DNA of 64,000 nt. Source: Occallatibacter riparius (GTDB lineage Bacteria > Acidobacteriota > Terriglobia > Terriglobales > Acidobacteriaceae). The notes beneath the pieces were generated by a model. That model ran no database searches, had not been told where the DNA came from, and saw only the letters and a list, made by a program, of their open reading frames with translations. The DNA lies in the NCBI RefSeq assembly GCF_025264625.1, contig NZ_CP093313.1, forward strand, positions 5,704,001-5,768,000. Direction: 5' to 3'. The translations under genes were made by a program, and so were the position numbers. Positions 1 through 64,000 of the stretch are shown piece after piece (the first letter of the stretch is position 1; the number at the start of each line of letters is the position of its first letter).

Positions 1-1839
1 CTCAAGTCCGACCAGCTCACGCCGCACATTGCCGTTCAGAAAGAGCATTTGTTCTCGCGCGGCAAGTTCAGCCAGGAACTTCTCCGCAAAAGCGTTAACA
101 ACCTTAAAGCGGTCTACAAGTCTGAAGGCTTCAGTTCCGTGCAGGTCGTGCCCACCGTGACCAACGAGGGTGGAGACGTGAACGTCTCCTTCGCCGTGAC
201 AGAAGGCCCGCGCGACATCGTCGAATCCCTCCAAATCGAAGGCGCCGACACTTTCCCGGCTTCGCAATACGCACCCGGCGGCCTCAAGGTCGTTGCCGGC
301 CAGCCCTACTCAAGCGCGCACGTCGTCGCAGACCGCACGCAGATCATGGTCAACTACCTCAAGTCCGGCTATCTCACTGCGAGCTTCCGCGAAACCGCCA
401 CCGCAGTCTCAAAGAACGAGCCGCACCGCATCAACGTTGTCTACCACATCTATGAAGGCCCGCGCGTGCTCACCGGCGACGTCGTCACGCTCGGCCGCCA
501 GCACACGCGCCAGACGATGATCAACGCTGACGTGTCCGACCTCAAGCCCGAACAGCCCCTCACCGAGACTTCCCTACTCGCCGCCGGCGCCAAGCTCTAC
601 GAGCACACCGGCGTATTCGATTGGGCGGAGGTCGACCTCAAGCGTCCCATCACTACCCAGAACGTTGAAGACGTGCTGGTCAAATTGCATGAGGCGCCGC
701 GCAACGAAATCCAGTACGGCTTCGGCTTTGAAGTCATCAATCGCGGCGGCAGCATCCCGAGCGGAACCGTGGCGCTGCCGAATCTGCCTCCGGTCGGACT
801 CCCATCCGGATACAAAACCAGCCAGGCCACCTTCTATGGCCCGCGCGGGACGTTCCAGTACACGCGCAACAACATTCGCGGCAAAGCCGAGTCGCTTAAC
901 CTGACCGCTTTCGGCGGACGGCTCGATCAGCGCGCGGCTCTCTACTACATCGATCCCACGCTCCGTTGGTCGAACTGGAAAGCGACCACCGGCCTCTCCT
1001 TCGAGACAAACCAGGAGAACCCCATCTACTCATCGCGCGAAGAGCTGGCCACGTTCCAGATGCAGAAACCAATCGACAGCGCCCTCAAGAACATCCTGTT
1101 CTTCCGCTACGGCTACAGCCACACCAGCATCACGCACGTGCTCATCGATGCGCTGGTGCCGGAGCGCGACCGCAACATTCGCCTCTCCACGCTGAGCGCA
1201 AATCTCACTCGCGACACGCGCGACAACCCTCTCGATGAACACCGCGGCGTGCTCGACTCTATCGAACTCGACTTCAACACCAGCAAGCTTGGTTCCAACG
1301 TTGATTTCGCAAAGCTCACAGGGCAGGCCGCCTGGTATCACGAGAAGTTCCACCACATCGTGTGGGCTGAAAGCGTTCGCATTGGACTCGCGCAGCCCTT
1401 CAGCAACAGCTTTGTGCCGCTTAGCCAGGCCTTCTTCACAGGCGGCGGCAGCACGTTGCGCGGTTTCCCGCTTGACGGCGCCGGTCCGCAGAACAGCGTG
1501 TGGATCTGCGTGAACGGACAGCCCGACTGCGCGCTCTCTGATCGCCAGCAGATTCGCGTGCCCGCCGGCGGCAATGAAGAACTGATCATCAACTCTGAAG
1601 CACGCATCCCGCTCCCCATCAAGCAGGGGCTCAGCATCGTGCCGTTCTACGACGGCGGCAACGTGTTTCCGCTCGTCGGCTTCCACGACTTCACGAAGCT
1701 ATACTCCAACAACGTCGGCGTCGGCCTGCGCTACGCCACGCCCATTGGCCCTGTCCGCATCGATGTCGGCCAGAACCTGAATCCCGTAAGCGGCATTAAG
1801 TCGACAAACTACTTCATCACCATCGGTCAGGCATTTTAG
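1..1839 (+). CDS. Omp85-family outer membrane protein (BamA/TamA-like), 5' end outside window
   Basis: The frame is open from base 1, so the start lies upstream; 612 residues are visible. The first ~200 residues look like POTRA repeats. The rest, from ~230, looks like an Omp85/D15 16-strand barrel: it contains the GGGSTLRGF loop signature (the V/LRGF motif of the family) and ends in a phenylalanine (IGQAF), as expected of a beta-signal. Members insert or export proteins at the outer membrane. The next gene, 24 bases downstream, is a TamB homologue, which favours a TamA-type role; BamA cannot be excluded because the N-terminal POTRA count is cut off. Confidence 0.88.
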   Translation, partial: LKSDQLTPHIAVQKEHLFSRGKFSQELLRKSVNNLKAVYKSEGFSSVQVVPTVTNEGGDVNVSFAVTEGPRDIVESLQIEGADTFPASQYAPGGLKVVAGQPYSSAHVVADRTQIMVNYLKSGYLTASFRETATAVSKNEPHRINVVYHIYEGPRVLTGDVVTLGRQHTRQTMINADVSDLKPEQPLTETSLLAAGAKLYEHTGVFDWAEVDLKRPITTQNVEDVLVKLHEAPRNEIQYGFGFEVINRGGSIPSGTVALPNLPPVGLPSGYKTSQATFYGPRGTFQYTRNNIRGKAESLNLTAFGGRLDQRAALYYIDPTLRWSNWKATTGLSFETNQENPIYSSREELATFQMQKPIDSALKNILFFRYGYSHTSITHVLIDALVPERDRNIRLSTLSANLTRDTRDNPLDEHRGVLDSIELDFNTSKLGSNVDFAKLTGQAAWYHEKFHHIVWAESVRIGLAQPFSNSFVPLSQAFFTGGGSTLRGFPLDGAGPQNSVWICVNGQPDCALSDRQQIRVPAGGNEELIINSEARIPLPIKQGLSIVPFYDGGNVFPLVGFHDFTKLYSNNVGVGLRYATPIGPVRIDVGQNLNPVSGIKSTNYFITIGQAF

Positions 1840-1863
1840 CGACGGATTAAAGCGAGGATATAT

Positions 1864-4800
1864 ATGAGCACAGCACGCCCCCTGTTCCAGCCAGAGCCGC
1901 CGCCCGATCCGAATCGGAATCGCCAGCGGCCGCCATTGAAGGTATGGCAGCCGAGCCATCGCCTGCGCAAAGTCTTCGCGTGGATCAGCGGCATCACGTT
2001 CCTGCTCACGATTCTGATCGCCGTCATCGTCGCCGTACTTCTGCACAGCCAGAAGTTCCATCGGTACATCATTACGAAAGTACAGAGCGCAGCGGCCGAC
2101 AGCCTCGGCACGCGCCTTGACCTGCAGAACTTCGCGCTGAGCTTTAACCCGCTTGGCCTGGACATCTACGGCGTTACCCTGCACGGGGCCGCCCCGTATC
2201 CCAACATCCCTGTTCTCCAGTTGCAGCACGCTCACGTCGGCGTCCGGATCGTCTCATTCCTGCAGCGCAAGTGGTACCTCTCTGATGTGCAGCTCGATCA
2301 CCCCGTTGTGGAGGTCTTCGTCGACAAGCATGGTGTGAGCAACATTCCCAAGCCGAAGCCCAGCAACAGCAAGAGCAACACGACAATCTGGGACCTCGGC
2401 ATCCGCCACACCGTCCTCGATAAAGGCGAAATCTACTACAACGCGCAGGCCACGCCGCTCTCCGCCAATCTGTATAACCTCGACCTCCGTGCCGCATTTG
2501 ACGCCTCTCGCACCGTCTACTCCGGCGAGCTCAAGTACGAGAATGGCCGCATCATCTTCGGTACGTATCAGCCATTCGACCATAACCTCGACGCCCAGTT
2601 CGACGCGAGCCCCACAACCTTCCAGCTCCATCGCGTACAACTGACCTCGAATTCTGTTCAGGCCAACATCGTTGCCACGGCCACAAACTTCAGCTCGCCT
2701 CACGTAGACGCCAAGTATGAAGTCGACGTGAACGGCGGCCAGCTAGCTAAGCTGTTGAACAGCCCCTCTGTTCCGCAGGGGTTGATTCGCGCCACTGGTT
2801 CGGCCACATACCAGCAGGTTGCCAATGAGCCGGCGATGCAGAACCTGGTCATCAACGGCGATCTGGCCAGCAAGCAGCTTCTCGTCAATTCGCCCCAGCT
2901 GCGCACTCCCATTAACAATCTGTCCGCTCATTACTCGCTCGCCCATGGCAATGCTGTCCTTCATGACTTCAGTGCTGGGGTGTTAGGCGGTCAGGTCACT
3001 GCGCATGGCGCCATGAACGGCCTCGGCAGCGACTCTCCTAAAAATGAGATGGTCGCCACGGTGCACAATGTCTCGCTCTCAGAGGCCGACCGTGCCGCTC
3101 TGCAGCGGGCGCTACCCGCGAGCATGAAGCAGATCGCGGTCTCCGGAACGCTGAATGCGAATGCACAGGCCACGTGGGGCAAGAACATCTCTGACATGGT
3201 GGCGAAAGTCGATGCCTCCGTGCATGGCGAGGCGGCCGGCTCGCCTGTCCTCGCTGCCACAACGGTAGGTCCCGATGGAAAGCCGCAGCCCACACAGGTT
3301 CCTATTGACGCTGAAATTCATGCCACCTACACCGGCGCCAATCAATCGATCGCTCTGAACCACAGCTATGTCCGAACCCCGCAGAGCACAATCAACCTGA
3401 ACGGCGCGCTGGGCAGTCACTCCAGCATGGCGCTCCATCTCCACTTCGCCAATCTCAATGAGATCGCTGGAATCATCAATATGCTCAACCCGCCCAAGCC
3501 GGGCCAGTCCGGCCAGCCCGCCACGGCCCCACTTGCGCTCGCCGGGTCCGCCGACTTCAACGGGCAACTCTCCGGATCCACATCCGCTCCGCACATCACG
3601 GGCGAGTTTGTCGCCCACGATCTTCAGGTCATGGGTAGCAACTGGAAACTCATCCGAACCGGCATCGACGCCAGCCCCTCGCAAGCGAAACTGATCAACG
3701 CTGACCTTGAGCCACTGCCTAAGGGCCACATCGGCCTGAACGCCAGCGTCGGCCTTCATAAGTGGGCCTTCACCAAGACCAGCCCCTTGCAGGTGCAGCT
3801 CGACGGCTCGCAGCTCGACATCGCCAGCCTCACCAAGGTGGCCGGCCAACAGAACCTACCCGTCTCCGGCACGCTCAACACGCACCTCAATCTGCACGGA
3901 TCTGAAGAAAACCCCATCGGCAACGGCAATCTGTCCATCACCGGCGCCAACGCTTACAACGAGCCCATTAACTCCGTCCAGGTCAACTTCGGCGGCACCG
4001 GGGACCAGGCGAAGGCCGACCTCAGCATCAAGCTGCCCGCAGGTTCAATCCAAGGCAATGTAAGCGTCCGGCCCAAAGAGAAGACTTACACCGCGCAATT
4101 GACCTCGAGCGGTATCGACATCCAGAAGCTCGAAACCGTGAAGGCCAAAAATCTCGACGCAGCCGGCACAGTCGCAATCAACGCCAGCGGCCAGGGCACG
4201 TTCGATAACCCGCAGCTCGCCGCATCGATTCAGGTTCCCTCGCTCACCATCCAGAAGCAGCAGGTCGCCAACATCAAGCTTGACGCCAACGTCGCCAACC
4301 ACGTAGCTACCGCCGTGCTTACCTCAGCCGCGCTCAATACCAACATTCAGGCCAAGGCGCGCGTCAACCTCACTGGTGACTACGAAACCGACGCTACGCT
4401 CGACACGCAGAACATCCCGCTGCAGCCCATCGTCGCGCTCTACTCACCCGCCAACGCCTCCACGCTCTCCGGCGCAACCGAGGTACACGCCACCGTGCAC
4501 GGCCCCGCGAAGAACAAGAATCTGCTTGAGGCGCACGTCACCATCCCCTACCTCAACGTGAACTACAACAACGCCATACAGCTCGCCAGTGCTGCTCCCA
4601 TTCACGCCGACTACAAGAACAACGTAGTCACGCTGCAGCACTCGGCCATCAAAGGCACTGACACCAACCTCGAATTCGAAGGCTCAGTTCCCGTCGACAA
4701 AGGTCCCATGTCGCTGCTCCTCAAAGGCAACGTGGATCTCGCCATCGCGCAGATCTTCGATCCCGACGTCCGCACCGGCGGCCAGATCCGCTTCAACATC

Positions 4801-5970
4801 GACTCCCACGGAGCCGTCTCGGCTCAGGACATCGGCGGGGAAATCGACATCGTCAACGCCAGCTACGCATCGGCCGACACGCCAGTCGGCCTGCAGAACG
4901 GCAATGGAGTTCTCAAGCTCACCACCGACCGCATCAACATTCAGAGCTTCAAAGGCACAGTGGGCGGAGGAGAAGTCACGGCCTCGGGTGGCGTCGCTTA
5001 CAGGCCCACCGTTCAGTTCGACCTCGGTATGGCCGCGAAGGGCATTCGTCTTCTCTATCCGCAGGGCCTGCGTGAAGCCATCGATGCAAACATCCACCTC
5101 GCCGGCACAACCGAGAACGCAGTCCTCGGCGGCAACGTCGACCTCACCAACATCTCCTTCACGCCCGCGTTCGATCTCACCAGTTTCATCGGCCAGTTCG
5201 GAGGAACAGCGCCCGCGCCGCCCACCGTTGGCGGAGTGACGCAGAACATCCACCTCAACCTCGCCGTGCGCTCCACCAACAACATCGCTCTCGCCAGCCG
5301 CACGCTCAGCGTGAACGGATCGGCCAATCTTCAGGTCCGCGGCACCGCCGACAATCCCGCAATACTCGGTCGCGTCAACCTCACCGGCGGCGACATGATC
5401 CTCAACAACAACCGCTACATCCTCAACGGTGGAACCATTCAGTTCGTCAATCCATCTGAGACTCAACCGGTCGTCAACGTATCGGTCGGAACCACCATTC
5501 AGCAGTACAACCTCACCATGCGCTTCCAGGGCCCGACGGACCAGATGCGCACCCAGTACACATCCGACCCCGCGCTGCCTGAGGCCGATATCATCCACCT
5601 GCTCGCCTTCGGATCGACCACGGAAGCAGCGGACAACGCGCCCGCGGCAACGCCCAATCAGATGGCCGAATCGCTCGTCGCAAACCAGGTCGCGAGCCAG
5701 GTCACCAGTCGCTTTGCCAAGGTCGCTGGCATCTCTCAGCTCTCCATCAGCCCTGTGCTTGGCAATGCGAACGGTCAGCAGTCCGGCGCCAACATCACCA
5801 TTCAGCAGCGCGTCACCGGCAATCTGTTCGTCACCTTCTCCACCAATACCGCGGACGGGACGGAGACGGTGCAGGGCCAATACAAGATCTCCCCCAAAGT
5901 CTCCCTCAGCGCCACGCGCCCACCCAACGGCGGCTTCGGGGTCGACGCCCTCATCAAGAAAAAGTTCTGA
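1864..5970 (+). CDS. tamB: TamB-like translocation and assembly module protein
   Basis: This 1368-residue protein has one N-terminal membrane anchor (about residues 38-62, ISGITFLLTILIAVIVAVLL) followed by a very long beta-rich repeat region of the AsmA/TamB type. The C-terminal ~350 residues match the TamB (DUF490) domain, with the repeated pattern of AILGRVNLTGGDMILNNNRY and a final GVDALIKKKF. TamB spans the periplasm and works with an Omp85 partner in outer-membrane assembly or lipid transport. It follows the Omp85 gene by 24 bases and is probably co-transcribed. The start has a weak upstream GAGGATATAT. Length is normal for the family. Confidence 0.88.
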   Translation: MSTARPLFQPEPPPDPNRNRQRPPLKVWQPSHRLRKVFAWISGITFLLTILIAVIVAVLLHSQKFHRYIITKVQSAAADSLGTRLDLQNFALSFNPLGLDIYGVTLHGAAPYPNIPVLQLQHAHVGVRIVSFLQRKWYLSDVQLDHPVVEVFVDKHGVSNIPKPKPSNSKSNTTIWDLGIRHTVLDKGEIYYNAQATPLSANLYNLDLRAAFDASRTVYSGELKYENGRIIFGTYQPFDHNLDAQFDASPTTFQLHRVQLTSNSVQANIVATATNFSSPHVDAKYEVDVNGGQLAKLLNSPSVPQGLIRATGSATYQQVANEPAMQNLVINGDLASKQLLVNSPQLRTPINNLSAHYSLAHGNAVLHDFSAGVLGGQVTAHGAMNGLGSDSPKNEMVATVHNVSLSEADRAALQRALPASMKQIAVSGTLNANAQATWGKNISDMVAKVDASVHGEAAGSPVLAATTVGPDGKPQPTQVPIDAEIHATYTGANQSIALNHSYVRTPQSTINLNGALGSHSSMALHLHFANLNEIAGIINMLNPPKPGQSGQPATAPLALAGSADFNGQLSGSTSAPHITGEFVAHDLQVMGSNWKLIRTGIDASPSQAKLINADLEPLPKGHIGLNASVGLHKWAFTKTSPLQVQLDGSQLDIASLTKVAGQQNLPVSGTLNTHLNLHGSEENPIGNGNLSITGANAYNEPINSVQVNFGGTGDQAKADLSIKLPAGSIQGNVSVRPKEKTYTAQLTSSGIDIQKLETVKAKNLDAAGTVAINASGQGTFDNPQLAASIQVPSLTIQKQQVANIKLDANVANHVATAVLTSAALNTNIQAKARVNLTGDYETDATLDTQNIPLQPIVALYSPANASTLSGATEVHATVHGPAKNKNLLEAHVTIPYLNVNYNNAIQLASAAPIHADYKNNVVTLQHSAIKGTDTNLEFEGSVPVDKGPMSLLLKGNVDLAIAQIFDPDVRTGGQIRFNIDSHGAVSAQDIGGEIDIVNASYASADTPVGLQNGNGVLKLTTDRINIQSFKGTVGGGEVTASGGVAYRPTVQFDLGMAAKGIRLLYPQGLREAIDANIHLAGTTENAVLGGNVDLTNISFTPAFDLTSFIGQFGGTAPAPPTVGGVTQNIHLNLAVRSTNNIALASRTLSVNGSANLQVRGTADNPAILGRVNLTGGDMILNNNRYILNGGTIQFVNPSETQPVVNVSVGTTIQQYNLTMRFQGPTDQMRTQYTSDPALPEADIIHLLAFGSTTEAADNAPAATPNQMAESLVANQVASQVTSRFAKVAGISQLSISPVLGNANGQQSGANITIQQRVTGNLFVTFSTNTADGTETVQGQYKISPKVSLSATRPPNGGFGVDALIKKKF

Positions 5971-6022
5971 GCACGAGGGGGATCAGGTGTTCCAGTGATC
6001 AGGTGATCAAAAACAAACACAA

Positions 6023-6049
6023 CGGCCTGCTTCAACACGAAGCAGGCCG
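6023..6049. terminator. Bidirectional intrinsic terminator between tamB and rapZ
   Basis: A perfect 11-bp stem (CGGCCTGCTTC / GAAGCAGGCCG) with a 5-base loop. CTTCTTTTCC follows on the plus strand, and on the minus strand the run complementary to AAAAACAAACACAA gives a U-rich tail. It therefore serves both convergent genes. Confidence 0.85.
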
Positions 6050-6076
6050 CTTCTTTTCCACTCCCTATTCCCTGCC

Positions 6077-6994
6077 TCACGCCTCTCTCGGCATATCCCG
6101 ATGAATCGCCTTCACCTGGTACCCCGCATCGCGCAGCCGCACCGCCATATCCTCCGCCATCATCACGCTGCGATGCTGCCCACCGGTGCATCCAAACGCC
6201 ACCGTCAGATAGCTCTTGCCTTCATGCACGTAATGCGGCAGCAGATAGAGCATCAGGTCCGTAACACGCCCAAGGAACTCCATAGTCTGCGGAAAGCTGC
6301 GCACGTACTCTGCAACCCGAGGATCCTTTCCCGTCTTCTTCCGGAACTCCGGCACAAAATGGGGATTCGGCAGGAACCGGACATCGAACACCATATCTGC
6401 ATCCAGCGGCACGCCGTTTTTGAACCCGAAGCTCAGGCACGACACCAGCAGCCGATTGCTGACCTGCTCTTCCTGCCCAAAACGCGACAGGATATGCGCC
6501 CTCAGCTCGTGCACGTTGAAATTCGATGTGTCGATCAGGGTGTCGGCCACATTGCGGATCGGATCCAGCAACTGCCGCTCCTCCGCGATCGAGCGCCACA
6601 CTGTCTCCGATTTCCGCAGCGGATGCGGCCGCCGCGTCTCAGAGTACCGTCGCACCAGCACTGCGTCCTGCGCATCCAGAAACACCACGCGCGTCGGCAG
6701 CACCATCTTCACGCTCTTTAAAATTTCAGGTAGCCGATCGAGCGTCTGCCCCTCGCGCACATCCACCACAATCGCCGCATCCTGAATCTCAGGAGACTTG
6801 TGCACTAACCCGGCAAAGTCATGCAGCAATTCCAGCGGCAGATTGTCCACCGCGTGAAATCCAAGATCCTCAAAGGCCTTCAGCGCCGACGCCTTGCCCG
6901 CGCCTGAAATGCCTGTGACGATCACCAATTCTTTTTCATCTTGTTTGTCTTGAATGGCCGGGGTAGAGCTCTGCGGCGATGACTGATCCGACAT
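6077..6994 (-). CDS. rapZ: RNase adapter protein RapZ / YvcJ-like nucleotide-binding protein
   Basis: At 305 residues this is a full-length RapZ-family protein. The N-terminal P-loop domain carries GISGAGKAS at residues ~28-36 and the family phrase FEDLGFHAVDNLP; the C-terminal domain carries GCTGGQHRSV, the conserved ligand-binding segment. In enterobacteria RapZ controls GlcN6P synthesis through a small RNA; the Gram-positive homologue is a nucleotide-binding regulator. The Walker A lysine is followed by Ala-Ser rather than the usual Ser/Thr. It lies 39 bases downstream of the GGDEF/EAL gene on the same strand and belongs to the rpoN-hpf neighbourhood, the usual setting for rapZ. Confidence 0.93.
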   Translation of the reverse strand: MSDQSSPQSSTPAIQDKQDEKELVIVTGISGAGKASALKAFEDLGFHAVDNLPLELLHDFAGLVHKSPEIQDAAIVVDVREGQTLDRLPEILKSVKMVLPTRVVFLDAQDAVLVRRYSETRRPHPLRKSETVWRSIAEERQLLDPIRNVADTLIDTSNFNVHELRAHILSRFGQEEQVSNRLLVSCLSFGFKNGVPLDADMVFDVRFLPNPHFVPEFRKKTGKDPRVAEYVRSFPQTMEFLGRVTDLMLYLLPHYVHEGKSYLTVAFGCTGGQHRSVMMAEDMAVRLRDAGYQVKAIHRDMPREA

Positions 6995-7033
6995 GCGCCC
7001 ATCCTACACTGTCACCATCGCGCCACGTTAGTC

Positions 7034-9115
7034 CTATCGACCCCTGACCATCGAGGCGCGGCCATTGTGTGAAGCCAGATACTCCGCCTGTTTCGCATCC
7101 ACTGGCGGAGCCAGGAAATATCCCTGTCCAAGCTCGCACCCCATCTCCTGCAAGATCCGCAGATGCGCCGGCGTCTCGATTCCATGCGCCACCAGTTGCA
7201 TGCCCGCGGCCCGGCATACATGAAGGAGCGACTCTACCATGGCTTGTTGCCGGCCCGTGCCTGTCACGCTGGCCGTGATCTTCGGGTCCAGTTTGACCAG
7301 ATCGAGTGGCATCCTCAGCAGATGGTTCAGCGGCGCGAGCGCGGCGCCAAAGTTGTCCATCGCAATGCGCACGCCGCAGTCCACCAGGCGCTGCACAATC
7401 ACCAGAGCTTTGTCGGGATTCTCGTTCAGCGTCCCTTCCGACACTTCAAACAGCAGCCGCGAAGGATCGATGCGCGTCGAAGCCAGCGTCCTGCCTAATT
7501 GTTCCAGATGTTCTTCCTGGTAGAACTGCCGGCGCGAAAGATTTAACGTAAGAATTATCTCGTTGCCGGGCATGCGGCGGTCCCACTCAACCAGTTGCGA
7601 GCACGCCGATTCGATTGCATCGCGTCCCAGGCTGATCGACAGCCCCGTCTCGTCAGCGACTGGGAGCAAGTCGCGGAAGCTCTCCAGCGCGCCCTTCGCC
7701 ATCTTTCGCCGCAGCAGCGATTCGAAGCCCTTTAGCCTACCGTCCGCGAGCCAATAGATCGGCTGATACCAGTAGACGAACTCGCGGTTCGTCACCACCT
7801 CGCGTAGCTCGCGCTCACGTTCCTGCTGGCTTGAAACCTGCACTTCCATATGCCGGTCGAAGATCGCGTACCGATGTCCGCCTTCCTGTTTGGCGCGATA
7901 CATCGCAACATCAGCGTCCGTGATCACTTCTTCTGGCGTGCGATGTTCGTTACGAACGAGCGCAATTCCCACGCTCGACAAAACCTGCAGCCGATGTCCC
8001 AGCACTTCGAAGGGCTCGTCAAGCTCCGCAAGGATCCTTTCAGCCAACGCATCCAGGTCCTGCACAGACAGGATGTTTTCCACCAGAATTGCGAACTCGT
8101 CGCCGCCCATGCGCGCCGCCGTATCATGCGGACGCACTACCCTCAGCAACCGATCGGCCATCGCAATCAGCAGAGCATCTCCCGCTGCGTGGCCGAGAGA
8201 ATCGTTAATTTGCTTGAAGTGATCCACGTCCAGGAAGAAGACAGCGCATCCGCGATCCGCACGCCTTTCGCGGCGGTTCATTCCCTGCTTAAGCCGATCG
8301 GCAAACAACGCGCGGTTTGGCAATCCCGTCAGCACGTCATGCATGGCATCGTGCTGCAGCTTCGCTTCAACCTGCTTGCGCTCGCTGATATCGCGAAACG
8401 TAAAGACGTAGCCGGCCTTGCCGCCGCTCACCTGCAGCGGCGATACCTGCATCGCCACATCCACCAGTTCGCCCTTGCTGTTGTACCGCACGGTCTCCAC
8501 GGACGCGTGCCCCGTCTCGTCCACCAGCTTTTGCAGCATGGAGTGTTCGTAGAGCCGCGTCTCAGGAACCATGAACTCGCGAAGTTCGCCCCCGCTCACC
8601 TCATCAGCCAGGAAACCAAAAATCCTGGTGAATGCAGGGTTGGTGTACAGCACCTTCGAGCCGTAGACAATCACTACCGCTTCCGGAAGGCTGGCCAGCA
8701 CATCCTCCATCAGTCCTGGCTTCCGCGTGCGTTCGCGCCCCGCAACCTGGGCCACGATCACGCTCTCGCGCTTCAGAACATCGACGAGACATTGAGTGCC
8801 CTCCACCGGCGTCATGCGGCCGTTCTTGCATGCCAGCGTCGCGTGGAATGGGCTGCTTCGCCCCGTACCCGTAATATGCGTGCGCGGCTCGGCGGTGCCG
8901 GCGTGCAGCCCCCAAAGAACGTCGTCTACCGGGCGCTCCTGCCATGCACCCTCGACGCCGATCTCGCGGCGCGCTTCAGCGTTCGCATACACGATCATGC
9001 CGCCGCGCTCCACGAACACAAGCGCCGGCAAGGCATCAAGCACGATCCGCTGTTGCGCCCATCCGGGGTCTTCAGGCCGCATCAATCCGATCCCATCCCA
9101 AACAAGCGCCGCCAT
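7034..9115 (-). CDS. PAS-PAS-GGDEF-EAL cyclic-di-GMP signalling protein
   Basis: This 693-residue protein lacks membrane segments. It has two PAS-like sensor regions (about 20-125 and 140-255), a diguanylate cyclase domain (~262-425) and an EAL domain (~440-685). The cyclase is intact: GGDEF at 337-341 and an inhibitory RxxD site (RPHD, 328-331) exactly five residues before it. The EAL domain keeps E465 (ESL in place of EAL), N525, E557, K608, E647 and Q664. The usual DDFG metal motif reads DNFG (587-590), and position 588 is normally an essential aspartate. I infer an active cyclase with a weak or regulatory EAL domain. The start has a strong GGAGGAAAG immediately before ATG. Confidence 0.92.
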   Translation of the reverse strand: MAALVWDGIGLMRPEDPGWAQQRIVLDALPALVFVERGGMIVYANAEARREIGVEGAWQERPVDDVLWGLHAGTAEPRTHITGTGRSSPFHATLACKNGRMTPVEGTQCLVDVLKRESVIVAQVAGRERTRKPGLMEDVLASLPEAVVIVYGSKVLYTNPAFTRIFGFLADEVSGGELREFMVPETRLYEHSMLQKLVDETGHASVETVRYNSKGELVDVAMQVSPLQVSGGKAGYVFTFRDISERKQVEAKLQHDAMHDVLTGLPNRALFADRLKQGMNRRERRADRGCAVFFLDVDHFKQINDSLGHAAGDALLIAMADRLLRVVRPHDTAARMGGDEFAILVENILSVQDLDALAERILAELDEPFEVLGHRLQVLSSVGIALVRNEHRTPEEVITDADVAMYRAKQEGGHRYAIFDRHMEVQVSSQQERERELREVVTNREFVYWYQPIYWLADGRLKGFESLLRRKMAKGALESFRDLLPVADETGLSISLGRDAIESACSQLVEWDRRMPGNEIILTLNLSRRQFYQEEHLEQLGRTLASTRIDPSRLLFEVSEGTLNENPDKALVIVQRLVDCGVRIAMDNFGAALAPLNHLLRMPLDLVKLDPKITASVTGTGRQQAMVESLLHVCRAAGMQLVAHGIETPAHLRILQEMGCELGQGYFLAPPVDAKQAEYLASHNGRASMVRGR

Positions 9116-9613
9116 CTTTCCTCCACGTCGTTCTTTATTTCAGCGGGCTTGTTCTAGCTGATTTCTTATACCGTGTGCCTGGTCTGATAGCCAGTTCGAT
9201 AAAGGGTTCGATAGTACAATCTGCCACCCAGTGGTTCAGCCCCGCAGCCCCATGAATATGACCCTCCGACCCGCGCCTCAAGGCGCACCTGTCGTTGATC
9301 TCATCGTAATAATTTGGCTGGCTTTTTCAGAATCCCTCAAAGTGGTTAGCGCCTGGCACCAAAGTCCCCGCCCGGTTTCCTCCCGGCTTTCGGCGCAGAG
9401 GACCCCCCAAAGGTTCATCGCCCCCATTTGAAAAGAGCTTGGCAAAAGGCAAGGCAGGCAGGCAATCGGACGCATCGGAGCGAAGCATCATTTGAAAGCT
9501 GGAAAGGTAAGACCTGCGGACAAGCACACGAACGCCTGCTCCCCGTCAGGACTGCAGAAACTTCAGTAAGAAGATCCGGCGCGGCCCCCATCCGCGCCGA
9601 ACCCCGTCTCTTT
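9116..9613. other. Intergenic region between the GGDEF/EAL gene and hpf
   Basis: About 500 bases with no convincing gene. It holds the hpf terminator at its right end and presumably the promoter of the GGDEF/EAL gene at its left. No sigma-54 signature (GG-N10-GC in the TGGCAC/TTGC context) could be recognised. Confidence 0.5.
9577..9599 (-). terminator. Probable terminator downstream of hpf
   Basis: An 8-bp perfect stem (CGGCGCGG / CCGCGCCG, 7-base loop) begins 15 bases after the hpf stop. On the minus strand it is followed by GATCTTCTTAC, only a modest U-tract, so termination strength is uncertain. Confidence 0.55.
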
Positions 9614-10237
9614 CTACGGCACTTCTACCAATTCCATCTGTCCGTCCCGACGGCGGTGCAGCACAAACAACTCTCCCGCCGCATTGCGAAACACCAGAAT
9701 GTCTTTATCGCGAAACTCCGCTTCCTTCACCGCTTCTTCCACGGTCATGGGACGCATCGCAATCGCGTCCGCACTCTTCACAACGTGGGGCTCCATCACG
9801 GACAAAGTAGCCGGGAAAGAATGCGCGGGAATCGCTGCACGCGGCTTGGCGGCCCTTGCTGCCGCTCCATCCCCTTCGGCCGCCGAGCGCGCCTTCTTCT
9901 CGCGCGTAACCGGCGGAGCCTCAGCTAACTTCTCTTCCTTCGGCAGGCGCTTGCGCGTCAGGTGCCGATCCCTGTAACGAACCGCCTGCTGCTCCGCATG
10001 CGCCAACGCTGCGCGCAATGCCGACTCCTGTGAGTCCGCCTGTCCCTTGGCGGCGATGGTGTGCATGCGCGCGTTCACCGTCAACTCGGCGATATGCAGG
10101 TGACGCTGCACTCGAAACGTTACGGATGCACTGGTGGTCTTGCCCAGAATGCGGGCGATGCGGTCCATACCTTCCTCGGCCTGCTGGCGCAGTGCCTTCG
10201 GAATTCGCACTTGCCTGGCGGTCAACTCCACTTCCAT
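9614..10237 (-). CDS. hpf: Ribosome hibernation promoting factor, long form
   Basis: The 207-residue protein has an N-terminal S30AE (HPF/RaiA) domain, about residues 1-95, and a C-terminal ~55-residue dimerisation domain beginning MTVEEAVKEAEF and ending in VLHRRRDGQMELVEVP. An Ala/Arg/Lys-rich linker joins them. Long HPF inactivates stationary-phase ribosomes by pairing 70S particles into 100S dimers. The start has GGAGG eight bases upstream. It lies downstream of rpoN on the same strand, a conserved pairing in many bacteria, although the gap here is 371 bases. Confidence 0.93.
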   Translation of the reverse strand: MEVELTARQVRIPKALRQQAEEGMDRIARILGKTTSASVTFRVQRHLHIAELTVNARMHTIAAKGQADSQESALRAALAHAEQQAVRYRDRHLTRKRLPKEEKLAEAPPVTREKKARSAAEGDGAAARAAKPRAAIPAHSFPATLSVMEPHVVKSADAIAMRPMTVEEAVKEAEFRDKDILVFRNAAGELFVLHRRRDGQMELVEVP

Positions 10238-10608
10238 GGTCAGCCTCCGCTCTGCTCTGTTTTGCCCAGGCCAAAACTGTACCTGAGACTGTGGATTCTA
10301 TAGCATTTCGCGATGCGCGGCACAAAAGAAGCTAAAAGCATCACGGTTCATCACGTCCTACTCTTAAAGACGCACAAAACTCAATCGCGGAACCACACCC
10401 GAAGGAATGATTCCCTCCTCGATTGACGCTGCTGTTCGGAATTGCGTTCAGGTCGTGTGCTCCCCGGGGATTGCTGATTTGCGGACAGCCCTGCCTACAA
10501 CTCAGAGGAACTCCACGCCAAATTGGATGTAAAGAGTAAAAATTGACAGGGGCATGCTCCCTGCAAGATTGGGCGCCCAACCTTCACACTCAGCCGCATC
10601 GCAGGTGC
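10238..10608. other. Intergenic region between rpoN and hpf
   Basis: 371 bases without a supported gene. hpf may have its own promoter here rather than depend on rpoN read-through. No clear terminator or known regulatory motif was seen. Confidence 0.45.
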
Positions 10609-12300
10609 TTAGTCGCGCCGTCGTCTCTGGTGCGTACTCGGAATGTTCATATCCTCGCGGTACTTCGCCACGGTCCGCCGCGTCAGCTGAATCCCCTGGG
10701 CCTGCAGCATCGCCGCAAGCTGGTCGTCGGTCAGCGGACGCTTCGGGTCTTCCTCTTCAATCAGCTTCCGCACCTTCCGCTTCAGCACCACCAGCGGCGT
10801 ATCCGCGCCCTCCGGCCCGTTCGCGCCCTCTGAAAAGAACGCCCGAAGCTCGATCACGCCTTGAGGAGTGTGCGCGTATTTGTTTGCAACGGCGCGGCTT
10901 ACGGTCGAAGGATGAACGCCGATCTCCTCTGCCACTTCCTTGATCATCAGCGGCCGAAGCGATTCGATTCCCTCCTCCAGGAACTCTACCTGCCGCCGCA
11001 CGATCACCTCGCACGTCCGCAGAATCGTGCTCTTCCGCTGCGCGATGTTGCGCATCAACTGCAGTGCTGATCGGAACCGCTCCTTGACGTAGTCCTTCAC
11101 TTCGCGGTCGGTGGTCTGGCTCGCGAGCATCTGCCGGTAGCGCCGGCTGAGCCGCAAGCTGGGCAGATCTTCCTCGTTCATGCTCACCACCCACTCGCCG
11201 CCTTGCTTCACAAACTGCACATCCGGCTCAATCAGCCGCGTCTGCTCACGGTTATAGAGCCGGCCCGGCCGGGGATCGAGCGTGCGAATGAAGTCCACCG
11301 CCGCGTGGACGTCCTCCGGCGAGGCCTGCACCGCCTTCGACAGATCCTTCACATCGCGCTTCTGCAGCAGTTGCAGGTGCTTGTCGACAATCTGCGCCGC
11401 CACGGCCATCGCCCGGCGCCGTTTCTCTAGCTGCTCTTCCGCCGCCGCCTGCAGGCTCCCGTGCGGGCTCTCCACGTCTTCTTCGATCAGATCCTCGTCG
11501 TCGACGTCCTCATCTTCATCCTCGGCCTCGACCGCCGCCGCCGCATGCCTGCGCTCGTAAAGCGCCTCAAACTCCAGTTGTTGCGCGGCAATCTGGATCA
11601 GCAGGCACTCGCGCAGGTCCCGTGCCCCCACGCCAGCCGGATCGAAATGCTGCACCAGGTCGATTCCCCGGCGCACAAGCTCCCGCGCGGGACTCGTCTC
11701 CGGCTGAGTCCCGTTCAAAGATCCATTTTGGCCAGGGGGTGTATGACCGTTGGCCTCGGCGGCGGGCTTGCCTGAAGTGAACTCCTCGAATGCCGCGGTC
11801 AGCTCGTCTTCGCCGGCCGACAGGTAACCGTTCTCATCCAGGTTGCCGATAATGAACTCGGCTGCCGTCTCCAAGTCCTGGTCGAGCGTCAGAGCTCCCA
11901 ACTGCCACGCCAGGTGATCTGATAGCGTCGTTGGCTGCGAGAGAAAGTTCTCAAACGAGGGCTTTTCGCTTTCCTCGTACTCCTGCGTCGTACGGTAGCC
12001 GGGGTCGAGATACTCCTGGAAATAGGAACCGAAATCGACCTCGTTAAATGAATCCTGGGCAGGGGCCGGGGTCTCCTCGGCTGGGCGCTCCCGCTGCTCC
12101 TCACGACCCGCCACCTCATCGAACATGGGGACAGATTCGTCGATCTCTTCGAGGACGGGGTTTTCGACCATCTCCGCATCGATCATCTCCTTGAGCTCGA
12201 GCTTGTTGAGCGCCAAAACGCTCACCATCTGCATCAGGCCCGGAGTAAGGACCTGGCGCTGCGCCACTCTCAAATTCAATTTGGGCTGCAACAACGCCAT
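10609..12300 (-). CDS. rpoN: RNA polymerase sigma-54 factor RpoN
   Basis: 563 residues. The Gln/Leu-rich activator-interacting region I is at residues 1-50 (LNLRVAQRQVLTPGLMQMV), followed by the core-binding region. Next comes the HTH region (MIKEVAEEIGVHPSTVSRAV), and near the C-terminus the RpoN box (RRTVAKYREDMNIPS). Sigma-54 directs enhancer-dependent transcription from -24/-12 promoters. The protein is longer than the usual ~480 residues because of an acidic segment (about residues 256-280, AEDEDEDVDDEDLIEEDVES) and a Pro/Glu-rich linker after region I. No Shine-Dalgarno is obvious before ATG. The expected neighbours lptB and hpf are both in the window. Confidence 0.96.
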   Translation of the reverse strand: MALLQPKLNLRVAQRQVLTPGLMQMVSVLALNKLELKEMIDAEMVENPVLEEIDESVPMFDEVAGREEQRERPAEETPAPAQDSFNEVDFGSYFQEYLDPGYRTTQEYEESEKPSFENFLSQPTTLSDHLAWQLGALTLDQDLETAAEFIIGNLDENGYLSAGEDELTAAFEEFTSGKPAAEANGHTPPGQNGSLNGTQPETSPARELVRRGIDLVQHFDPAGVGARDLRECLLIQIAAQQLEFEALYERRHAAAAVEAEDEDEDVDDEDLIEEDVESPHGSLQAAAEEQLEKRRRAMAVAAQIVDKHLQLLQKRDVKDLSKAVQASPEDVHAAVDFIRTLDPRPGRLYNREQTRLIEPDVQFVKQGGEWVVSMNEEDLPSLRLSRRYRQMLASQTTDREVKDYVKERFRSALQLMRNIAQRKSTILRTCEVIVRRQVEFLEEGIESLRPLMIKEVAEEIGVHPSTVSRAVANKYAHTPQGVIELRAFFSEGANGPEGADTPLVVLKRKVRKLIEEEDPKRPLTDDQLAAMLQAQGIQLTRRTVAKYREDMNIPSTHQRRRRD

Positions 12301-12475
12301 AAGAGGAGATACCCGCGAGATCTTCAGCCTAGTCTAAACGCTTAGACTGTGTCACTCTGCGGAAATCGTCCTCTATCGGTCCTGCGTTCCGGAATGGGCA
12401 ACAATGGCCAGTCCGGAACACACTCTTTGGAGTCATACGATGCGGGACGCACCCGGAAAGTGACACTCCCAACTC

Positions 12476-12509
12476 AAAAATAAAAAGGCCCCGGGAGATC
12501 CCCAGGGCC
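12476..12509 (-). terminator. Strong intrinsic terminator (minus strand)
   Basis: Read on the minus strand: a 9-bp stem GGCCCTGGG / CCCGGGGCC (one G-U pair) with loop GATCT, then TTTTTATTTTT. It lies ~260 bases beyond the DUF899 stop and ~175 bases before rpoN, so it ends a minus-strand transcript arriving from 12.5-12.8 kb. Confidence 0.85.
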
Positions 12510-12767
12510 TGCCCTGAACGAAGTTCAGGATGCCTCGCACTATGAGGCCTTGCATCGACGCAAATCAACCGGTGCACCCCGCGCCTCAGGCTACCTGCGG
12601 ACCCTGGACCCGCTGCAAACTTCGAGCTGTGCAACCGCCGCCACGCAGTCCGTCAGTCTACCCCAGGTCCTTGGCAATCAATCGCCCACAGCCCCCAAGT
12701 GCGGGAGGCCCGGGAAAGCACATGAAGAAGATCCACCCACAAGTCGGCCTCATAATGACTCTGCAGA
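12510..12767 (-). ncRNA. Candidate non-coding transcript or long 3' leader region
   Basis: About 260 bases without a coding frame between the DUF899 stop and a very strong terminator. The segment is GC-rich with local self-complementary stretches, including CCTGAAC-GAA-GTTCAGG. It could be a long 3' UTR or a small RNA of roughly 6S size. I could not match it to 6S, SRP, tmRNA or RNase P signatures by eye. Rfam/Infernal comparison or transcript mapping would decide. Confidence 0.3.
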
Positions 12768-13520
12768 TCAGAGCTTGAGGATCACCGTAGCGTTGTCTAC
12801 CACGTTGCTCCACTTCTTGTCCTCATTGCCGTAGGCATCATGCCAGCGCCACCACTTGTAAGTCTCCGTCTGCGGATATCCCGCCGGCGACTCCTCCCAC
12901 TTCTCCTGGCGTCCCAGCGGTGTCAGATCGAGGTAGCTCCACACAGTCCCCAGCGCTTCATCACCGCGATTGTTCGTGAAGTAGGTGCGAAACACCCGGT
13001 CATTCTCATCGCGGAAAAAGACATTATGCCCGTGCCATTGATCGACGCCAAAGTCCTTATCGAAATCATCGGTGATCGTGTACCAGGGAATCCGTTCCCA
13101 ACCCATGCGCTGTTTCAGGCGTGCGATGTTCTCCTGCGATCCACGGGAGGCGTAAGCCAGCGTGGTATCACGAGCATGCAGGTGTGCCAGGTGCGACACC
13201 TGATCAGCGCCAAGTGAGCACCCGACACATGCATGATCCGGCCACCCGTAAACGCCCGGATCATAGAACGCGCGATAGAGCACAAGCTGCCGCCGGCCTT
13301 CAAATAGATCGAGCAGCGTGACCTTTCCCTGCGGACCCTCGAAGCTATACTCCTTCTCGACCGCAAGCCACGGCATTGTTCGCCGCGCAGCCGCCAGTGC
13401 GTCCCGAGCACGGGTGTGCTCCTTCTCCTTCACCAGCATCGCTTGCCAGGCTCTTTCCCACTCCTCCGCCGACACCACCGTAGGCTTCTTCAATGCTGCG
13501 ATCTGCTCATTGCTTGTCAT
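12768..13520 (-). CDS. DUF899 family thioredoxin-like protein
   Basis: I start at the internal ATG giving MTSNEQIA, because AAGGAGAG lies just upstream; a longer frame has no such signal. The 250-residue protein shows DUF899 features: VSAEEWERAWQAMLVKEKEHTRARDALAAARR near the N-terminus and LLDLFEGRRQLVLYRAFYD. These are followed by HACVGCS and the C-terminal WWRWHDAYG. The domain has a thioredoxin-like fold and its activity is unproven. Its start overlaps the end of the small upstream gene by 14 bases, so the two are almost certainly co-translated. Confidence 0.85.
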   Translation of the reverse strand: MTSNEQIAALKKPTVVSAEEWERAWQAMLVKEKEHTRARDALAAARRTMPWLAVEKEYSFEGPQGKVTLLDLFEGRRQLVLYRAFYDPGVYGWPDHACVGCSLGADQVSHLAHLHARDTTLAYASRGSQENIARLKQRMGWERIPWYTITDDFDKDFGVDQWHGHNVFFRDENDRVFRTYFTNNRGDEALGTVWSYLDLTPLGRQEKWEESPAGYPQTETYKWWRWHDAYGNEDKKWSNVVDNATVILKL

Positions 13521-13650
13521 CGCTCTCTCCTTGTTCGGGCTCTTGCGTGCTCTTGTTCCAGAACTTGGCGACCGCAAGCGCAGAAATGCCACTTGCCGAA
13601 ACTGCGCCGGCCGCAATCCATACCGCTGTACCTACACAGAAAGGACACAT
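13507..13650 (-). CDS. Small CPFC-motif membrane protein, 47 aa
   Basis: A 47-residue protein starting MCPFCVGTAVW, preceded by an excellent GAGGAGGTAG. A CxxC pair at the N-terminus (residues 2-5) leads into one hydrophobic helix (VWIAAGAVSASGISALAV) and an acidic, polar tail. Its 3' end overlaps the DUF899 start, implying translational coupling. I infer a membrane-tethered partner of the thioredoxin-like DUF899 protein; no function is established. Confidence 0.72.
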   Translation of the reverse strand: MCPFCVGTAVWIAAGAVSASGISALAVAKFWNKSTQEPEQGESDDKQ

Positions 13651-13833
13651 CGCTACCTCCTCGTTTGCTCCGCGATCAGCTCGACGAAGCCGGTTATCTC
13701 GCGTTCCAGCCAAGTCCTGCGCACACCTGGACCTTGGCCCGGAGCACGGGCCCATGATCGTCACACGTTCTTCCTGAGCTGCCTTGCTTAAGAGTTCGAA
13801 TCAGGGAATGGGCGCCTCGTCGGGCGCGGATGA

Positions 13834-14751
13834 TCACTGCGGTTGTTCTGCAATCGAGATAGATTCAGCGGCCGCGAACACCCATGGGCAATGCAGATAG
13901 TCGATGACCCGCGAAATCTTCGACCCCTCTCGCTGAACACGAATCAGCGAGTCAGGAACCCAGCTCTCCTGTATCCATCGCCGGCAGATCACAACAAGTT
14001 CTCCATCGGCCTCTCCAACTGCCATCGACCACGGAACCTTCATGCGCTCATACACGCCGAAATACGAAGCATTCGCGAGCGGTCCCACAAATCTGTCGTC
14101 CACCTGCAGACGCGCATCGGCCGTGATGAGTTCGTGAAGCCCGCTCCAGTCGCGGTCATTGAAGCACTTCACATACAGATCGAGTAAGCGCCTAAGCTCC
14201 TGGTCCGCCTCACGCCGTTTGAACGTGGGCTCCGACATCTGTGCGAGCTTCGCGCGCCCCCGATGAATCGCCGCTTTAACGCCGGCAATGGTCGAACCCG
14301 TCAATTCTGCTGTTTCCTGAAGCGAGTATTCGAACACTTCCTTCAACAGAACGCACGCTCTCTCCATCGGCGGAAGATGGATGACGAGGTGTTCCACTGC
14401 GATCTTGACCGCGTTGCCCAGCGGCAACTCAGGCTCAACCAGCGCTGGCTCGGCTGCCACCAGCGACTCGGATTCCATCCTCACGCCGCGACGACGCAGA
14501 AAGTCGACACAGCGATTGTGCGCGATGCGGAAAAGCCACGGCGAAACAGGCCGCGATACATCGAAGGTCTCGAGTTTGCGATAAGCATCGAAGAGAGCGT
14601 CCTGGACGATATCTTCGCCATCCATCACGGAGCCCGTCATACGCGCGCAATACCGGTGAAGCGCAGGCCGAATGGTTGAGAGCGTCTCAAGGAACGCTCG
14701 ATACCGCGCATCCAGCGGGCCATCCGGCAACGTCAAGGTCGAAGTTTCCAT
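13834..14751 (-). CDS. ECF-type sigma-70 factor with C-terminal NTF2/SnoaL-like domain
   Basis: Starting at METSTLT (TTAGGGG upstream), 305 residues. Sigma region 2 is at ~25-95 (GEDIVQDALFDAYRKLETF, WLFRIAHNRCVDFLRRR). Region 4 is at ~130-185 (LPPMERACVLLKEVFEYSLQETAELTGSTIAGVKAAIHRGRAKL). The last ~110 residues resemble an NTF2/SnoaL-like fold (LLDLYVKCFNDRDWSGLHELITADARLQVDD). This matches ECF sigma factors of the SigJ/ECF41-like type, whose extension controls activity without a classical anti-sigma factor. The DGGGK motif typical of ECF41 was not seen. It is divergent from the SDR gene. Confidence 0.85.
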   Translation of the reverse strand: METSTLTLPDGPLDARYRAFLETLSTIRPALHRYCARMTGSVMDGEDIVQDALFDAYRKLETFDVSRPVSPWLFRIAHNRCVDFLRRRGVRMESESLVAAEPALVEPELPLGNAVKIAVEHLVIHLPPMERACVLLKEVFEYSLQETAELTGSTIAGVKAAIHRGRAKLAQMSEPTFKRREADQELRRLLDLYVKCFNDRDWSGLHELITADARLQVDDRFVGPLANASYFGVYERMKVPWSMAVGEADGELVVICRRWIQESWVPDSLIRVQREGSKISRVIDYLHCPWVFAAAESISIAEQPQ

Positions 14752-14778
14752 ACCCCTAATACGCAGCTCGCTTCGGCT

Positions 14779-14806
14779 AGGATACGTCACCGGCTTTGCG
14801 TATCCT
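14779..14806. promoter_or_regulatory. Perfect inverted repeat between divergent ECF and SDR genes
   Basis: AGGATACG (14779-14786) and CGTATCCT (14799-14806) form a perfect 8-bp inverted repeat separated by 12 bases, so half-sites sit about two helical turns apart. It lies in the 119-bp gap shared by the two divergent starts and is a candidate operator. Confidence 0.5.
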
Positions 14807-14870
14807 TTGCCGTCGGTCCTTCGTAATAGCGGATGAAACAAGATCACTTGGAAGCACGAGGAGAATTCCC

Positions 14871-15596
14871 ATGAACATCAATGGCAAGTCTGTATTCATT
14901 ACCGGCGCCAACCGCGGCATCGGCAAGGCTCTCGCCCAGGAAGCGATCGAGAGAGGTGCCTCTCATGTCTACGCCGGCATGCGCACACTTCAGGAGACGA
15001 GTGACAAACGCATCACTCCGATCAGGCTCGATGTCACAGATCGTTCGCAAATCACAGAGGCTGTCTCTCGCCTGAATCGCCTCGACATCCTCATCAACAA
15101 TGCAGGCATCGCGATCTACGACGATCTCAGCAGCGCCGACGTCATCAAGACGCACCTGGCAGTAAATCTCCTGGGCCCATACGAGATGACGCGCGCATGC
15201 CTGCCGTTGTTGAAGCAATCCAAAGGCGCGGTCGTCAACAATCTTTCCATCGTGGCAGTGGCTGCGTTGCCACTCATCCCGTCCTATTCAATCTCGAAAG
15301 CAGCTTCGCTCAACATGACGCAGTCGCTTCGGGCTCTTCTCAAGAGCGACAGTGTCACCGTTCACGGCGTCTTCCTCGGCCCGGTAGATACAGACATGAA
15401 CAAAGGCCTGGATATCCCGAAGGATTCGCCTGCTGCTGCCGCGAAGGGGATCTTCGATGGCTTGGAACGCGGTGAAGAAGACATCTTCCCTGACGCCCTC
15501 TCCGCGCAACTAGCCGAAGGGTGGAGACGCGGTCTCGCGAAACAGCTGGAGACGCAAAACAGCGCATTCCTGGAATCCCTCACCGCTGCTAAGTGA
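14871..15596 (+). CDS. SDR family oxidoreductase
   Basis: 241 residues from MNINGKSVFITG, with AGGAGAATTCCC directly before the ATG. It is a classical short-chain dehydrogenase/reductase: the NAD(P)-binding glycine motif TGANRGIG (about 12-19), NNAG at ~85, the catalytic Ser near residue 130 and YSISK (Y-x3-K). It probably reduces or oxidises a small carbonyl or alcohol with NAD(P)H; the substrate cannot be read from sequence. Divergent from the ECF sigma factor, which may control it. Confidence 0.9.
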   Translation: MNINGKSVFITGANRGIGKALAQEAIERGASHVYAGMRTLQETSDKRITPIRLDVTDRSQITEAVSRLNRLDILINNAGIAIYDDLSSADVIKTHLAVNLLGPYEMTRACLPLLKQSKGAVVNNLSIVAVAALPLIPSYSISKAASLNMTQSLRALLKSDSVTVHGVFLGPVDTDMNKGLDIPKDSPAAAAKGIFDGLERGEEDIFPDALSAQLAEGWRRGLAKQLETQNSAFLESLTAAK

Positions 15597-15597
15597 C

Positions 15598-15636
15598 GGG
15601 TGCCCCCGGTCCCGTGCCTTTGGGGACCGGGGACGG
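15598..15636. repeat. 39-bp palindromic repeat, intergenic copy
   Basis: Begins just after the SDR stop. Arms CCCCGGTCCC (15604-15613) and GGGACCGGGG (15623-15632) flank a 9-base loop. A second copy, identical at 35 of 39 positions by eye, lies inside uvrC at 29882-29920. No U-tract follows, so it is a dispersed palindrome rather than a typical terminator. Confidence 0.75.
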
Positions 15637-15665
15637 ATGCAGATCAACCAGCAGACCTCGGCCCA

Positions 15666-16532
15666 TCAGGCAAGGTTCCGTTTATACAGCGCCAGCAGTT
15701 CTGACCACGCCCGCTCGGCGCCAGCCTCGTTGTAGACCTGGCTGCCACGCACCGTCCACCCGTGGTTGCACCCCTCGTACACCTCAACCGTAGCCTTCAG
15801 ATGCGCCGCGGCGAAGGCCTCTTTCAGCTTGTCCTTCGCCGTGGGATCGCGCTTGTCGTCGTTATCCGCAACTGCGCACAGAACCTCCGCCTTCATCTTC
15901 GGGATGAGAAGATGCGGGCTGTCCGGCTTGTCGCTCACCAGACCGCCTCCGTGGAAGGTGGCTGCCGCACCGATCCGATTGGCTATCGTCGCAGCCGTGC
16001 GAAAGGTCAACGGACCTCCCATGCAGTAGCCCTGCACGCCCATCTTTTTCTTCTTATTAGTCTGCGGCTGCGCGTCCAGAAAGGCGGTATACGCCTTGGC
16101 GTCGCTGATGTTGGCCTCGGCGGTAAGAGCAGCCGCCATGGGCATCACCTTCGCGCGGTCCTCGGGCTTGCTGAAGTCGAACGAGCCATCCACCACCGGA
16201 GCCTTCGCATTGCGGTAGAACGGGTTCGGCACCAGCACCACGTATCCTTCGGCGGCGAGCCTCTGGCCCATTTCGCGAAACACGGGCCTCAGGCCAAGAA
16301 TGTCCGTCCACACCAAAACCGCCGGCCACGGCCCCTTGCCCTCTGGATAGAACAGCGCCGAATCAGACACGCCGCTCTCCATCTTCACGTCCACATCTTT
16401 CTGGACCACCTTGGCCTGCGCCGCCGCGAGTTTTGACTGCAAGGCAATGCTGGCCGCCGCGCCAAGCCCGAAGGTCCGACGCGTAACCGTAGGATCGTGG
16501 GTCAGGCCCTGGTGAATCATGTCGTCGCACAT
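15666..16532 (-). CDS. Dienelactone hydrolase family protein, Tat-type signal
   Basis: 288 residues. A twin-arginine-like leader (TRRTFGLGAAASIALQSKLAAAQA) suggests folded export. The alpha/beta-hydrolase domain keeps the dienelactone hydrolase nucleophile elbow GYCMGG (Cys), an aspartate in VADNDDKRDP and the histidine in CNHGW. The family cleaves ester or lactone bonds; this substrate is unknown. AGAGG lies seven bases before the ATG. It sits between lptB and the SDR gene and is not a usual member of the lpt-rpoN cluster. Confidence 0.88.
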   Translation of the reverse strand: MCDDMIHQGLTHDPTVTRRTFGLGAAASIALQSKLAAAQAKVVQKDVDVKMESGVSDSALFYPEGKGPWPAVLVWTDILGLRPVFREMGQRLAAEGYVVLVPNPFYRNAKAPVVDGSFDFSKPEDRAKVMPMAAALTAEANISDAKAYTAFLDAQPQTNKKKKMGVQGYCMGGPLTFRTAATIANRIGAAATFHGGGLVSDKPDSPHLLIPKMKAEVLCAVADNDDKRDPTAKDKLKEAFAAAHLKATVEVYEGCNHGWTVRGSQVYNEAGAERAWSELLALYKRNLA

Positions 16533-16657
16533 AGGGAAGCCTCTCTGGTTTTCAATTTCAGGAAGTATGGAGGACCACAGCCGGACTTGTCGACGGAGCC
16601 GATGGAGAAGAACAGACTACCCGCCCGGATCACCTGATCTACACAGGCAATCAAAAA

Positions 16658-17386
16658 CTAGTCCAGCGAGAACCCTTCGCCCAGGTAAATCCGCCTCACA
16701 TCTGGGTCATTTCCCAGCTCGTGCGGCGTGCCCGCCTTGAATATCTTGCCCTCGGCGATGATGTACGCCCGGTCCGTAACGCTCAGTGTTTCACGCACGT
16801 TATGGTCGGTGATCAGAATCCCGATCCCGCTCGCCTTCAAGTCGAAGATGATTTTCTGCAGCTCGAGCACCGCAATCGGATCGATCCCGCTGAAGGGCTC
16901 ATCCAGCAAAATGAATTTCGGCTGAATGCAGAGCGACCGCGCAATCTCCACCCTCCGCCTCTCCCCACCTGAAAGCGCGTACCCACGCGTCGCCCGAATA
17001 TGGCCGAGATTCAATTGGTTGATGAGGCGTTCTGCGCGCTTCCGCCGCTCCTTGTAGCTCAGCGGCTGGCCTTCCAGAACGGCCAGAATGTTCTCTTCGA
17101 CGGTGAGCTTCCGGAAGACCGACGGCTCCTGCGGCAGGTAGCTGATGCCAAACTGCCGAGCCCGCAGGTACATCGGCGTGCGCGTGATCTCCGTATTATC
17201 GACTTTGATGTGCCCCGCGTCAGGCGCCACCAGGCCCACAATCATGTAGAAGCTAGTAGTCTTACCCGCGCCATTTGGCCCAAGCAGGCCCACCACCTCG
17301 CCACGGGAGATATTGAGGTCGACTCCCCGCACGACCTGCCGGCCCTTGTAGGACTTGCCGATTCCCTCGGCGATCAGTGTTTCCAT
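16658..17386 (-). CDS. lptB: LPS export ABC transporter ATP-binding protein LptB
   Basis: 242 residues, the usual LptB length. Walker A is GPNGAGKTT at ~37-45, the ABC signature [16 protein letters not shown], Walker B FILLDEP and the H-loop ITDHNV. The phrases [17 protein letters not shown] and [10 protein letters not shown] are typical of LptB. It powers LPS extraction from the inner membrane with LptF, LptG and LptC. It starts 22 bases after the LptC/LptA-like gene and is probably co-transcribed with it. Confidence 0.95.
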
Positions 17387-17408
17387 CTATCTTGCTGATT
17401 CCAGAGTC

Positions 17409-19811
17409 TTATTTTGGCGCGACGGTCTGCGTCAATGTCTTGTGCCCCTGGCCTTCGATACTGACGCTATCATCGCGACTGTTGAAAATCAAAGCTTCTC
17501 CCGTCACCGATCCACGCACCGGATCAGTCATCCGCGGCGGCGCACCCGCCGTTCCCGTCAGCACATACTGCCCGTTGTCTCCTGAGTAGACGAGCCGCTC
17601 ACCAGTTCCGCGACGCCCGTTAGATGTCACCACCACATTTCCAATCGCCGTCAGATGATCGACTTGCGCCGATGCGCCATCAGGCCCTGCATGATTCCCC
17701 GGCGGGAATAGCACCAGTTCCACCTCGTTCGACGAGGTCGTGGCCTCGGCGGTCTCCGCTACAACCTGTCCTACTGCCCCTGCGCGTAGCAGCGCCTTCC
17801 GCTCCGCACCCGAATACTTCAGATCCCCCGCCCGCACCCGAACCACCGACGGCCCCGAACCCTTCGTCTTTGCCTTTCCCGCCTGACTTCCGCTAAGCAG
17901 AACCAGATTCACCGGCTGCCCGGCCGCGCTCCGCGCGACCAGCGTCTGCCGTGACTGGTTCAGCACGATCACTGGCGCCGCGACCGAATTCGCATCCTGC
18001 CATAGCCGCGCCCCGCCGCGGAATGTCGCCTCGCCGGTATCCCGGTGCATCTGGGCCTCGGCCGCGATCACGTGCGCCGGCCCCTGCCCTCCGAATGCCA
18101 GCCCGCCCTGCGCCGTCTTCCCCCGCCTCGTTTCGTCCAGCCAGGTAGCCTTCACGTTGCCGCGCGCAAACGCATCTCCGCTCGACTGCGAGACGTCGAG
18201 CCTATCCGCAGTCAACTGCAGCGCCGCATCATCAATGCGCGGACTCTGCGTCAAATGCAGCCACTCACTCCCACCGTCATACAACGCATGTCCCGCCGTC
18301 GCCCGCAGCTTAGCGCCCGCATCGCCCGGCTTCTGCTGCGTCAGTACGACATTCCCATCAATGGTCGCCGACTGAATCTGTTGCGACAGATCGCCCTGCC
18401 CCGTAGCCTGCTTTCCCGTCGAGGCCATCACCGCCACCAGCCGGTCACCGCTGGTCGTTTGCCGCGCACCTGTAGCGGTGGTTTGCTCCAGTGCCGCGTG
18501 CCCTACTCCTGTAATCCGCGTCAACTCCTGCCGATCGCCGAACTCACCTGTGACTTCATCCGCTGCCATCCGCGACGGCACTACGGCGCCACCCTGCTTC
18601 TGCGACTGTCCGGTAATCACCACACCGCCGGTTCCCTTCACGGAAGACATCAGCAACTGGCCTTTCGCCCCATTGCGAAAGTCGACATCCGCCACAGGCG
18701 ACCGCCAGTCGCGAATTACGTGCGGCTCATTCTGTCCCTGCTGTTCACTGTGCAGCACCACGCCACGTTCGAGCCGAGCATGCTTCAACTGCCCGTCGGG
18801 GCCGAACGCCAGCAGCGCCGTCGGCGCGGTCCCTCGCACGCTCCGGTCGGCCTGGACCGAGTCCATCGTAACGCCGCCCTCAAGCCGCCCCTGCAGCGGT
18901 TGATTCTTCTCATTGAAGTCCAACGATCCATTCGGGGCAGCCACTTTGGCCCCCGCCGCGTTGGTCAGCGTGAATCCATCGTCCGCGTCCAGCCGCTCCG
19001 CCGACCCATCCTCGCGGAAGCGGATCTGAGCCCGTCCCGCGGCAGCCTGCCCATTCCGGTAGCTCGCCTGCGCGGCGGTCAGGTTACAAACCAATTGCGT
19101 CCGCTCGAACTCCCCATGCGCCGCGCGCAGCACAATCGTCTCTCGCCCGCGGTGCACATTCAGCTCCACGTTGCGATCGAGCACGAGCTGCCCCTTGTCG
19201 GAGTCGAACGTAGCCCCTTGCGAACTTCCCTGCCCCTGCACCACGGCGAATTCGACGCGCTGCGCTGTCGTCGCTGAGCCGGTCTTCTGATCGAAGGTGA
19301 GCCCGCTGGTCTTCACCACGATCTGCCCTGATGCCACTTCATTCGCCGCGTTCGCCAGCGGCCCCGATTTCGCCGGAAGCTGCGGCTTTGCCCCTGGCGC
19401 GACCGCCGGCGCCTCCGTCGGGCGCGTGATCGTGATCTCTACCGGCCCGGCCGCCGCGGCAATCCCCGCCTTCTGGTCGTAGTCGAACTCGCCGCCCTTG
19501 ATCCGATCGACGACACTGCCGTCCTGCCCATAAAGCTCGATCTCCACATCGTGCAGTTGCGCGCGCCCATCCTTCTTCAACTGCACTACCTTGCTGGCGC
19601 GAATCTTGAACAGCGTATGCCCGCCATGCGACTGCGTATAGACGAATCCGTTCGCCTGGCGCTGGATATCGGCCCCCAACTTATGCGGAATCTCCTTCAG
19701 GTTGAGCTTGTTCTTGATTTTGCTTAGCGCCAGGAAGCCGACCAGTGCCGCAATCAACAGCACCCCGCTGGCCAAAACCAGCGTGCGCAATCGTTCGATC
19801 GTCAGGCGCAC
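17409..19811 (-). CDS. LptC-LptA/OstA-like fused LPS transport protein
   Basis: 800 residues starting at GTG, directly abutting the upstream stop. An N-terminal anchor (~11-30, VLASGVLLIAALVGFLAL) is followed by an LptC-like periplasmic domain (~35-125). After it come long OstA/LptA-type beta-jellyroll stretches (VVLTQQKPGDAGAKLRA, TAIGNVVVTSNGRRGTGERLVYSG). Canonical LptC (~190 aa) and LptA (~185 aa) are separate proteins in enterobacteria; here one polypeptide appears to supply anchor and periplasmic bridge. The position immediately upstream of lptB supports the assignment. Confidence 0.8.
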   Translation of the reverse strand: MRLTIERLRTLVLASGVLLIAALVGFLALSKIKNKLNLKEIPHKLGADIQRQANGFVYTQSHGGHTLFKIRASKVVQLKKDGRAQLHDVEIELYGQDGSVVDRIKGGEFDYDQKAGIAAAAGPVEITITRPTEAPAVAPGAKPQLPAKSGPLANAANEVASGQIVVKTSGLTFDQKTGSATTAQRVEFAVVQGQGSSQGATFDSDKGQLVLDRNVELNVHRGRETIVLRAAHGEFERTQLVCNLTAAQASYRNGQAAAGRAQIRFREDGSAERLDADDGFTLTNAAGAKVAAPNGSLDFNEKNQPLQGRLEGGVTMDSVQADRSVRGTAPTALLAFGPDGQLKHARLERGVVLHSEQQGQNEPHVIRDWRSPVADVDFRNGAKGQLLMSSVKGTGGVVITGQSQKQGGAVVPSRMAADEVTGEFGDRQELTRITGVGHAALEQTTATGARQTTSGDRLVAVMASTGKQATGQGDLSQQIQSATIDGNVVLTQQKPGDAGAKLRATAGHALYDGGSEWLHLTQSPRIDDAALQLTADRLDVSQSSGDAFARGNVKATWLDETRRGKTAQGGLAFGGQGPAHVIAAEAQMHRDTGEATFRGGARLWQDANSVAAPVIVLNQSRQTLVARSAAGQPVNLVLLSGSQAGKAKTKGSGPSVVRVRAGDLKYSGAERKALLRAGAVGQVVAETAEATTSSNEVELVLFPPGNHAGPDGASAQVDHLTAIGNVVVTSNGRRGTGERLVYSGDNGQYVLTGTAGAPPRMTDPVRGSVTGEALIFNSRDDSVSIEGQGHKTLTQTVAPK

Positions 19812-20498
19812 CTAGTTCCCCTGGCTGAGCCGGGCCGCAAGCCTTTGCGCCAGGCTCTCGCCCAGCTCGCTCCACAACAGCCGAGCCGTAGCCCCCGATG
19901 CCTTCTCCACCGCATTCGTCAGATCCACTAGCTGCCGCACGTTCTCAGCCATGTGCTGTGCCGCAGCCGAATCAAGCTCGGCCTCTTCCTCCAGAAACGG
20001 CGCATCCGATCCAAAATCGATCCGGATGTGCCCGTCCTGCTCATACGCCCCTTCATCAAACAGCGGACCAAAGCCCGTCACCCGCACCAGTCGCGACGTC
20101 TTCGCCCATCGCGGCTCAAGCCCGGGGTCCCCATGGATAGGTCTTTGTCCATGGGGTGGAAGCCCAGCGCCGGTTTCGAGCTCCCACAACCACCACCCAA
20201 TCTGGAACTCGTAGGCATAGTCGTCATGCAGGTTCTCAAGCGCTTCTTCAACTGCAACCCTTGGTTCCACCCCGAGTTGCGGCGGCTGCTCCGGATCACC
20301 CGCCTGGCCCACGGCGCGCCCCCAAACCCGTTGCCAGACGGGCGCTTCGTGCCAGTTCACGGGCCACACAGTGGCTGAATAGACGAGGGGTTCGCCACCG
20401 TGTTTCCCGAACTCGCCGAGGACCCGAATCAGCTTGTCGGCCAGCCCCGCAAGCCGCAGATTCGGATACCACAAACTCAGATAGAGAGCGTCGGACAT
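19812..20498 (-). CDS. Conserved hypothetical protein upstream of lptC/A
   Basis: 228 residues from MSDALYLSLWYPNLRL; an extension to 20582 is possible but lacks support. It is soluble, with no signal peptide, and rich in Trp (WPVNWHEAPVWQRVWG, FQIGWWLWELE). The C-terminal helix contains AAAQHMAENVRQLVDLTN. I do not recognise the family. Its stop is adjacent to the GTG start of the LptC/LptA-like gene, so it appears to be the first gene of an lpt operon. Confidence 0.7.
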   Translation of the reverse strand: MSDALYLSLWYPNLRLAGLADKLIRVLGEFGKHGGEPLVYSATVWPVNWHEAPVWQRVWGRAVGQAGDPEQPPQLGVEPRVAVEEALENLHDDYAYEFQIGWWLWELETGAGLPPHGQRPIHGDPGLEPRWAKTSRLVRVTGFGPLFDEGAYEQDGHIRIDFGSDAPFLEEEAELDSAAAQHMAENVRQLVDLTNAVEKASGATARLLWSELGESLAQRLAARLSQGN

Positions 20499-20577
20499 CT
20501 TTATGATTGTAGACGCGAAACAGCCCTCATTCGATTCAACCTGCCTCGTCCAAACGGCAAGCAGTACCCAATACCTT

Positions 20578-20605
20578 GTCATTCTGAACGTAGTGAAGAA
20601 CCTGC
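20578..20605 (+). repeat. Dispersed GTCATTC-type repeat, copy 1
   Basis: Begins GTCATTCTGAACG and ends GAAGAACCTGC; a member of a family with at least seven further copies in the window (30.4, 43.8-44.0 and 55.7-56.0 kb). Intergenic, upstream of the YCF48-like gene. Confidence 0.6.
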
Positions 20606-20691
20606 TTTGGGGCTGTCGACAACCATTGAGCCCAGAAGACAGAAAACCCTCGGCGCCCTTCCACCTGCCCGCCGGGCATTACACTTCCGCA

Positions 20692-21783
20692 ATGCGCACG
20701 ATCCGGCTCCTCATGTCGCTCGTTCTTGCGACGCCCGTCGCGGCCCAGTGGCAGATGCAGACCTCGAACACGACCGCCGATCTGCGCGGCATCCACAACG
20801 TCGGCAACGGCGTGGCCTGGGCGTCGGGAACCAACGGCACCGTCTTGCGCACTGAAGACGGCGGCTACGTCTGGCAGACCTGCGCCATCCCGCCCGGAGC
20901 CGAGAAGCTCGACTTCCGCGGCATCCAGGCCTTCGACGCCAACACCGCTATCGTCATGTCCAGCGGCAAAGGCGACCTCTCGCGTCTCTACAAAACCACG
21001 GACGGCTGCCACACCTGGAAGCTGATCTTCACAAATCCCGACAAAGATGGTTTCTGGGATGCGTTGATGTACGAAGAAGATGACGACACCATTTTCATTC
21101 TGGGCGATCCCGTGCACGGCAAATTCAGGCTCTTCTCGCAACAAGGTGAGAACAGTAAGTTCGGCGACAATTGGAACGGGTACCCAATCAGCGCAATTCC
21201 CGGACAGGCGGCGTTCGCCGCGAGCAATTCCCTCCTGGTCTATAACCTCGGTGAGGGCATGTTTTCATTCATTACCGGAGGCTCAAAATCGGAGATCATC
21301 CATGAAGAACACGGTCTCGATGTAAAGAAGGGGCTCTTCTCCGAGTGGTCGAGGAGTTCCCTCCCGTTTGCGTCCGGAGATAGCAGCGGGGCATTTTCGG
21401 TAGCGGCACGGCCCTACGAGAAATCCGAAGGGGACAAGCGTCACGCAGTGGTTGTGGGAGGGGACTACCAGCAGCCCGATGCGACGGCGCAAACGGCCGC
21501 ATACAGCGATGACTGGGGATACAAGTGGTCTCCCTCCCAAACCCCGCCCCACGGCTATCGCTCCTCCGTCGCCTACGACGAAAAACTCAAAACCTGGATC
21601 ACCGTAGGCCCCAACGGCACCGACATCTCCAGTGACGACGGCAAGAACTGGCGCGCAATCCATCCCAACGCAGCCCTGCACGAGCCTCCGGACGCCGACC
21701 GCAACTGGAATGCGATTTCCCTGCCCTACGTAGTCGGCCCTAAAGGCCGGATCGGCAAGCTGGATGAATCCGCCCTTAAATAG
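20692..21783 (+). CDS. Secreted YCF48/BNR-repeat-like beta-propeller protein
   Basis: I start at MRTIRLLMSLVLATPVAAQ, a clear signal peptide, giving 363 residues. The mature part shows sialidase/YCF48-like blades: NTTADLRGIHNVGNGVAWASG, TVLRTEDGGYVWQ, LYKTTDGCHTWK, ISSDDGKNWRAI. These (T/S)xDxGxxW motifs are the BNR/Asp-box pattern. Such proteins are periplasmic or extracellular propellers; some are assembly factors and others have no known activity. No catalytic sialidase residues are evident. Confidence 0.82.
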   Translation: MRTIRLLMSLVLATPVAAQWQMQTSNTTADLRGIHNVGNGVAWASGTNGTVLRTEDGGYVWQTCAIPPGAEKLDFRGIQAFDANTAIVMSSGKGDLSRLYKTTDGCHTWKLIFTNPDKDGFWDALMYEEDDDTIFILGDPVHGKFRLFSQQGENSKFGDNWNGYPISAIPGQAAFAASNSLLVYNLGEGMFSFITGGSKSEIIHEEHGLDVKKGLFSEWSRSSLPFASGDSSGAFSVAARPYEKSEGDKRHAVVVGGDYQQPDATAQTAAYSDDWGYKWSPSQTPPHGYRSSVAYDEKLKTWITVGPNGTDISSDDGKNWRAIHPNAALHEPPDADRNWNAISLPYVVGPKGRIGKLDESALK

Positions 21784-21988
21784 CAGCAGCCACCCTGCCC
21801 CGGTAGGGGCGAAACGAAAATAGCCCAGGCCAAGTCGAGCATCGCGAAGACTTGTCCTGGGTGATGCGCCACACCTCTAGCGCGTCCCGTAGGGCCGCGA
21901 CGAATTCCAGGGTCCCCGTCAGCATAATTGCCGCATTGTGATGGATTGGCGCAAAGCGCCATGAAGGAACTGAGGTTGCCTCTAACTA

Positions 21989-22153
21989 TTAAAGCGCCAC
22001 TTCTGTGACCGGTTTCACCGCGACAGCCTTCGCCGGTCGCGGCCGCATCAGCGCAAAGCAGGCGCGGAACAGGCCGTATGCTGAGAGCACACCAAACGCC
22101 ATCGAGCCAACGATCGCGCATACCAACATCACAAAGTTCAACAAGTCAGTCAT
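21989..22153 (-). CDS. Small membrane protein, 54 aa
   Basis: A short gene inside the 610-base gap upstream of uvrA. It translates as MTDLLNFVMLVCAIVGSMAF followed by GVLSAYGLFRACFALM and a basic, Val/Pro-rich tail ending in EVAL. It has one or two hydrophobic helices. A good GAGGA lies seven bases before the ATG. Function unknown; the hydrophobicity pattern and ribosome site support it as real. Confidence 0.6.
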   Translation of the reverse strand: MTDLLNFVMLVCAIVGSMAFGVLSAYGLFRACFALMRPRPAKAVAVKPVTEVAL

Positions 22154-22267
22154 ACATTCCTCAACCGAGGCGGCTCCAAGACAGCAATGCCGGTCAAAAC
22201 GAATGCGGCCCTAACTTAAGATGCTGGCCGGCCCTGCCTTCACTGTCTTGGCAGAGTTTACCCTTCG

Positions 22268-22305
22268 TTGACCCTTGTTTCTATTGACAACTAGAATACC
22301 TCTAG
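22268..22305 (+). promoter_or_regulatory. Candidate uvrA promoter with overlapping inverted repeat
   Basis: TTGACC (22268-22273), an 18-base spacer and TAGAAT (22292-22297) form a plausible sigma-70 promoter ~98 bases before uvrA. CTAGA (22291-22295) and TCTAG (22301-22305) form a 5-bp inverted repeat over the -10 element, a possible repressor site. Confidence 0.4.
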
Positions 22306-22394
22306 CGTGTTGCGTTTCAAACTGGTTGCGATTCCCTATCCGGTCAATCTCCGGTTAACCCCTGAGCCTGCTTCAGCACTGCACATCCACTGAC

Positions 22395-25382
22395 ATGTCC
22401 ATCTCTCATATTTCGGTACGCGGTGCGCGCCAGCACAATCTGCAGGACATCAACGTCCGCATCCCCCGCAACACGTTGACGGTCGTCACGGGCCTCTCCG
22501 GCTCCGGCAAATCGTCGCTTGCCTTCGACACCATCTACGCCGAAGGCCAGCGGAGATACGTCGAGACCCTATCGGCCTATGCCCGGCAATTCCTGGATCA
22601 GATCGAACGCCCCGACGTCGATTCGATCGAAGGCCTCAGCCCAGCCATCTCGATTGAGCAAAAGACTACCAGCCGGAGCCCGCGTTCTACTGTGGGCACC
22701 ATCACCGAGATTTACGACTACCTTCGCCTGCTCTACTCCAGCGTGGGCACGCCGCATTGTCCTAACTGCGGCCGCCCCATCGCGCGGCAGACCGCGGAGC
22801 AAATCGTTCAGCGCATTCTTCAGCTCGGCACCGGTGAGCGCATCACCATCATGGCTCCCGTGGTGCGCGGCCGCAAAGGCGAGTTCCGCGACCTGCTCGA
22901 CGACCTCGACCAGCAGGGCTTCCGTGCGCGAATCGACGGCGAGATGACCGACCTCTCCGAGCCGCCCGCGCTCGACCGCCGCAAGAACCACACCATCGAA
23001 GCGGTAATTGACCGCGTGATCCTGAAGGCCCCCGGCACCGACGCGCCCGCTGCACCCGGTGGAAAGCCCTCCGTGGAAAAACGCCTTGACGCCGCCGTCT
23101 CCAAAGCCCTGCAGATGGCCAATGGCCTTGTGCTTGTCCTCCAGGCAAACGGCGAAGAACAGCTCTTCTCGTCCTCCATGGCCTGCCCCGACTGCGGCCT
23201 GGACGTGCCCAAACTCGAACCGCGCAGCTTCAGCTTCAACTCCACCTTCGGCGCCTGCCCGGAGTGCCACGGCCTCGGCTCCATGTACGACCTCGACCCG
23301 GTGAAGGTGATCACCGACTGGTCGAAGCCTCTTCTCGACGGCGGCCTCGGACCCGGCTCCGCGTCGCAATACCTGCTGCGGCTCATCAATATTGCCGCGG
23401 AGCGCTACAACATCAACCTCAAGACTCCGTTCGAAGATCTGCCCGCGAACCATCAGCGCATCCTGGTCTACGGGCCGCCGAAGAACGAAACCTCGCGCAC
23501 GGGCTTCCACGGCATCCTCGCCTATCTGCGTCAGACCATTGAAGAGGCGCGCTCGGACGGCTATCGCGACTACATGATGAACTTCATGAGTGCGACGCCC
23601 TGCCCCGCATGCCGAGGCAAGCGCCTGCGCCCGGAGTCGCTGGCGGTGAAGATCAATGGCATGTCCATCGCCGATTTCACAGCGCTTCCCCTGAATCGCG
23701 CCCTACAGGCTGCCTACGAATTCAAGTTCACCGATCGCGAAGCTCTGCTTGCCGATCGCATTCGCCGCGAAGTGGAAGAGCGCCTGGAATTCCTGTGCGC
23801 CGTGGGGCTAAGCTACCTCTCGCTTGAACGCAGCGCGAGCACTCTGAGCGGTGGCGAAGGTCAGCGCATCCGCCTCGCCACCCAGATAGGCTCCAAGCTG
23901 CGCGGCGTCCTCTACGTCCTCGACGAACCTTCCATCGGCCTCCATCAGCGCGACAACAATCGTCTCATCGAAGCGCTCACGCAACTCCGCAATCTCGGCA
24001 ACACCGTTCTCGTAGTCGAACACGACGAAGACACCATTCGCCACGCGGATTACGTGATCGACCTCGGCCCCGGCGCAGGCCGCCTCGGCGGGCACGTAGT
24101 TGCTGAAGGCACGCCGCAGCAGATCATGGACTGCCCCGAATCGCTCACCGGCAAATATCTCGCCGGCGACATCGGCATCCTGCATCGCGAAAAGCCGCGC
24201 CCCCTCACCGGCAAGTGGATCCAGGTGACAGGCGCGCGCGAACACAACCTGCAGGACATCAATATCCGCATTCCGCTGGGCGTGATGACGGTGGTGACCG
24301 GCGTGAGCGGCAGCGGCAAGAGCACGCTGATCAATGACATTCTGTACAAGTCGCTGGCGCAGTCCATCTACGGATCCCGCGAAGAGCCCGGTTCACACGA
24401 ATCGGTCGAAGGCGCGAATCAGCTCGACAAGGTGATCCGCATCGACCAGTCGCCCATCGGCCGCACCCCGCGCTCCAATCCTGCGACCTATACGCAGGTC
24501 TTCTCGCCCATCCGCGATCTCTTTGCGCAACTCCCGGAGGCCCGCGAGCGCGGCTACAAGCCAGGTCGGTTCAGCTTCAACGTGGCCGGCGGCAGGTGCG
24601 AGGCATGCGAGGGCGATGGGCAGAAGCGCATCGAGATGAACTTCATGCCCGACGTCTACGTGCAGTGCGAGGTCTGCAACGGACGCCGCTACAACCAGGA
24701 AACGCTGGCGGTGAAGTTCCACGGATACTCAATCGCCGACATCCTCGACCTCACCATCGAAGACGCGCTAACCGTGCTAAAGGACGTGCCGCAGCTCAAC
24801 CAAAAACTGCAGACGCTAGTGGATGTGGGCCTCGGCTACGTGCACCTCGGCCAGAGCGCAACCACGCTCAGCGGCGGCGAAGCGCAGCGTATGAAGCTTG
24901 CCCGCGAGCTCTCCAAACGCCAGACCGGCCGAACCCTCTACTTACTCGATGAGCCCACCACCGGTCTCCACTTCGATGATGTACGCAAGCTGCTCGAAGT
25001 GCTGCACCGCCTAACGGACCTGGGTAATTCGGTCATCATCATCGAGCACAATCTCGACGTGATCCGCAACGCCGACTGGATCCTCGACCTCGGCCCAGAG
25101 GGCGGCGAGGGCGGCGGGCGTTTGGTTGCGGAAGGCCGGCCGTTAAAGGTAGCGGCAAACGCGGAGTCATATACCGGGCAGTTTCTGCGGCGATACTACA
25201 CTTCGGCCGACGGGCTCTTGCAGGCGATTGAGCAGGAAGAGGAGATCGTCGCCCCAGCCGTCGCACCGACCTCGAACGGCAATGGGGTCGCTGCACCGAA
25301 GAAGAGCGCCAAATCTGCGCCAGCAAAAACCGCCGCAAAGAAAGCTACGAAGAAGGCTGCCAGGAAGCCGGTGCGCAAATGA
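22395..25382 (+). CDS. uvrA: Excinuclease ABC subunit A
   Basis: 995 residues. Two ABC ATPase modules: Walker [10 protein letters not shown] near residue 35 and GVSGSGKST near 640, signatures [12 protein letters not shown] and [12 protein letters not shown]. Zinc-binding CxxC pairs include CPNCG, CPDCG...CPECH and CEACE...CEVC. UvrA recognises bulky DNA lesions and loads UvrB in nucleotide excision repair. The last ~35 residues are a Lys/Ala/Pro-rich tail ([20 protein letters not shown]) resembling histone H1-like tails and lying outside the conserved core. The stop overlaps the next start by 4 bases. uvrC is also in the window; uvrB is not. Confidence 0.97.
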
Positions 25383-26365
25383 GTACGCCACCCCAGGCCG
25401 GCCCGCACGATCCGGAAGGGCCGCAGCTTCCGGAACTGGAGAGCTACGAGCCCGCGCCGGCGCAGGATCTGCTTCCGCCAGCGACGGAGATCGCGCCGGA
25501 AGCGGCGCCGCAAACCGAATCCTATTTCGACACTTACGCGAGCCGGCTGCCCCCGCCACCGCGGTTTCCCAACATCCTCGATGTTGTGCTGATGTGCATT
25601 CTGCTGAGCGTGGGCTGGCTCGCCTCAGGAGCGGCAGCCGCCACAGCGCTTCACTTCCGCCTCTTCGGTGTTCACACGGAGAAGCAGGCCGCGAACGACA
25701 TTCACTACACAATGGGAGCCCAGACCATCTGGTACCTCGTGGCGCTGGCGCTGTGGATGCTCATCTTCCCGAAGATCTGGCACACGCGATTTTTCGCGGG
25801 CGTTGAGTGGCGCGCTGCGGCGGCGTTTCGCCTGCGATGGCAGCTCTTCTGGGCCGCGTTCGCGTGCTTCGTCCTCGCCATCGTCGACGGCCTCCTGCTG
25901 CCGGGGCCCAAGGAAGCGCCGATCGATCAGGTCTTCCGCATGCCCGGGGGCGCGTGGTTTCTCTTCGCCTTCGGCATCACACTTGCGCCGCTGATTGAGG
26001 AGACGATCTATCGGGGATTCCTGCTGCCGGCCTTCTCCACGCTGTGGGATTTCACAGCTGAGCGCATCCAGGATCGGCCTGCGCCGTGGCCTGACGAGAA
26101 CGGCAAAGTGAAGTGGTCCCTGGGTGCGATGGTGTTCGCGTCTATCGCAACCAGCGTCCCCTTCGCCCTGATGCACGGCTACCAGACCAGCTACTCGTTT
26201 GGCACCTTCATCCTGCTGTTCGCCGTGAGCCTGGCCCTGTGCTGGGTGCGCCTCAGCACGCGCTCCCTGGCGGCCAGCACAGTGGTGCACGCGTGCTATA
26301 ACTTCCTCCTGTTCGCGCTCATGATCTGGGGAACGGGCGGCTTTCAAAATCTGGACAAGATGTGA
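25379..26365 (+). CDS. CPBP family intramembrane glutamic endopeptidase
   Basis: 328 residues with a ~70-residue Pro-rich cytoplasmic N-terminus and about seven hydrophobic segments. The CPBP/Abi signature is present: [10 protein letters not shown] (EExxxR), ALMHGYQ (HxxxN/Q region) and HACYNF. Members are membrane-embedded proteases or prenyl-protein processing enzymes; bacterial roles are poorly known. The ATG overlaps the uvrA stop (ATGA), implying coupling, though a functional link to repair is not evident. Confidence 0.88.
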
Positions 26366-26383
26366 AAAGAGCCATGAGTGGCC

Positions 26384-26451
26384 AAGTAGCTAGTAGCTTC
26401 ATCGCGCCAATGTGCAGCTACTAGCTACCGGCTACAAGCTACCGGCTAGAA
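26384..26451. repeat. AGCTAC/GGCTAC-rich dispersed repeat, copy A
   Basis: Reiterated AGCTAC, AGCTACCGGC and GGCTACAAGC units. The 17-mer GGCTACAAGCTACCGGC (26430-26446) recurs exactly at 37491-37507 and with one change at 35364-35380. Intergenic between the CPBP gene and pyrE. Confidence 0.7.
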
Positions 26452-26460
26452 TTGATCTCG

Positions 26461-27075
26461 ATGACCACCTCCAGCCACGCTCAGCAACTGCTCTCCATCC
26501 TCGCCCGCATCAGCTTCAAACTCGGCCAGTTCAAGCTCTCCTCCGGCGGCACGAGCGACTACTACATCGACTGCCGCACCACCACGCTGCACGCCGAGGG
26601 CGGGCGCCTAACCGGCCACGCCATCCTTGATCTGCTTGAGACGAACAAAATCGACGCCGAAGCCGTCGGTGGCCTGACCATGGGCGCGGACCCAATCGTG
26701 TCGAATGTGGCGACGGCAAGCGCGTGGCGCGCCCAGCAGCATCCCGGCTCGCCACTGCTCCATGGCTTCCTGGTGCGTAAGGCGGAAAAGGCCCACGGCA
26801 CCGGCCGTCGCATCGAGGGCTTCTGCCGCGAAGGCGCACCCGTGGTCATCGTCGACGACGTCTGCACCACCGGCGCTTCCACTGTCAACGCGATCGAAGC
26901 CGCGAAAGAGGCCGGCATGACCGTCGCCGCCGTAGTCTGCATTGTGGAGCGCGAGGAAGCCAACGGGCGGCCGGCTGTCGAGGCCGCCGCAGGCGACGCG
27001 CCCTTCCTCCGGCTGTTCAGCGCCAACGACGTTCGCGCGGAACACATCAAGCAGCTCGACCACGCAAAAGCATGA
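26461..27075 (+). CDS. pyrE: Orotate phosphoribosyltransferase
   Basis: 204 residues from MTTSSHAQQLLS; an upstream TTG in frame is less likely. The PRPP-binding motif VVIVDDVCTTGAST is intact, preceded by GGLTMGADPIV and a YYIDCR segment near the N-terminus. It converts orotate and PRPP to orotidine 5'-phosphate in pyrimidine biosynthesis. Other pyr genes are not nearby. It ends ahead of a strong convergent terminator. Confidence 0.93.
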   Translation: MTTSSHAQQLLSILARISFKLGQFKLSSGGTSDYYIDCRTTTLHAEGGRLTGHAILDLLETNKIDAEAVGGLTMGADPIVSNVATASAWRAQQHPGSPLLHGFLVRKAEKAHGTGRRIEGFCREGAPVVIVDDVCTTGASTVNAIEAAKEAGMTVAAVVCIVEREEANGRPAVEAAAGDAPFLRLFSANDVRAEHIKQLDHAKA

Positions 27076-27153
27076 CACCACGGCCGACTCTGCTATCCCA
27101 GCCACATCCAGCTAAGCGTTGACGGCTGAGTGCTACCAGCTATGTCTCCAAAC

Positions 27154-27191
27154 ACAGGAAAGCCCCGGCGGGGGTCCGGGGCTCTTCCTGT
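27154..27191. terminator. Intrinsic terminator between pyrE and the OmpA-like gene
   Basis: Inner stem AGCCCCGG / CCGGGGCT with a 7-base loop, extended by ACAGGAA / TTCCTGT across a one-base bulge. It lies between convergent genes. Confidence 0.8.
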
Positions 27192-27241
27192 TCTGCGCAT
27201 TAGTTCTGTAATTTAGGTCTGCGTCAAACCTCACCGCGGGC

Positions 27242-27994
27242 TTAATTACCCGTCGGCGTGGCCGACTTCGCCTGGGTGCCGCTGTCGCCGCCACCCATAT
27301 TCGTCAGCAGCCGGATTTCCACGCGGCGGTTCTTCTTGCGGCCTTCCGCGGTATTGTTCGGCGCAACTTCCTTATCCTTGCCAATGCCAATCAAATAGAA
27401 GCGGTGCGCCGGCACGCCATACTTCGACGCCAGGTACTGGACCACTGCATCTGCGCGGCGGTTGCTCAGCGCGTAGTTGTATTCGGCCGAGCCGGTCGAG
27501 TCCGTCCCGCCCGTCACTTCGAGGATGTAGCTCTTGGCGCCGTTCAGCTGGCCGGCGAACTGGTCAAGCTGGTCCTTGTCGTCCTTGGTCAATACCGCCT
27601 TGTCAAAGCCGAAGGTCACGGATGTATCGGCCATGGAACGGTAGTTGTCGAGGCCCTTCACCACCTGGTCGAGCGAGTCGGCGCGATGAACGGCATCGTT
27701 GGCAGAGGTCTCGGCATCGCCGGCGGCCTTCTGCGCGGTCTGGGCATTCTGCTGAGCGGTGTTGGCAGCACCCTGCGCCTGCTGAATACCGCTCTGCGCA
27801 CGCTGATCAACATCCTTGATATTGCGGTTGTTATCCGCCGTCTTGTCGGAGAGCGTGTTGGTCTTGTCCACCAGTGGAGCGGTCTGGTTGCGAACGTAAT
27901 TCTTGCTGGCGCAACCGGTTACTCCCGCCAAAGCCAAAGCTGCGGCAGCAGCCGCAACGCAAGGTCCGGAGCTAATCCCGAATCGAGAAATCAT
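27242..27994 (-). CDS. OmpA-family outer membrane lipoprotein (Pal/YiaD-like)
   Basis: 250 residues. A signal peptide ends in a lipobox (LAGVTGC, Cys ~28). Residues ~40-115 are an Ala/Gln/Asn-rich heptad region (coiled coil). The C-terminal ~115 residues are an OmpA peptidoglycan-binding domain with the conserved ALSNRRADAVVQYL and NRRVEIRL; the FGFDKAVLTKDDKDQLD segment opens it. It probably tethers the outer membrane to peptidoglycan. AGGAGG and AGAGGATC lie before the ATG. Confidence 0.9.
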   Translation of the reverse strand: MISRFGISSGPCVAAAAAALALAGVTGCASKNYVRNQTAPLVDKTNTLSDKTADNNRNIKDVDQRAQSGIQQAQGAANTAQQNAQTAQKAAGDAETSANDAVHRADSLDQVVKGLDNYRSMADTSVTFGFDKAVLTKDDKDQLDQFAGQLNGAKSYILEVTGGTDSTGSAEYNYALSNRRADAVVQYLASKYGVPAHRFYLIGIGKDKEVAPNNTAEGRKKNRRVEIRLLTNMGGGDSGTQAKSATPTGN

Positions 27995-28355
27995 GATCCT
28001 CTTTTCCTCCTGTCGCCGTGGCTCGCAAACTCCAATCGCCCGGCCGACACGTTGTCCGTCACTTCTGTTGGATGCACATCATAAGCCAAACATCAGACAG
28101 CCAAATAAAGCGAACACCTTCAGATAGTTAGGTCGATTTCCACGCACGTGGCGACCCGCAAAAACCGTGTAAACTTTACCCTTTCGGTAAGGAATGCCAT
28201 TCACCTCCGGCTGAAGTGGAAGATTTTTCAGCACGTTAGGGCGTCCCAGGAGTCCCCTGAACACTCCCGTTCATCCAATCTGCGTCGCCTAAAATAAAGT
28301 GCCGCCTGTTCGCGTTGCGATCACCCAGCGCCGGCGTTTGCACTGAAATCGAAGC
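27995..28355. other. Divergent intergenic region between the OmpA-like gene and uvrC
   Basis: 361 bases that must hold the promoters of both divergent genes. A small hairpin TTACC-CTTTC-GGTAA occurs near 28176. No gene or recognised operator was found. Confidence 0.4.
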
Positions 28356-30392
28356 ATGGACCTCATCGAAAAAATCCGTACCCTGCCCACTCAGCCCGGC
28401 GTGTATCTCTACAAGAACGCCGAGGGCGAAGTCATCTACGTGGGCAAGGCCAAGAACCTGCGCTCGCGCGTGCGCTCCTACTTGCTTGAGGCCAGCCAGG
28501 CCAACGCCAAAACCGGCTCCCTCATGCGCGAAGCCATCGACCTCGACTACATCCTCGTCGCCAACGAGCACGAGGCGCTCGCTCTCGAAAACAATCTCAT
28601 CAAGCAGAAGAAGCCGCGCTTCAACATCCTGCTGCGCGACGACAAAACCTACCCCTACGTGAAACTCACCCTCGGCGACAAGTACCCCAAGGTCTTCGTC
28701 ACGCGCCGCCTCCGCAAAGACGGCTCGGCCTACTACGGTCCCTACTTTCCCGGCAATCTTGCCTATCGCGTAGCCGAGCTCATCCATCGCAGTTTTCTCA
28801 TTCCGAGCTGCAAGGTCGATCTCAATCGCACGCATCCGCGCGCCTGCCTCGAGTACTACATCCACCGCTGTCTCGGCCCCTGCGTCGAAGGCCTCACCAC
28901 ACCCGAGGCTTACAAAGAAGCCGTCCGCGACGCGCAGCTCTTCCTTGAAGGCAAGCAGGCCGAACTGGAGCGAGCGCTCACGCAGCGCATGATGGCCGCC
29001 GCTGAAAATGAGCAGTTTGAAGCGGCCGCGCGTCTCCGCGACCAGCTCACCACCGTGCACCAGCTTCAGGAGAAGCAGCGCATCGCCACGGCCGAGCAGG
29101 ACGATGACGCTGATGTCTTCGGCTATCACTTCGAAGGCGGATCGCTCGCGGTCAACCTCTTCCACATGCGCAACGGTAAAATCGTCGACCGCCGCGAATT
29201 CTTCTGGGAAGATCTCCCTGAGCTGATGGAGTCACTCGCACTCGAGCGCGCCACCGGCACTGAGGACGACACGAGTGAGTTGGCAGGTCCGGGCTCGGTA
29301 GGTCCGGGCTTTAGCCCGGACGCACAACCCTCCTCACAAAAGCCTGGGGCTTTAGCCCCTGAGGTAGAGTTCAACCCCGGCGCCGTCTTCTCAGCTCTCC
29401 TCAAGCAGCTATACATCGACCAGCCCTACGTCCCGCGCACAATTCTTGTCCCCGTCGACTTCCCGGATCGAGAAGCCCTCGCCACGCTCTTGGGCGAGCG
29501 TGTGAAACGCCGCATCGAGCTGGCCGTTCCCCAACGCGGCGAGAAGCGCTCTCTCGTCGATCTTGCCGGGCAGAACGCGAAGCAGTCCTACACGCAGCGC
29601 TTCCGCGTGCTCGAGCCCTCGCGCAAAGCTATTCAGGAAGCCCTCGCCGACGCGCTCATGCTGCCCGAGCTTCCCAAGCGCATCGAGTGCTTCGACATCT
29701 CGCACATTCAAGGCGCCGAAACCGTCGCGTCTCTCGTCGTCTGGGAAGACGGCAAGATGAACAAGTCCGCCTACCGAAAGTTCAAAGTAATGACGGTGCT
29801 TGGAGTGGACGATTTCGCATCCATGCGCGAAGTCGTGGCACGCCGCTACAAACGCATCCTCGAAAGCTCGTCCCAAGGTGCGGGTGCCCCCGGTCCCTCG
29901 CCTTCGGGGACCGGGGATGGCTCTCCATCCACCAACAAAGAACCGAAAACCATGCCCTCCCTCATCCTCATCGATGGCGGACTCGGCCAGCTTCACGCGG
30001 CCGCCGATGCCCTGGAGGAACTGGGCATCACAAACCAGCCCCTCGCCTCCATCGCCAAGAAAGAGGAAGTCATCTACGTACACGGCAACGAAGACGAACC
30101 CGTAGTCCTCGACCGCCGCTCGCCCGTGCTGCACCTGGTGCAGATGATCCGCGACGAGAGCCACCGCTTCGCCATCGGCTATCACCGCCAGCGCCGCGCC
30201 ATGCGCGACCGCTCCAGCGAACTGCTCGATATTCCTGGCGTCGGCGCGCTCACTCGCCAACGCCTCATCGCACACTTCGGCAGCCTGCGCGAGGTCCAGC
30301 AAGCCACCGCCGAATCCCTCGCCGCCGTAGTCCCCAAGAAAACGGCCGAATCGATCTGGCGCCATTTCCACGAGGCTCAACCCGCTAGCTAG
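28356..30392 (+). CDS. uvrC: Excinuclease ABC subunit C with in-frame repeat insertions
   Basis: 678 residues. GIY-YIG nuclease domain at ~10-90 (GVYLYKNAEGEVIYVGKAKNL), Cys motif CLEYYIHRCLGPC, UVR domain ~205-240 (QFEAAARLRDQL), RNase H-like endonuclease domain (ECFDISHIQG ... LILIDGGLGQL) and C-terminal HhH pair (LLDIPGVGALTRQRL). UvrC makes both incisions in excision repair. Two stretches interrupt the normal alignment: residues ~309-337, rich in Gly/Pro/Ser, and ~506-528 (QGAGAPGPSPSGTGDGSPST). Both are encoded by palindromic repeat DNA and fall in loops just before conserved blocks, so catalysis is probably kept. Confidence 0.96.
   Translation: MDLIEKIRTLPTQPGVYLYKNAEGEVIYVGKAKNLRSRVRSYLLEASQANAKTGSLMREAIDLDYILVANEHEALALENNLIKQKKPRFNILLRDDKTYPYVKLTLGDKYPKVFVTRRLRKDGSAYYGPYFPGNLAYRVAELIHRSFLIPSCKVDLNRTHPRACLEYYIHRCLGPCVEGLTTPEAYKEAVRDAQLFLEGKQAELERALTQRMMAAAENEQFEAAARLRDQLTTVHQLQEKQRIATAEQDDDADVFGYHFEGGSLAVNLFHMRNGKIVDRREFFWEDLPELMESLALERATGTEDDTSELAGPGSVGPGFSPDAQPSSQKPGALAPEVEFNPGAVFSALLKQLYIDQPYVPRTILVPVDFPDREALATLLGERVKRRIELAVPQRGEKRSLVDLAGQNAKQSYTQRFRVLEPSRKAIQEALADALMLPELPKRIECFDISHIQGAETVASLVVWEDGKMNKSAYRKFKVMTVLGVDDFASMREVVARRYKRILESSSQGAGAPGPSPSGTGDGSPSTNKEPKTMPSLILIDGGLGQLHAAADALEELGITNQPLASIAKKEEVIYVHGNEDEPVVLDRRSPVLHLVQMIRDESHRFAIGYHRQRRAMRDRSSELLDIPGVGALTRQRLIAHFGSLREVQQATAESLAAVVPKKTAESIWRHFHEAQPAS
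29291..29360. repeat. Palindromic repeat cluster inside uvrC
   Basis: GTCCGGGCT-TT-AGCCCGGAC (29302-29321) is a perfect palindrome with 9-bp arms. It is preceded by a direct copy of GGTCCGGGCT (29287-29296) and followed by GGGGCT-TT-AGCCCC (29346-29359). The same CTTTAG centre occurs in both hairpins, which points to one repeat family. The reading frame stays open. Confidence 0.75.
29882..29920. repeat. 39-bp palindromic repeat, copy inside uvrC
   Basis: Arms CCCCGGTCCC (29888-29897) and GGGACCGGGG (29907-29916) with loop TCGCCTTCG. Matches the intergenic copy at 15598-15636 at 35 of 39 positions and is translated as part of a Gly/Pro/Ser-rich insert. Confidence 0.78.
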
Positions 30393-30407
30393 CCTCATCC
30401 TTGCATT

Positions 30408-30454
30408 GTCATTCCGAGCGGAGCGCAGCGCAGTCGAGGAATCTGCGGTTGTTC
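30408..30454 (+). repeat. Dispersed GTCATTC-type repeat, copy 2
   Basis: Starts GTCATTCCGAGCGGAGCGC and ends GAGGAATCTGCGGTTGTTC, just after uvrC. The tail ATCTGCGGTTGTTC is shared with the copy at 55697. Confidence 0.65.
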
Positions 30455-30489
30455 TATAGGCTCCTGGTGCATACTGGGATGAATCACGC

Positions 30490-30978
30490 ATGCCACAGCT
30501 TCAGTTTCACTTCGAACTCAGCGACTATGTCCAGGCTCAGCGACTCCATCGTCAAACTTCGCGCGCCCTTTTCGATTTCCTGCTTCCAGCTTGCGGGGCC
30601 ATCTTTTTTGCAGTTGGCATGGCCATGCGGCGCACTGGTTCCTACACCACCGCCGGCATCGAATTCACCGCCAGTCTGTTGTTTCTATCATTCCCCGTTC
30701 TGGTGCGCTTGAATTGGCGATACTGCTATCGCCGCACTCGATCCAATGACGGCGAATGGAACCTGGAAATCAGTGACGATCTAATCCGCACCCACACCAA
30801 CAACAGCAAATCCGAAGTCCACTGGTCGGCGATCCGCTCCTTCGCCGAAGACCAGAACATGTTTCTGCTCTACCTCGCCCCGGCAAAGTTCCTCCCTATC
30901 CCCAAGCGCGCATGCACTGCCGCCCAAATCGATGAGTTGCGCGTGTTGTTCACTCAACGGGTAGGGACAAGCCAGTAG
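30490..30978 (+). CDS. YcxB-like membrane protein
   Basis: 162 residues with two membrane segments (about 32-50 and 58-76). These are followed by a YcxB-like C-terminal domain (LEISDDLIRTHTNNSKSEVHWSAIRSF and FLLYLAPAKFLPIPKRA). The pattern of two helices plus a PH-like soluble domain is characteristic of the family, whose function is unknown. It follows uvrC by ~100 bases containing a dispersed repeat. Confidence 0.75.
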   Translation: MPQLQFHFELSDYVQAQRLHRQTSRALFDFLLPACGAIFFAVGMAMRRTGSYTTAGIEFTASLLFLSFPVLVRLNWRYCYRRTRSNDGEWNLEISDDLIRTHTNNSKSEVHWSAIRSFAEDQNMFLLYLAPAKFLPIPKRACTAAQIDELRVLFTQRVGTSQ

Positions 30979-31014
30979 CATCGATCATCGGCCGCGCACT
31001 GCCAGGAATCACGA

Positions 31015-32361
31015 TCACTTCTGCCCTGGAGCGCCAACACCTCCCGTCATCCTCCCCAGCACCTTCTCCATATATCCATTCCCGTTGAAAGCATCGTCCG
31101 GCAGCACACCCACATAGCGCACGCGCCCCTCGTGATCGAGCACAATCCCTAACGGAAAATCCAGAACGCCCAGCGAATGCGCTACCTTCGCATCCACAAG
31201 CAGCGTGGACGTCCCCTCCATCTCCTTGAGGTTCTGCTCGTGCGAAACGGCCGCCGCATCCGGCGCCTGGTCCTGCCCGGCGGGGTCCTCAAGGAACATC
31301 AGGCCATACGCGTAGACCGGCTTGTCCTTGTTGGCTGCGCCGAACTCAGTGAGCGCCGTCATCATCTTGCGGCACTGCGGGCACCAGTCTGGAAACAGCA
31401 CCAGCACGGTGGCCGCTCCGTAATCGGGGCCGATCTGCATCGCCCGCTGCGTTGCTGCCGTCTTCGCCTTCGTCTTCGGCGGCGCCGCAACCGGAGTCGT
31501 CTTCAATGCAGGCAAAGGCTGCCCCAGAAGCGCATACTGCGCGCGGACTGCATCCGTCCGACGTGCATTCTCGGCCGAAGCCGGCGGCGTCTTCGCCAGC
31601 GCGTCGTCTATGTCCTTCACCGTGGCCGCGGCGGCAGCATCGTCGTGCCGATAGCGCTGCCAGAACGCCAGGTCCATCGCCGACTCATACAGCACACCCA
31701 GACTCATCACCGCGTCACCATGCACGGCCTTAAGAGCCACGCCGGCCTCGAGAGCCTTGACGATCCGCGCATGCTCATTCTCCGCCAGCGGAACCGCCTC
31801 CGGACTTCCCTTCTGCTCGAGTGCGTCCTTCAGGTAGCGGACTGCGTAGGCCACCTCGGCGTCATAAGGCTGATTCTCCATCATGGTGTTGGCCGTCGTG
31901 ACAGCCAGATCCGTCCCGTTCAGATGCATCAGCGCGTTGATGCTGAGCGCGTAGGCCTGCGTGCGAAATGGCTCAGCCCTGCTGTCGAGATAGCGTGTGG
32001 CCGCTGTGTTCGCTGCGTTCCAGTCCTGGCCGAGTGAACACAACCGCGCCAGATCGTAGAGGTCCTGGCCTGAGTAGTTCTCCGGAGGCGTCTGCTCGCA
32101 TGCGTCCTTGGCCATGCGCACGCCTACGAGAAAGGCCGCCGTCTCCGAGTCTGACCAGTTGTTCATCGACGAGCGCACCACTTCAAGCGGATGCATCGCC
32201 TGCTTGTAAAGAGCGCCCGGGGTGAGCGATGGACTCACCTGCGGCGGCTGTGCGGATTGCGCGGGCTCAGGTACGGGCGCGTTCGATTGAGCGATAGTCA
32301 AAGCGCTAAAGCAGAAACAAGCCCCCAGCGCGATCCAACAACCGTTTAACCTCCAGGACAA
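31015..32361 (-). CDS. Secreted thioredoxin-like (TlpA/redoxin) protein with helical N-terminal region
   Basis: 448 residues from a TTG start (GGAGGG upstream). A signal peptide (GCWIALGACFCFSALTIAQS) precedes a ~230-residue helical, TPR-like region. The last ~160 residues are a thioredoxin-like domain with LVLFPDWCPQC (CxxC, Trp before it) and the cis-Pro region LDFPLG. A periplasmic thiol-disulfide or redox role is likely. The fusion of helical repeats to a TlpA-like domain is seen in Acidobacteriota but has no assigned function. Confidence 0.75.
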   Translation of the reverse strand: MSWRLNGCWIALGACFCFSALTIAQSNAPVPEPAQSAQPPQVSPSLTPGALYKQAMHPLEVVRSSMNNWSDSETAAFLVGVRMAKDACEQTPPENYSGQDLYDLARLCSLGQDWNAANTAATRYLDSRAEPFRTQAYALSINALMHLNGTDLAVTTANTMMENQPYDAEVAYAVRYLKDALEQKGSPEAVPLAENEHARIVKALEAGVALKAVHGDAVMSLGVLYESAMDLAFWQRYRHDDAAAAATVKDIDDALAKTPPASAENARRTDAVRAQYALLGQPLPALKTTPVAAPPKTKAKTAATQRAMQIGPDYGAATVLVLFPDWCPQCRKMMTALTEFGAANKDKPVYAYGLMFLEDPAGQDQAPDAAAVSHEQNLKEMEGTSTLLVDAKVAHSLGVLDFPLGIVLDHEGRVRYVGVLPDDAFNGNGYMEKVLGRMTGGVGAPGQK

Positions 32362-32544
32362 GCCGATAACCCTCCCTCCCTGGGCGCGGCCCAGCGTCGC
32401 CCTCCACGTCCCTCGATTCGTGCGCTTGTGAGTTTAGACACCGCTCCGCCCGGCTAAGTTCCCGCGACAAGCAGGTATGTTGCTCGCTCGAACAACGCCT
32501 CCGCCACTCCGGGCATCGGAACCAGCAGGCGGATAAACCACACC

Positions 32545-32874
32545 ATGAAGCAGTTCTCTATCTTATTGAAGCGATACAACCTTTTGCGCGACCTCGTTTT
32601 AGGCGTCGCTGCTACCGTCGTTTCCTGCGGAGTTGCCGCAGCCATACACACCCACGCGCATCCTGACAGCCAGCAGGCCGTACACAGCGCGCTCGTCTCG
32701 CACCGCCTCGCCTCCGTAGCCATCGATCAGGATCAGGACGCAGGCGTCATCCGCCTCACCGGCATCGTCGAAAATTCCACCGGACGGGATCGCGCGCAGC
32801 GGATCGCGCAGCAGGCCGCGCCCGGCTACACCATCGACAACCAGATCCAGGTCAACCGCGCCGGCGTAATGTAA
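32545..32874 (+). CDS. BON domain protein with N-terminal membrane anchor
   Basis: 109 residues. A hydrophobic stretch (LVLGVAATVVSCGVAAAI, ~17-34) is followed by one BON domain (VHSALVSHRLASVAIDQDQDAGVIRLTGIVENSTGRDRAQRIAQQ). BON domains bind phospholipids at membranes and often protect the envelope. Single-gene transcription unit flanked by oppositely oriented genes. Confidence 0.78.
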   Translation: MKQFSILLKRYNLLRDLVLGVAATVVSCGVAAAIHTHAHPDSQQAVHSALVSHRLASVAIDQDQDAGVIRLTGIVENSTGRDRAQRIAQQAAPGYTIDNQIQVNRAGVM

Positions 32875-32887
32875 TCCCAATCCGCCT

Positions 32888-33634
32888 CTATGCCGGAGGC
32901 AGCACCAGGAACTGCAGCAGATCATTCTGCAGATCAAGAGCGGGATTGGTCTGCGAGCAGTCGATGGACCCGCTCAGACAATTCTCGGCATACTGCCACG
33001 CCAGAATCTTCGCTGGAAACGGATTCGGCGTCGCCGGCGTCACCATCCCATCGTTCCAGTCTCCCATCTCCCCGCTTGCAAGCGAATTCAAATAGCGCGC
33101 AACCCACACGCCCGAGCATGGCGCGCCGTTCGCAATCGCCGTCCCCAGCGCTTTCCAGGTACCAATGTCTCCATGAGACGCGTACAGGCACGGCAGCATC
33201 TGCACCGTGTTGCCGCTCAGCGATTGTGCGGCGGAGATGAGCCCCTGTGCCCAGCCCGTGTAGTAGTCGGGGTTCAGGTCGGGATTGCCCTCCACATCGA
33301 GCACCATGATGAACTGGCCGCCCTGCGAGGTCAGTTCGGGCACGCCGAACGTCTGAATGAAATCCTGCGCGTTGGCCGAGCCGTCCGACACGCCCTGCGC
33401 CTGGCTGCCTGCCACATGCGCAGTCTGCCGCGCCACGGGCAGCACGCGGATTCCCGCAGCATTGAGCGGGCCGTTCTCAGTTGCATGATGATATTCCGCT
33501 GCACCACTCGTAGTGGAGCTGGTGAAGTAGCGGCCCCAGAACACCGGTGTGGTTCCATACAGAGCTGTTGCTTTCTCAATGAGACTGGTGGTGACGGGGC
33601 TGACGCTGTCTGCGCCCGGTTGACCCTGTGCCAT
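32888..33634 (-). CDS. DUF1906 / glycoside-hydrolase-like (Rv2525c-like) protein
   Basis: I start at MAQGQPGADS, which has AGAGGAGATCG upstream, giving 248 residues. It resembles the DUF1906 TIM-barrel family: TPVFWGRYF at the first strand, a FIMVLDVEG strand with acidic residues, YTGWAQGLISAAQ and AKILAWQY. The fold is like GH25 lysozymes, but catalytic activity is unproven in this family. No signal peptide is seen, although related mycobacterial proteins are Tat-exported. Confidence 0.65.
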   Translation of the reverse strand: MAQGQPGADSVSPVTTSLIEKATALYGTTPVFWGRYFTSSTTSGAAEYHHATENGPLNAAGIRVLPVARQTAHVAGSQAQGVSDGSANAQDFIQTFGVPELTSQGGQFIMVLDVEGNPDLNPDYYTGWAQGLISAAQSLSGNTVQMLPCLYASHGDIGTWKALGTAIANGAPCSGVWVARYLNSLASGEMGDWNDGMVTPATPNPFPAKILAWQYAENCLSGSIDCSQTNPALDLQNDLLQFLVLPPA

Positions 33635-33862
33635 GTCGATCTCCTCTCGCAAAACATGCCATCGCTGCGCCGGCTGGATATAAGAAACCGTTGATCGAGG
33701 AAAGGAGTCTCAAGCATAACGCAAGGCTCTTCGAACATCGCCATGAAAGTACGGCGAATCTGTTTTCCTTCCATCGCCATCATCGCCAAAAGCAACAAGT
33801 CAAACGTGCCGCAGGCGGTTGGCCGCACCGCAGGTGCCAATTTGCTATCCTCCAATCACCGC

Positions 33863-35272
33863 ATGAGCGAACCGGTCTCCCCGCATCTGGACACAACTTC
33901 ACCCGCTGATCTGCCTCGCGTACTCGGCACCAGCCAGGCCACCGCGATTGTCGTCGGCACCATCATCGGCTCGGGCATCTTCCTCGTTCCGCGCGAAATG
34001 ATGCAGGACGTGGGATCCTCTTCTCTTGTCTATCTCGCGTGGATCGTCGGCGGCCTGCTCTCGCTCTTCGGCGCCATGACGTATGCGGAACTCGGCGCCA
34101 TGATGCCCTACGCGGGCGGCGAGTATGTCTACCTCCGCGGCGCGTATGGCGACACCACCGCCTTCCTATATATGTGGACGTGGTTCGCCGTCGCCAAGCC
34201 CGCCTCCATCGCCGCCGTCACCAGCGGACTCGCCCGCACCCTCGGTGTCTTTCCCGCGTTCCACTGGCTCAGCACTTCAGTGCCCGGGCTGCCGCTGCTG
34301 TGGTCGCAGATCTTCGCCATTGCGGTCACCTGGTTCATGACCGGCCTCAACTACCTCGGCATCAAAAAAGCCGGAGACTTCCAGCTCGTCTTCACCATTC
34401 TCAAAGGGATCCTGATCCTGATCGTCGCCGCGTTCTGCTTCGCGTCAGTATCGGGCTCGTGGTCTAACTTCGGCACTTCTCTGCCCCACGCCGTCGGCGG
34501 CTTCAACGGATTCATGGCCGCCCTCATCGCCACCCTCTGGGCTTACGACGGCTGGAACGACCTCACCATGGTTGCCGGCGAAGTCCGCCGCCCCGAGCGC
34601 AGCCTGCCTGTCGCGCTCATCGGCGGCCTCTTCATCGTCGGTGCACTCTTCATGGCGACGAACGCGGCGATTCAATACATTCTGCCCGCCTCGCAGATTG
34701 CCGCCAGCGATCGTCCCGCCGTCGCCGCGCTGTCAGTCGTCGCCGGCCCGCGCGGAGCCGGGTTCGTCGCCGCCGCCATGGCGCTCAGCATCTTCGTCAC
34801 GCTCAACGGAACGGTGATGTCCGGCGCGCGCATCCCCTTCGCCGCCGCCCGCGACCGCCTCTTCTTCCCGCAGTTCGCGCACATCCATCCGAAATTCCAA
34901 TCGCCATCGACTTCATTGGTTGTGCAGGGATTGCTCTCGACCGTCCTGCTGCTGTTCCTGTCGCAGTTCCAGCAGCACTTTGAGCTGGCCGTATTCGCGG
35001 AGTGGCTCTTCTACATGCTCACCGCCACGACCGTCTTCTACTACCGCCGCAAGCGCCCCGATATGCCTCGCCCCTATCGCCTCTGGGGCTATCCAGTACT
35101 GCCTGCCATCTTCGTAATCTCGGCTGCGGCGGTCCTCATCTCCAGCTACGGCTCCAACCTCGAAGGCTCGCTGATCGGCACAGGATTGATCCTGCTCGGC
35201 CTGCCGGTGTTCTGGTTCGTGCGCAAGCGCTATGGCGCATCCATCCCGCAGGAACGAAGCCACGCCTCCTGA
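33863..35272 (+). CDS. APC family amino acid permease
   Basis: 469 residues from MSEPVSPHLD; a longer frame to 33743 exists, and neither start has a clear ribosome site. Twelve hydrophobic segments. The first carries the APC hallmark GTIIGSGIFLVP, and TM6 and its loop carry LWAYDGWNDLTMVAGEV with RPERSLP. This pattern matches the L-type (LAT-like) amino acid transporters. Substrate specificity cannot be read. Confidence 0.88.
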   Translation: MSEPVSPHLDTTSPADLPRVLGTSQATAIVVGTIIGSGIFLVPREMMQDVGSSSLVYLAWIVGGLLSLFGAMTYAELGAMMPYAGGEYVYLRGAYGDTTAFLYMWTWFAVAKPASIAAVTSGLARTLGVFPAFHWLSTSVPGLPLLWSQIFAIAVTWFMTGLNYLGIKKAGDFQLVFTILKGILILIVAAFCFASVSGSWSNFGTSLPHAVGGFNGFMAALIATLWAYDGWNDLTMVAGEVRRPERSLPVALIGGLFIVGALFMATNAAIQYILPASQIAASDRPAVAALSVVAGPRGAGFVAAAMALSIFVTLNGTVMSGARIPFAAARDRLFFPQFAHIHPKFQSPSTSLVVQGLLSTVLLLFLSQFQQHFELAVFAEWLFYMLTATTVFYYRRKRPDMPRPYRLWGYPVLPAIFVISAAAVLISSYGSNLEGSLIGTGLILLGLPVFWFVRKRYGASIPQERSHAS

Positions 35273-35363
35273 GGGTCTAGCTGCTGCATCGAGTTCCGGG
35301 ATGTTGATCGCTGGCAGGATCTGCGCTGGAATTGAGAGTCAGACACCGGCACACCAGGTTGAA

Positions 35364-35380
35364 GGCTATAAGCTACCGGC
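35364..35380. repeat. AGCTACCGGC dispersed repeat, copy B
   Basis: GGCTATAAGCTACCGGC differs by one base from the 17-mer at 26430 and 37491. It sits in the gap between the convergent permease and membrane-protein genes. Confidence 0.6.
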
Positions 35381-35401
35381 TCCTGGCTGCAGGCTCTATC
35401 T

Positions 35402-35896
35402 CTACCGCTTCTTCGGAATCGTATTCAGCACGACCAGGTAAGAGATCAGCCCGCCCAGCACGATCGCCATTACATGATCCAGGCTGAAGGTGCCCAACCC
35501 AATGAACCGCGCCACGTAGTTCAGCGGCCACACGCTGGGAATCATGGGAACCAGCCACGACGACACCGCCGGTTTCTGGCTGAACTCGTAGATCATCTCT
35601 GTGAAGACACAGAGCCCCGTCACCACAAACGCGCCGCCTCGACTGCACTTCAGCAGCCATACACCCAAAATGGACGCGGCAATCGTCTGCGCGAGGATCG
35701 GAAACTCGGCCGTGATCTGTTGTATCGGAAGCGCCGAGAATCGCAGGCGCCAATCCACCGGCAGGAACCAGGCATTACCCGGCTGCCGCATGACTGCATA
35801 CTCCATCAAAGCAGCCAGCATCCACAGCGCGCCGATGGACAGCAGCCTGAACTGAATCCTGCGATTTTGAAGAGCGAAATACATATACGTCTGCAT
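35402..35896 (-). CDS. Putative integral membrane protein
   Basis: 164 residues from MQTYMYFALQNRR (GGGGTG upstream); an upstream extension is possible. About four hydrophobic segments (SIGALWMLAALMEYAV, IAASILGVWLLK, AFVVTGLCVFTEMIYEF, HVMAIVLGGLISYLVVLNTI) and a PVDWRLRF loop. The layout of the last helices loosely resembles VanZ-like proteins, but I cannot assign a family. Confidence 0.6.
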   Translation of the reverse strand: MQTYMYFALQNRRIQFRLLSIGALWMLAALMEYAVMRQPGNAWFLPVDWRLRFSALPIQQITAEFPILAQTIAASILGVWLLKCSRGGAFVVTGLCVFTEMIYEFSQKPAVSSWLVPMIPSVWPLNYVARFIGLGTFSLDHVMAIVLGGLISYLVVLNTIPKKR

Positions 35897-36226
35897 GGAC
35901 ACCCCAAGCACATGGAATGTGAGACGCAGCGGCGGAGAAGGGCCCGTTTCAATTTTTGCCCTGGGTGGTCCCAGGTGCACTCACGCAGATCGCTGGCTCT
36001 TACACTTCAAGCCTTGGGGGACTGTAGGAATTCAACCGCATACGCTGTCCCAAGTCAATACACTTAAGTGCTATGCACCGCCCGGCTTGCACCCCTAAAC
36101 CCCTGAAAAGTAAACTCAACCCCGGCAGGCACATGCGCACCGTTACAGACTTGAGGCCGCCTGCCAGCCAAGGCCCGCCTGGCCGCATCGAACCGGAAGA
36201 CAAATACCCGAGACGAGGAAATAATC

Positions 36227-37450
36227 TTGCGAGTTGGCCTCTTTACACGCGAATATCCGCCCCAGGTCTATGGCGGCGCCGGCGTACACGTCGAATACCT
36301 CAGCCGCGAATTAGCCAGAAACATTGAGGTTGAAGTCCATTGTTGGGGACCCCAGCACTCTGACAACGGCAACCTGCACGTCTGCGGCCAACAGCCCTGG
36401 CCCGACATCACCAACGGGACCGAAGGCAAATTCAAGGGCGCGCTCGAAGCCCTCAGCCTGAACCTCACCCAGATCAAGGCCCTCGAAAACATCGACGTGG
36501 TCCACACCCACACGTGGTATGTCTCGATGGCCGGCTACCTCGCCAAAAAGCTCTATGGCATGCCCTTCGTGCTGACCACCCACTCCCTCGAGCCCCTCCG
36601 CGCGTGGAAGGCCGAGCAGCTCGGCTCCGGCTACGCCATGAGCTCCTGGATGGAATCCACCGCCATCCACGACGCCGACGCCATCGTTGCCGTCTCCCAA
36701 GGCACCCGCGACGACATCCTTCGCGCCTACCCCGACATCGACCCCGCTCGTATTCACGTCATCTACAACGGCATCGATCTCGCCGAATATCAGAAGACGT
36801 CCGACACCTCGGCTCTCACTGAATACGGCATCGACCCGTCAATCCCCTACATCCTCTTCGTCGGCCGCATCACCCGCCAGAAAGGCGTCACCCACCTGGT
36901 AGACGCCATCGATTACCTGCCAGAAGACACGCAGGTAGTCCTCTGCGCCGGCGCCCCCGACACTCCCGAAATCGCCGCCGAACTCCGCGCCAAGGTGGAA
37001 CACGCACGCCAGAAGCACCCGCGCATCATCTGGATCGAGAAGATGGTCACCAAGCCCGAGGTCATCCAGCTCTACTCCAACTGTCGCGTCTTCTGCTGCC
37101 CCTCGGTCTACGAACCCTTCGGCATCATCAATCTCGAAGCCATGGCCTGCCGCGCTCCAGTCGTCGCCAGTTCCACCGGAGGCATCAAGGAAGTCGTCGT
37201 CGAAGGCGAGACCGGCTACCTCGTCCCGTTTGAAGGCGATCGCGTCACCGGCTTCCCCGTCGACCCCGACACCTTCGCTCGCGACCTCGCCGGCCGCATC
37301 AGCATCCTCCTCGCCGATCCCGAGAAATGCCAGCGATTTGGCGATGCCGGCCGCAAGCGCGTAGAAGACGTCTTCAGCTGGACCAGCATTGCAAAGCAGA
37401 CCACCGCTCTTTACCAGTCATTAATCGATCAGCGCAAACATAGCCTCTAG
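36227..37450 (+). CDS. glgM: GT4 glycogen/maltose-1-phosphate synthase (GlgM/GlgA, actinobacterial type)
   Basis: 407 residues from a TTG start with GAGGAAATAATC before it. Two Rossmann domains: GGAGVHVEYLSREL near the N-terminus, and the donor site FVGRITRQKG followed by PSVYEPFGIINLEAMAC (E-x7-E motif). The sequence fits the GT4 type found with GlgE. In mycobacteria this type uses ADP-glucose and glucose-1-phosphate to make maltose-1-phosphate. The next gene is glgE, which consumes that product. Confidence 0.88.
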   Translation: MRVGLFTREYPPQVYGGAGVHVEYLSRELARNIEVEVHCWGPQHSDNGNLHVCGQQPWPDITNGTEGKFKGALEALSLNLTQIKALENIDVVHTHTWYVSMAGYLAKKLYGMPFVLTTHSLEPLRAWKAEQLGSGYAMSSWMESTAIHDADAIVAVSQGTRDDILRAYPDIDPARIHVIYNGIDLAEYQKTSDTSALTEYGIDPSIPYILFVGRITRQKGVTHLVDAIDYLPEDTQVVLCAGAPDTPEIAAELRAKVEHARQKHPRIIWIEKMVTKPEVIQLYSNCRVFCCPSVYEPFGIINLEAMACRAPVVASSTGGIKEVVVEGETGYLVPFEGDRVTGFPVDPDTFARDLAGRISILLADPEKCQRFGDAGRKRVEDVFSWTSIAKQTTALYQSLIDQRKHSL

Positions 37451-37490
37451 CTCGCAGCCAGTAGCCTGCAGCTGGACGCCAGAACCTACA

Positions 37491-37507
37491 GGCTACAAGC
37501 TACCGGC
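37491..37507. repeat. AGCTACCGGC dispersed repeat, copy C
   Basis: Exact second copy of the 17-mer GGCTACAAGCTACCGGC seen at 26430. The surrounding 37.45-37.51 kb is built of related GTAGCCTGCAGCT-like units between glgM and glgE. Confidence 0.65.
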
Positions 37508-37567
37508 GACGGGCCAAACCTGAGACCACTTGGCCACTTGATCATCCAACCAGTTGAGCACTGACAC

Positions 37568-39577
37568 ATGACCATCCCCACCGAAGGCCGCCGCCGCGTT
37601 ATCATCGAATCCATTGCGCCGCAGGTTGACTGCGGCCGCTTCCCTGCTAAACGCACTGCGGGCGATCTCGTCCGCGTCGAAGCCGACGTCTTCACCGACG
37701 GCCACGACGCCATCGCCGCCAGCGTCCTTGTCCATCGTGAGGATTCTGACAAATGGATCGAAGTCCCCATGGAACCCCTGGTCAACGACCGCTGGTTCGC
37801 GGCCTTCGGCGTCACGGAGATCGGCCGCTACGGCTACAAGGTCCAGGCCTGGGTCGACCATTTCGAGACCTGGCACCGCGATCTGCTCAAGCGCATCAAG
37901 GCTGACACCGACGCGCCCGTCGACTACCTGATTGGCGCCGACCTCATCGCAGCCGCAGCACAGCGCGCTGTCACCATCAATGGCGGCGGAGGCGACGCCG
38001 CCTGGCTGCATGCCCGCGCCGCCGTCCTGCGCTCAGGCGACGAGCCGAAATCCCTGCGCAATCACGCCACCGACCCCATGCTGCACGAGCTCGCGCTGCG
38101 CTACCCTGACAAACGCTACGCCACCGACTCGAACGAGCTCATCCTGCAAGTCGACCCGGTCCGCGCGCGCTTCAGCTCCTGGTACGAATTCTTCCCGCGT
38201 TCCACGGCGCAGAAACCGGGCGCGCACGGCACCTTCGCCGATGCCGAAAAGCTCCTCCCGCGCATCGCGCAAATGGGCTTCAACGTGGTCTACCTGCCGC
38301 CGATTCATCCCATCGGCCGCCAGTTCCGCAAAGGTCCCAACAACAACCCCAACGGCCAGCCCGGTGATGAAGGCAGCCCCTGGGCCATCGGCGCGGCAGA
38401 AGGCGGGCACAAGTCCATCCTGCCCAAGCTCGGCACCATCCAAGACTTCCGCCGCTTCGTCGAAACCGCGAAGAAGCTCAGCCTCGACATCGCTCTCGAC
38501 ATCGCCTTCCAGGCTGCGCCCGACCATCCCTACGTGACCGGCGGCCACAAGAACTGGTTCAAGGAGCGCCCCGACGGCACCATCCAGTACGCCGAAAACC
38601 CGCCGAAGAAGTACCAGGACATCTATCCCTTCGATTTCGAATCGGAAGACTGGCAGGGCATGTGGACCGAGCTCAAATCCGTCTTCGATTACTGGATCGA
38701 GCAGGGCGTCACCATCTTCCGCGTCGACAACCCGCACACCAAGGCCTTTCCCTTCTGGGAGTGGTGCATTGGCGAGATCAAGCGCGAGCACCCCGAAGTC
38801 CTCTTCCTTTCCGAAGCCTTCACGCGCCCCAAGATCATGTACCGCCTGGCCAAGATCGGCTTTAGCCAGTCCTATACCTACTTCCCCTGGCGCAACGGAA
38901 AAGAAGAGATCGCGGCCTATCTCAACGAGATCACCAAACCGCCCGTCACCGACTTCTTCCGCCCCAACCAATGGCCCAACACGCCTGATATCCTCACGGA
39001 ATTCCTTCAGATGGGCGGCCGCCCCGCGTTCGTCATCCGCCTGCTGCTCGCCGCCACGCTCGGCGCGAACTACGGCATCTACGGCCCTGCGTTCGAGCTG
39101 CAGGAGAACAAGCCGTTCAAGCACGGCAGCGAAGAGTATCTCGACTCAGAGAAGTACCAGATCCGCCAGCGCGACCTCGACGCGCCCGGCACCCTTCGCC
39201 CGCTGATCACGCAGGTCAACCAGATCCGCAACACACACCCAGCGCTGCAGAACGACATCTCGCTGCGCTTCCACTATTGCGACAATCAGCAGATCATCTG
39301 TTACAGCAAAGAATCCGAAGACCGCTCCGACCTGATCCTCACCGTCGTCAATCTCGATCCACACTTCACGCAAGCCGGCTTCGTCAACCTGCCGCTCGAA
39401 GAGCTGGGCATCCCCGCCGACCGCGCCTATGAAGCCGAAGACCTGCTCAGCGGCGAGCGCTACATGTGGCGCGGCCCCAGGAACTATGTCGAGCTCAACC
39501 CCGGCCTCCGCGGCGGACACATCCTCTGCATCCACCGCCGCCTCAAAGTCGAAACCGACTTTGAATACTTCCTGTAG
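37568..39577 (+). CDS. glgE: Alpha-1,4-glucan:maltose-1-phosphate maltosyltransferase GlgE
   Basis: 669 residues. An N-terminal domain (~1-120) is followed by a GH13_3 catalytic barrel. Key positions: VYLPPIHPIG, the nucleophile region FRVDNPHTK, the acid/base LFLSEAF and the TPDILTEFL segment, then a C-terminal beta domain. GlgE transfers maltosyl units from maltose-1-phosphate onto alpha-1,4-glucan chains. It lies 117 bases after glgM and ends at a strong terminator, so the pair forms one unit. No treS or pep2 is nearby, which suggests supply of maltose-1-phosphate through GlgM. Confidence 0.94.
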   Translation: MTIPTEGRRRVIIESIAPQVDCGRFPAKRTAGDLVRVEADVFTDGHDAIAASVLVHREDSDKWIEVPMEPLVNDRWFAAFGVTEIGRYGYKVQAWVDHFETWHRDLLKRIKADTDAPVDYLIGADLIAAAAQRAVTINGGGGDAAWLHARAAVLRSGDEPKSLRNHATDPMLHELALRYPDKRYATDSNELILQVDPVRARFSSWYEFFPRSTAQKPGAHGTFADAEKLLPRIAQMGFNVVYLPPIHPIGRQFRKGPNNNPNGQPGDEGSPWAIGAAEGGHKSILPKLGTIQDFRRFVETAKKLSLDIALDIAFQAAPDHPYVTGGHKNWFKERPDGTIQYAENPPKKYQDIYPFDFESEDWQGMWTELKSVFDYWIEQGVTIFRVDNPHTKAFPFWEWCIGEIKREHPEVLFLSEAFTRPKIMYRLAKIGFSQSYTYFPWRNGKEEIAAYLNEITKPPVTDFFRPNQWPNTPDILTEFLQMGGRPAFVIRLLLAATLGANYGIYGPAFELQENKPFKHGSEEYLDSEKYQIRQRDLDAPGTLRPLITQVNQIRNTHPALQNDISLRFHYCDNQQIICYSKESEDRSDLILTVVNLDPHFTQAGFVNLPLEELGIPADRAYEAEDLLSGERYMWRGPRNYVELNPGLRGGHILCIHRRLKVETDFEYFL

Positions 39578-39618
39578 CCTCGCTCATCCAATCTGCAGAG
39601 CGAGAATCACCAGCCTAA

Positions 39619-39638
39619 GGGCGCCAGCAATGGCGCCC
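39619..39638 (+). terminator. Intrinsic terminator after glgE
   Basis: Perfect 8-bp stem GGGCGCCA / TGGCGCCC closed by a GCAA (GNRA) tetraloop, followed by ATTTTCTTT. Confidence 0.9.
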
Positions 39639-39665
39639 ATTTTCTTTCGAGTTGGAATCTGTCCG

Positions 39666-39701
39666 TTGACACGATACCCAGACATCTATATAAAGACATC
39701 T
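39666..39701 (+). promoter_or_regulatory. padR-ADOP promoter with direct-repeat operator
   Basis: TTGACA (39666-39671), 17-base spacer, TATAAA (39689-39694). Two copies of AGACATCT (39680-39687 and 39694-39701) flank the -10 element with a 14-base period. The padR ATG is only 11 bases beyond the -10, so the transcript should be leaderless or nearly so. I infer autoregulation by PadR. Confidence 0.7.
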
Positions 39702-39705
39702 GAGT

Positions 39706-40035
39706 ATGGCTAAGACTGACGCTCTCCAAGGTTCGCTCGACCTGCTGGTCCTCAAGATCCTCTCCCGGCGCCCCCGCCTCCACGGCTACGCCATCATGGC
39801 TGCCATCGCCGACACCTCCGGCGAAGTCCTGCGCGCCGAAGAAGGCTCCCTTTACCCCGCCCTCTACCGGATGGAAGAAGCTGGGTGGATTCGCGCCGAG
39901 TGGATCAAGAAGGACACCGGCCGCCGTGCGCGCGTTTATGAACTGACCGCCGCAGGCAAAAAGCAACTCGGCGCGGAAGAGTCGCGCTGGCAGGCCGTCA
40001 GCGTTGCAATCAATCGAGTTCTCCGGGAGGCATGA
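39706..40035 (+). CDS. PadR family transcriptional regulator
   Basis: 109 residues, the short PadR type: winged helix with LQGSLDLLVLKILSRRPRLHGYAI, then the EEGSLYPALYRMEEAGWI recognition and wing region, and a short dimerisation helix. It begins almost directly at the predicted transcription start. Its stop lies one base before the permease ATG, so the two are co-translated. PadR-ADOP pairs are a hallmark of Acidobacteriota. Confidence 0.93.
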   Translation: MAKTDALQGSLDLLVLKILSRRPRLHGYAIMAAIADTSGEVLRAEEGSLYPALYRMEEAGWIRAEWIKKDTGRRARVYELTAAGKKQLGAEESRWQAVSVAINRVLREA

Positions 40036-40036
40036 C

Positions 40037-42694
40037 ATGTCCCTCTGGTCGCGTATTTCGAATGCCTTCCGCGGCGATCGCCTCAATCGCGAAATCGACG
40101 AAGAAATGCAATCCCACATTGACGAGGCCATCGCTTCAGGGCGCGATCCCGGCGAAGCCCGTCGCGCCTTCGGGTCCGCCCTGCTCGTCCGCGAAACAAG
40201 CCACGGCATTCGCGTCGCCGGCTCTCTCGAGTCCCTCCTCGCCGACATCCGTTTCGGCTGGCGGCAACTCTGGCGGAACAAAGTCACTTCCCTTGCTGCC
40301 GTGCTCTCGCTCGCACTCGGCATCGGCTCCTGCGTCGCGGCCTTCCGTCTGATCGATGCCCTGCTCTGGCGTCCGCTACCCATCTCCGGCGCCAACAGGC
40401 TTTTTGCCCTCTCCCGCAAATTGATCGGCCCCGAAGGCAAGCCGATCGAGGACCGCTACTGGTCCACCCCCGATTTCAATGTCATGCGCACTGCCGTCAA
40501 GGATCAGGCCGACCTCATCGCCATCAGCGACGCCGACCGCACCGACATCACCTGGTCCACCGATGACGAGATCGAGAAGGCTCACGTCGTTTATGTCTCC
40601 GGCAACATGTTCCCGCTGTTCGGCCTTGAGCCCGCTCTCGGCCGCCTGCTCGCTCCCGCCGACGACCGCGGCCCCGGTCTGGCTCCCTATGCCGTCCTCT
40701 CCTGTGACTACTGGAATCACCGCTTCGGCCGCGATCCCCGCGTCCTCGGCCGCTCCGTCCACATTGAGGATCAGGTCTTCGAAATCATCGGCGTGGGCCC
40801 TCGCGATTTCACAGGAACCGAAACGGGAACGGTAACCGACCTCTTCCTGCCCCTCAGCATGAACAGCCTCTCAACCCGCAATGGCGTCAGCTGGCACCAC
40901 ACCTTCCTGATGTTGAAACCTGGCGTCAACCCCACCACTACTCTCGAACCGCTCCGCCAGCACCTCTCCGCAGTCAGCCACGCATTCGAGACCGCGTGCT
41001 CCACGTGCTTCCGCGGCGCGACCCAGGCCACCCGCGATCGCCTCCTCAACAAAACCCTCGTCCTCAACCCGGCCGGCGCCGGTATCTCCGAGCTGCAGAA
41101 GGAATATCGCCGATACCTCGGCGTTCTTGGTCTGCTGGTCGTTCTCGTCCTGCTCATCGCCTGCGTCAACGTGGCCAACATGATGACCGCCCAGGCCGCC
41201 GCCCGCGCACAGGAGATGGCTCTGCGAATCTCGATCGGTGCCGGCCGCCGTCGCCTCATCCAGCTCATCCTCACGCAGAGCGCGCTGCTCGCCCTGCTGG
41301 CCTCCGCGGTTGGCGCTCTCTTCGCCGCCTGGTCGGCGCCTTTCGTACTCGGTCTGGTCAATCCGCCCGACACCCCTGCACGCCTCGACCTCCCCGCCGA
41401 CGGCCGCGTACTTCTGTTCGGCCTCGCCCTCATCCTCGTTGTCGTTCTGCTGCTTGGTCTGCTACCAGCTCTCCGCGCCTCGGCAGTACGTCCCGTAGCC
41501 GCGCTCAAAGGTGGTGAAGATCCACATTCGCCGCGCCGCTTTATGCGCGTGGCAATCGCCCTTCAGGTCGCCTTCTGCGTCCTGGTCCTGTTTCTGTCAT
41601 CCCTTTTCGTCACGTCTTTCCAGCGCCTGCAGAACCGCCCGCTCGGCTTCTCGACTGACCGCCTGCTCCTGCTCCAGACAGTGGCCGGCAAAGGCCAGCT
41701 CCCAGTCGTGTGGGATCAAACTGCCGAGGCACTCCGTGCCGCCCCTGGCGTCGACTCTGTCGCAATCGCAGGCTGGCCACTTCTCGGACGCATCAAGATC
41801 AACACCGACGTCTCCATCAACAACGGACCTCCCAGCCCCACTCCTGTCTTCTTCCTCTACATCTCACCGGGCTGGCTCTCGACGATGAAGATTCCGCTCA
41901 TCGCCGGCCGCGACTTTCGCCCGGAAGACGCCTCCCCGGGCGCGGCCATCGTAAACGAGACCTTCGCCAAAACCTTCTTCCCCGGCGAGGACCCCGTCGG
42001 CCGCACCTTCTCGCGCGGCGTCCATCACCCCATCAACAAGATCGTCGGTGTCACCCCTGACGTCCCCGACCACGATTTGCGTGAGCCCAACCGAGCCCTC
42101 TTCTACATGCCTTTCAACCCCGTCGGCGACAACGGCGCACCCACTCCTGCCGAATTCGGCACCTTCGTGGTCCACACCAAGGCCGGCAACCCACTCGCGC
42201 TCGCCGACTCACTCCGCCAGCTCATTGCCGAGCGCCGCAACGGTCTTCGCGTTTCGAATGTCACCACGCAGCTCGATCTGGTTCGTGACCAGACCATTCG
42301 CGAGCGCCTCATTGCCACGCTGGGCGGCTTCTTTGCCGCCGTCGCGCTGCTCCTCGCCGGCATTGGTCTTTACGCGGTTCTCAACTACTCCGTCCTCCAG
42401 CGCCGGCGCGAAATCGGCATCCGCATGGCCATCGGATCCTCGCGCACCTCCATCGTGCGTCTCGTCACCTTCGATAGCTTCCTGATGATCGCCCTGGGCG
42501 GCTGCGCGGGCCTCGTCCTCGGATTCGGCGCAGCCCGCTACGTCACGTCGCTCTTCTACCAGGTCAAGGCGACCGACTCGGAGATGATCGTTCTGCCGGC
42601 CTGCGCCATTCTGCTCACTGCGCTCCTTGCCACGCTTCCAGCCGTGCTTCGCGCCCTGCGCACAGATCCAACCGAAATCCTGCGCGCCGAATAG
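40037..42694 (+). CDS. ABC transporter permease, ADOP type (MacB/FtsX-like)
   Basis: I start at MSLWSRISNAF, preceded by CGGGAGG at the end of padR, giving 885 residues. The N-terminus has the ADOP leader (REIDEEMQSHIDE ... GEARRAFG). Then come two MacB-like periplasmic (MacB_PCD) and FtsX units: RFGWRQLWRNKVTSLAAVLS ... LGLLPALRASAVRPVAALKGG, and FMRVAIALQVAFCVLVLFLS ... LRALRTDPTEILRAE. No ATPase gene is adjacent, as is usual for these orphan permeases. Substrate unknown; relatives export macrolides or lipoproteins. Confidence 0.92.
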   Translation: MSLWSRISNAFRGDRLNREIDEEMQSHIDEAIASGRDPGEARRAFGSALLVRETSHGIRVAGSLESLLADIRFGWRQLWRNKVTSLAAVLSLALGIGSCVAAFRLIDALLWRPLPISGANRLFALSRKLIGPEGKPIEDRYWSTPDFNVMRTAVKDQADLIAISDADRTDITWSTDDEIEKAHVVYVSGNMFPLFGLEPALGRLLAPADDRGPGLAPYAVLSCDYWNHRFGRDPRVLGRSVHIEDQVFEIIGVGPRDFTGTETGTVTDLFLPLSMNSLSTRNGVSWHHTFLMLKPGVNPTTTLEPLRQHLSAVSHAFETACSTCFRGATQATRDRLLNKTLVLNPAGAGISELQKEYRRYLGVLGLLVVLVLLIACVNVANMMTAQAAARAQEMALRISIGAGRRRLIQLILTQSALLALLASAVGALFAAWSAPFVLGLVNPPDTPARLDLPADGRVLLFGLALILVVVLLLGLLPALRASAVRPVAALKGGEDPHSPRRFMRVAIALQVAFCVLVLFLSSLFVTSFQRLQNRPLGFSTDRLLLLQTVAGKGQLPVVWDQTAEALRAAPGVDSVAIAGWPLLGRIKINTDVSINNGPPSPTPVFFLYISPGWLSTMKIPLIAGRDFRPEDASPGAAIVNETFAKTFFPGEDPVGRTFSRGVHHPINKIVGVTPDVPDHDLREPNRALFYMPFNPVGDNGAPTPAEFGTFVVHTKAGNPLALADSLRQLIAERRNGLRVSNVTTQLDLVRDQTIRERLIATLGGFFAAVALLLAGIGLYAVLNYSVLQRRREIGIRMAIGSSRTSIVRLVTFDSFLMIALGGCAGLVLGFGAARYVTSLFYQVKATDSEMIVLPACAILLTALLATLPAVLRALRTDPTEILRAE

Positions 42695-42771
42695 CCCCTC
42701 CTCGTCACAATCTTCACCATAATTGCCACAAATTGTTAAATAAACGCTAGAGGAGCGGTACATTACCTACC

Positions 42772-43794
42772 ATGAATACTTCTCAACTTGAGAACCCGAT
42801 CTGGAATTCCCTGCGCACTGATCACGCCCGCATCGCTGAGGGTGACGATTGCGCCCGCCGCTATCCGCATGAAATCGGCCCGCTCGCCGGCATCGCCGAT
42901 CAATCGGACGCGTCTTACAACTCGCTGCGCACGCTGGCAGGCGACCACTCCATCGCTCTCTTCTCGCTCGACCCCATCAACCCGCGCGGCAGCTGGACCA
43001 CCATCCGCACAGGCCGCGTCATCCAGATGGTCCGCACCGTCACCGCAAGCACCACTGACCCGGTGCCCACGCCCGACCACAAGCCGGTCACTATGCCGCC
43101 CGACACCAGCACCACAACCACCACTACCACTACGACAACCAGTCCCACCGCACCCGCGCCCACAGCGCCCACCACCACTCCTTCCAGCTTCGTCGGGACC
43201 GTCGCCGCGTCCACCAACCCGGTGCCGACGCCCGACCATAAGCCGGTCATCATGCCGCCGGACACCAGCACCACCAATCCCCTGCCGCCGGCTCCCTCCA
43301 CCACAACGACGACCACGGCGCCCAGCCCCACCGCTCCCTCCAGCTTTACTGGGGGGAGCACCTCCTCCCATCGTCACGGTCATTCTCCGGCCCTCGATCT
43401 TGCTCCCGGATGCACCTTCCGCCGGCTCACCTCAGCAGACGCTCCGGCCATGGTTGCTCTCGCCGAGCTCACCGAGCCCGGTCCCTTTCGTCTCCGCACC
43501 ATCGAGCTAGGGAATTTCTACGGCATCTTCGATGGCGACCGCCTCGTCTCCATGGCAGGCAAGCGCATGCACTTCCCCGGATTCATCGAAGTCAGCGGCG
43601 TCTGCACCCATCCCGATTACCGCGGCCGCGGCTACGCCGGCGCGTTAATTCGGATCATCATCGACGAGATCGAAGCCACCGGTCGCACCCCGTTCCTCCA
43701 CGCCTGGGAAGGGAATCCCGCCCAATATCTCTATGAGTCCCTCGGCTTCTCCCTCACCCGCACGTTCAATCTCAGCGCCCTCGCCGCCGCATAA
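42772..43794 (+). CDS. GNAT acetyltransferase with Thr/Pro-rich tandem-repeat insert
   Basis: 340 residues. The N-terminal ~85 residues (NPIWNSLRTDHARIAEGDDCA ..., up to RGSWTTIRT) and the C-terminal ~130 residues together make a FR47-like GNAT protein; the acetyl-CoA site is VCTHPDYRGRGYAGAL. Between them, residues ~92-205 are Thr/Pro/Ser-rich and contain two copies of VPTPDHKPV-x-MPPDTSTT 53 residues apart, separated by poly-Thr. Relatives are ~220-235 residues, so the insert is extra. Acceptor substrate unknown. Confidence 0.85.
   Translation: MNTSQLENPIWNSLRTDHARIAEGDDCARRYPHEIGPLAGIADQSDASYNSLRTLAGDHSIALFSLDPINPRGSWTTIRTGRVIQMVRTVTASTTDPVPTPDHKPVTMPPDTSTTTTTTTTTTSPTAPAPTAPTTTPSSFVGTVAASTNPVPTPDHKPVIMPPDTSTTNPLPPAPSTTTTTTAPSPTAPSSFTGGSTSSHRHGHSPALDLAPGCTFRRLTSADAPAMVALAELTEPGPFRLRTIELGNFYGIFDGDRLVSMAGKRMHFPGFIEVSGVCTHPDYRGRGYAGALIRIIIDEIEATGRTPFLHAWEGNPAQYLYESLGFSLTRTFNLSALAAA
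43059..43274 (+). repeat. In-frame 57-bp direct repeat with 159-bp period
   Basis: Copies at 43059-43115 and 43218-43274 differ at a handful of positions, mostly third codon bases, and are separated by exactly 53 codons. They encode the duplicated PTPDHKPV/MPPDTSTT unit of the GNAT insert. Confidence 0.85.
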
Positions 43795-43845
43795 ACCCGC
43801 CTCAACTCCAGCCTCCACCCCACCTTCCACTGCCCCCAAAGATTT

Positions 43846-43983
43846 GTCATCATGAGCCGAAGCCGAAGAACCCGTGTTGCCTTTGTAGTGCACTTGCTTT
43901 TCTTTCTGTCATTCCCGAAGGGAATCTGCTGTTGCGTCACCAGTCCCACCACAGATTTGTCCTTCTGAGCCGAAGGCAAAGAC
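43846..43983. repeat. Cluster of three GTCATTC-type repeats
   Basis: Copies begin at 43846 (GTCATCATGAGCCGAAG), 43908 (GTCATTCCCGAAGGGAATC) and 43959 (GTCCTTCTGAGCCGAAGG). They fill most of the gap between the GNAT gene and the next small gene. Confidence 0.65.
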
Positions 43984-44036
43984 ACCCTCGCTCCCAAATC
44001 CGTGCTCTAATCTATGTGAACGCTTCGGGAGGATCC

Positions 44037-44318
44037 ATGAAGCTTCTTCGCTCCATCACCCGCAGAGGGTTCCAGGTGGGAACCGCCGGCTTCTTCACCG
44101 TCCTCAAGCCCAACACCTGGTTCCCCTCAACTAGGCTGCCAGTCCCCTTCCGCTATCGCGCCGGGCAATCTCCAACGGTGATCGTTGAAACAACGGCCCC
44201 CAACATCATTTCCCTGCCCCCGGAGCAGCGCAGCCCGCTCCGCGTCGCAATCATCGTTCTTGCATCCGCGGCCATCGTCTTCGCGATGCTCATGTGGATC
44301 ATGCATCCCAACTTCTAA
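44037..44318 (+). CDS. Small single-pass membrane protein, 93 aa
   Basis: Starts MKLLRSITRRG with GGGAGG four bases before the ATG. A basic N-terminal region and a ~25-residue polar middle precede one C-terminal transmembrane helix (VAIIVLASAAIVFAMLMWIM) ending in HPNF, the layout of a tail-anchored protein. No family recognised. Confidence 0.62.
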   Translation: MKLLRSITRRGFQVGTAGFFTVLKPNTWFPSTRLPVPFRYRAGQSPTVIVETTAPNIISLPPEQRSPLRVAIIVLASAAIVFAMLMWIMHPNF

Positions 44319-44406
44319 TACGCCTGCGACACCTCCCCCCTTGGATTTACCTGAGGTGGCGCCTGCCTGTGCTATAGCTTAGGAATCTTTTGGGGAGAAC
44401 AGCGCC

Positions 44407-44706
44407 ATGGCCGTCTACTTCATCTTCACCTTCAACGTCGCCGACGAAGAGCACTTCGCTCCTTATCGCCAGGGAGTTGGCGCCTTGATCCGCCGCCATC
44501 AGGGGCAGGTACTTGCGGCAGACTCAAACGCCACCGTCCTGGAGGGCGTCGGGCGCCAGGCCAACGTAGTAGTGCGCTTCCCCTCGCAGGAAGATGCCAT
44601 GGCCTTCTACAACGATCCGGACTACCAGCCGCTGAAGCAGCTCCGCATGTCAACCACCACCGACACCACGGCCATCATGGTGAAGGAGTACTCTCGGTCG
44701 CATTGA
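44407..44706 (+). CDS. DUF1330-like ferredoxin-fold (Dabb-like) protein
   Basis: 99 residues with the alpha/beta ferredoxin-like pattern of DUF1330: YFIFTFNVADEEHFAPYRQGV, then VLEGVGRQANVVVRFPSQEDAMAFYNDPDYQPLKQLR. The FPSxEDAxxFYxxPxY segment is the family signature. Function unknown, possibly small-molecule binding or a monooxygenase-like role. GGGGAGAAC precedes the ATG. The 3' end overlaps the convergent gene by 32 bases. Confidence 0.85.
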   Translation: MAVYFIFTFNVADEEHFAPYRQGVGALIRRHQGQVLAADSNATVLEGVGRQANVVVRFPSQEDAMAFYNDPDYQPLKQLRMSTTTDTTAIMVKEYSRSH

Positions 44707-45202
44707 TGTGCGGCTCTGGCTGATTCAGCGCCGCTAGATACTCACAGACAGAGTCAGCGACATGAGATTCCATTCGCGTGCCCTGCACTCTGCTCCGCAC
44801 GCGATCCCAGAACCCCTCGGGAACAACCTGCTCGTAACGAAAATAGGCTGAGCCGGCAAGCTTCTGCGGCCAAACCACCCGCGACTTCATCTCGGTCGAG
44901 GAAGACAGGGCCAGTTCCAGCGAGCAGCCCAAAAGGCTCTCCAATGCCGTCAACGACTCATTGATTCCCGCGGCATACATCGTCACGTTCGAGTAGTAGA
45001 GTTCGCCTTCTTCCCTCGTGATGAAGACCAGAAAGTAGTCGTCCACCTTCGGCCCTTCGTCAGTGGTGTATTCCGCGATCAGCACCACGTCGCTGACGGC
45101 AATCGCCCAGCACTGCTCAGGCTTCACGTGATTGCAATGCAACTTCGCATCGGATACGCTGAGCTGAATCACATCGCACCCCTCTCCCCAGCTTAGTACC
45201 AT
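44675..45202 (-). CDS. Hypothetical protein
   Basis: I choose MVLSWGEGCDV (175 residues) because longer starts run into the divergent rsmA gene. A soluble protein with beta-rich N-terminal half (CWAIAVSDVVLIAEYTTDEGPKVDDYFLVFI) and a helical C-terminal half (EGFWDRVRSRVQGTRMESHVADSVCEYLAALN). No family recognised. The ribosome site is weak (AGAGGTG at 12 bases). Confidence 0.6.
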   Translation of the reverse strand: MVLSWGEGCDVIQLSVSDAKLHCNHVKPEQCWAIAVSDVVLIAEYTTDEGPKVDDYFLVFITREEGELYYSNVTMYAAGINESLTALESLLGCSLELALSSSTEMKSRVVWPQKLAGSAYFRYEQVVPEGFWDRVRSRVQGTRMESHVADSVCEYLAALNQPEPHINATESTPSP

Positions 45203-45269
45203 TAGCGAAAAGGGCACCTCTGTGTTTCGATGTGCCAGACATAGCGTTCCTCTACCATCAAAAGAATCC

Positions 45270-46058
45270 ATGTCGCAAAAGCCCAAGCTCGGCCAGAACT
45301 TCCTCCGCGATCAGACCGCCATCCGCCGCATCGTCGCTGCGCTCGGCGACATCTCCGCGCAGACCGTAGTCGAAATTGGCCCCGGCCAGGGAGCCATCAC
45401 CGGCCAGCTTGCCGCCCAGGCCGGCCGCGTCATCGCGCTTGAGCTCGACCGCGAGCTCGCTCCGCGCCTCCACGCCTTTCTCGGGTCAGACCGCGTCACC
45501 GTCCTCGAGCAGGACGTGCTCCAGTTCGACTTCGCCTCGGCAGCTGCCGAGGCCCGCCAGAAGCTCGCCGTAGTCGGCAATCTGCCGTACTACATCACCT
45601 CACCGATCCTGCTCCGGCTCGCTGAAAGCGCCGCCTCGCTCAACCGCGCAGTTCTGATGGTTCAGCGCGAGGTCGCCGATCGCATCGTCGCCGACCCCGG
45701 CTCGCGCGACTACGGCCTGCTCACCGTAACAGTGCAGATGTACGGCCCCGTCGAGCGTCTCTTCACCCTGCCTCCCGGAGCATTCTCGCCACCCCCCGAG
45801 GTCCACTCCACCGTCTTCCGCTGGCGCTTCGCCCCGCGATTTAACGAACTCGGTGTCGAAGAAGCTCCCTTCCTCAGCTTCGCCCGCCAGGTATTCGCCC
45901 TGAAGCGCAAGACCCTGGCCAACAACCTCCGCGCCGCGAGCTATAGCCCTGACACAATCCAGACCGCGCTTTGCAACGCCGGCATCCCCCCACAAGCCCG
46001 CGCCGAAGAGTTATCGATTGAAGCCCTCGCTCGCCTGTTTCTCGAACTCCGGAAATGA
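45270..46058 (+). CDS. rsmA: 16S rRNA dimethyladenosine transferase RsmA (KsgA)
   Basis: 262 residues from MSQKPKLGQNFLRD, the classic KsgA N-terminus. SAM-binding motif VVEIGPGQGAITGQL, acidic LELDREL, catalytic NLPYYITSPIL (NxPY) and the C-terminal helical domain with KRKTLANNLR. It dimethylates two adjacent adenines near the 16S rRNA 3' end. Length is typical. Monocistronic by layout. Confidence 0.95.
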   Translation: MSQKPKLGQNFLRDQTAIRRIVAALGDISAQTVVEIGPGQGAITGQLAAQAGRVIALELDRELAPRLHAFLGSDRVTVLEQDVLQFDFASAAAEARQKLAVVGNLPYYITSPILLRLAESAASLNRAVLMVQREVADRIVADPGSRDYGLLTVTVQMYGPVERLFTLPPGAFSPPPEVHSTVFRWRFAPRFNELGVEEAPFLSFARQVFALKRKTLANNLRAASYSPDTIQTALCNAGIPPQARAEELSIEALARLFLELRK

Positions 46059-46290
46059 TCGGCCTCTCAGGCCACTTTCTGTGTTGCTCTGTCCGGCCCG
46101 AGTGAACCGCCGCACGCCCGCCTGGGCGATAAACCGCCGCCTGACCTCCTCTGCGCATCGAGCCTCACTCAGAAACTAAATTGTGTGGCGATAAGGCATC
46201 CGGGGAGCGTATAGTGTCTGCCCGTCGGGGCCAATCGGAAATCTGCGGAATTTTCCAGTCAACTAATCCCCCCAAGATTGCGAGGATGCC

Positions 46291-49200
46291 ATGCGGCGTA
46301 GCGCGTTCAAATTTGCCCTTGTTGCCACCATCGCCATGTTTATTTCGGCTTCCGTGCAAGCCCAATGGAACACGCCGGCCATCGACGGCACCATCACCTC
46401 GAACGAGTACGGAACGAACAATAAGCTCGATAATGCCGGCAACACGGGACAGACCTGGTACATGACATGGGACGCCAGCAACCTTTATGTGGCCATCGTG
46501 AATGCCAACGTAAGCGAAGGCGCCGTCCTCTATGTCAAAGGCAATCCGCAGAATCCTGCCACATGCTGCACGAACGCCGACGGGAGTTCCAGTGGCTTCA
46601 ACTACGACGGCGCGCAGTTCTCGACTCTGCCGTTCCGCGCCGCCTTCGTCACCTATTTCAAGAATGGTTACCGCGAATACCGCAACTCCGACGGCAATAA
46701 CGGCTGGACCGGATCGACCGCCTACTACGGCCAGTACGCCGACAATGGCGGCAACAACAACACACGCGAGGTCGCGATTCCGTGGAGCGCCATCACCGGC
46801 GGAGGAATGCCATCCTCCTTCGCCTTCTTTGGGTATCTGACTTCGGGCGGCGGCTACGTTTACGGACAGGCCCCGCCCGACAATCCAGGAGCGTTCGTCG
46901 GAACAAGTGCCACGGCAACGCAATACTATGCAGTCGTAAACACCGGAAAAAACACGAGCACACCCCCCTTCTCGCTGGAACAGCCTTCGGGCTTCAGCGC
47001 TGCCGACTCCGCCGGCTTCCGCCACGACACGTTTGATCCCATCTACCGAGACCAGGAAGGCGCCGTGCCCGAAAATGCCCAGGTCACGCTGCGCTTTACC
47101 ACCCTGCACTCCAGCGGTATCTGGGGTGTCAAAGTCCGTGCCTATCTATTCGACACAGCCACGGGCAATACCACAGGCCCCATCGACACCGACATGCCGT
47201 TCGATCAGAACCTCACTGTGAACGGCACCGAGCTGGACGCATGGAAGGCCACCCTCACCATGCCGTCTGCAACCACGGTTTACTACTACAAGTTCCGCAT
47301 CAACAGAGATCAGACCAACGGCTGGTACAGCGACGATTACCTCGACGATAACGACAACGTCCACAAAGACGGAACCGGCAAACCGACGGACGGCGAGCCA
47401 TTCAATTCGTTCCAGATCACGGTCTACGATCCGAACTTCCAGACTCCGGCGTGGCTGCAGCAGGCCAACGTCTATCACATTCTTCCTGACCGCTTCCGCA
47501 ACGGCGACCAGACGAATGACTACTGCCGCACCGGATCCACCACAGGCTGTCCAAGTTTCTACGGAACCGATCCGAGCACCGTCATTCATTACGACACGTG
47601 GAATGCGCAAATGTGCGACCCGCGTGACAGCAGTTCGTCCTGCTACAACAATTTCACCCAGTTCTACAACGGCGATCTGCCGGGCGTACAAAGCAAGCTC
47701 GATTACATCCAGTCCCTCGGCTTCGACACCATCTACATGAACCCCATCTTCATGGCACGCTCCTATCACCGCTATGACACCGATCAGTATCTGCAAATCG
47801 ATCCGGCGCTGGGCGGCGACGCAGCCTTTACGTCACTCATCGCGGAGATGAACCGCCGCGGCATGCAGGTCATTCTGGATGGAGTCTTCAATCACGCCTC
47901 GTCCGACGGCCTCTACTTCGACCGCTATCATCGCTACGCCTCCGATGGAGCATGCGAGTCGCTGAGCTCCGTGTGGCGAAGCTGGTTCCACTTCAACGAC
48001 GACAACGTGCCATGCAATTCATCGGATTATCCGGCTTGGTTCGGATTCGACAGCCTGCCGACGTTCGATCACACCAACCCCGCTGTGAAGGATTTCTTCT
48101 ATCGCGGCCCGAACAACGTCACGCAATACTGGTACAGCCGCGGCGCGAGCGGCTGGCGCTTCGACGTAGCGGACGATGGCAACTTCGGGCATCCGTGGTG
48201 GAACGACTACCGCAGCTACGCCAAGAAGTACAACGTCAACGGCCCGCTGATCGGCGAGATCTGGCCCAACGCCAGCCAGTACCTGGCGGGCGACCAGATG
48301 GACTCCGTGATGAACTATCGCTTCCGCAAAAACATCATCGGCTTCGCGCGCAACGCCGAATGGCACGACGACAACAACAACGGCACGAACGATATTCCGG
48401 GACTTAGCCCCAGTCAGTTCGATCACGCGATCCGCGCGGTGCGCGACGATTACCCGGGTCAGGCCACAGCGGCCATGCTCAACCTTCTCGATTCGCACGA
48501 CGTCAACCGCGCGCTCTATGTACTCACGGAAACCGGTGACAGCGGACTGACGCAGGCGAAACAACGGCTCGAACTCGCAGCCCTGTTCCAATTCGCGTAT
48601 GTCGGCGCGCCCATGGTCTACTACGGCGATGAAGTCGCGGTGAACTCGCCGTCAAAGAGCAGCAGCGGCAACGGGCCATACGGCGATCCCTACACCCGGC
48701 CACCCTATCCGTGGACGGATCAAGCCGGTGATCCCTCCATCTACGGCCCCCCAGACACCTCAGTCTCTTCGTATTACACCAAACTCTCCCATCTGCGTAA
48801 GCAGTACCCGGCGTTGCGTAATGGAGCCTACATCACGCTGCTAACCGGAGACACCCAGCAGCCCAACACGGCTCCCAACACATACGCGTTCGCGCGCATG
48901 CTGGCCAATGAATCGTCAGCGCTCGTAGCCATGAACAACGGCGCGGCCAGCAACGCCGCGAGTATCCCCGTCGCCGGGGTGTTCAGTGATGGCACGCAGT
49001 TGCAGGATGCGATCTCCCTCGCGACTTACTCGGTGACTGGCGGGAACGTACAAGTAACACTTTCTGCTCGCACCGGAGTGGTGTTGCTGCCGTATCCCGT
49101 AAACCTCGATCTGGCGCCGCCGAGCGCGTTCATATCCACCTCACCTGCGGCCAACAGTCAGGGATGGATCAACTCGCTCCCCGTCACCGTCGACTTGAGT

Positions 49201-49737
49201 GCGAACGACTCGGGCAGCGGCGTGCAGCAGCTACGCTACTGGATCAACGATGGCCCCGTCTCCGCAGCGGCCGGCAACTCGGCCTCCACGCGAGTGACAG
49301 CAGAGGGACCCTACACTGTGGGCCTGCGCGCCATCGACAACGCCGGCAACATCAGCGCGCCCGCCACCGCAACCTTCGGCGTCGACGTCACGCCCCCTGT
49401 GGTGCGCGTATCAGTCTCCCCGCCCTCGCTCTGGCCAGCCAACGGGGCGATGGTTCCGGTTACTGTCTCCGGGTTCGTCACCGACAGTCTGTCAGGCGTT
49501 GACCCCAGTACCGCATCCTTCGCAGTGGTTGATGAGTATGGAACCGTTCAACCGCAAGGGCCTGTGAGCCTGGCCAGAGGAGGGTCGTACTCGTTCAAGG
49601 TCTTCCTGCGGGCATCGCGAAACGGAAACGACCTCGATGGGCGGAAGTACGCCATCACCGTCAGCGCCCGCGATAATGCCGGCAACCTGGCTTCATCCGC
49701 AGCGATCGTAACTGTCCCGCACGACATGGGCCACTGA
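46291..49737 (+). CDS. Large secreted GH13 alpha-amylase / neopullulanase-like enzyme
   Basis: 1148 residues. Signal peptide (MRRSAFKFALVATIAMFISA...QA), an N-terminal beta region (~25-260), a starch-binding-like or N-domain (~265-390), then a GH13 barrel. Its motifs are DGVFNH (region I), GWRFDVADD (nucleophile), GEIWPN (acid/base) and LLDSHD (region IV). The last ~200 residues contain two Ig-like modules (LDLAPPSAFISTSP, VDVTPPVVRVSVSPPS). It should hydrolyse alpha-1,4 glucans outside the cell; exact specificity is uncertain. GAGGAT lies before the ATG. GlgM/GlgE 7 kb away handle glucans internally. Confidence 0.9.
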   Translation: MRRSAFKFALVATIAMFISASVQAQWNTPAIDGTITSNEYGTNNKLDNAGNTGQTWYMTWDASNLYVAIVNANVSEGAVLYVKGNPQNPATCCTNADGSSSGFNYDGAQFSTLPFRAAFVTYFKNGYREYRNSDGNNGWTGSTAYYGQYADNGGNNNTREVAIPWSAITGGGMPSSFAFFGYLTSGGGYVYGQAPPDNPGAFVGTSATATQYYAVVNTGKNTSTPPFSLEQPSGFSAADSAGFRHDTFDPIYRDQEGAVPENAQVTLRFTTLHSSGIWGVKVRAYLFDTATGNTTGPIDTDMPFDQNLTVNGTELDAWKATLTMPSATTVYYYKFRINRDQTNGWYSDDYLDDNDNVHKDGTGKPTDGEPFNSFQITVYDPNFQTPAWLQQANVYHILPDRFRNGDQTNDYCRTGSTTGCPSFYGTDPSTVIHYDTWNAQMCDPRDSSSSCYNNFTQFYNGDLPGVQSKLDYIQSLGFDTIYMNPIFMARSYHRYDTDQYLQIDPALGGDAAFTSLIAEMNRRGMQVILDGVFNHASSDGLYFDRYHRYASDGACESLSSVWRSWFHFNDDNVPCNSSDYPAWFGFDSLPTFDHTNPAVKDFFYRGPNNVTQYWYSRGASGWRFDVADDGNFGHPWWNDYRSYAKKYNVNGPLIGEIWPNASQYLAGDQMDSVMNYRFRKNIIGFARNAEWHDDNNNGTNDIPGLSPSQFDHAIRAVRDDYPGQATAAMLNLLDSHDVNRALYVLTETGDSGLTQAKQRLELAALFQFAYVGAPMVYYGDEVAVNSPSKSSSGNGPYGDPYTRPPYPWTDQAGDPSIYGPPDTSVSSYYTKLSHLRKQYPALRNGAYITLLTGDTQQPNTAPNTYAFARMLANESSALVAMNNGAASNAASIPVAGVFSDGTQLQDAISLATYSVTGGNVQVTLSARTGVVLLPYPVNLDLAPPSAFISTSPAANSQGWINSLPVTVDLSANDSGSGVQQLRYWINDGPVSAAAGNSASTRVTAEGPYTVGLRAIDNAGNISAPATATFGVDVTPPVVRVSVSPPSLWPANGAMVPVTVSGFVTDSLSGVDPSTASFAVVDEYGTVQPQGPVSLARGGSYSFKVFLRASRNGNDLDGRKYAITVSARDNAGNLASSAAIVTVPHDMGH

Positions 49738-49809
49738 GATAGAGCCTGTTTCTCGAAGATGAGATGCCGAACGACGAAGCGTGTCCAGCAGGACAGTCGT
49801 CTTCGGCTC

Positions 49810-51036
49810 TCACTTCGCGGAGTTTGCGGCAGGGTGCTTGTTGTTCAGACAGTCCTGCCTGATCCTCGACTTCATCTCTTCTGAAACCGGGTGTCTGGGA
49901 ATAGGGCGCATAATGGGGTCCGCCGCACTCGCGACGATCCCAGCATCCATCTCTTCCGGCGTCGAAGGACCGGGCATACCGACAAGCTTCATCCGGCGCA
50001 GCCATTCAGATCTGTAGGCCCGATCCAGCGCGATATCCGCCGGAAGGGGTTCCACCAGTGATGACCGCAGTGGACCCAGATAGAGAAAGGCGTCCATCTG
50101 ATCTGCAATCGGCTTGAAAGGCTTGCCCCCGAATGCCTCGCTGACATTGCAGTCCCCGTCTGTTGTGATCGGCGACGGGAGGAACGCCTCAAGGCCTAGC
50201 GACCCGAATCGGCTGTTCTTTGTTCTCAACAGCGACGGCCAAACACCGCCCGGAGCGTTCAAATCCCCGAGCTCTTCGCCGTCCGTACCGTAGTACCCAA
50301 AACCGCCGATCACGAACGTTCTGCCGGGGTAGTGGCGCTCATACCTCGTCACGGCATCTCCTTCCCCCGGGCCGCCACCGTGCAGCAGATGGAACATTCC
50401 GAAGAGCATCAGCGCTTTGCGGTGCTTCGAAAGCACCTCACTTTCCATCACCGATGCGATACTTCCATCCCGGTCGAAAAATGGGGTGAGGTCTTCGTAG
50501 GAGCGAATCTTGCTCCAATCGATCGGCGGATCCGCAGCAACGATTCTCAAACGGCTCGTTGCAGAAAGGTGCTGATTGAGCGAGCGGACAAGCGGATAAA
50601 GCTGCTCGTAGAAGCCGGACGCTCCGCACATCTGTTGAACCGTCGTGTCTCGCCACACATGCTGCACTTCGGTGAACGGAATGTTCTCGCCGGCGATGTA
50701 CTGATCAAGGATGGATTGATACCGCCTGTTCCCACATTCAACAACGATGTCGTTCACCGATGCCGAAAAGCGCGGGTCCCGAATGAAAGAAAGGATGAAG
50801 TCGTCAATGTCCTTATCACCATGAGCGGCCGGCATCGCTACGACCTCAAACGTCTCGAACGCTTTCAAGATCGCCGGAATCGCAGGTTGTGGCGTCGGGA
50901 CCTTGACGTCATCGACCGAGTCGTCGGCCGACACCTGAGCCCTGAAAGGCTGCGGCACAAGCGCAATCATCCCAAGGAAAAGAAGGAAGAATTTCCAACG
51001 CACACTTCTCATAAGTGAAAGAGACTTCCTGTCCAT
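49810..51036 (-). CDS. Secreted hypothetical protein (ChaN/erythromycin-esterase-like N-terminal pattern)
   Basis: 408 residues from MDRKSLSLMRSVRWK (GGAGGGAAC upstream), with a signal peptide (WKFFLLFLGMIALVPQPFRAQ). The N-terminal domain has EVVAMPAAHGDKDIDDFI and NDIVVECGNRRYQSILDQYI, reminiscent of EreA/ChaN-like proteins that begin with a Gly/His strand and E-x-G elements. RALMLFGMFHLLHGGGPGEGDA follows. No firm family or activity assigned. Confidence 0.7.
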   Translation of the reverse strand: MDRKSLSLMRSVRWKFFLLFLGMIALVPQPFRAQVSADDSVDDVKVPTPQPAIPAILKAFETFEVVAMPAAHGDKDIDDFILSFIRDPRFSASVNDIVVECGNRRYQSILDQYIAGENIPFTEVQHVWRDTTVQQMCGASGFYEQLYPLVRSLNQHLSATSRLRIVAADPPIDWSKIRSYEDLTPFFDRDGSIASVMESEVLSKHRKALMLFGMFHLLHGGGPGEGDAVTRYERHYPGRTFVIGGFGYYGTDGEELGDLNAPGGVWPSLLRTKNSRFGSLGLEAFLPSPITTDGDCNVSEAFGGKPFKPIADQMDAFLYLGPLRSSLVEPLPADIALDRAYRSEWLRRMKLVGMPGPSTPEEMDAGIVASAADPIMRPIPRHPVSEEMKSRIRQDCLNNKHPAANSAK

Positions 51037-51350
51037 GATGGTTCCCTCCGTTTGTCCGATCGCCCTCACGCGAAGCTCCAGACTCAAAACTCCGGCACTC
51101 TTGACGAGTCTTCAGTTCTAGCTGCGGCCTATGTAGCAAACTACGTTGCCATCACGCACCCCGGCTTGTCAAGCAACTGCCTTAAGACCTCTCCGGGCGC
51201 GGCCGACACAAATGAGCACAAGACCGGGGTGCGACTGCTACGCGCAGAAGTCGATACTTCCCAGTTGCCGACCACTCGTCCAGAACCAGTAATCAGAGCG
51301 CTATTTTCGATCAGCGCATAGAATGAGCGCAGCGTTCCGGGGCGTTCATC

Positions 51351-51731
51351 TTGGAAGACACCGACAGACAGAACTTGGAAGAACCCGACAATCAGAACAG
51401 AAAAGTGGCACTGGTAATCCTCTTGTGCGTGATGATTCCGCTCGACCTGCTCATCGCGGACCCGGGCAGGGCGAGAGCAGCCGCTGTTTGCGCAGGGGTT
51501 TTTGCCTACACCATGTGGTCGCGGCGTCGTCTGAGGCACAGGGTTTGGTTCTGGGCCGTGTTGCTGCTACTAGCCGCGTCACATGTGGTCTTAATCCGTT
51601 TCGTCCACTGGTCAGACGCGTGGATGTCCCCGCAGGCAATTCTTGGAGTGGCGCTGCTTGATTTCGCATATGTATGCGGGCCGATTTGGTTGATCGAAGA
51701 GGCCCTCTCGAGAGAATCGAAGATTAGCTGA
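51351..51731 (+). CDS. Small membrane protein
   Basis: 126 residues from a TTG; no ATG is available in frame upstream of the hydrophobic part. Four hydrophobic stretches (VALVILLCVMIPLDLLI, AAAVCAGVFAYTM, VWFAVLLLLAASHVVLI in outline, ILGVALLDFAYVCGPIWLI) alternate with basic loops (WSRRRLRHR). No family recognised; the start is uncertain. Confidence 0.5.
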   Translation: MEDTDRQNLEEPDNQNRKVALVILLCVMIPLDLLIADPGRARAAAVCAGVFAYTMWSRRRLRHRVWFWAVLLLLAASHVVLIRFVHWSDAWMSPQAILGVALLDFAYVCGPIWLIEEALSRESKIS

Positions 51732-51831
51732 TTGTCTTATCGTGACGTTCCGATCGAGTCACCGCCAAGGCGGAAGTTTCAGCCGCGAATACCCCTGAGA
51801 GATGGTTTCGAGCCTGCTTTCGTCGGAAGCA

Positions 51832-52023
51832 TCAGAGAAAATCGGTCTTACGCGACTGGACGTAAAACGTCACCGCGAGCAGCAGCGGCACCGTCAACAG
51901 TTCGCAGATCAGCACAGCCCATGCCGTTGAACTCCAATGCACCTGTGTGCCCCACATATACATCGAGATGCCATGCAGGTGAGCAAAGGCGTATCCCAGA
52001 CTGATGATGCCTAGGCTGAGCAA
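51832..52023 (-). CDS. Possible small membrane protein or gene fragment
   Basis: The frame encodes two clear hydrophobic helices (LLSLGIISLGYAFAHLHG and STAWAVLICELLTVPLLLAV) and ends QSRKTDFL. There is no ATG or GTG after the upstream TPR gene stop, so translation would need the TTG at 52023, which lacks a ribosome site. It may be a decayed or truncated gene. Confidence 0.35.
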   Translation of the reverse strand: MLSLGIISLGYAFAHLHGISMYMWGTQVHWSSTAWAVLICELLTVPLLLAVTFYVQSRKTDFL

Positions 52024-52114
52024 AGATACCGGCCATCGTCCACGTCTGCGAGCAAAGTCAACACATCCCTGAATCCAACCAGGGTTGCGAATCAGTAGTC
52101 GGCAAAGTGCCCTT

Positions 52115-52540
52115 CTATTCCCGCTTAGTCCCCTGCAGAGAAGCCAGATGCTGCTGGCATTCCGCGACTCCCTCTTCCACGCGAAGCGAAGCATACAGAG
52201 CCTTCGCTTCCAGCCAGGAAGCGCGCGCCAGCTCGCGGTCGCCCACAGCTGCATTCAGCAGTGCATACGGCCGCAAGGTGTTCGCCAGGTCCAGAACCCG
52301 CGTCTCCAGGCTCGCCCGGTAAGCCTCCAGCGCGTCCTCATACAAAGGCCGAGCAGTCTCAAACTCCGACTCCTCCAGCCACATATCCGCGATGTGGCGG
52401 ATCGCATGCGCCCAGGCCAGCGTGAGCCCTTCCTGCCGGTATTGCGCAGCAGCCTCGGCGTAGTACTTCCGTGCAGAGTCCCGATCGCCGGCCGCGCGAG
52501 CCCGGCGTCCCTCATCGATCAATTCGGCCGCACTTTTCAT
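52115..52540 (-). CDS. Tetratricopeptide-repeat protein, 141 aa
   Basis: From MKSAAELIDEGRRARAAGD. About three TPR-like helical pairs: AAGDRDSARKYYAEAAAQYRQ, WLEESEFETARPLYEDALEAYRA, AAVGDRELARASWLEAKALYASL. No signal peptide, so a cytoplasmic scaffold. Partner unknown. A start five codons upstream is also possible. Confidence 0.72.
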   Translation of the reverse strand: MKSAAELIDEGRRARAAGDRDSARKYYAEAAAQYRQEGLTLAWAHAIRHIADMWLEESEFETARPLYEDALEAYRASLETRVLDLANTLRPYALLNAAVGDRELARASWLEAKALYASLRVEEGVAECQQHLASLQGTKRE

Positions 52541-52568
52541 GCCCGCAGAATACATCCGCCTGGACGCA

Positions 52569-52601
52569 AGAAGGCCGCTTCATTTCCTGAAGCGGCCTTC
52601 T
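52569..52601. terminator. Strong hairpin between the FecR-like and TPR genes
   Basis: A perfect 14-bp stem AGAAGGCCGCTTCA / TGAAGCGGCCTTCT with loop TTTCC, just downstream of the FecR-like gene (minus strand). The T-tract is better on the plus side (TTATCC) than on the minus side, so efficiency on the minus strand is uncertain. Confidence 0.65.
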
Positions 52602-52616
52602 TTATCCAACCTGTGA

Positions 52617-54239
52617 TTACCTGTGCGGGCTGCCCGACACATGGCTTCCGCCGCCACCCGAAGGACGTGGCGCAGGAGCCGGAGCCGAACGCGGTGCCGG
52701 AGCCGGCGCAGGTGCCGGACGATATACCGGCGCTGGCGCGGGATGATACACAGGCGGTGGCGCCGGGTGATACACCGGCACGCTCGGCGTCCTCGGAGCG
52801 GTCACCGGACCCGGCGACGGCGCCGGCGTGTAACCCGGCCGCTGCACAGGAGCCGGTGCATAAACCGGCCGCGGCGCGGTCGCCACTGGAGGAGCCGCAT
52901 ATCCCTGCCTGCCCGGAACCAACGGACCGCGGATCGTGCCACCCGGATTCGCCGTCCGGCCCGGCTCCCCGTTCACCGGTCCCGCCGTCACAAAGGTCTT
53001 GTGGAACCCTTCACGCGGAATGGCCACCGGCTTCAGCGGCTGAGCCACTGCTGTGCCAATTCTGATCGGATGCCCGCCGTCGCGCGGCGGCAGAACGCCC
53101 GGGCCGCCGGGCTCATTGCGCATCACCCGCACGATGGGTAGCACCGGCCGCACTTTAATCGGTGTCCTCACTCCCGGTCCGCCCTGCACGGGTCTCGGCC
53201 TGGGCTGATGCGGACGCATCGGCAGCCGGTACCACACCGGCAAATAGCCCACGTTGTAGTACCAGCCTCCGCCGCCGCTCCACCACGGATTGCACACGCC
53301 CGGAGCCCATCCCCACCCGAACGCGCCATACCAGTTCCAGGCGCCGCATTGGTAGGGCATATAGCCCCAGCTATAGCCGCTCACCCACATGTACCCGTAC
53401 GACGGCGTCCACATCCAGTAGCCGCTACCGTACGGATCCCAACCGGCATCCTCCGCCTCATAGGGAGACCACACGTAGCCCTGATCCGGCACGTTGTACC
53501 AGGTGCCGTTCGAATTCAAATCGCTCCATGCCGGATTACTGCTGTTGGGCTGGTCGGCAGTCGCCGCGGTCGTCCCAACATCGGCGGTGGTCATCTCCTG
53601 GTCGCGGTCGGAGTTCCACGCGTCCCACGAGTCCGGCTCGATCGTTGACGACAGATTCAGGTTGTTCAGCGCAACGCTCTCGCCGCCCTTCACGTCCAGC
53701 GACGCGCCATTGGTCCCGTCGATATGCGCATTGCCTGAGAACACCGCGAACTCGCCAGGCGCCTCATCCAGCCTCACGCGCAGCACCGTGAACCCGCTCA
53801 CCGTGACCACGTCCCCTCCGAACCGCACCCGCGTCGGACTGGCCTGATTTCCATCCTGCAGCTCGAAGTAGCCCATGCCGCTGTCGAGCGTCATTTCCGT
53901 GTCGCCGGCCTTCAGCACGCTCAACGTCAGCGAGCTCTCAGGAGGAATGCGCGCCACGCTCCCATCCTCAAACTGGATCTCGGCCCGCCCGTCTTCGCCC
54001 GTGGTGATCTGCGTTCCCTCAAACAGCGGAGTATTCGCAACGGCATGGTCCGCCAGCACATCCCCGCCCTGCGAGACCTGCACCTGACCGTCCACGCTGC
54101 TCAGGCGAACCGCGCGCCCTGAACCGCCGGCTGTCCCGCCGCCGTTCGCGTCATCGGCCCGCACCGCCGCGCCCAGAATCATCACCGTCGCTACCGAACC
54201 AACCGCTACTGCCCGCCGCAACCACGCTCCCGATTTCAT
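52617..54239 (-). CDS. FecR-domain, DUF6600-like secreted Pro-rich protein
   Basis: 540 residues from MKSGAWLRR (AGGGGAC upstream). Signal peptide to ~RADDANGGG; FecR domain ~40-200 (VDGQVQVSQGGD, FEGTQITTGEDGRAEIQFEDGS). A Trp/Tyr/Gly-rich segment follows (YVWSPYEAEDAGWDPYGSGY, GAWNWYGAFGWGWAPG), typical of DUF6600. The last ~180 residues are Pro/Ala/Arg-rich with PVYHPAPPPVYHPAP units and a Gly/Ser/His end. Probably a surface or periplasmic structural protein; the FecR-like domain here is not next to a TonB receptor or sigma factor. Confidence 0.8.
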   Translation of the reverse strand: MKSGAWLRRAVAVGSVATVMILGAAVRADDANGGGTAGGSGRAVRLSSVDGQVQVSQGGDVLADHAVANTPLFEGTQITTGEDGRAEIQFEDGSVARIPPESSLTLSVLKAGDTEMTLDSGMGYFELQDGNQASPTRVRFGGDVVTVSGFTVLRVRLDEAPGEFAVFSGNAHIDGTNGASLDVKGGESVALNNLNLSSTIEPDSWDAWNSDRDQEMTTADVGTTAATADQPNSSNPAWSDLNSNGTWYNVPDQGYVWSPYEAEDAGWDPYGSGYWMWTPSYGYMWVSGYSWGYMPYQCGAWNWYGAFGWGWAPGVCNPWWSGGGGWYYNVGYLPVWYRLPMRPHQPRPRPVQGGPGVRTPIKVRPVLPIVRVMRNEPGGPGVLPPRDGGHPIRIGTAVAQPLKPVAIPREGFHKTFVTAGPVNGEPGRTANPGGTIRGPLVPGRQGYAAPPVATAPRPVYAPAPVQRPGYTPAPSPGPVTAPRTPSVPVYHPAPPPVYHPAPAPVYRPAPAPAPAPRSAPAPAPRPSGGGGSHVSGSPHR

Positions 54240-54334
54240 GACGTCCCCTAGCCTTTCGACCCCCGCGACGTGCATCTCCACTTGCCCAACACTACTTAGA
54301 CACCTTCTCTAACCCGAAAGTCGCGCCGAATGCC

Positions 54335-54447
54335 GGCGCAATCTAACCCCTACTCCCTTCCCCCCAAACCCTGCTTTACTATTTCCTGTTCCCTACTCCC
54401 TTTTCCCTGCTTTTCTGTTCCCTGTTCCCTGATCCCTGTTCCCTGCC
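54335..54447. repeat. Tandem TTCCCTG/TACTCCC simple repeat
   Basis: Loose reiteration of CTGTTCCCTG, CTACTCCC and GATCCCTG units over ~110 bases. The same unit occurs at 6059-6074 and, in both orientations, at 63126-63272. Confidence 0.65.
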
Positions 54448-54448
54448 C

Positions 54449-55117
54449 TTACGCCCCTGCGTCCGCTTTCGTCAGCAATATCCGCGCCCGGCGCTTCACC
54501 CGCTCCAGCACTGCCGGATCCTCCGCCAGCCGCTCCAGAATGTCGCGAATCGAACCAATCTGCTGCGCCCGCCCATCCGCAGCCGACTCCACCAGCACCT
54601 GCGTCTCGCGGTCCAAACCCAGCCTGTCGTGCAGCAGCAAAGCCTGCAGCCGGGCGCCTTCAATCAGCGTGGTTGCCACGCTCACCAGCGAGTCCCCCAG
54701 CGCCTGAATCTCCGGATCCTTCGCATAGTTGAACTCGCAGGTTCCCTGCCCCGCCGGACCCGTGTAGGTGAACTTCTTCTTCCCCTGGAAAGCGACTTTC
54801 AAATGGCTCTCGCACCCGGCCTTGAACAGCTTCTTCTTCTCCGCTATCTCGAAGACGTGCGCCGCGAACTCGGCGCTCAGCTGAATGTCGCGATCAACAT
54901 CGCGAGCTTCGATACCTGGCTGACCTTCCGCCGAACCTCGCTCCGTTCTGAAGTGCCCCGTTCCATCCGGATGAAACTCCAGCGTCCACTGTGCAGGAAT
55001 CAGCCCCGGATTCGAGAACTCGACCTCGAACAGCGAGCTACCCTCAGCCCGCGCGTACGCCGTAACGGCAAAAGCGGCCACGAACAACAACGCGAACTGC
55101 CGCAAGCAGGACCTCAT
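54449..55117 (-). CDS. Secreted hypothetical protein translationally coupled to ruvC
   Basis: 222 residues from MRSCLRQFALLFVAAFAVTAYARAE, a clear signal peptide, whose ATG overlaps the ruvC stop (ATGA). The mature part has a small beta domain (EVEFSNPGLIPAQWTLEFHPDGTGHF), a KKLFKAGCESHLKVAFQGKKKFTY segment with one of two cysteines, and a long C-terminal helix (RDILERLAEDPAVLERVKRR). No family recognised. Coupling of an exported protein to a Holliday-junction resolvase may be incidental. Confidence 0.78.
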   Translation of the reverse strand: MRSCLRQFALLFVAAFAVTAYARAEGSSLFEVEFSNPGLIPAQWTLEFHPDGTGHFRTERGSAEGQPGIEARDVDRDIQLSAEFAAHVFEIAEKKKLFKAGCESHLKVAFQGKKKFTYTGPAGQGTCEFNYAKDPEIQALGDSLVSVATTLIEGARLQALLLHDRLGLDRETQVLVESAADGRAQQIGSIRDILERLAEDPAVLERVKRRARILLTKADAGA

Positions 55118-55623
55118 CGCCCCGCCCCCTGCATCTCCAGCGTCTGCGCCGTATGAATGTGGCAAATGGCGATCGCCAGGGCATCGGCCGCGTCCGCCGG
55201 CTGCGGCAGCTCCGCCAGGTTCAGCAGCCGCTGCACCATGAACTGCACCTGCTCCTTCTTGGCCAGCCCGTAACCCACCACGCTCTGCTTGATCCTCAAT
55301 GGTGCGTACTCGGCCACCGGCAGCCCCTCGCACGCCGCCGCCAGCAGCGCCACCCCGCGCACCTGCCCCAGCTTCAGCGCCGACTTCGCGTTCACTGAAT
55401 AGAACACTTCCTCCACCGCCACCACGTCCGGACGCCACTGTGCAATCTGTTCGCGCAATTCGCGATACACCTGCTCCAGACGGACCGGCAGCGGCTTGCT
55501 CTTCGGCAGCTGAATCCCCCCGAGTGCCCTGCATGCCAGCCGCGCATCCCGTTCGCCGTCACATGTATCCACCACACCGAAGCCAGTGACCTCAGTGCCA
55601 CAATCAATTCCGAAGACGCGCAT
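55114..55623 (-). CDS. ruvC: Holliday junction resolvase RuvC
   Basis: 169 residues, the normal length. RNase H-like fold with all acidic catalytic positions visible: GIDCG (Asp 7), VEEVFYS (Glu near 70) and PADAADALAIAICH (Asp pair near 140). It cleaves Holliday junctions together with RuvAB. ruvA and ruvB are not in the window. The stop overlaps the next start. Confidence 0.95.
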   Translation of the reverse strand: MRVFGIDCGTEVTGFGVVDTCDGERDARLACRALGGIQLPKSKPLPVRLEQVYRELREQIAQWRPDVVAVEEVFYSVNAKSALKLGQVRGVALLAAACEGLPVAEYAPLRIKQSVVGYGLAKKEQVQFMVQRLLNLAELPQPADAADALAIAICHIHTAQTLEMQGAGR

Positions 55624-55696
55624 TGGGCCAAGTTTACCGCAGTCTCAACCTGCCCGGCAGCCCTCTTCTTGCCCCAACCCACTCCACCCCACAAGT

Positions 55697-55974
55697 GTCA
55701 TCCCGAGCCGAAGCCGAGGGATCTGCGGTTGTTCTTGCCTTGGCTTCTTGAAAGACTCACCACCAAACCTCCCGTGCCCCATCCTGTCGCCTTTTCTCTG
55801 GCGACAGGGTGGGAAGCCACCGAACCTCACCCAGCCGAGCTTTTGCCTTTTGCTTTTGCCTTTGCTCTTCTTTCTGTCATTCCCGTAAGGGAATCTGCTT
55901 CTCCGTCCAGGGCTCGCCACCAAACCCACGCCACCCCAGAAGTGTCATCCCGAGGCGAAGCCGAGGAACCTGCG
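55697..55974. repeat. Cluster of three GTCATTC-type repeats upstream of ruvC
   Basis: Copies begin at 55697 (GTCATCCCGAGCCGAAGCC), 55876 (GTCATTCCCGTAAGGGAATC) and 55944 (GTCATCCCGAGGCGAAGCC) in the 388-base gap between ruvC and the response regulator. No gene was found in this gap. Confidence 0.7.
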
Positions 55975-56011
55975 GTGAGCAGGTGAAGGCGTGCGACATA
56001 CCCGCAGGATT

Positions 56012-56401
56012 CTAGAGAACGGCTCCAACGGCACAGGCATCCAGAAATCGCAGAATGTCAGTCGGTAAAACGGGCTTAGGGAGCGCGTTGCGAGGGCGAC
56101 CACCCGGAGCAATGCGCCTTGCCTCCTCGATCAGGTTGAAGTCCGCCGAGATGAAAAGAATGCGTGCTTCCGGGTGGCGTTGTTCGATCCATTCGGCAAG
56201 TTCGAAGCCATCCATGCCCGGCATCATCAAGTCCGAGATGACCGCATGAGGTTTGAAGGCTTCAACTAGGCCCGCAGCCTGTACACCGCTGTAGGCGACG
56301 CGCACCGTGTGACCTTTGGCCTGCACAATCATACCGAGCGTGTCGGCGACGCTATGCTCGTCGTCCACGATGAGGACGCGGAGGGGAAAGGAATCTTGCA
56401 T
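56012..56401 (-). CDS. Single-domain response regulator RR1
   Basis: 129 residues from MQDSFPLRVLIVDDE. A CheY-like receiver with the acidic pair (VDDE), phosphoacceptor Asp in VISDLMMPGMDGFE, Ser/Thr switch in LFISADF and Lys in ALPKPV; no output domain. It would be phosphorylated by a histidine kinase elsewhere and act through protein contacts. A paralogue (RR2) lies 3 kb away with the same upstream motif. Confidence 0.88.
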   Translation of the reverse strand: MQDSFPLRVLIVDDEHSVADTLGMIVQAKGHTVRVAYSGVQAAGLVEAFKPHAVISDLMMPGMDGFELAEWIEQRHPEARILFISADFNLIEEARRIAPGGRPRNALPKPVLPTDILRFLDACAVGAVL

Positions 56402-56468
56402 CGCTACAGGTCCGGGACACCAATATATCGCGAACGTCCGCCGACCGACATAGCTTTGTTCGGTTTCA

Positions 56469-56488
56469 GGGGTTCTCCCTAGTGTCAC
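56469..56488. promoter_or_regulatory. CTAGGG-N4-CCCC motif upstream of RR1
   Basis: Read on the minus strand: GTGACACTAGGG-AGAA-CCCC, 68 bases before the RR1 start. The same arrangement occurs 72 bases before RR2, and a full palindrome lies upstream of the 56-aa gene. Confidence 0.5.
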
Positions 56489-56540
56489 GAAAGTCGCCGC
56501 CGGTCTACGCTCGTTCAGAAAGACACAGAGAGCATTCTTG

Positions 56541-56575
56541 AGGGGCATGGCAGGGCTATGCCCCTTTTGTTTTTC
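56541..56575 (+). terminator. Orphan plus-strand intrinsic terminator
   Basis: Perfect 8-bp stem AGGGGCAT / ATGCCCCT with a 9-base loop followed by TTTGTTTTTC. No plus-strand gene lies upstream; the flanking genes are on the minus strand. It suggests a short antisense or intergenic transcript over 56.4-56.57 kb. Confidence 0.65.
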
Positions 56576-56610
56576 GTGCTACTGGCATCATTACAGCAGG
56601 TGCCGGCGGT

Positions 56611-56838
56611 CTAGGGCTTTCTGTAAATCGGGCGGAAGTGGCTCTGGATCGGCTCAGAACTGGACTGCGAGGGATCGATGGAGATGACCTTGGTGGCGGA
56701 GGCTTGTTCGGTGCTGGTCGCGGGGATCAATGAAACGCTGTGGTTTTCTTCATTGATAGCGGCGACAACATAGATTTCGGGACGTCCGCTGATTTGGACG
56801 TGATCTCCGACCTTCGGAAGGCTCGTGTGGTCTTTCAT
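56611..56838 (-). CDS. Small beta-rich hypothetical protein A, 75 aa
   Basis: Sequence opens MKDHTSLPKVGDHVQISGRP and continues EIYVVAAINEENHSVSLIPA, a pattern of short strands like an SH3/KOW-type barrel, with a Ser-rich tail. It resembles the 56-aa protein at 59796 (PKVGDHVQISGRPEIYVV against PKLCERVRVQGEGDRTYMV). No Shine-Dalgarno precedes the ATG. Its stop TAG lies inside DNA matching the 3' end of the sigma-region-4-like gene (see 56591-56623). Confidence 0.55.
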   Translation of the reverse strand: MKDHTSLPKVGDHVQISGRPEIYVVAAINEENHSVSLIPATSTEQASATKVISIDPSQSSSEPIQSHFRPIYRKP

Positions 56839-56894
56839 AAGGTTTGACTAGATGACGTGCTGTCGGCCCAGGAAGTCTCAGACAAGGGAAGACA

Positions 56895-57031
56895 CTAGAG
56901 CAGGTGGCGGCGGTCTAGGGCGTGGGCTAGGCTCGGAAGTTACCTTTTCGTCACTAGATGCGCGTGGTGCGTCAGAGCCGGCGTGGGCGTCTGCGAGACT
57001 CAGGCGCGCGCCGGACACGCGCGCCTGAGCT
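56895..57031 (-). pseudogene. Relics of the sigma-region-4-like gene
   Basis: Two pieces, in different frames, match the 3' end of the gene at 59963-60304. 56895-56940 encodes LPSLAHALDRRHLL-stop (intact gene: RLSLADALDRRALL). 56985-57031 encodes QARVSGARLSLADA. A third end, QKALDRRHLL-stop, lies at 56591-56623. They look like leftovers of repeated duplication and deletion. Confidence 0.6.
56985..57031. repeat. 47-bp palindromic repeat, copy 1
   Basis: Arms CTCAGGCGCGCG (56999-57010) and CGCGCGCCTGAG (57018-57029), 12 bp and perfect, around CCGGACA. The whole 47 bases match 59986-60032 with a single difference. Confidence 0.85.
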
Positions 57032-57032
57032 C

Positions 57033-57155
57033 CACCTGCTGAAGGAGAGTGCGGTCGCCATCAACAATGCGGTTGCGAACCCTGCTTTCGCACTCGCCAA
57101 CCCCTACGAACTGCGCTTCGGGTTGACTCACGACAGAGCCACAATCGGCTTTGAA
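57033..57155 (-). pseudogene. Truncated tandem copy of the secreted protein gene
   Basis: After the stop of the neighbouring gene, the same frame encodes FKADCGSVVSQPEAQFVGVG and ECESRVRNRIVDGDRTLLQQ, matching 41 internal residues of the intact gene with 4 changes. By eye, 16 of 124 bases differ from 57348-57471, most of them silent. The fragment lacks a start and the C-terminal part, and passes into unrelated sequence. Confidence 0.8.
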
Positions 57156-57167
57156 CACGAGCGTGCA

Positions 57168-58055
57168 TCAACGCGCCTTAATGTTTCCCGCGGGAAACGC
57201 TTGCGCAGCGCAGGCCGTGATGGCGCCCTTCTCCGCGCCGGTGATCACTTTGACCTGAGCCAAAATGTCCAGCCCCTGAGTGATGCAGCTGACGATTTTC
57301 CCATGGTTCTTGGCGCCGGCAGCACAATCATCCGCCAAGCCTCCCACCACCTGCTGCAGGAGAGTGCGGCCGCCGTCAACAATGCGGTTGCGAACCTTGG
57401 TTTCGCATTCGCCCACCCCAACGAATATCGCCTCGGGCTGGCTCACCACAGAGCCGCAATCGGCTTTGAACAGCTCGTCTTTACAGTAGTCGACGTGACA
57501 GTCTTCGTGAACTTCAAACTTTGTCCAGGTAACATGCGCATCGTGAATAATGCCGAAGCCTTTCACCGCGCAACTGTTGCTCTGATCGTCATACAAGTCG
57601 TAACCGTAAGCCCAGTTGGATTTGACGATCGCTGAATTGTTGACATAGGCGCTGTTCCACGCTGCCTGGAAGACTGCATCGTTCTGATCACCCGGGATCA
57701 GCATTTGCGATGAGATGGAAAGTATCTCGGCCCACACCTTTCGGCCCGATGTGCCTCCGCCAAACTCATACGAAACAGTAGCCCCGGAAGCGACATCTTT
57801 GACAGCACATACCTCATCTGTTCGATTGTTGATATAAACCCCGTCAGATGTTTCGTTGCTGTCGGCGCTGCCGCTGAAAAACTGAACGCAACCGACCGCC
57901 TTGAAAACTGCCCTCATCGGGTATGGGGTATTGTTGGTTACGCTCACAGTGGTTCTGGCAGCAGACGCGGAGATGGGAAGAAACATCGCAATCGTGAAAA
58001 TTGCGACTCCTGCGGTGATAAGAGTTCTACCGGCAAACGCAAAAAGCCTTTGCAT
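57168..58055 (-). CDS. Secreted hypothetical protein with conserved cysteines
   Basis: 295 residues with a good GAGGAGGTAAG before ATG and a signal peptide (LITAGVAIFTIAMFLPISASA). The mature protein has a beta-rich first half (TVSVTNNTPYPMRAVFKAVG) and a second half with several cysteines (HEDCHVDYCKDELFKADCGS, GECETKV, DDCAAGA, VSCIT, ITACAAQ), suggesting disulfides. No family recognised. A truncated tandem copy lies directly downstream. Confidence 0.75.
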   Translation of the reverse strand: MQRLFAFAGRTLITAGVAIFTIAMFLPISASAARTTVSVTNNTPYPMRAVFKAVGCVQFFSGSADSNETSDGVYINNRTDEVCAVKDVASGATVSYEFGGGTSGRKVWAEILSISSQMLIPGDQNDAVFQAAWNSAYVNNSAIVKSNWAYGYDLYDDQSNSCAVKGFGIIHDAHVTWTKFEVHEDCHVDYCKDELFKADCGSVVSQPEAIFVGVGECETKVRNRIVDGGRTLLQQVVGGLADDCAAGAKNHGKIVSCITQGLDILAQVKVITGAEKGAITACAAQAFPAGNIKAR

Positions 58056-59035
58056 GGACTTACCTCCTCACTCGTATTTCGGTGTTTCCCACGGGGCGTT
58101 TTGGATTGTGTCTCAAGGGGGTGTGTGGAAAAGGAGGGAAATACGCCTCCGGGAGGCGAACCAATCCGTCGGCAATTAGGCCACCAAAATCAGACCCGAT
58201 AAGTGATCATCAGCACCTTACTGTGTGACAAACCAGGAGTCGGGCCGTGCGCAGTTCGCTCAGTTCCGTCATGCCTACCGCCGCCTCACCTTCAAAGGAG
58301 ATGATTCATGCCGCCCAACTCAATGTCCGCACGGGCAGTCCCCTGCTGATCCTATGGTGGACCTTTACGGTCTTCTTATTTGGGATCTTCATCGGCGACG
58401 CTGCGGTCGTGGTGCGTAGCCGCGCCCCCATATCTACAGGTCTCTATAGCTTTTGCCATTGGGATGCGTCGGGCGGAGGGGCGCGCCTTGCGGAGGCGCC
58501 TGCGCCCCGCAGCTTGAGATGGCCCCCGCTGAGTTGGGCTCTATGCTTTTGCGGTTGCTGTTGTTTTGTCCTGGGGCCCTGCTGAATTGATTCCCAGCGC
58601 TGGGATGGCACGCGCGCGGGACGAGATGCAAAGGGCGTTAGGGTGTCCGTCCGCGCGGATGGAATGAGCTTCGCCGGGGGGGGCGCTGAGGCAGGGGCTT
58701 GGGGGCGCCAACCACCAGGGAATTAGGAAAGCGAAGCGCTGTGCGGGCCGTGAACCTCGACGGCAGAGCCCGGGCGCTGATCACGCGCACACCGCAGCAC
58801 GACGCGTGACACACCACCGAGGCGACCGACGGGAGCGTTTCGGTGGGTCGCGCGGAATGCGTAACCTCGGCCCTTCGGACAGACCAGCGCGTGGACCACG
58901 AATTGGGATGTGTCCAATGGCAATGGCTTGTGCGCGGTGTCCGCGGTGATGCCTGGCGCGCGATGCGTGGAGCGGAGCGAAGGGCGGACGGGTGAAGGCC
59001 GCGGGCGCATGGTTCGCGCGCGGTGTGTTCGGCCG
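58056..59035. other. 980-base region without a supported gene
   Basis: Contains a perfect 15-base palindrome CGCCTCC-G-GGAGGCG (~58147) and an AGGAG followed by a 13-codon frame (58308). From ~58.4 kb there is a strongly GC-rich stretch in which long frames occur on both strands with Arg/Ser/Pro/His-rich, implausible translations. The stretch 58640-59030 could be a structured RNA or a repeat; I cannot assign it. Confidence 0.4.
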
Positions 59036-59428
59036 TCACGAGCGAGACTCGGCCGATGGCGCGCAGCTGGCTACGAAATGAAGGATCTCCTTGGGGTGGG
59101 CGGGTTTGGCCAGCAGTGTATGAGAGTGTCCTCTGTGGTTCCCTTCCTCAGCTAACGCAACGCTCGCTTCGGCTCCCGAAAGCAGCAGAACCTTGGTTGC
59201 GGGCCAATGATGTGCAATCCAGTTGGCGAGGTCAATGCCGCTCATACGAGGCAAGACCACATCGGCAATCACGACCTGGGGGGCGAACTTGAGAATGCAT
59301 ACAACGGCCTCTTCGCCGGTGGAGGCGGTGCGCACATCGTTACCAGCGGCTTTCAGGATCGAGGAGAACATATCGGCGATGACTTGGTTGTCATCGACGA
59401 CGAGGACACGTAGGGGAGGGGTATCCAT
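59036..59428 (-). CDS. Single-domain response regulator RR2
   Basis: 130 residues from MDTPPLRVLVVDDNQ. Receiver with acidic pocket VDDN, phosphoacceptor Asp in VVIADVVLPRMSGID, Ser in LLLSGAE and Lys in LLAKPAHP; no output domain. Paralogue of RR1: similar length, same strand, and a shared CTAGGG-N4-CCCC motif at nearly the same distance upstream. Confidence 0.86.
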   Translation of the reverse strand: MDTPPLRVLVVDDNQVIADMFSSILKAAGNDVRTASTGEEAVVCILKFAPQVVIADVVLPRMSGIDLANWIAHHWPATKVLLLSGAEASVALAEEGNHRGHSHTLLAKPAHPKEILHFVASCAPSAESRS

Positions 59429-59499
59429 GAGAGGCCTTGGGAGCAAGGGGGATTTGGCCCGGTCCTCAGCCTAGCGCCGGGCGAGGCGGCGGGTTAGTT

Positions 59500-59522
59500 G
59501 GGGAATACCCTAGTTATGTGAC
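59500..59522. promoter_or_regulatory. CTAGGG-N4-CCCC motif upstream of RR2
   Basis: Minus strand: GTCACATAACTAGGG-TATT-CCCC, 72 bases before the RR2 start; compare RR1 at 68 bases. Confidence 0.5.
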
Positions 59523-59625
59523 TAATTCCTCAATTTTTATTGCATGGTGAACATCACTTCGAGCGCAATTTTGGTCGGATGGAAGCAAGCCTACGAACTT
59601 GAACAGAAGATACCAAAGGGCGCGT

Positions 59626-59643
59626 ATAGGTATAGCTACCTAT
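59626..59643. promoter_or_regulatory. Perfect palindrome ATAGGTA-TAGC-TACCTAT
   Basis: Seven-bp arms and a 4-base centre, the same architecture as the CTAGGGC palindrome 39 bases further on. It lies upstream of the 56-aa gene. Candidate operator. Confidence 0.45.
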
Positions 59644-59681
59644 GGTCTTTTATGGCATGCTTGCCGTGGTCAGAACGGAAC

Positions 59682-59697
59682 CTAGGGCTCGCCCTAG
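59682..59697. promoter_or_regulatory. Perfect palindrome CTAGGGC-TC-GCCCTAG
   Basis: Full-palindrome version of the CTAGGG-N4-CCC motif found upstream of RR1 and RR2, here 99 bases before the 56-aa gene. Confidence 0.5.
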
Positions 59698-59795
59698 TTG
59701 GTTCGGGCCAAGTTGTCCGGGTAAGTTGCTGTTACCCCCCCGGCCCCATGAAAGGTTACAGGGCCAGCTGAGAGGGCAGCATCTCAGGAGGTCCA

Positions 59796-59966
59796 ATGCC
59801 TATTCCGAAACTATGCGAGCGGGTGCGCGTTCAAGGAGAGGGCGACAGAACCTACATGGTCATCAAGGTTGACGCACCGAGGGAGACTGTCGAAGTTATC
59901 GCAGAGTCCGGGCCGACGAGGGTCCTTGAGAATGTGCATTTCTCCATGATAGTTGGACCGAGTTAG
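59796..59966 (+). CDS. Small beta-rich hypothetical protein B, 56 aa
   Basis: Begins MPIPKLCERVRVQGEGDRTY and ends HFSMIVGPS. A full AGGAGG lies five bases before the ATG, the best ribosome site in this region. Short alternating strands resemble the 75-aa protein A. Its TAG stop overlaps the TAA stop of the opposite-strand sigma-like gene. Function unknown. Confidence 0.68.
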   Translation: MPIPKLCERVRVQGEGDRTYMVIKVDAPRETVEVIAESGPTRVLENVHFSMIVGPS

Positions 59967-60304
59967 AGCAGCGCGCGGCGGTCGAGGGCGTCTGCGAGAC
60001 TCAGGCGCGCGCCGGATACGCGCGCCTGAGCTTCCGGGACACTGCACCGCAAACAGGAGGCAAGGGCGGTGAGAGATAGGTTGTCCCGGTAGGCCAGCAG
60101 TAGAGCGGACTGCTGGCGATCTGCGAGGGTGGAGAAGACCTGCTCAAAGCTGAGGACGCGCACTAGGCGCGAATCGTGGGCGCGCTGCTGGCGTGGTGTG
60201 TAGCCGCTGGCTTGCAGGTTGACCGTTAGACCGGAGCGCAGCGCGGAGCGCTCAGAACACCAGCGACGGAGGGCGGCGACGGCGAGGGCTTCAAAGCTGC
60301 TCAT
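59963..60304 (-). CDS. Sigma-70 region-4-like HTH small protein
   Basis: 113 residues. The central and C-terminal part (FSTLADRQQSALLLAYRDNL, then SLTALASCLRCSVPEAQARV) has the spacing of a sigma region 4 helix-turn-helix; region 2 is missing. No Shine-Dalgarno is apparent. 3' fragments of related genes lie at 56.6-57.0 kb. It may be a truncated sigma factor acting as a DNA-binding regulator, or itself a decaying copy. Confidence 0.5.
   Translation of the reverse strand: MSSFEALAVAALRRWCSERSALRSGLTVNLQASGYTPRQQRAHDSRLVRVLSFEQVFSTLADRQQSALLLAYRDNLSLTALASCLRCSVPEAQARVSGARLSLADALDRRALL
59986..60032. repeat. 47-bp palindromic repeat, copy 2 (inside the sigma-like gene)
   Basis: Same 12-bp arms CTCAGGCGCGCG / CGCGCGCCTGAG around CCGGATA. 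One base differs from the copy at 56985-57031. Confidence 0.85.
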
Positions 60305-60432
60305 CGGGCAGGTGGCCCGTCATGAGGTCACCACAAACCTGAGTGCCCCATTCATCCCGAGCCTTATCGTGGATGAGTGTTTCAAATCAACGTAGAGACA
60401 ACAGCTTGTTCCGGTGGAGCTATCGAAACAGA

Positions 60433-61629
60433 ATGAACTCATCAGATTGGCGTTTAGTCGGCTTCGATGCGAATGAAACCGCACTGGATGGCGGGAAAAC
60501 TCCCCTTCCCGGCCACGTACGCGAAGTGTTCCTGCTTCGCCCGGAGATCGAGTTACCGTATTCAGTGGACGGACATGTATGGCCTTCAGTCTGGGGCATG
60601 AGCGATCAATCGCAGGAAAATGAGAATGGCTTATGGCCGAATCTAGCCAGGATGCAACAGCGGTTAGTACAACAGGGTCGAACAGCCATCCTGGTCGCCG
60701 TGGAACTTCTCGTTCCGAAGAATCCTCCAGGTCTTGGTTTTCCATACTCTCTCATCGATTCGACTCCCGAGCCGCAAACGGTACCGGAAGGTAGCACCTG
60801 CCTTGGTTTCGACGTGGCGGACGCGGGCTTTTTGAGTGCTCTATCGAACTGTGGATACAGCGGGGAAGAACGGGCAGTGTTGAGGGCCAGGTGGCGTGAC
60901 AGGATCAATGATTTTGGGCTTTTGAAGTCGGAGGAAGATGCTCTTGAATTCAAAGAACTGTCTGACGCGAGAGTGCCGGAACACGCTCCGTTCTGGGTCT
61001 ACAGGCTCTCTCGATTGCACGTCTCTGAGAGACTTCATCGGATCCGCGAGAAGTTACAACATTTGCGGTCGGTCGATGTATCGCTTAAGCAGTATGGAGC
61101 GAAATCCCATGAATATCGGCTTGGCCCTTCTCTCGGAGAAATGCAGCTACAGCAATACGAGCGACAGCACGGGGTTGAATTGCCTTATGAATACCGCGGA
61201 TTCTTGATGGAGGTTGGGCATGGTTGTGCGGGGCCATTTAATGGACTGTTCGCCCTCGACAGCCGAGACCCCGAATTCCTCAACATGTATGGCGGCGACT
61301 TAGCGAAGCCATTCCCCTGGACCTCGTCCTTCAATCCAGATCAATGGCAGCGAGGCGATGACACCGGCAATGTGGAAGGCATCGAATGGGATAAAGACGG
61401 AAAGTTTGTTGGAATGTTTCTTCCAGGCGCTCTCTACCTTTGCCATCAGGGATGTGCAATTCGGAACTTTCTAATTGTTTCTGGCCCATCCAAAGGGGAA
61501 GTATGGAGAGAAGACCAGGCCGGCGGAAAAGGAATCTTCCCCGAGGTTGATGGACACGGAAAAAGGATCGGATTTCTGGACTGGTACGAGCAGTGGCTTG
61601 ATAGATCACTCCAGAGCTTCACAGCGTAG
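60433..61629 (+). CDS. SMI1/KNR4 (SUKH)-like protein with extra N-terminal domain
   Basis: 398 residues from MNSSDWRLVGFDANE; in-frame starts further upstream exist and none has a clear ribosome site. The first ~220 residues are unrecognised (VDGHVWPSVWGMSDQ). From ~245 a SUKH-type domain appears: GPSLGEMQLQQYERQHGVELP then YEYRGFLMEVGHGCAGPFNG and a C-terminal LCHQGCAIRNFLIVSGPSKG. SUKH proteins are often immunity proteins against secreted nuclease or deaminase toxins. No toxin gene is adjacent. A degenerate partial copy lies at 62152. Confidence 0.7.
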   Translation: MNSSDWRLVGFDANETALDGGKTPLPGHVREVFLLRPEIELPYSVDGHVWPSVWGMSDQSQENENGLWPNLARMQQRLVQQGRTAILVAVELLVPKNPPGLGFPYSLIDSTPEPQTVPEGSTCLGFDVADAGFLSALSNCGYSGEERAVLRARWRDRINDFGLLKSEEDALEFKELSDARVPEHAPFWVYRLSRLHVSERLHRIREKLQHLRSVDVSLKQYGAKSHEYRLGPSLGEMQLQQYERQHGVELPYEYRGFLMEVGHGCAGPFNGLFALDSRDPEFLNMYGGDLAKPFPWTSSFNPDQWQRGDDTGNVEGIEWDKDGKFVGMFLPGALYLCHQGCAIRNFLIVSGPSKGEVWREDQAGGKGIFPEVDGHGKRIGFLDWYEQWLDRSLQSFTA

Positions 61630-62151
61630 GCATGAAGCAGTTGGCCCGGCCATGAGGAGATCCCCAACAGCCCCCCCACTCTCGTGACCGCCATCACATA
61701 CACGGTAATTCCGACGTCCTTATCATCGAACGGTCTTTCAGAAGGCAGGGAGTAGTGTCTCATGAATCATCTCCCGCAGCGATTCATCGAGAGAGCAAAG
61801 CAGCATTGGTCGCGCACTGCCCCACGAAAGGCAAAAATGGCGATTAACTACAAAGTAACTGGGGTTACTAGAAAATTAGCTACCCCTCCCCCTGTTTTTA
61901 CTTCTCCATTTATTCGCCTAAAATCAAACTAAACGACACACTCCATTTATCTTATCGGACTACCAAATTCCATAGCGCCGAAACAAGTCGTTATAACGAA
62001 GAATGCCTGATTGTACTCATCAGTAAATGGGCTCCCCCGTGCGCGCGGCTGTCTGAGCCCGACCAGCGAGTTGAACTTTGCGGAGCGATTCCTCCATCTC
62101 ATTTCATGACCAGCATTTCCTCTGGTTGTGAGCTTCAGAGTAATTTCGGTT
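61630..62151. other. Gene-free region with an AT-rich patch
   Basis: Starts with a further copy (around 61640-61660) of the duplication boundary AGTTGGCCCGGCCATGAGG, seen in related form at 60308 and 62153. About 61810-62010 is clearly richer in A/T than its surroundings and includes a possible 31-codon frame (61837, MAINYKVTGVTRK). No supported gene. Confidence 0.4.
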
Positions 62152-62356
62152 GGCAGTCGGCCCGGTCGTGAGGTCACCAGAAACCTAAGTGCCCCATTCA
62201 CCCGGGCCCCGGCATGGATGATTGCTTCGCGCGAGCGAAGTGTTCCTGCTCCCTCTGGAAATAGAGCACCGGATTCAGTCGACGGACATCTATGGCCTTC
62301 GGTCAGGGAAATGAACCATCAACCGCACGACAATGAGAATGGCTTATAGCTGAACC
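62152..62356 (+). pseudogene. Degenerate duplicate of the 5' part of the SUKH-like gene
   Basis: 62152-62230 matches 60307-60372 and 62234-62356 matches 60518-60642, so ~145 bases are deleted between them. A one-base deletion shifts the frame before DSVDGHLWPSV. The Trp codon TGG of NENGLW is TAG here. The match ends shortly after. Confidence 0.75.
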
Positions 62357-62537
62357 CAATGCGAGCGACAAGCAAATTGTTCAAACATCAATCTTTACAA
62401 TTTCTTTACAAGTCTCTCGCTCGCCCACATTGTGAAGCAACAGCCCACGTAGGCCTCACATCCCACCCGACAAAGGAATGGTCAGCATAGGGGTCCGGGG
62501 GTGCTGATTCAGATCCAAACAGGAGAGGGATACCGCT

Positions 62538-63125
62538 ATGAATCTGAATGCATACAGCCCGGAAATCATCATCGGCGCCTGCGTTGTGGTGCTCGTCGTC
62601 ATGCTGCTGATCGCGTGCGGCGTGCACCTCCAGCGCAGCCGTCGCCGAACTGAGGACTTGCGCCGCCATTTCGGACCCGTGTACGAGACGGCGCTGGCCT
62701 ACTACGGTTCGCGCCGGCGCGCCGAAGCCGCGCTGGAATCGCGGCTGCATCGCGCGGCGCGCTTCGATGTGCGACCGCTCTCGCCCACCCAGCGCGCCCG
62801 CTTCCTTTCGGAATGGGATACGGTTCAGGCCCGGTTCGTCGATCATCCGCGCGGAGCGGTCGTCGAAGCGGACGAGTTGATCAACGCAATCCTGGTGGCG
62901 CGCGGCTATCCAGGCACCACGTTCGAGCAGCGCTCGTCGGATCTCTCCGTGCACTACCCGCGCCTGATCGATTCCTATCGCCGCGCAAACTCCATTGCGA
63001 TCACGGCCGGAAAGAACGAAGCCACCACGGAAGAGCTGCGCACCGCAATGATCCACTATCGTGCGCTGTTTGAGGAACTGGTCCAGACCAAGACCATCGA
63101 AATGCGCCGCGCGGAAGCAGCGTAA
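62538..63125 (+). CDS. Conserved single-pass membrane protein of unknown function
   Basis: 195 residues; AGGAGAGG precedes the ATG. One N-terminal helix (IIIGACVVVLVVMLLIACGV, ~10-29) and a basic RSRRR stop-transfer. A helical cytoplasmic domain follows with RRHFGPVYETALAYYGSRRR, RPLSPTQRARFLSEWDTVQA, RFVDHPRGAVVEADELI and HYRALFEELVQTK. The same architecture occurs in actinobacterial and acidobacterial unknowns; no activity is established. Confidence 0.78.
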   Translation: MNLNAYSPEIIIGACVVVLVVMLLIACGVHLQRSRRRTEDLRRHFGPVYETALAYYGSRRRAEAALESRLHRAARFDVRPLSPTQRARFLSEWDTVQARFVDHPRGAVVEADELINAILVARGYPGTTFEQRSSDLSVHYPRLIDSYRRANSIAITAGKNEATTEELRTAMIHYRALFEELVQTKTIEMRRAEAA

Positions 63126-63272
63126 AGGCAGGGAATAGGAAGTAGGGAGTAGAAAGCTACCGAGAGCGCCATTTCTGCGAGCAGAACCGAAGACGAACGC
63201 AACGTAAAACGGATTGACCGGCGCTGTTTTGTTTGCTATTCCCTATTCCCTATTCGCTGTTCCCTGCCCTTC
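63126..63272. repeat. GGGAATAG / CTATTCCC inverted simple repeats
   Basis: GGCAGGGAATAGGAAGTAGG (63128 on) faces CTATTCCCTATTCCCTATTC (63237 on) and a final TGTTCCCTGCC, so the two ends can pair. The unit is the same as at 54335-54447. Confidence 0.6.
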
Positions 63273-64000
63273 TCACTTCTCCGGCGCGTAGTACCCTTCA
63301 GGCGCGGACACCGTCCAGTCTTTGTTGCCGGCGGTCACCGCAATCTTGTGGAATCCGCCGTCTTTGTCTTCCTTGTCCGGCGTGTAGGTCAGCAGATACT
63401 GGTTGCGCAGCTCCTCCGAAATGAGCTTGTAGATCGGTTCCAGATCTGACGTGTGCTTGGCCTCGTAGGCGTGGCCGCCTGTGCGGGTCGCGATCTCCTG
63501 CATGATCTTCTTGCCGTCGATGCCATTGCCGCTGGTGGGCTCGGGCTGCTTGCGATTGCCGCCACCACCTGGATAGCCGCCTCCGCCGCCCGGGTAGCCT
63601 CCGCCTCCGCCAGGATAGCCTCCGCCGCGATGGCTACCGGGATACTCCGCGAATCCGGATTTCTCCTGCTCGCCTTTGAAAAAAATGGTGTAGATGGACA
63701 GGCCCGCCTTGTCGGCTGCATCCACCGCGTCGTTCAGCGTTTCCTTGCTGCCACGGTCGCCGCCGTTTGAAAAGATCACCAGCACCTTGCGGCCCTTCTT
63801 GTCCTTCATGACTTCATCAGAAGCCAGGTAAATGGCATCGTAGAGCTGGTCGGTCGCGCGCCTGTTCGTGGTGGGAGTCCGCTCGTCCCCGGTGGTCTCC
63901 GGGCCGCCGCGATCATCGTGCCGCGTCCCGGTCGAACCCATATCCTCGATCTCCTGGTGAAGCTTGTCGCGCGATGCGGTGAAGTCCTCCAGCAGCTCCA
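63273..64000 (-). CDS. Acidobacterial VWFA-related domain protein, 5' end outside window
   Basis: The frame stays open to base 64000 (ELLEDFTASRDKLHQEIEDM precedes the first internal Met), so only the last 241 residues are seen. VLVIFSNGGDRGSKETLNDAVDAA and LSIYTIFFKG are the later strands of a von Willebrand A fold. ATRTGGHAYEAK and LRNQYLLTYTPDKEDKDGGFHKI are the usual C-terminal blocks of the acidobacterial VWFA-related family. A Gly-rich loop of repeated GYPGGGG units (about residues 108-128 of the visible part after the internal Met) interrupts it. Probably exported; role unknown. Confidence 0.85.
   Translation of the reverse strand, partial: ELLEDFTASRDKLHQEIEDMGSTGTRHDDRGGPETTGDERTPTTNRRATDQLYDAIYLASDEVMKDKKGRKVLVIFSNGGDRGSKETLNDAVDAADKAGLSIYTIFFKGEQEKSGFAEYPGSHRGGGYPGGGGGYPGGGGGYPGGGGNRKQPEPTSGNGIDGKKIMQEIATRTGGHAYEAKHTSDLEPIYKLISEELRNQYLLTYTPDKEDKDGGFHKIAVTAGNKDWTVSAPEGYYAPEK

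Follow-up and report, generated by a model that had tools for sequence, protein, structure and literature searches.

Short REP palindromes carrying a GTAG or CGTC tag are mostly intergenic, with some lying within genes (Di Nocera 2013, PMC3733652). As described there, intragenic REPs often occur in repair or replication genes, among them those for excinuclease ABC proteins, recBCD and dnaE2, and the recB genes of two Xanthomonas species hold different REPs at approximately the same site. That source also regards REP insertions in loops as possibly neutral, describes repeats that flank RAYTs (REP-associated tyrosine transposases) and, among related transposases flanked by TIRs, lists an acidobacterial group. 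The presence of REPs inside repair genes is therefore already published (PMC3733652). REPINs, by contrast, are almost wholly extragenic, with 14 of 1,067 16-mers overlapping genes (Bertels and Rainey 2011, PMC3116915). Rickettsia palindromic elements (RPEs) are ∼100–150 bp long (PMC3767692) and are found in Rickettsia and Wolbachia, where orthologues can contain different RPE groups close together and insertion hotspots have been considered (PMC3767692, PMC10969869).

We analysed a window of 64,000 nucleotides from the genome of an acidobacterium of the Occallatibacter/Terracidiphilus group (Acidobacteriaceae), whose members live in soil; in it, two loops of UvrC are encoded by palindromic repeats. 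These inserts have in common with the REPs of Di Nocera 2013 their short palindromes, the GTAG tag (in loop 1), an occurrence in repair genes and repeats that flank RAYTs, but they occupy two loops of a single protein that are reused genus-wide by several families, and the tag in loop 2 is GGGTGCC rather than GTAG or CGTC. In the sections consulted, that paper names no Acidobacteria among the intragenic cases, and its main text mentions 'UvrABCD' but not 'uvrC' (PMC3733652). With REPINs the insert classes share the inverted arrangement of RAYT-linked REPs. The first-pass annotation had likened the inserts to RPEs, a comparison that holds insofar as both are in-frame palindromic repeats in unrelated genes; compared by description, however, the UvrC inserts are shorter (84 and ∼41 bp), lie in Acidobacteria and belong to families that adjoin RAYT genes, and their nearer kin are RAYT-tied REPs. 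Titles and abstracts of the literature searched, which mostly excludes subscription papers, held no report of repeats in acidobacterial uvrC. To our knowledge, two features are new variants: the repeated occupation of two UvrC loops by several RAYT-linked families, and a RAYT-flanking class with a GGGTGCC tag. We consider it very probable that RAYT-mobilized REP elements repeatedly colonize length-tolerant loops of UvrC.

The features of the locus, in window coordinates, are as follows.

28356–30392, + strand: uvrC, excinuclease ABC subunit C, 678 aa, complete open reading frame (TIGR00194)
29282–29366, + strand: loop-1 insert, 84-bp GTAG-tagged double-hairpin REP element, class A3, residues ∼309–337 (covariance model R2)
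29282–29296, + strand: 15-bp partial duplicate of the loop-1 element's own 5′ end, opening the insert (sequence)
29298–29301, + strand: GTAG tag at the base of hairpin 1 (sequence)
29302–29321, + strand: hairpin 1, GTCCGGGCTTTAGCCCGGAC (sequence)
29346–29359, + strand: hairpin 2, GGGGCTTTAGCCCC, followed by TGAGGTA (sequence)
about 29882–29922, + strand: loop-2 insert, ∼41-bp GGGTGCC-tagged hairpin, class R1 stem variant B, residues ∼509–523 (model R1, 51.6 bits)
29888–29916, + strand: stem-loop CCCCGGTCCC-N9-GGGACCGGGG of the loop-2 insert (sequence)
15598–15638, + strand: second window copy of the loop-2 class, outside any open frame of at least 120 aa (model R1)

The protein scores 537.7 bits against TIGR00194 (cut-off 285.45), with Pfam domains GIY-YIG at residues 14–88, UVR at 207–232, UvrC_RNaseH_dom at 432–607 and HHH_5 at 621–667. 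The Pfam UvrC_RNaseH match is split into two stretches, of which the better (340–414) follows loop 1. It had been claimed from the sequence that palindromes encode two loops of this protein and keep its frame. Both statements are borne out: the 678-aa frame is open throughout, and the peptides encoded by the inserts include LAGPGSVGPGFSPDAQPSSQKPGALAPEV and GAGAPGPSPSGTGDGSPS. An AlphaFold2 model from 26 sequences has pLDDT below 50 at residues 300–337 and 509–527, which coincide with the two inserts and are flanked by predicted helices or strands. Since the model is weak overall (pLDDT 64.7, pTM 0.37) and also falls below 50 at the conserved residues 85–181, these scores can be read only as agreeing with disorder, and the Gly/Pro/Ser-rich insert segments are probably disordered.

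The loop-1 element begins with GGTAGG, which holds the GTAG, and continues with GTCCGGGCTTTAGCCCGGAC, a 24-nt spacer, GGGGCTTTAGCCCC and TGAGGTA; a second GGGCTTTAGCCC lies at 29347–29358. GTAG at the foot of a hairpin is typical of RAYT-associated REPs, and loop 2 carries GGGTG instead; the CGTC tag is absent from both insert classes. Model R2, which describes the GTAG double hairpin and also catches related double hairpins, covers 29297–29365 with 76.9 bits, ranking third among at least 86 genome matches, the window copy being 1 of the 13 sequences used to build the model. In shuffles of the window, the 20-mer GTCCGGGCTTTAGCCCGGAC with up to three mismatches occurred 0.02 times on average, and genome-wide GGGCTTTAGCCC is present in 62 copies compared with 0 for the reversed control.

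For loop 2, the gapped palindrome CCCCGGTCCC-N9-GGGACCGGGG recurs once more in the window (15604–15632), with 0.00 matches on average in window shuffles, and it is found at 19 places genome-wide against 0 for the reversed pattern. Both window copies are among the 21 sequences behind model R1, which describes the GGGTGCC class. The loop-2 insert consists of GGGTGCC and a 10-bp stem; across the class the tag is nearly fixed and the three closing pairs are invariant. The covariation score of the stem is 0.619; shuffles give 0.201 and slid stems no more than 0.175, and 62 stem cells have two-sided changes against 20.9. Pairs with a two-sided change number 10 versus 8.2 after shuffling, a value reached in 42 of 500 shuffles, and there are 19 further pair types versus 18.2; these two of the five measures do not clearly exceed shuffles and weigh against our preferred explanation.

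At E 0.1 or better the genome (6,794,547 bp) contains at least 77 R1 and at least 86 R2 matches, counts that are lower bounds, with 150 first-look candidates scored per genome. By a codon-usage rule, 12 of 163 matches (8 of 77 R1 and 4 of 86 R2) have a clearly coding context; 66 lack a suitable open frame and 85 have an open frame with non-coding-like codon use, although 5 of 30 inspected by eye from these 85 appear genic. Most R1 and R2 copies are thus probably intergenic, as far as this crude rule can tell, and the earlier suggestion that the repeats colonize protein genes applies to a minority of copies. Rfam assigned no family to five loci at the gathering score. Matches to model R2 are biased in strand, with 10 on the plus and 29 on the minus strand in the first half of the contig and 36 and 11 in the second half (p 3.3e-6 by Fisher's test, adjacent matches being non-independent). 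We also observed that REP double hairpins (G000:C1) favour one strand per chromosome half, the switch lying near the sign change of the sampled GC skew; a DnaA match at 762,624 is distant from that switch.

UvrC matches came from 59 of 60 genomes, that of the window included, and many of the alignments are interrupted at both insert sites. We compared 108 distinct UvrC proteins picked by nearness to the window's protein, not randomly; matches too partial to span both loops and near-identical ones were left out. Segment length had a standard deviation of 21.2 aa at residues 288–340 and 20.4 aa at 500–530, compared with 0.0–7.0 aa in eleven other segments, where the larger values probably reflect truncated contigs. 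With a threshold of 34 bits, loop limits taken from the window's UvrC and a slack of 12 nt, weaker matches being excluded, the two models placed 57 copies in the loops, 0 in the other 196 kb of gene sequence and, over 406 kb of flanking DNA, 9; after removal of training copies the figures were 45, 0 and 7. Of the R1 copies, 29 fell in loop 1, 10 in loop 2, 0 elsewhere in the gene and 6 in flanking DNA (training copies being 11 of the 39 in loops and 2 of the 6 in flanks), and R2 contributed 12, 6, 0 and 3, respectively, the window's own being the one training copy among the 18 in loops. At least one R1 or R2 copy is present in 29 of the 108 uvrC genes, and 79 have none at 34 bits or better.

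These comparisons bear on whether the loops could be old native linkers that have merely turned GC-rich and palindromic. In 73 of the 108 proteins loop 1 has no recognized repeat and still measures 0–68 aa (median 24), so the loops themselves are old and tolerant of length. However, the highest-identity full-length relative, the UvrC of G008 at 88%, lacks both inserts, as the alignment proposed in the first-pass annotation brought out; the inserts align end to end to multicopy families; and a single element is read in different frames across species. Eleven outgroup UvrCs of the same order or class (loop 1 of 0–41 aa, loop 2 of 2–4 aa) have no recognized repeat in either loop, and in none of the relatives examined, these outgroups included, did we find the same peptide without palindromic DNA, the pattern that had been named as the mark of a native linker. 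Descent of the inserts from native linker is accordingly highly improbable. The multicopy and empty-site data contradict it for the two inserts, and it stands for the short loop backbone.

The loops vary in length and content. Loop 2 has at most 4 aa in 79 of the 108 proteins and at least 20 aa in 20, of which 14 contain a recognized repeat and 3 of the other 6 (L034, L040 and L051) look decayed by eye. Other species of the genus have other palindromes in the same loops, including, by motif or by eye, a CTGAGCG...GATCTGC type and a GGGATCA heptamer array. By eye, a CTGAGCTTGTCGAAGG / CCTGAGCTTGTCGAAGG-type repeat is nested in frame within R1-like (GGGTGCC-like) copies in loop 1 of L038 and L051. 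A CATTCCGAGCGGAGCGCAGCGCAGTCGAGGAATCTGC repeat lies directly 3′ of uvrC in the window (30410–30446) and by eye is an apparent relative of the CTGAGCG...GATCTGC repeat in loop 1 of other species.

An alternative source of this variety would be a few old insertions, diversified by gene conversion or recombination among REP copies together with vertical descent. Such a history would fit the uniformity of R1 in the loops (all 39 copies share an orientation, and 38 of the 39 a frame) and the existence of tandem copies, such as the four in loop 1 of L137. On a quick UvrC tree built without the loop columns, however, the minimum number of state changes is 15 in loop 1 (n = 20) and 9 in loop 2 (n = 9) for R1, and 11 in loop 1 (n = 11) and 6 in loop 2 (n = 8, motif-only cases included) for R2, gain and loss being indistinguishable. 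These 6–15 or more changes per class and loop, the different classes within the same loop and the shortness of loop 2 in most of the proteins make a few old insertions unlikely as the main explanation. Recombination between repeat copies, instead of fresh transposition, could nevertheless lie behind part of the turnover.

The reading frames indicate what was inserted. In L044 (same contig as L141) adjacent R1 copies read GAPDLDSETWD and then VPQVSILRPG, and for the double hairpin some species have the reading KGHDFSRAE and others QGTTSVVP. The second hairpin of this element yields A(L/S)AP in 18 of 18 copies, by inspection its sole stop-free sense frame. A query with RarA of the window's genome matched the UvrC of the same genome through the common repeat peptide alone (E 5.5e-5, residues 240–276). 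Judged from these sequences, the unit is DNA and not peptide.

All 57 loop copies are in sense orientation. For R2, inversion would bring stops into 17 of 18 copies, so that selection is sufficient to explain its orientation. R1 is different: inverted in place, 39 of 39 copies stay open, and all three sense frames are open in 23 of 39. A pure stop-codon filter therefore does not predict the orientation and phase of R1, and this bias counts against our preferred explanation. Y1 transposases reportedly act on the lagging-strand template (PMC6006769). We considered replication-strand bias as a cause of the sense-only R1 copies; it could be partial at most, as the R1 strand bias in the genome is weak (14 plus and 29 minus in the first half, 19 and 15 in the second, p 0.06). 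This leaves three options: a target-site phase, descent combined with conversion, or selection acting on the peptide or mRNA.

Selection of this last kind would mean that the encoded peptide or the mRNA hairpin is itself of use and that the elements have been domesticated as UvrC tags or regulators. The R1 bias beyond any stop-codon effect speaks for it, as do the three repair or recombination proteins that are hit, UvrC, UDG and RarA. Yet the 79 uvrC genes without a copy, the unrelated peptides that occupy the same loop, an antisense R1 copy in one UDG gene and hits in prmC, ileS and rsmI make domestication improbable. Similarly doubtful is the wider proposal that the UvrC loops, the UDG linker and the RarA loop are targeted or domesticated sites, where RAYTs meet single-stranded DNA during copying and a GAPG-type peptide or mRNA hairpin is kept for tuning repair; if true, it would account for the single orientation and frame of R1 in UvrC.

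The other host genes put these cases in context. In the window's genome the in-frame coding matches lie in uvrC (both classes) and in genes for a type-4 UDG, RarA, an Lhr-like helicase, an ABC-F ATPase and a PMT-like membrane protein; a multicopy hypothetical family accounts for five R1 copies in coding context. Inspection by eye added genes for a DsbD-like protein and a molybdopterin oxidoreductase, perhaps also the beginning of miaA, and a further two copies in the hypothetical family; 4 of the 9 named genes have a role in DNA repair or recombination. Among 18 genus members, 5 have an R1 copy in the UDG linker, which is sense in 4 and antisense in 1 (the copy in the window's genome being an R1 training sequence, and a UDG-like G016 match, partial or paralogous, being left out). 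The RarA loop has an R2-model match in 2 of 19 and a decayed copy in a third, the other 16 being short-looped; one of the two matches is a training copy, and a G024 RarA match, partial or paralogous, was left out. A rule that repair genes alone are hit was rejected, since prmC and ileS (G009) and rsmI (G001) are also hit. These genomes have at least 117 (G009) and at least 110 (G001) R1 matches; in the 87 places examined (72 + 15), with the uvrC loop-1 copy of G009 lying outside them, clearly coding contexts were those of uvrC, prmC and ileS in G009, which also gave a doubtful frame of 145 aa, and of rsmI in G001.

Two further observations concern these host genes. By eye, the PrmC/HemK linker encoded by the G009 prmC (L386, 3578–5002) has apparently three tandem GGGTGCC-class repeats. 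Members of a multicopy family of hypothetical proteins with the sequences VQRCVNAW... or VQHCLDAYNKA... (L067, L071, L075, L208 and L293; G000) have GGGTGCC-class repeats after a conserved N-terminal part, and several terminate in GAVGRTAGA; Pfam gave no match for L071, L075 and L115 of this family.

A probable source of mobility is encoded in the same genomes. Of 59 genomes of the genus, counting the window's, 58 have Y1 genes. The window's genome has two Y1 transposase genes, both assigned by NCBIfam to REP-associated tyrosine transposases (113.1 and 103.8 bits, cut-off 80). The RAYT at 1.72 Mb (1722618–1722917), which matches NF047646 with 103.8 bits against the cut-off of 80, has inverted GTAG double hairpins of the loop-1 class on both sides. 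At the 4.80-Mb gene, the flanking copies are in direct orientation and belong to a sister class starting GTATCAGGGG. The loop-2 class adjoins neither of the two Y1 genes in this genome. Its counterparts were found in the sister genome G002, where RAYT-type genes lie between inverted copies with two GGGTGCC stem variants.

L419, 1067–1765: RAYT-type gene between inverted GGGTGCC-class copies
L420, 1169–1823: RAYT-type gene between inverted GGGTGCC-class copies

One of the G002 genes encodes 186 aa, scores 77.9 bits, just below the cut-off of 80, and lies between inverted loop-2-class copies whose stem-loop, CCCCGGTCCCTAGCTTTTGGGGACCGGGG, also occurs in identical form in the window's genome. The second G002 RAYT (111.8 bits) lies between inverted AGGTCTC-stem copies of the loop-2 class, which suggests one transposase per GGGTGCC stem variant. 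In sum, the inserts are members of multicopy families, and both classes flank RAYT-type genes as inverted pairs.

We therefore return to colonization by RAYT-mobilized REP elements. Short REP hairpins would have been moved in trans, in single-stranded form, by IS200-like Y1 transposases (RAYTs) and would have landed in two length-tolerant loops of UvrC. Copies that preserved the frame would have survived, others being removed by selection, and the survivors would now be translated as Gly/Pro/Ser-rich segments. From the sequences we infer that the elements arrived by transposition, that selection acted against copies breaking the frame, that the inserts are translated, that UvrC has stayed active and that the cell gains no benefit.

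With copies in 29 of the 108 sampled genes, uvrC, the gene of a widely conserved repair enzyme, offers a dense natural series of selfish hairpin DNA turning into protein, which spans empty sites, inserts that are single, tandem or nested, and remnants with a decayed look. The series ties intragenic REPs to their likely transposases, and the idea raised in 2013 of an altered, non-neutral DNA repair (PMC3733652) is now testable.
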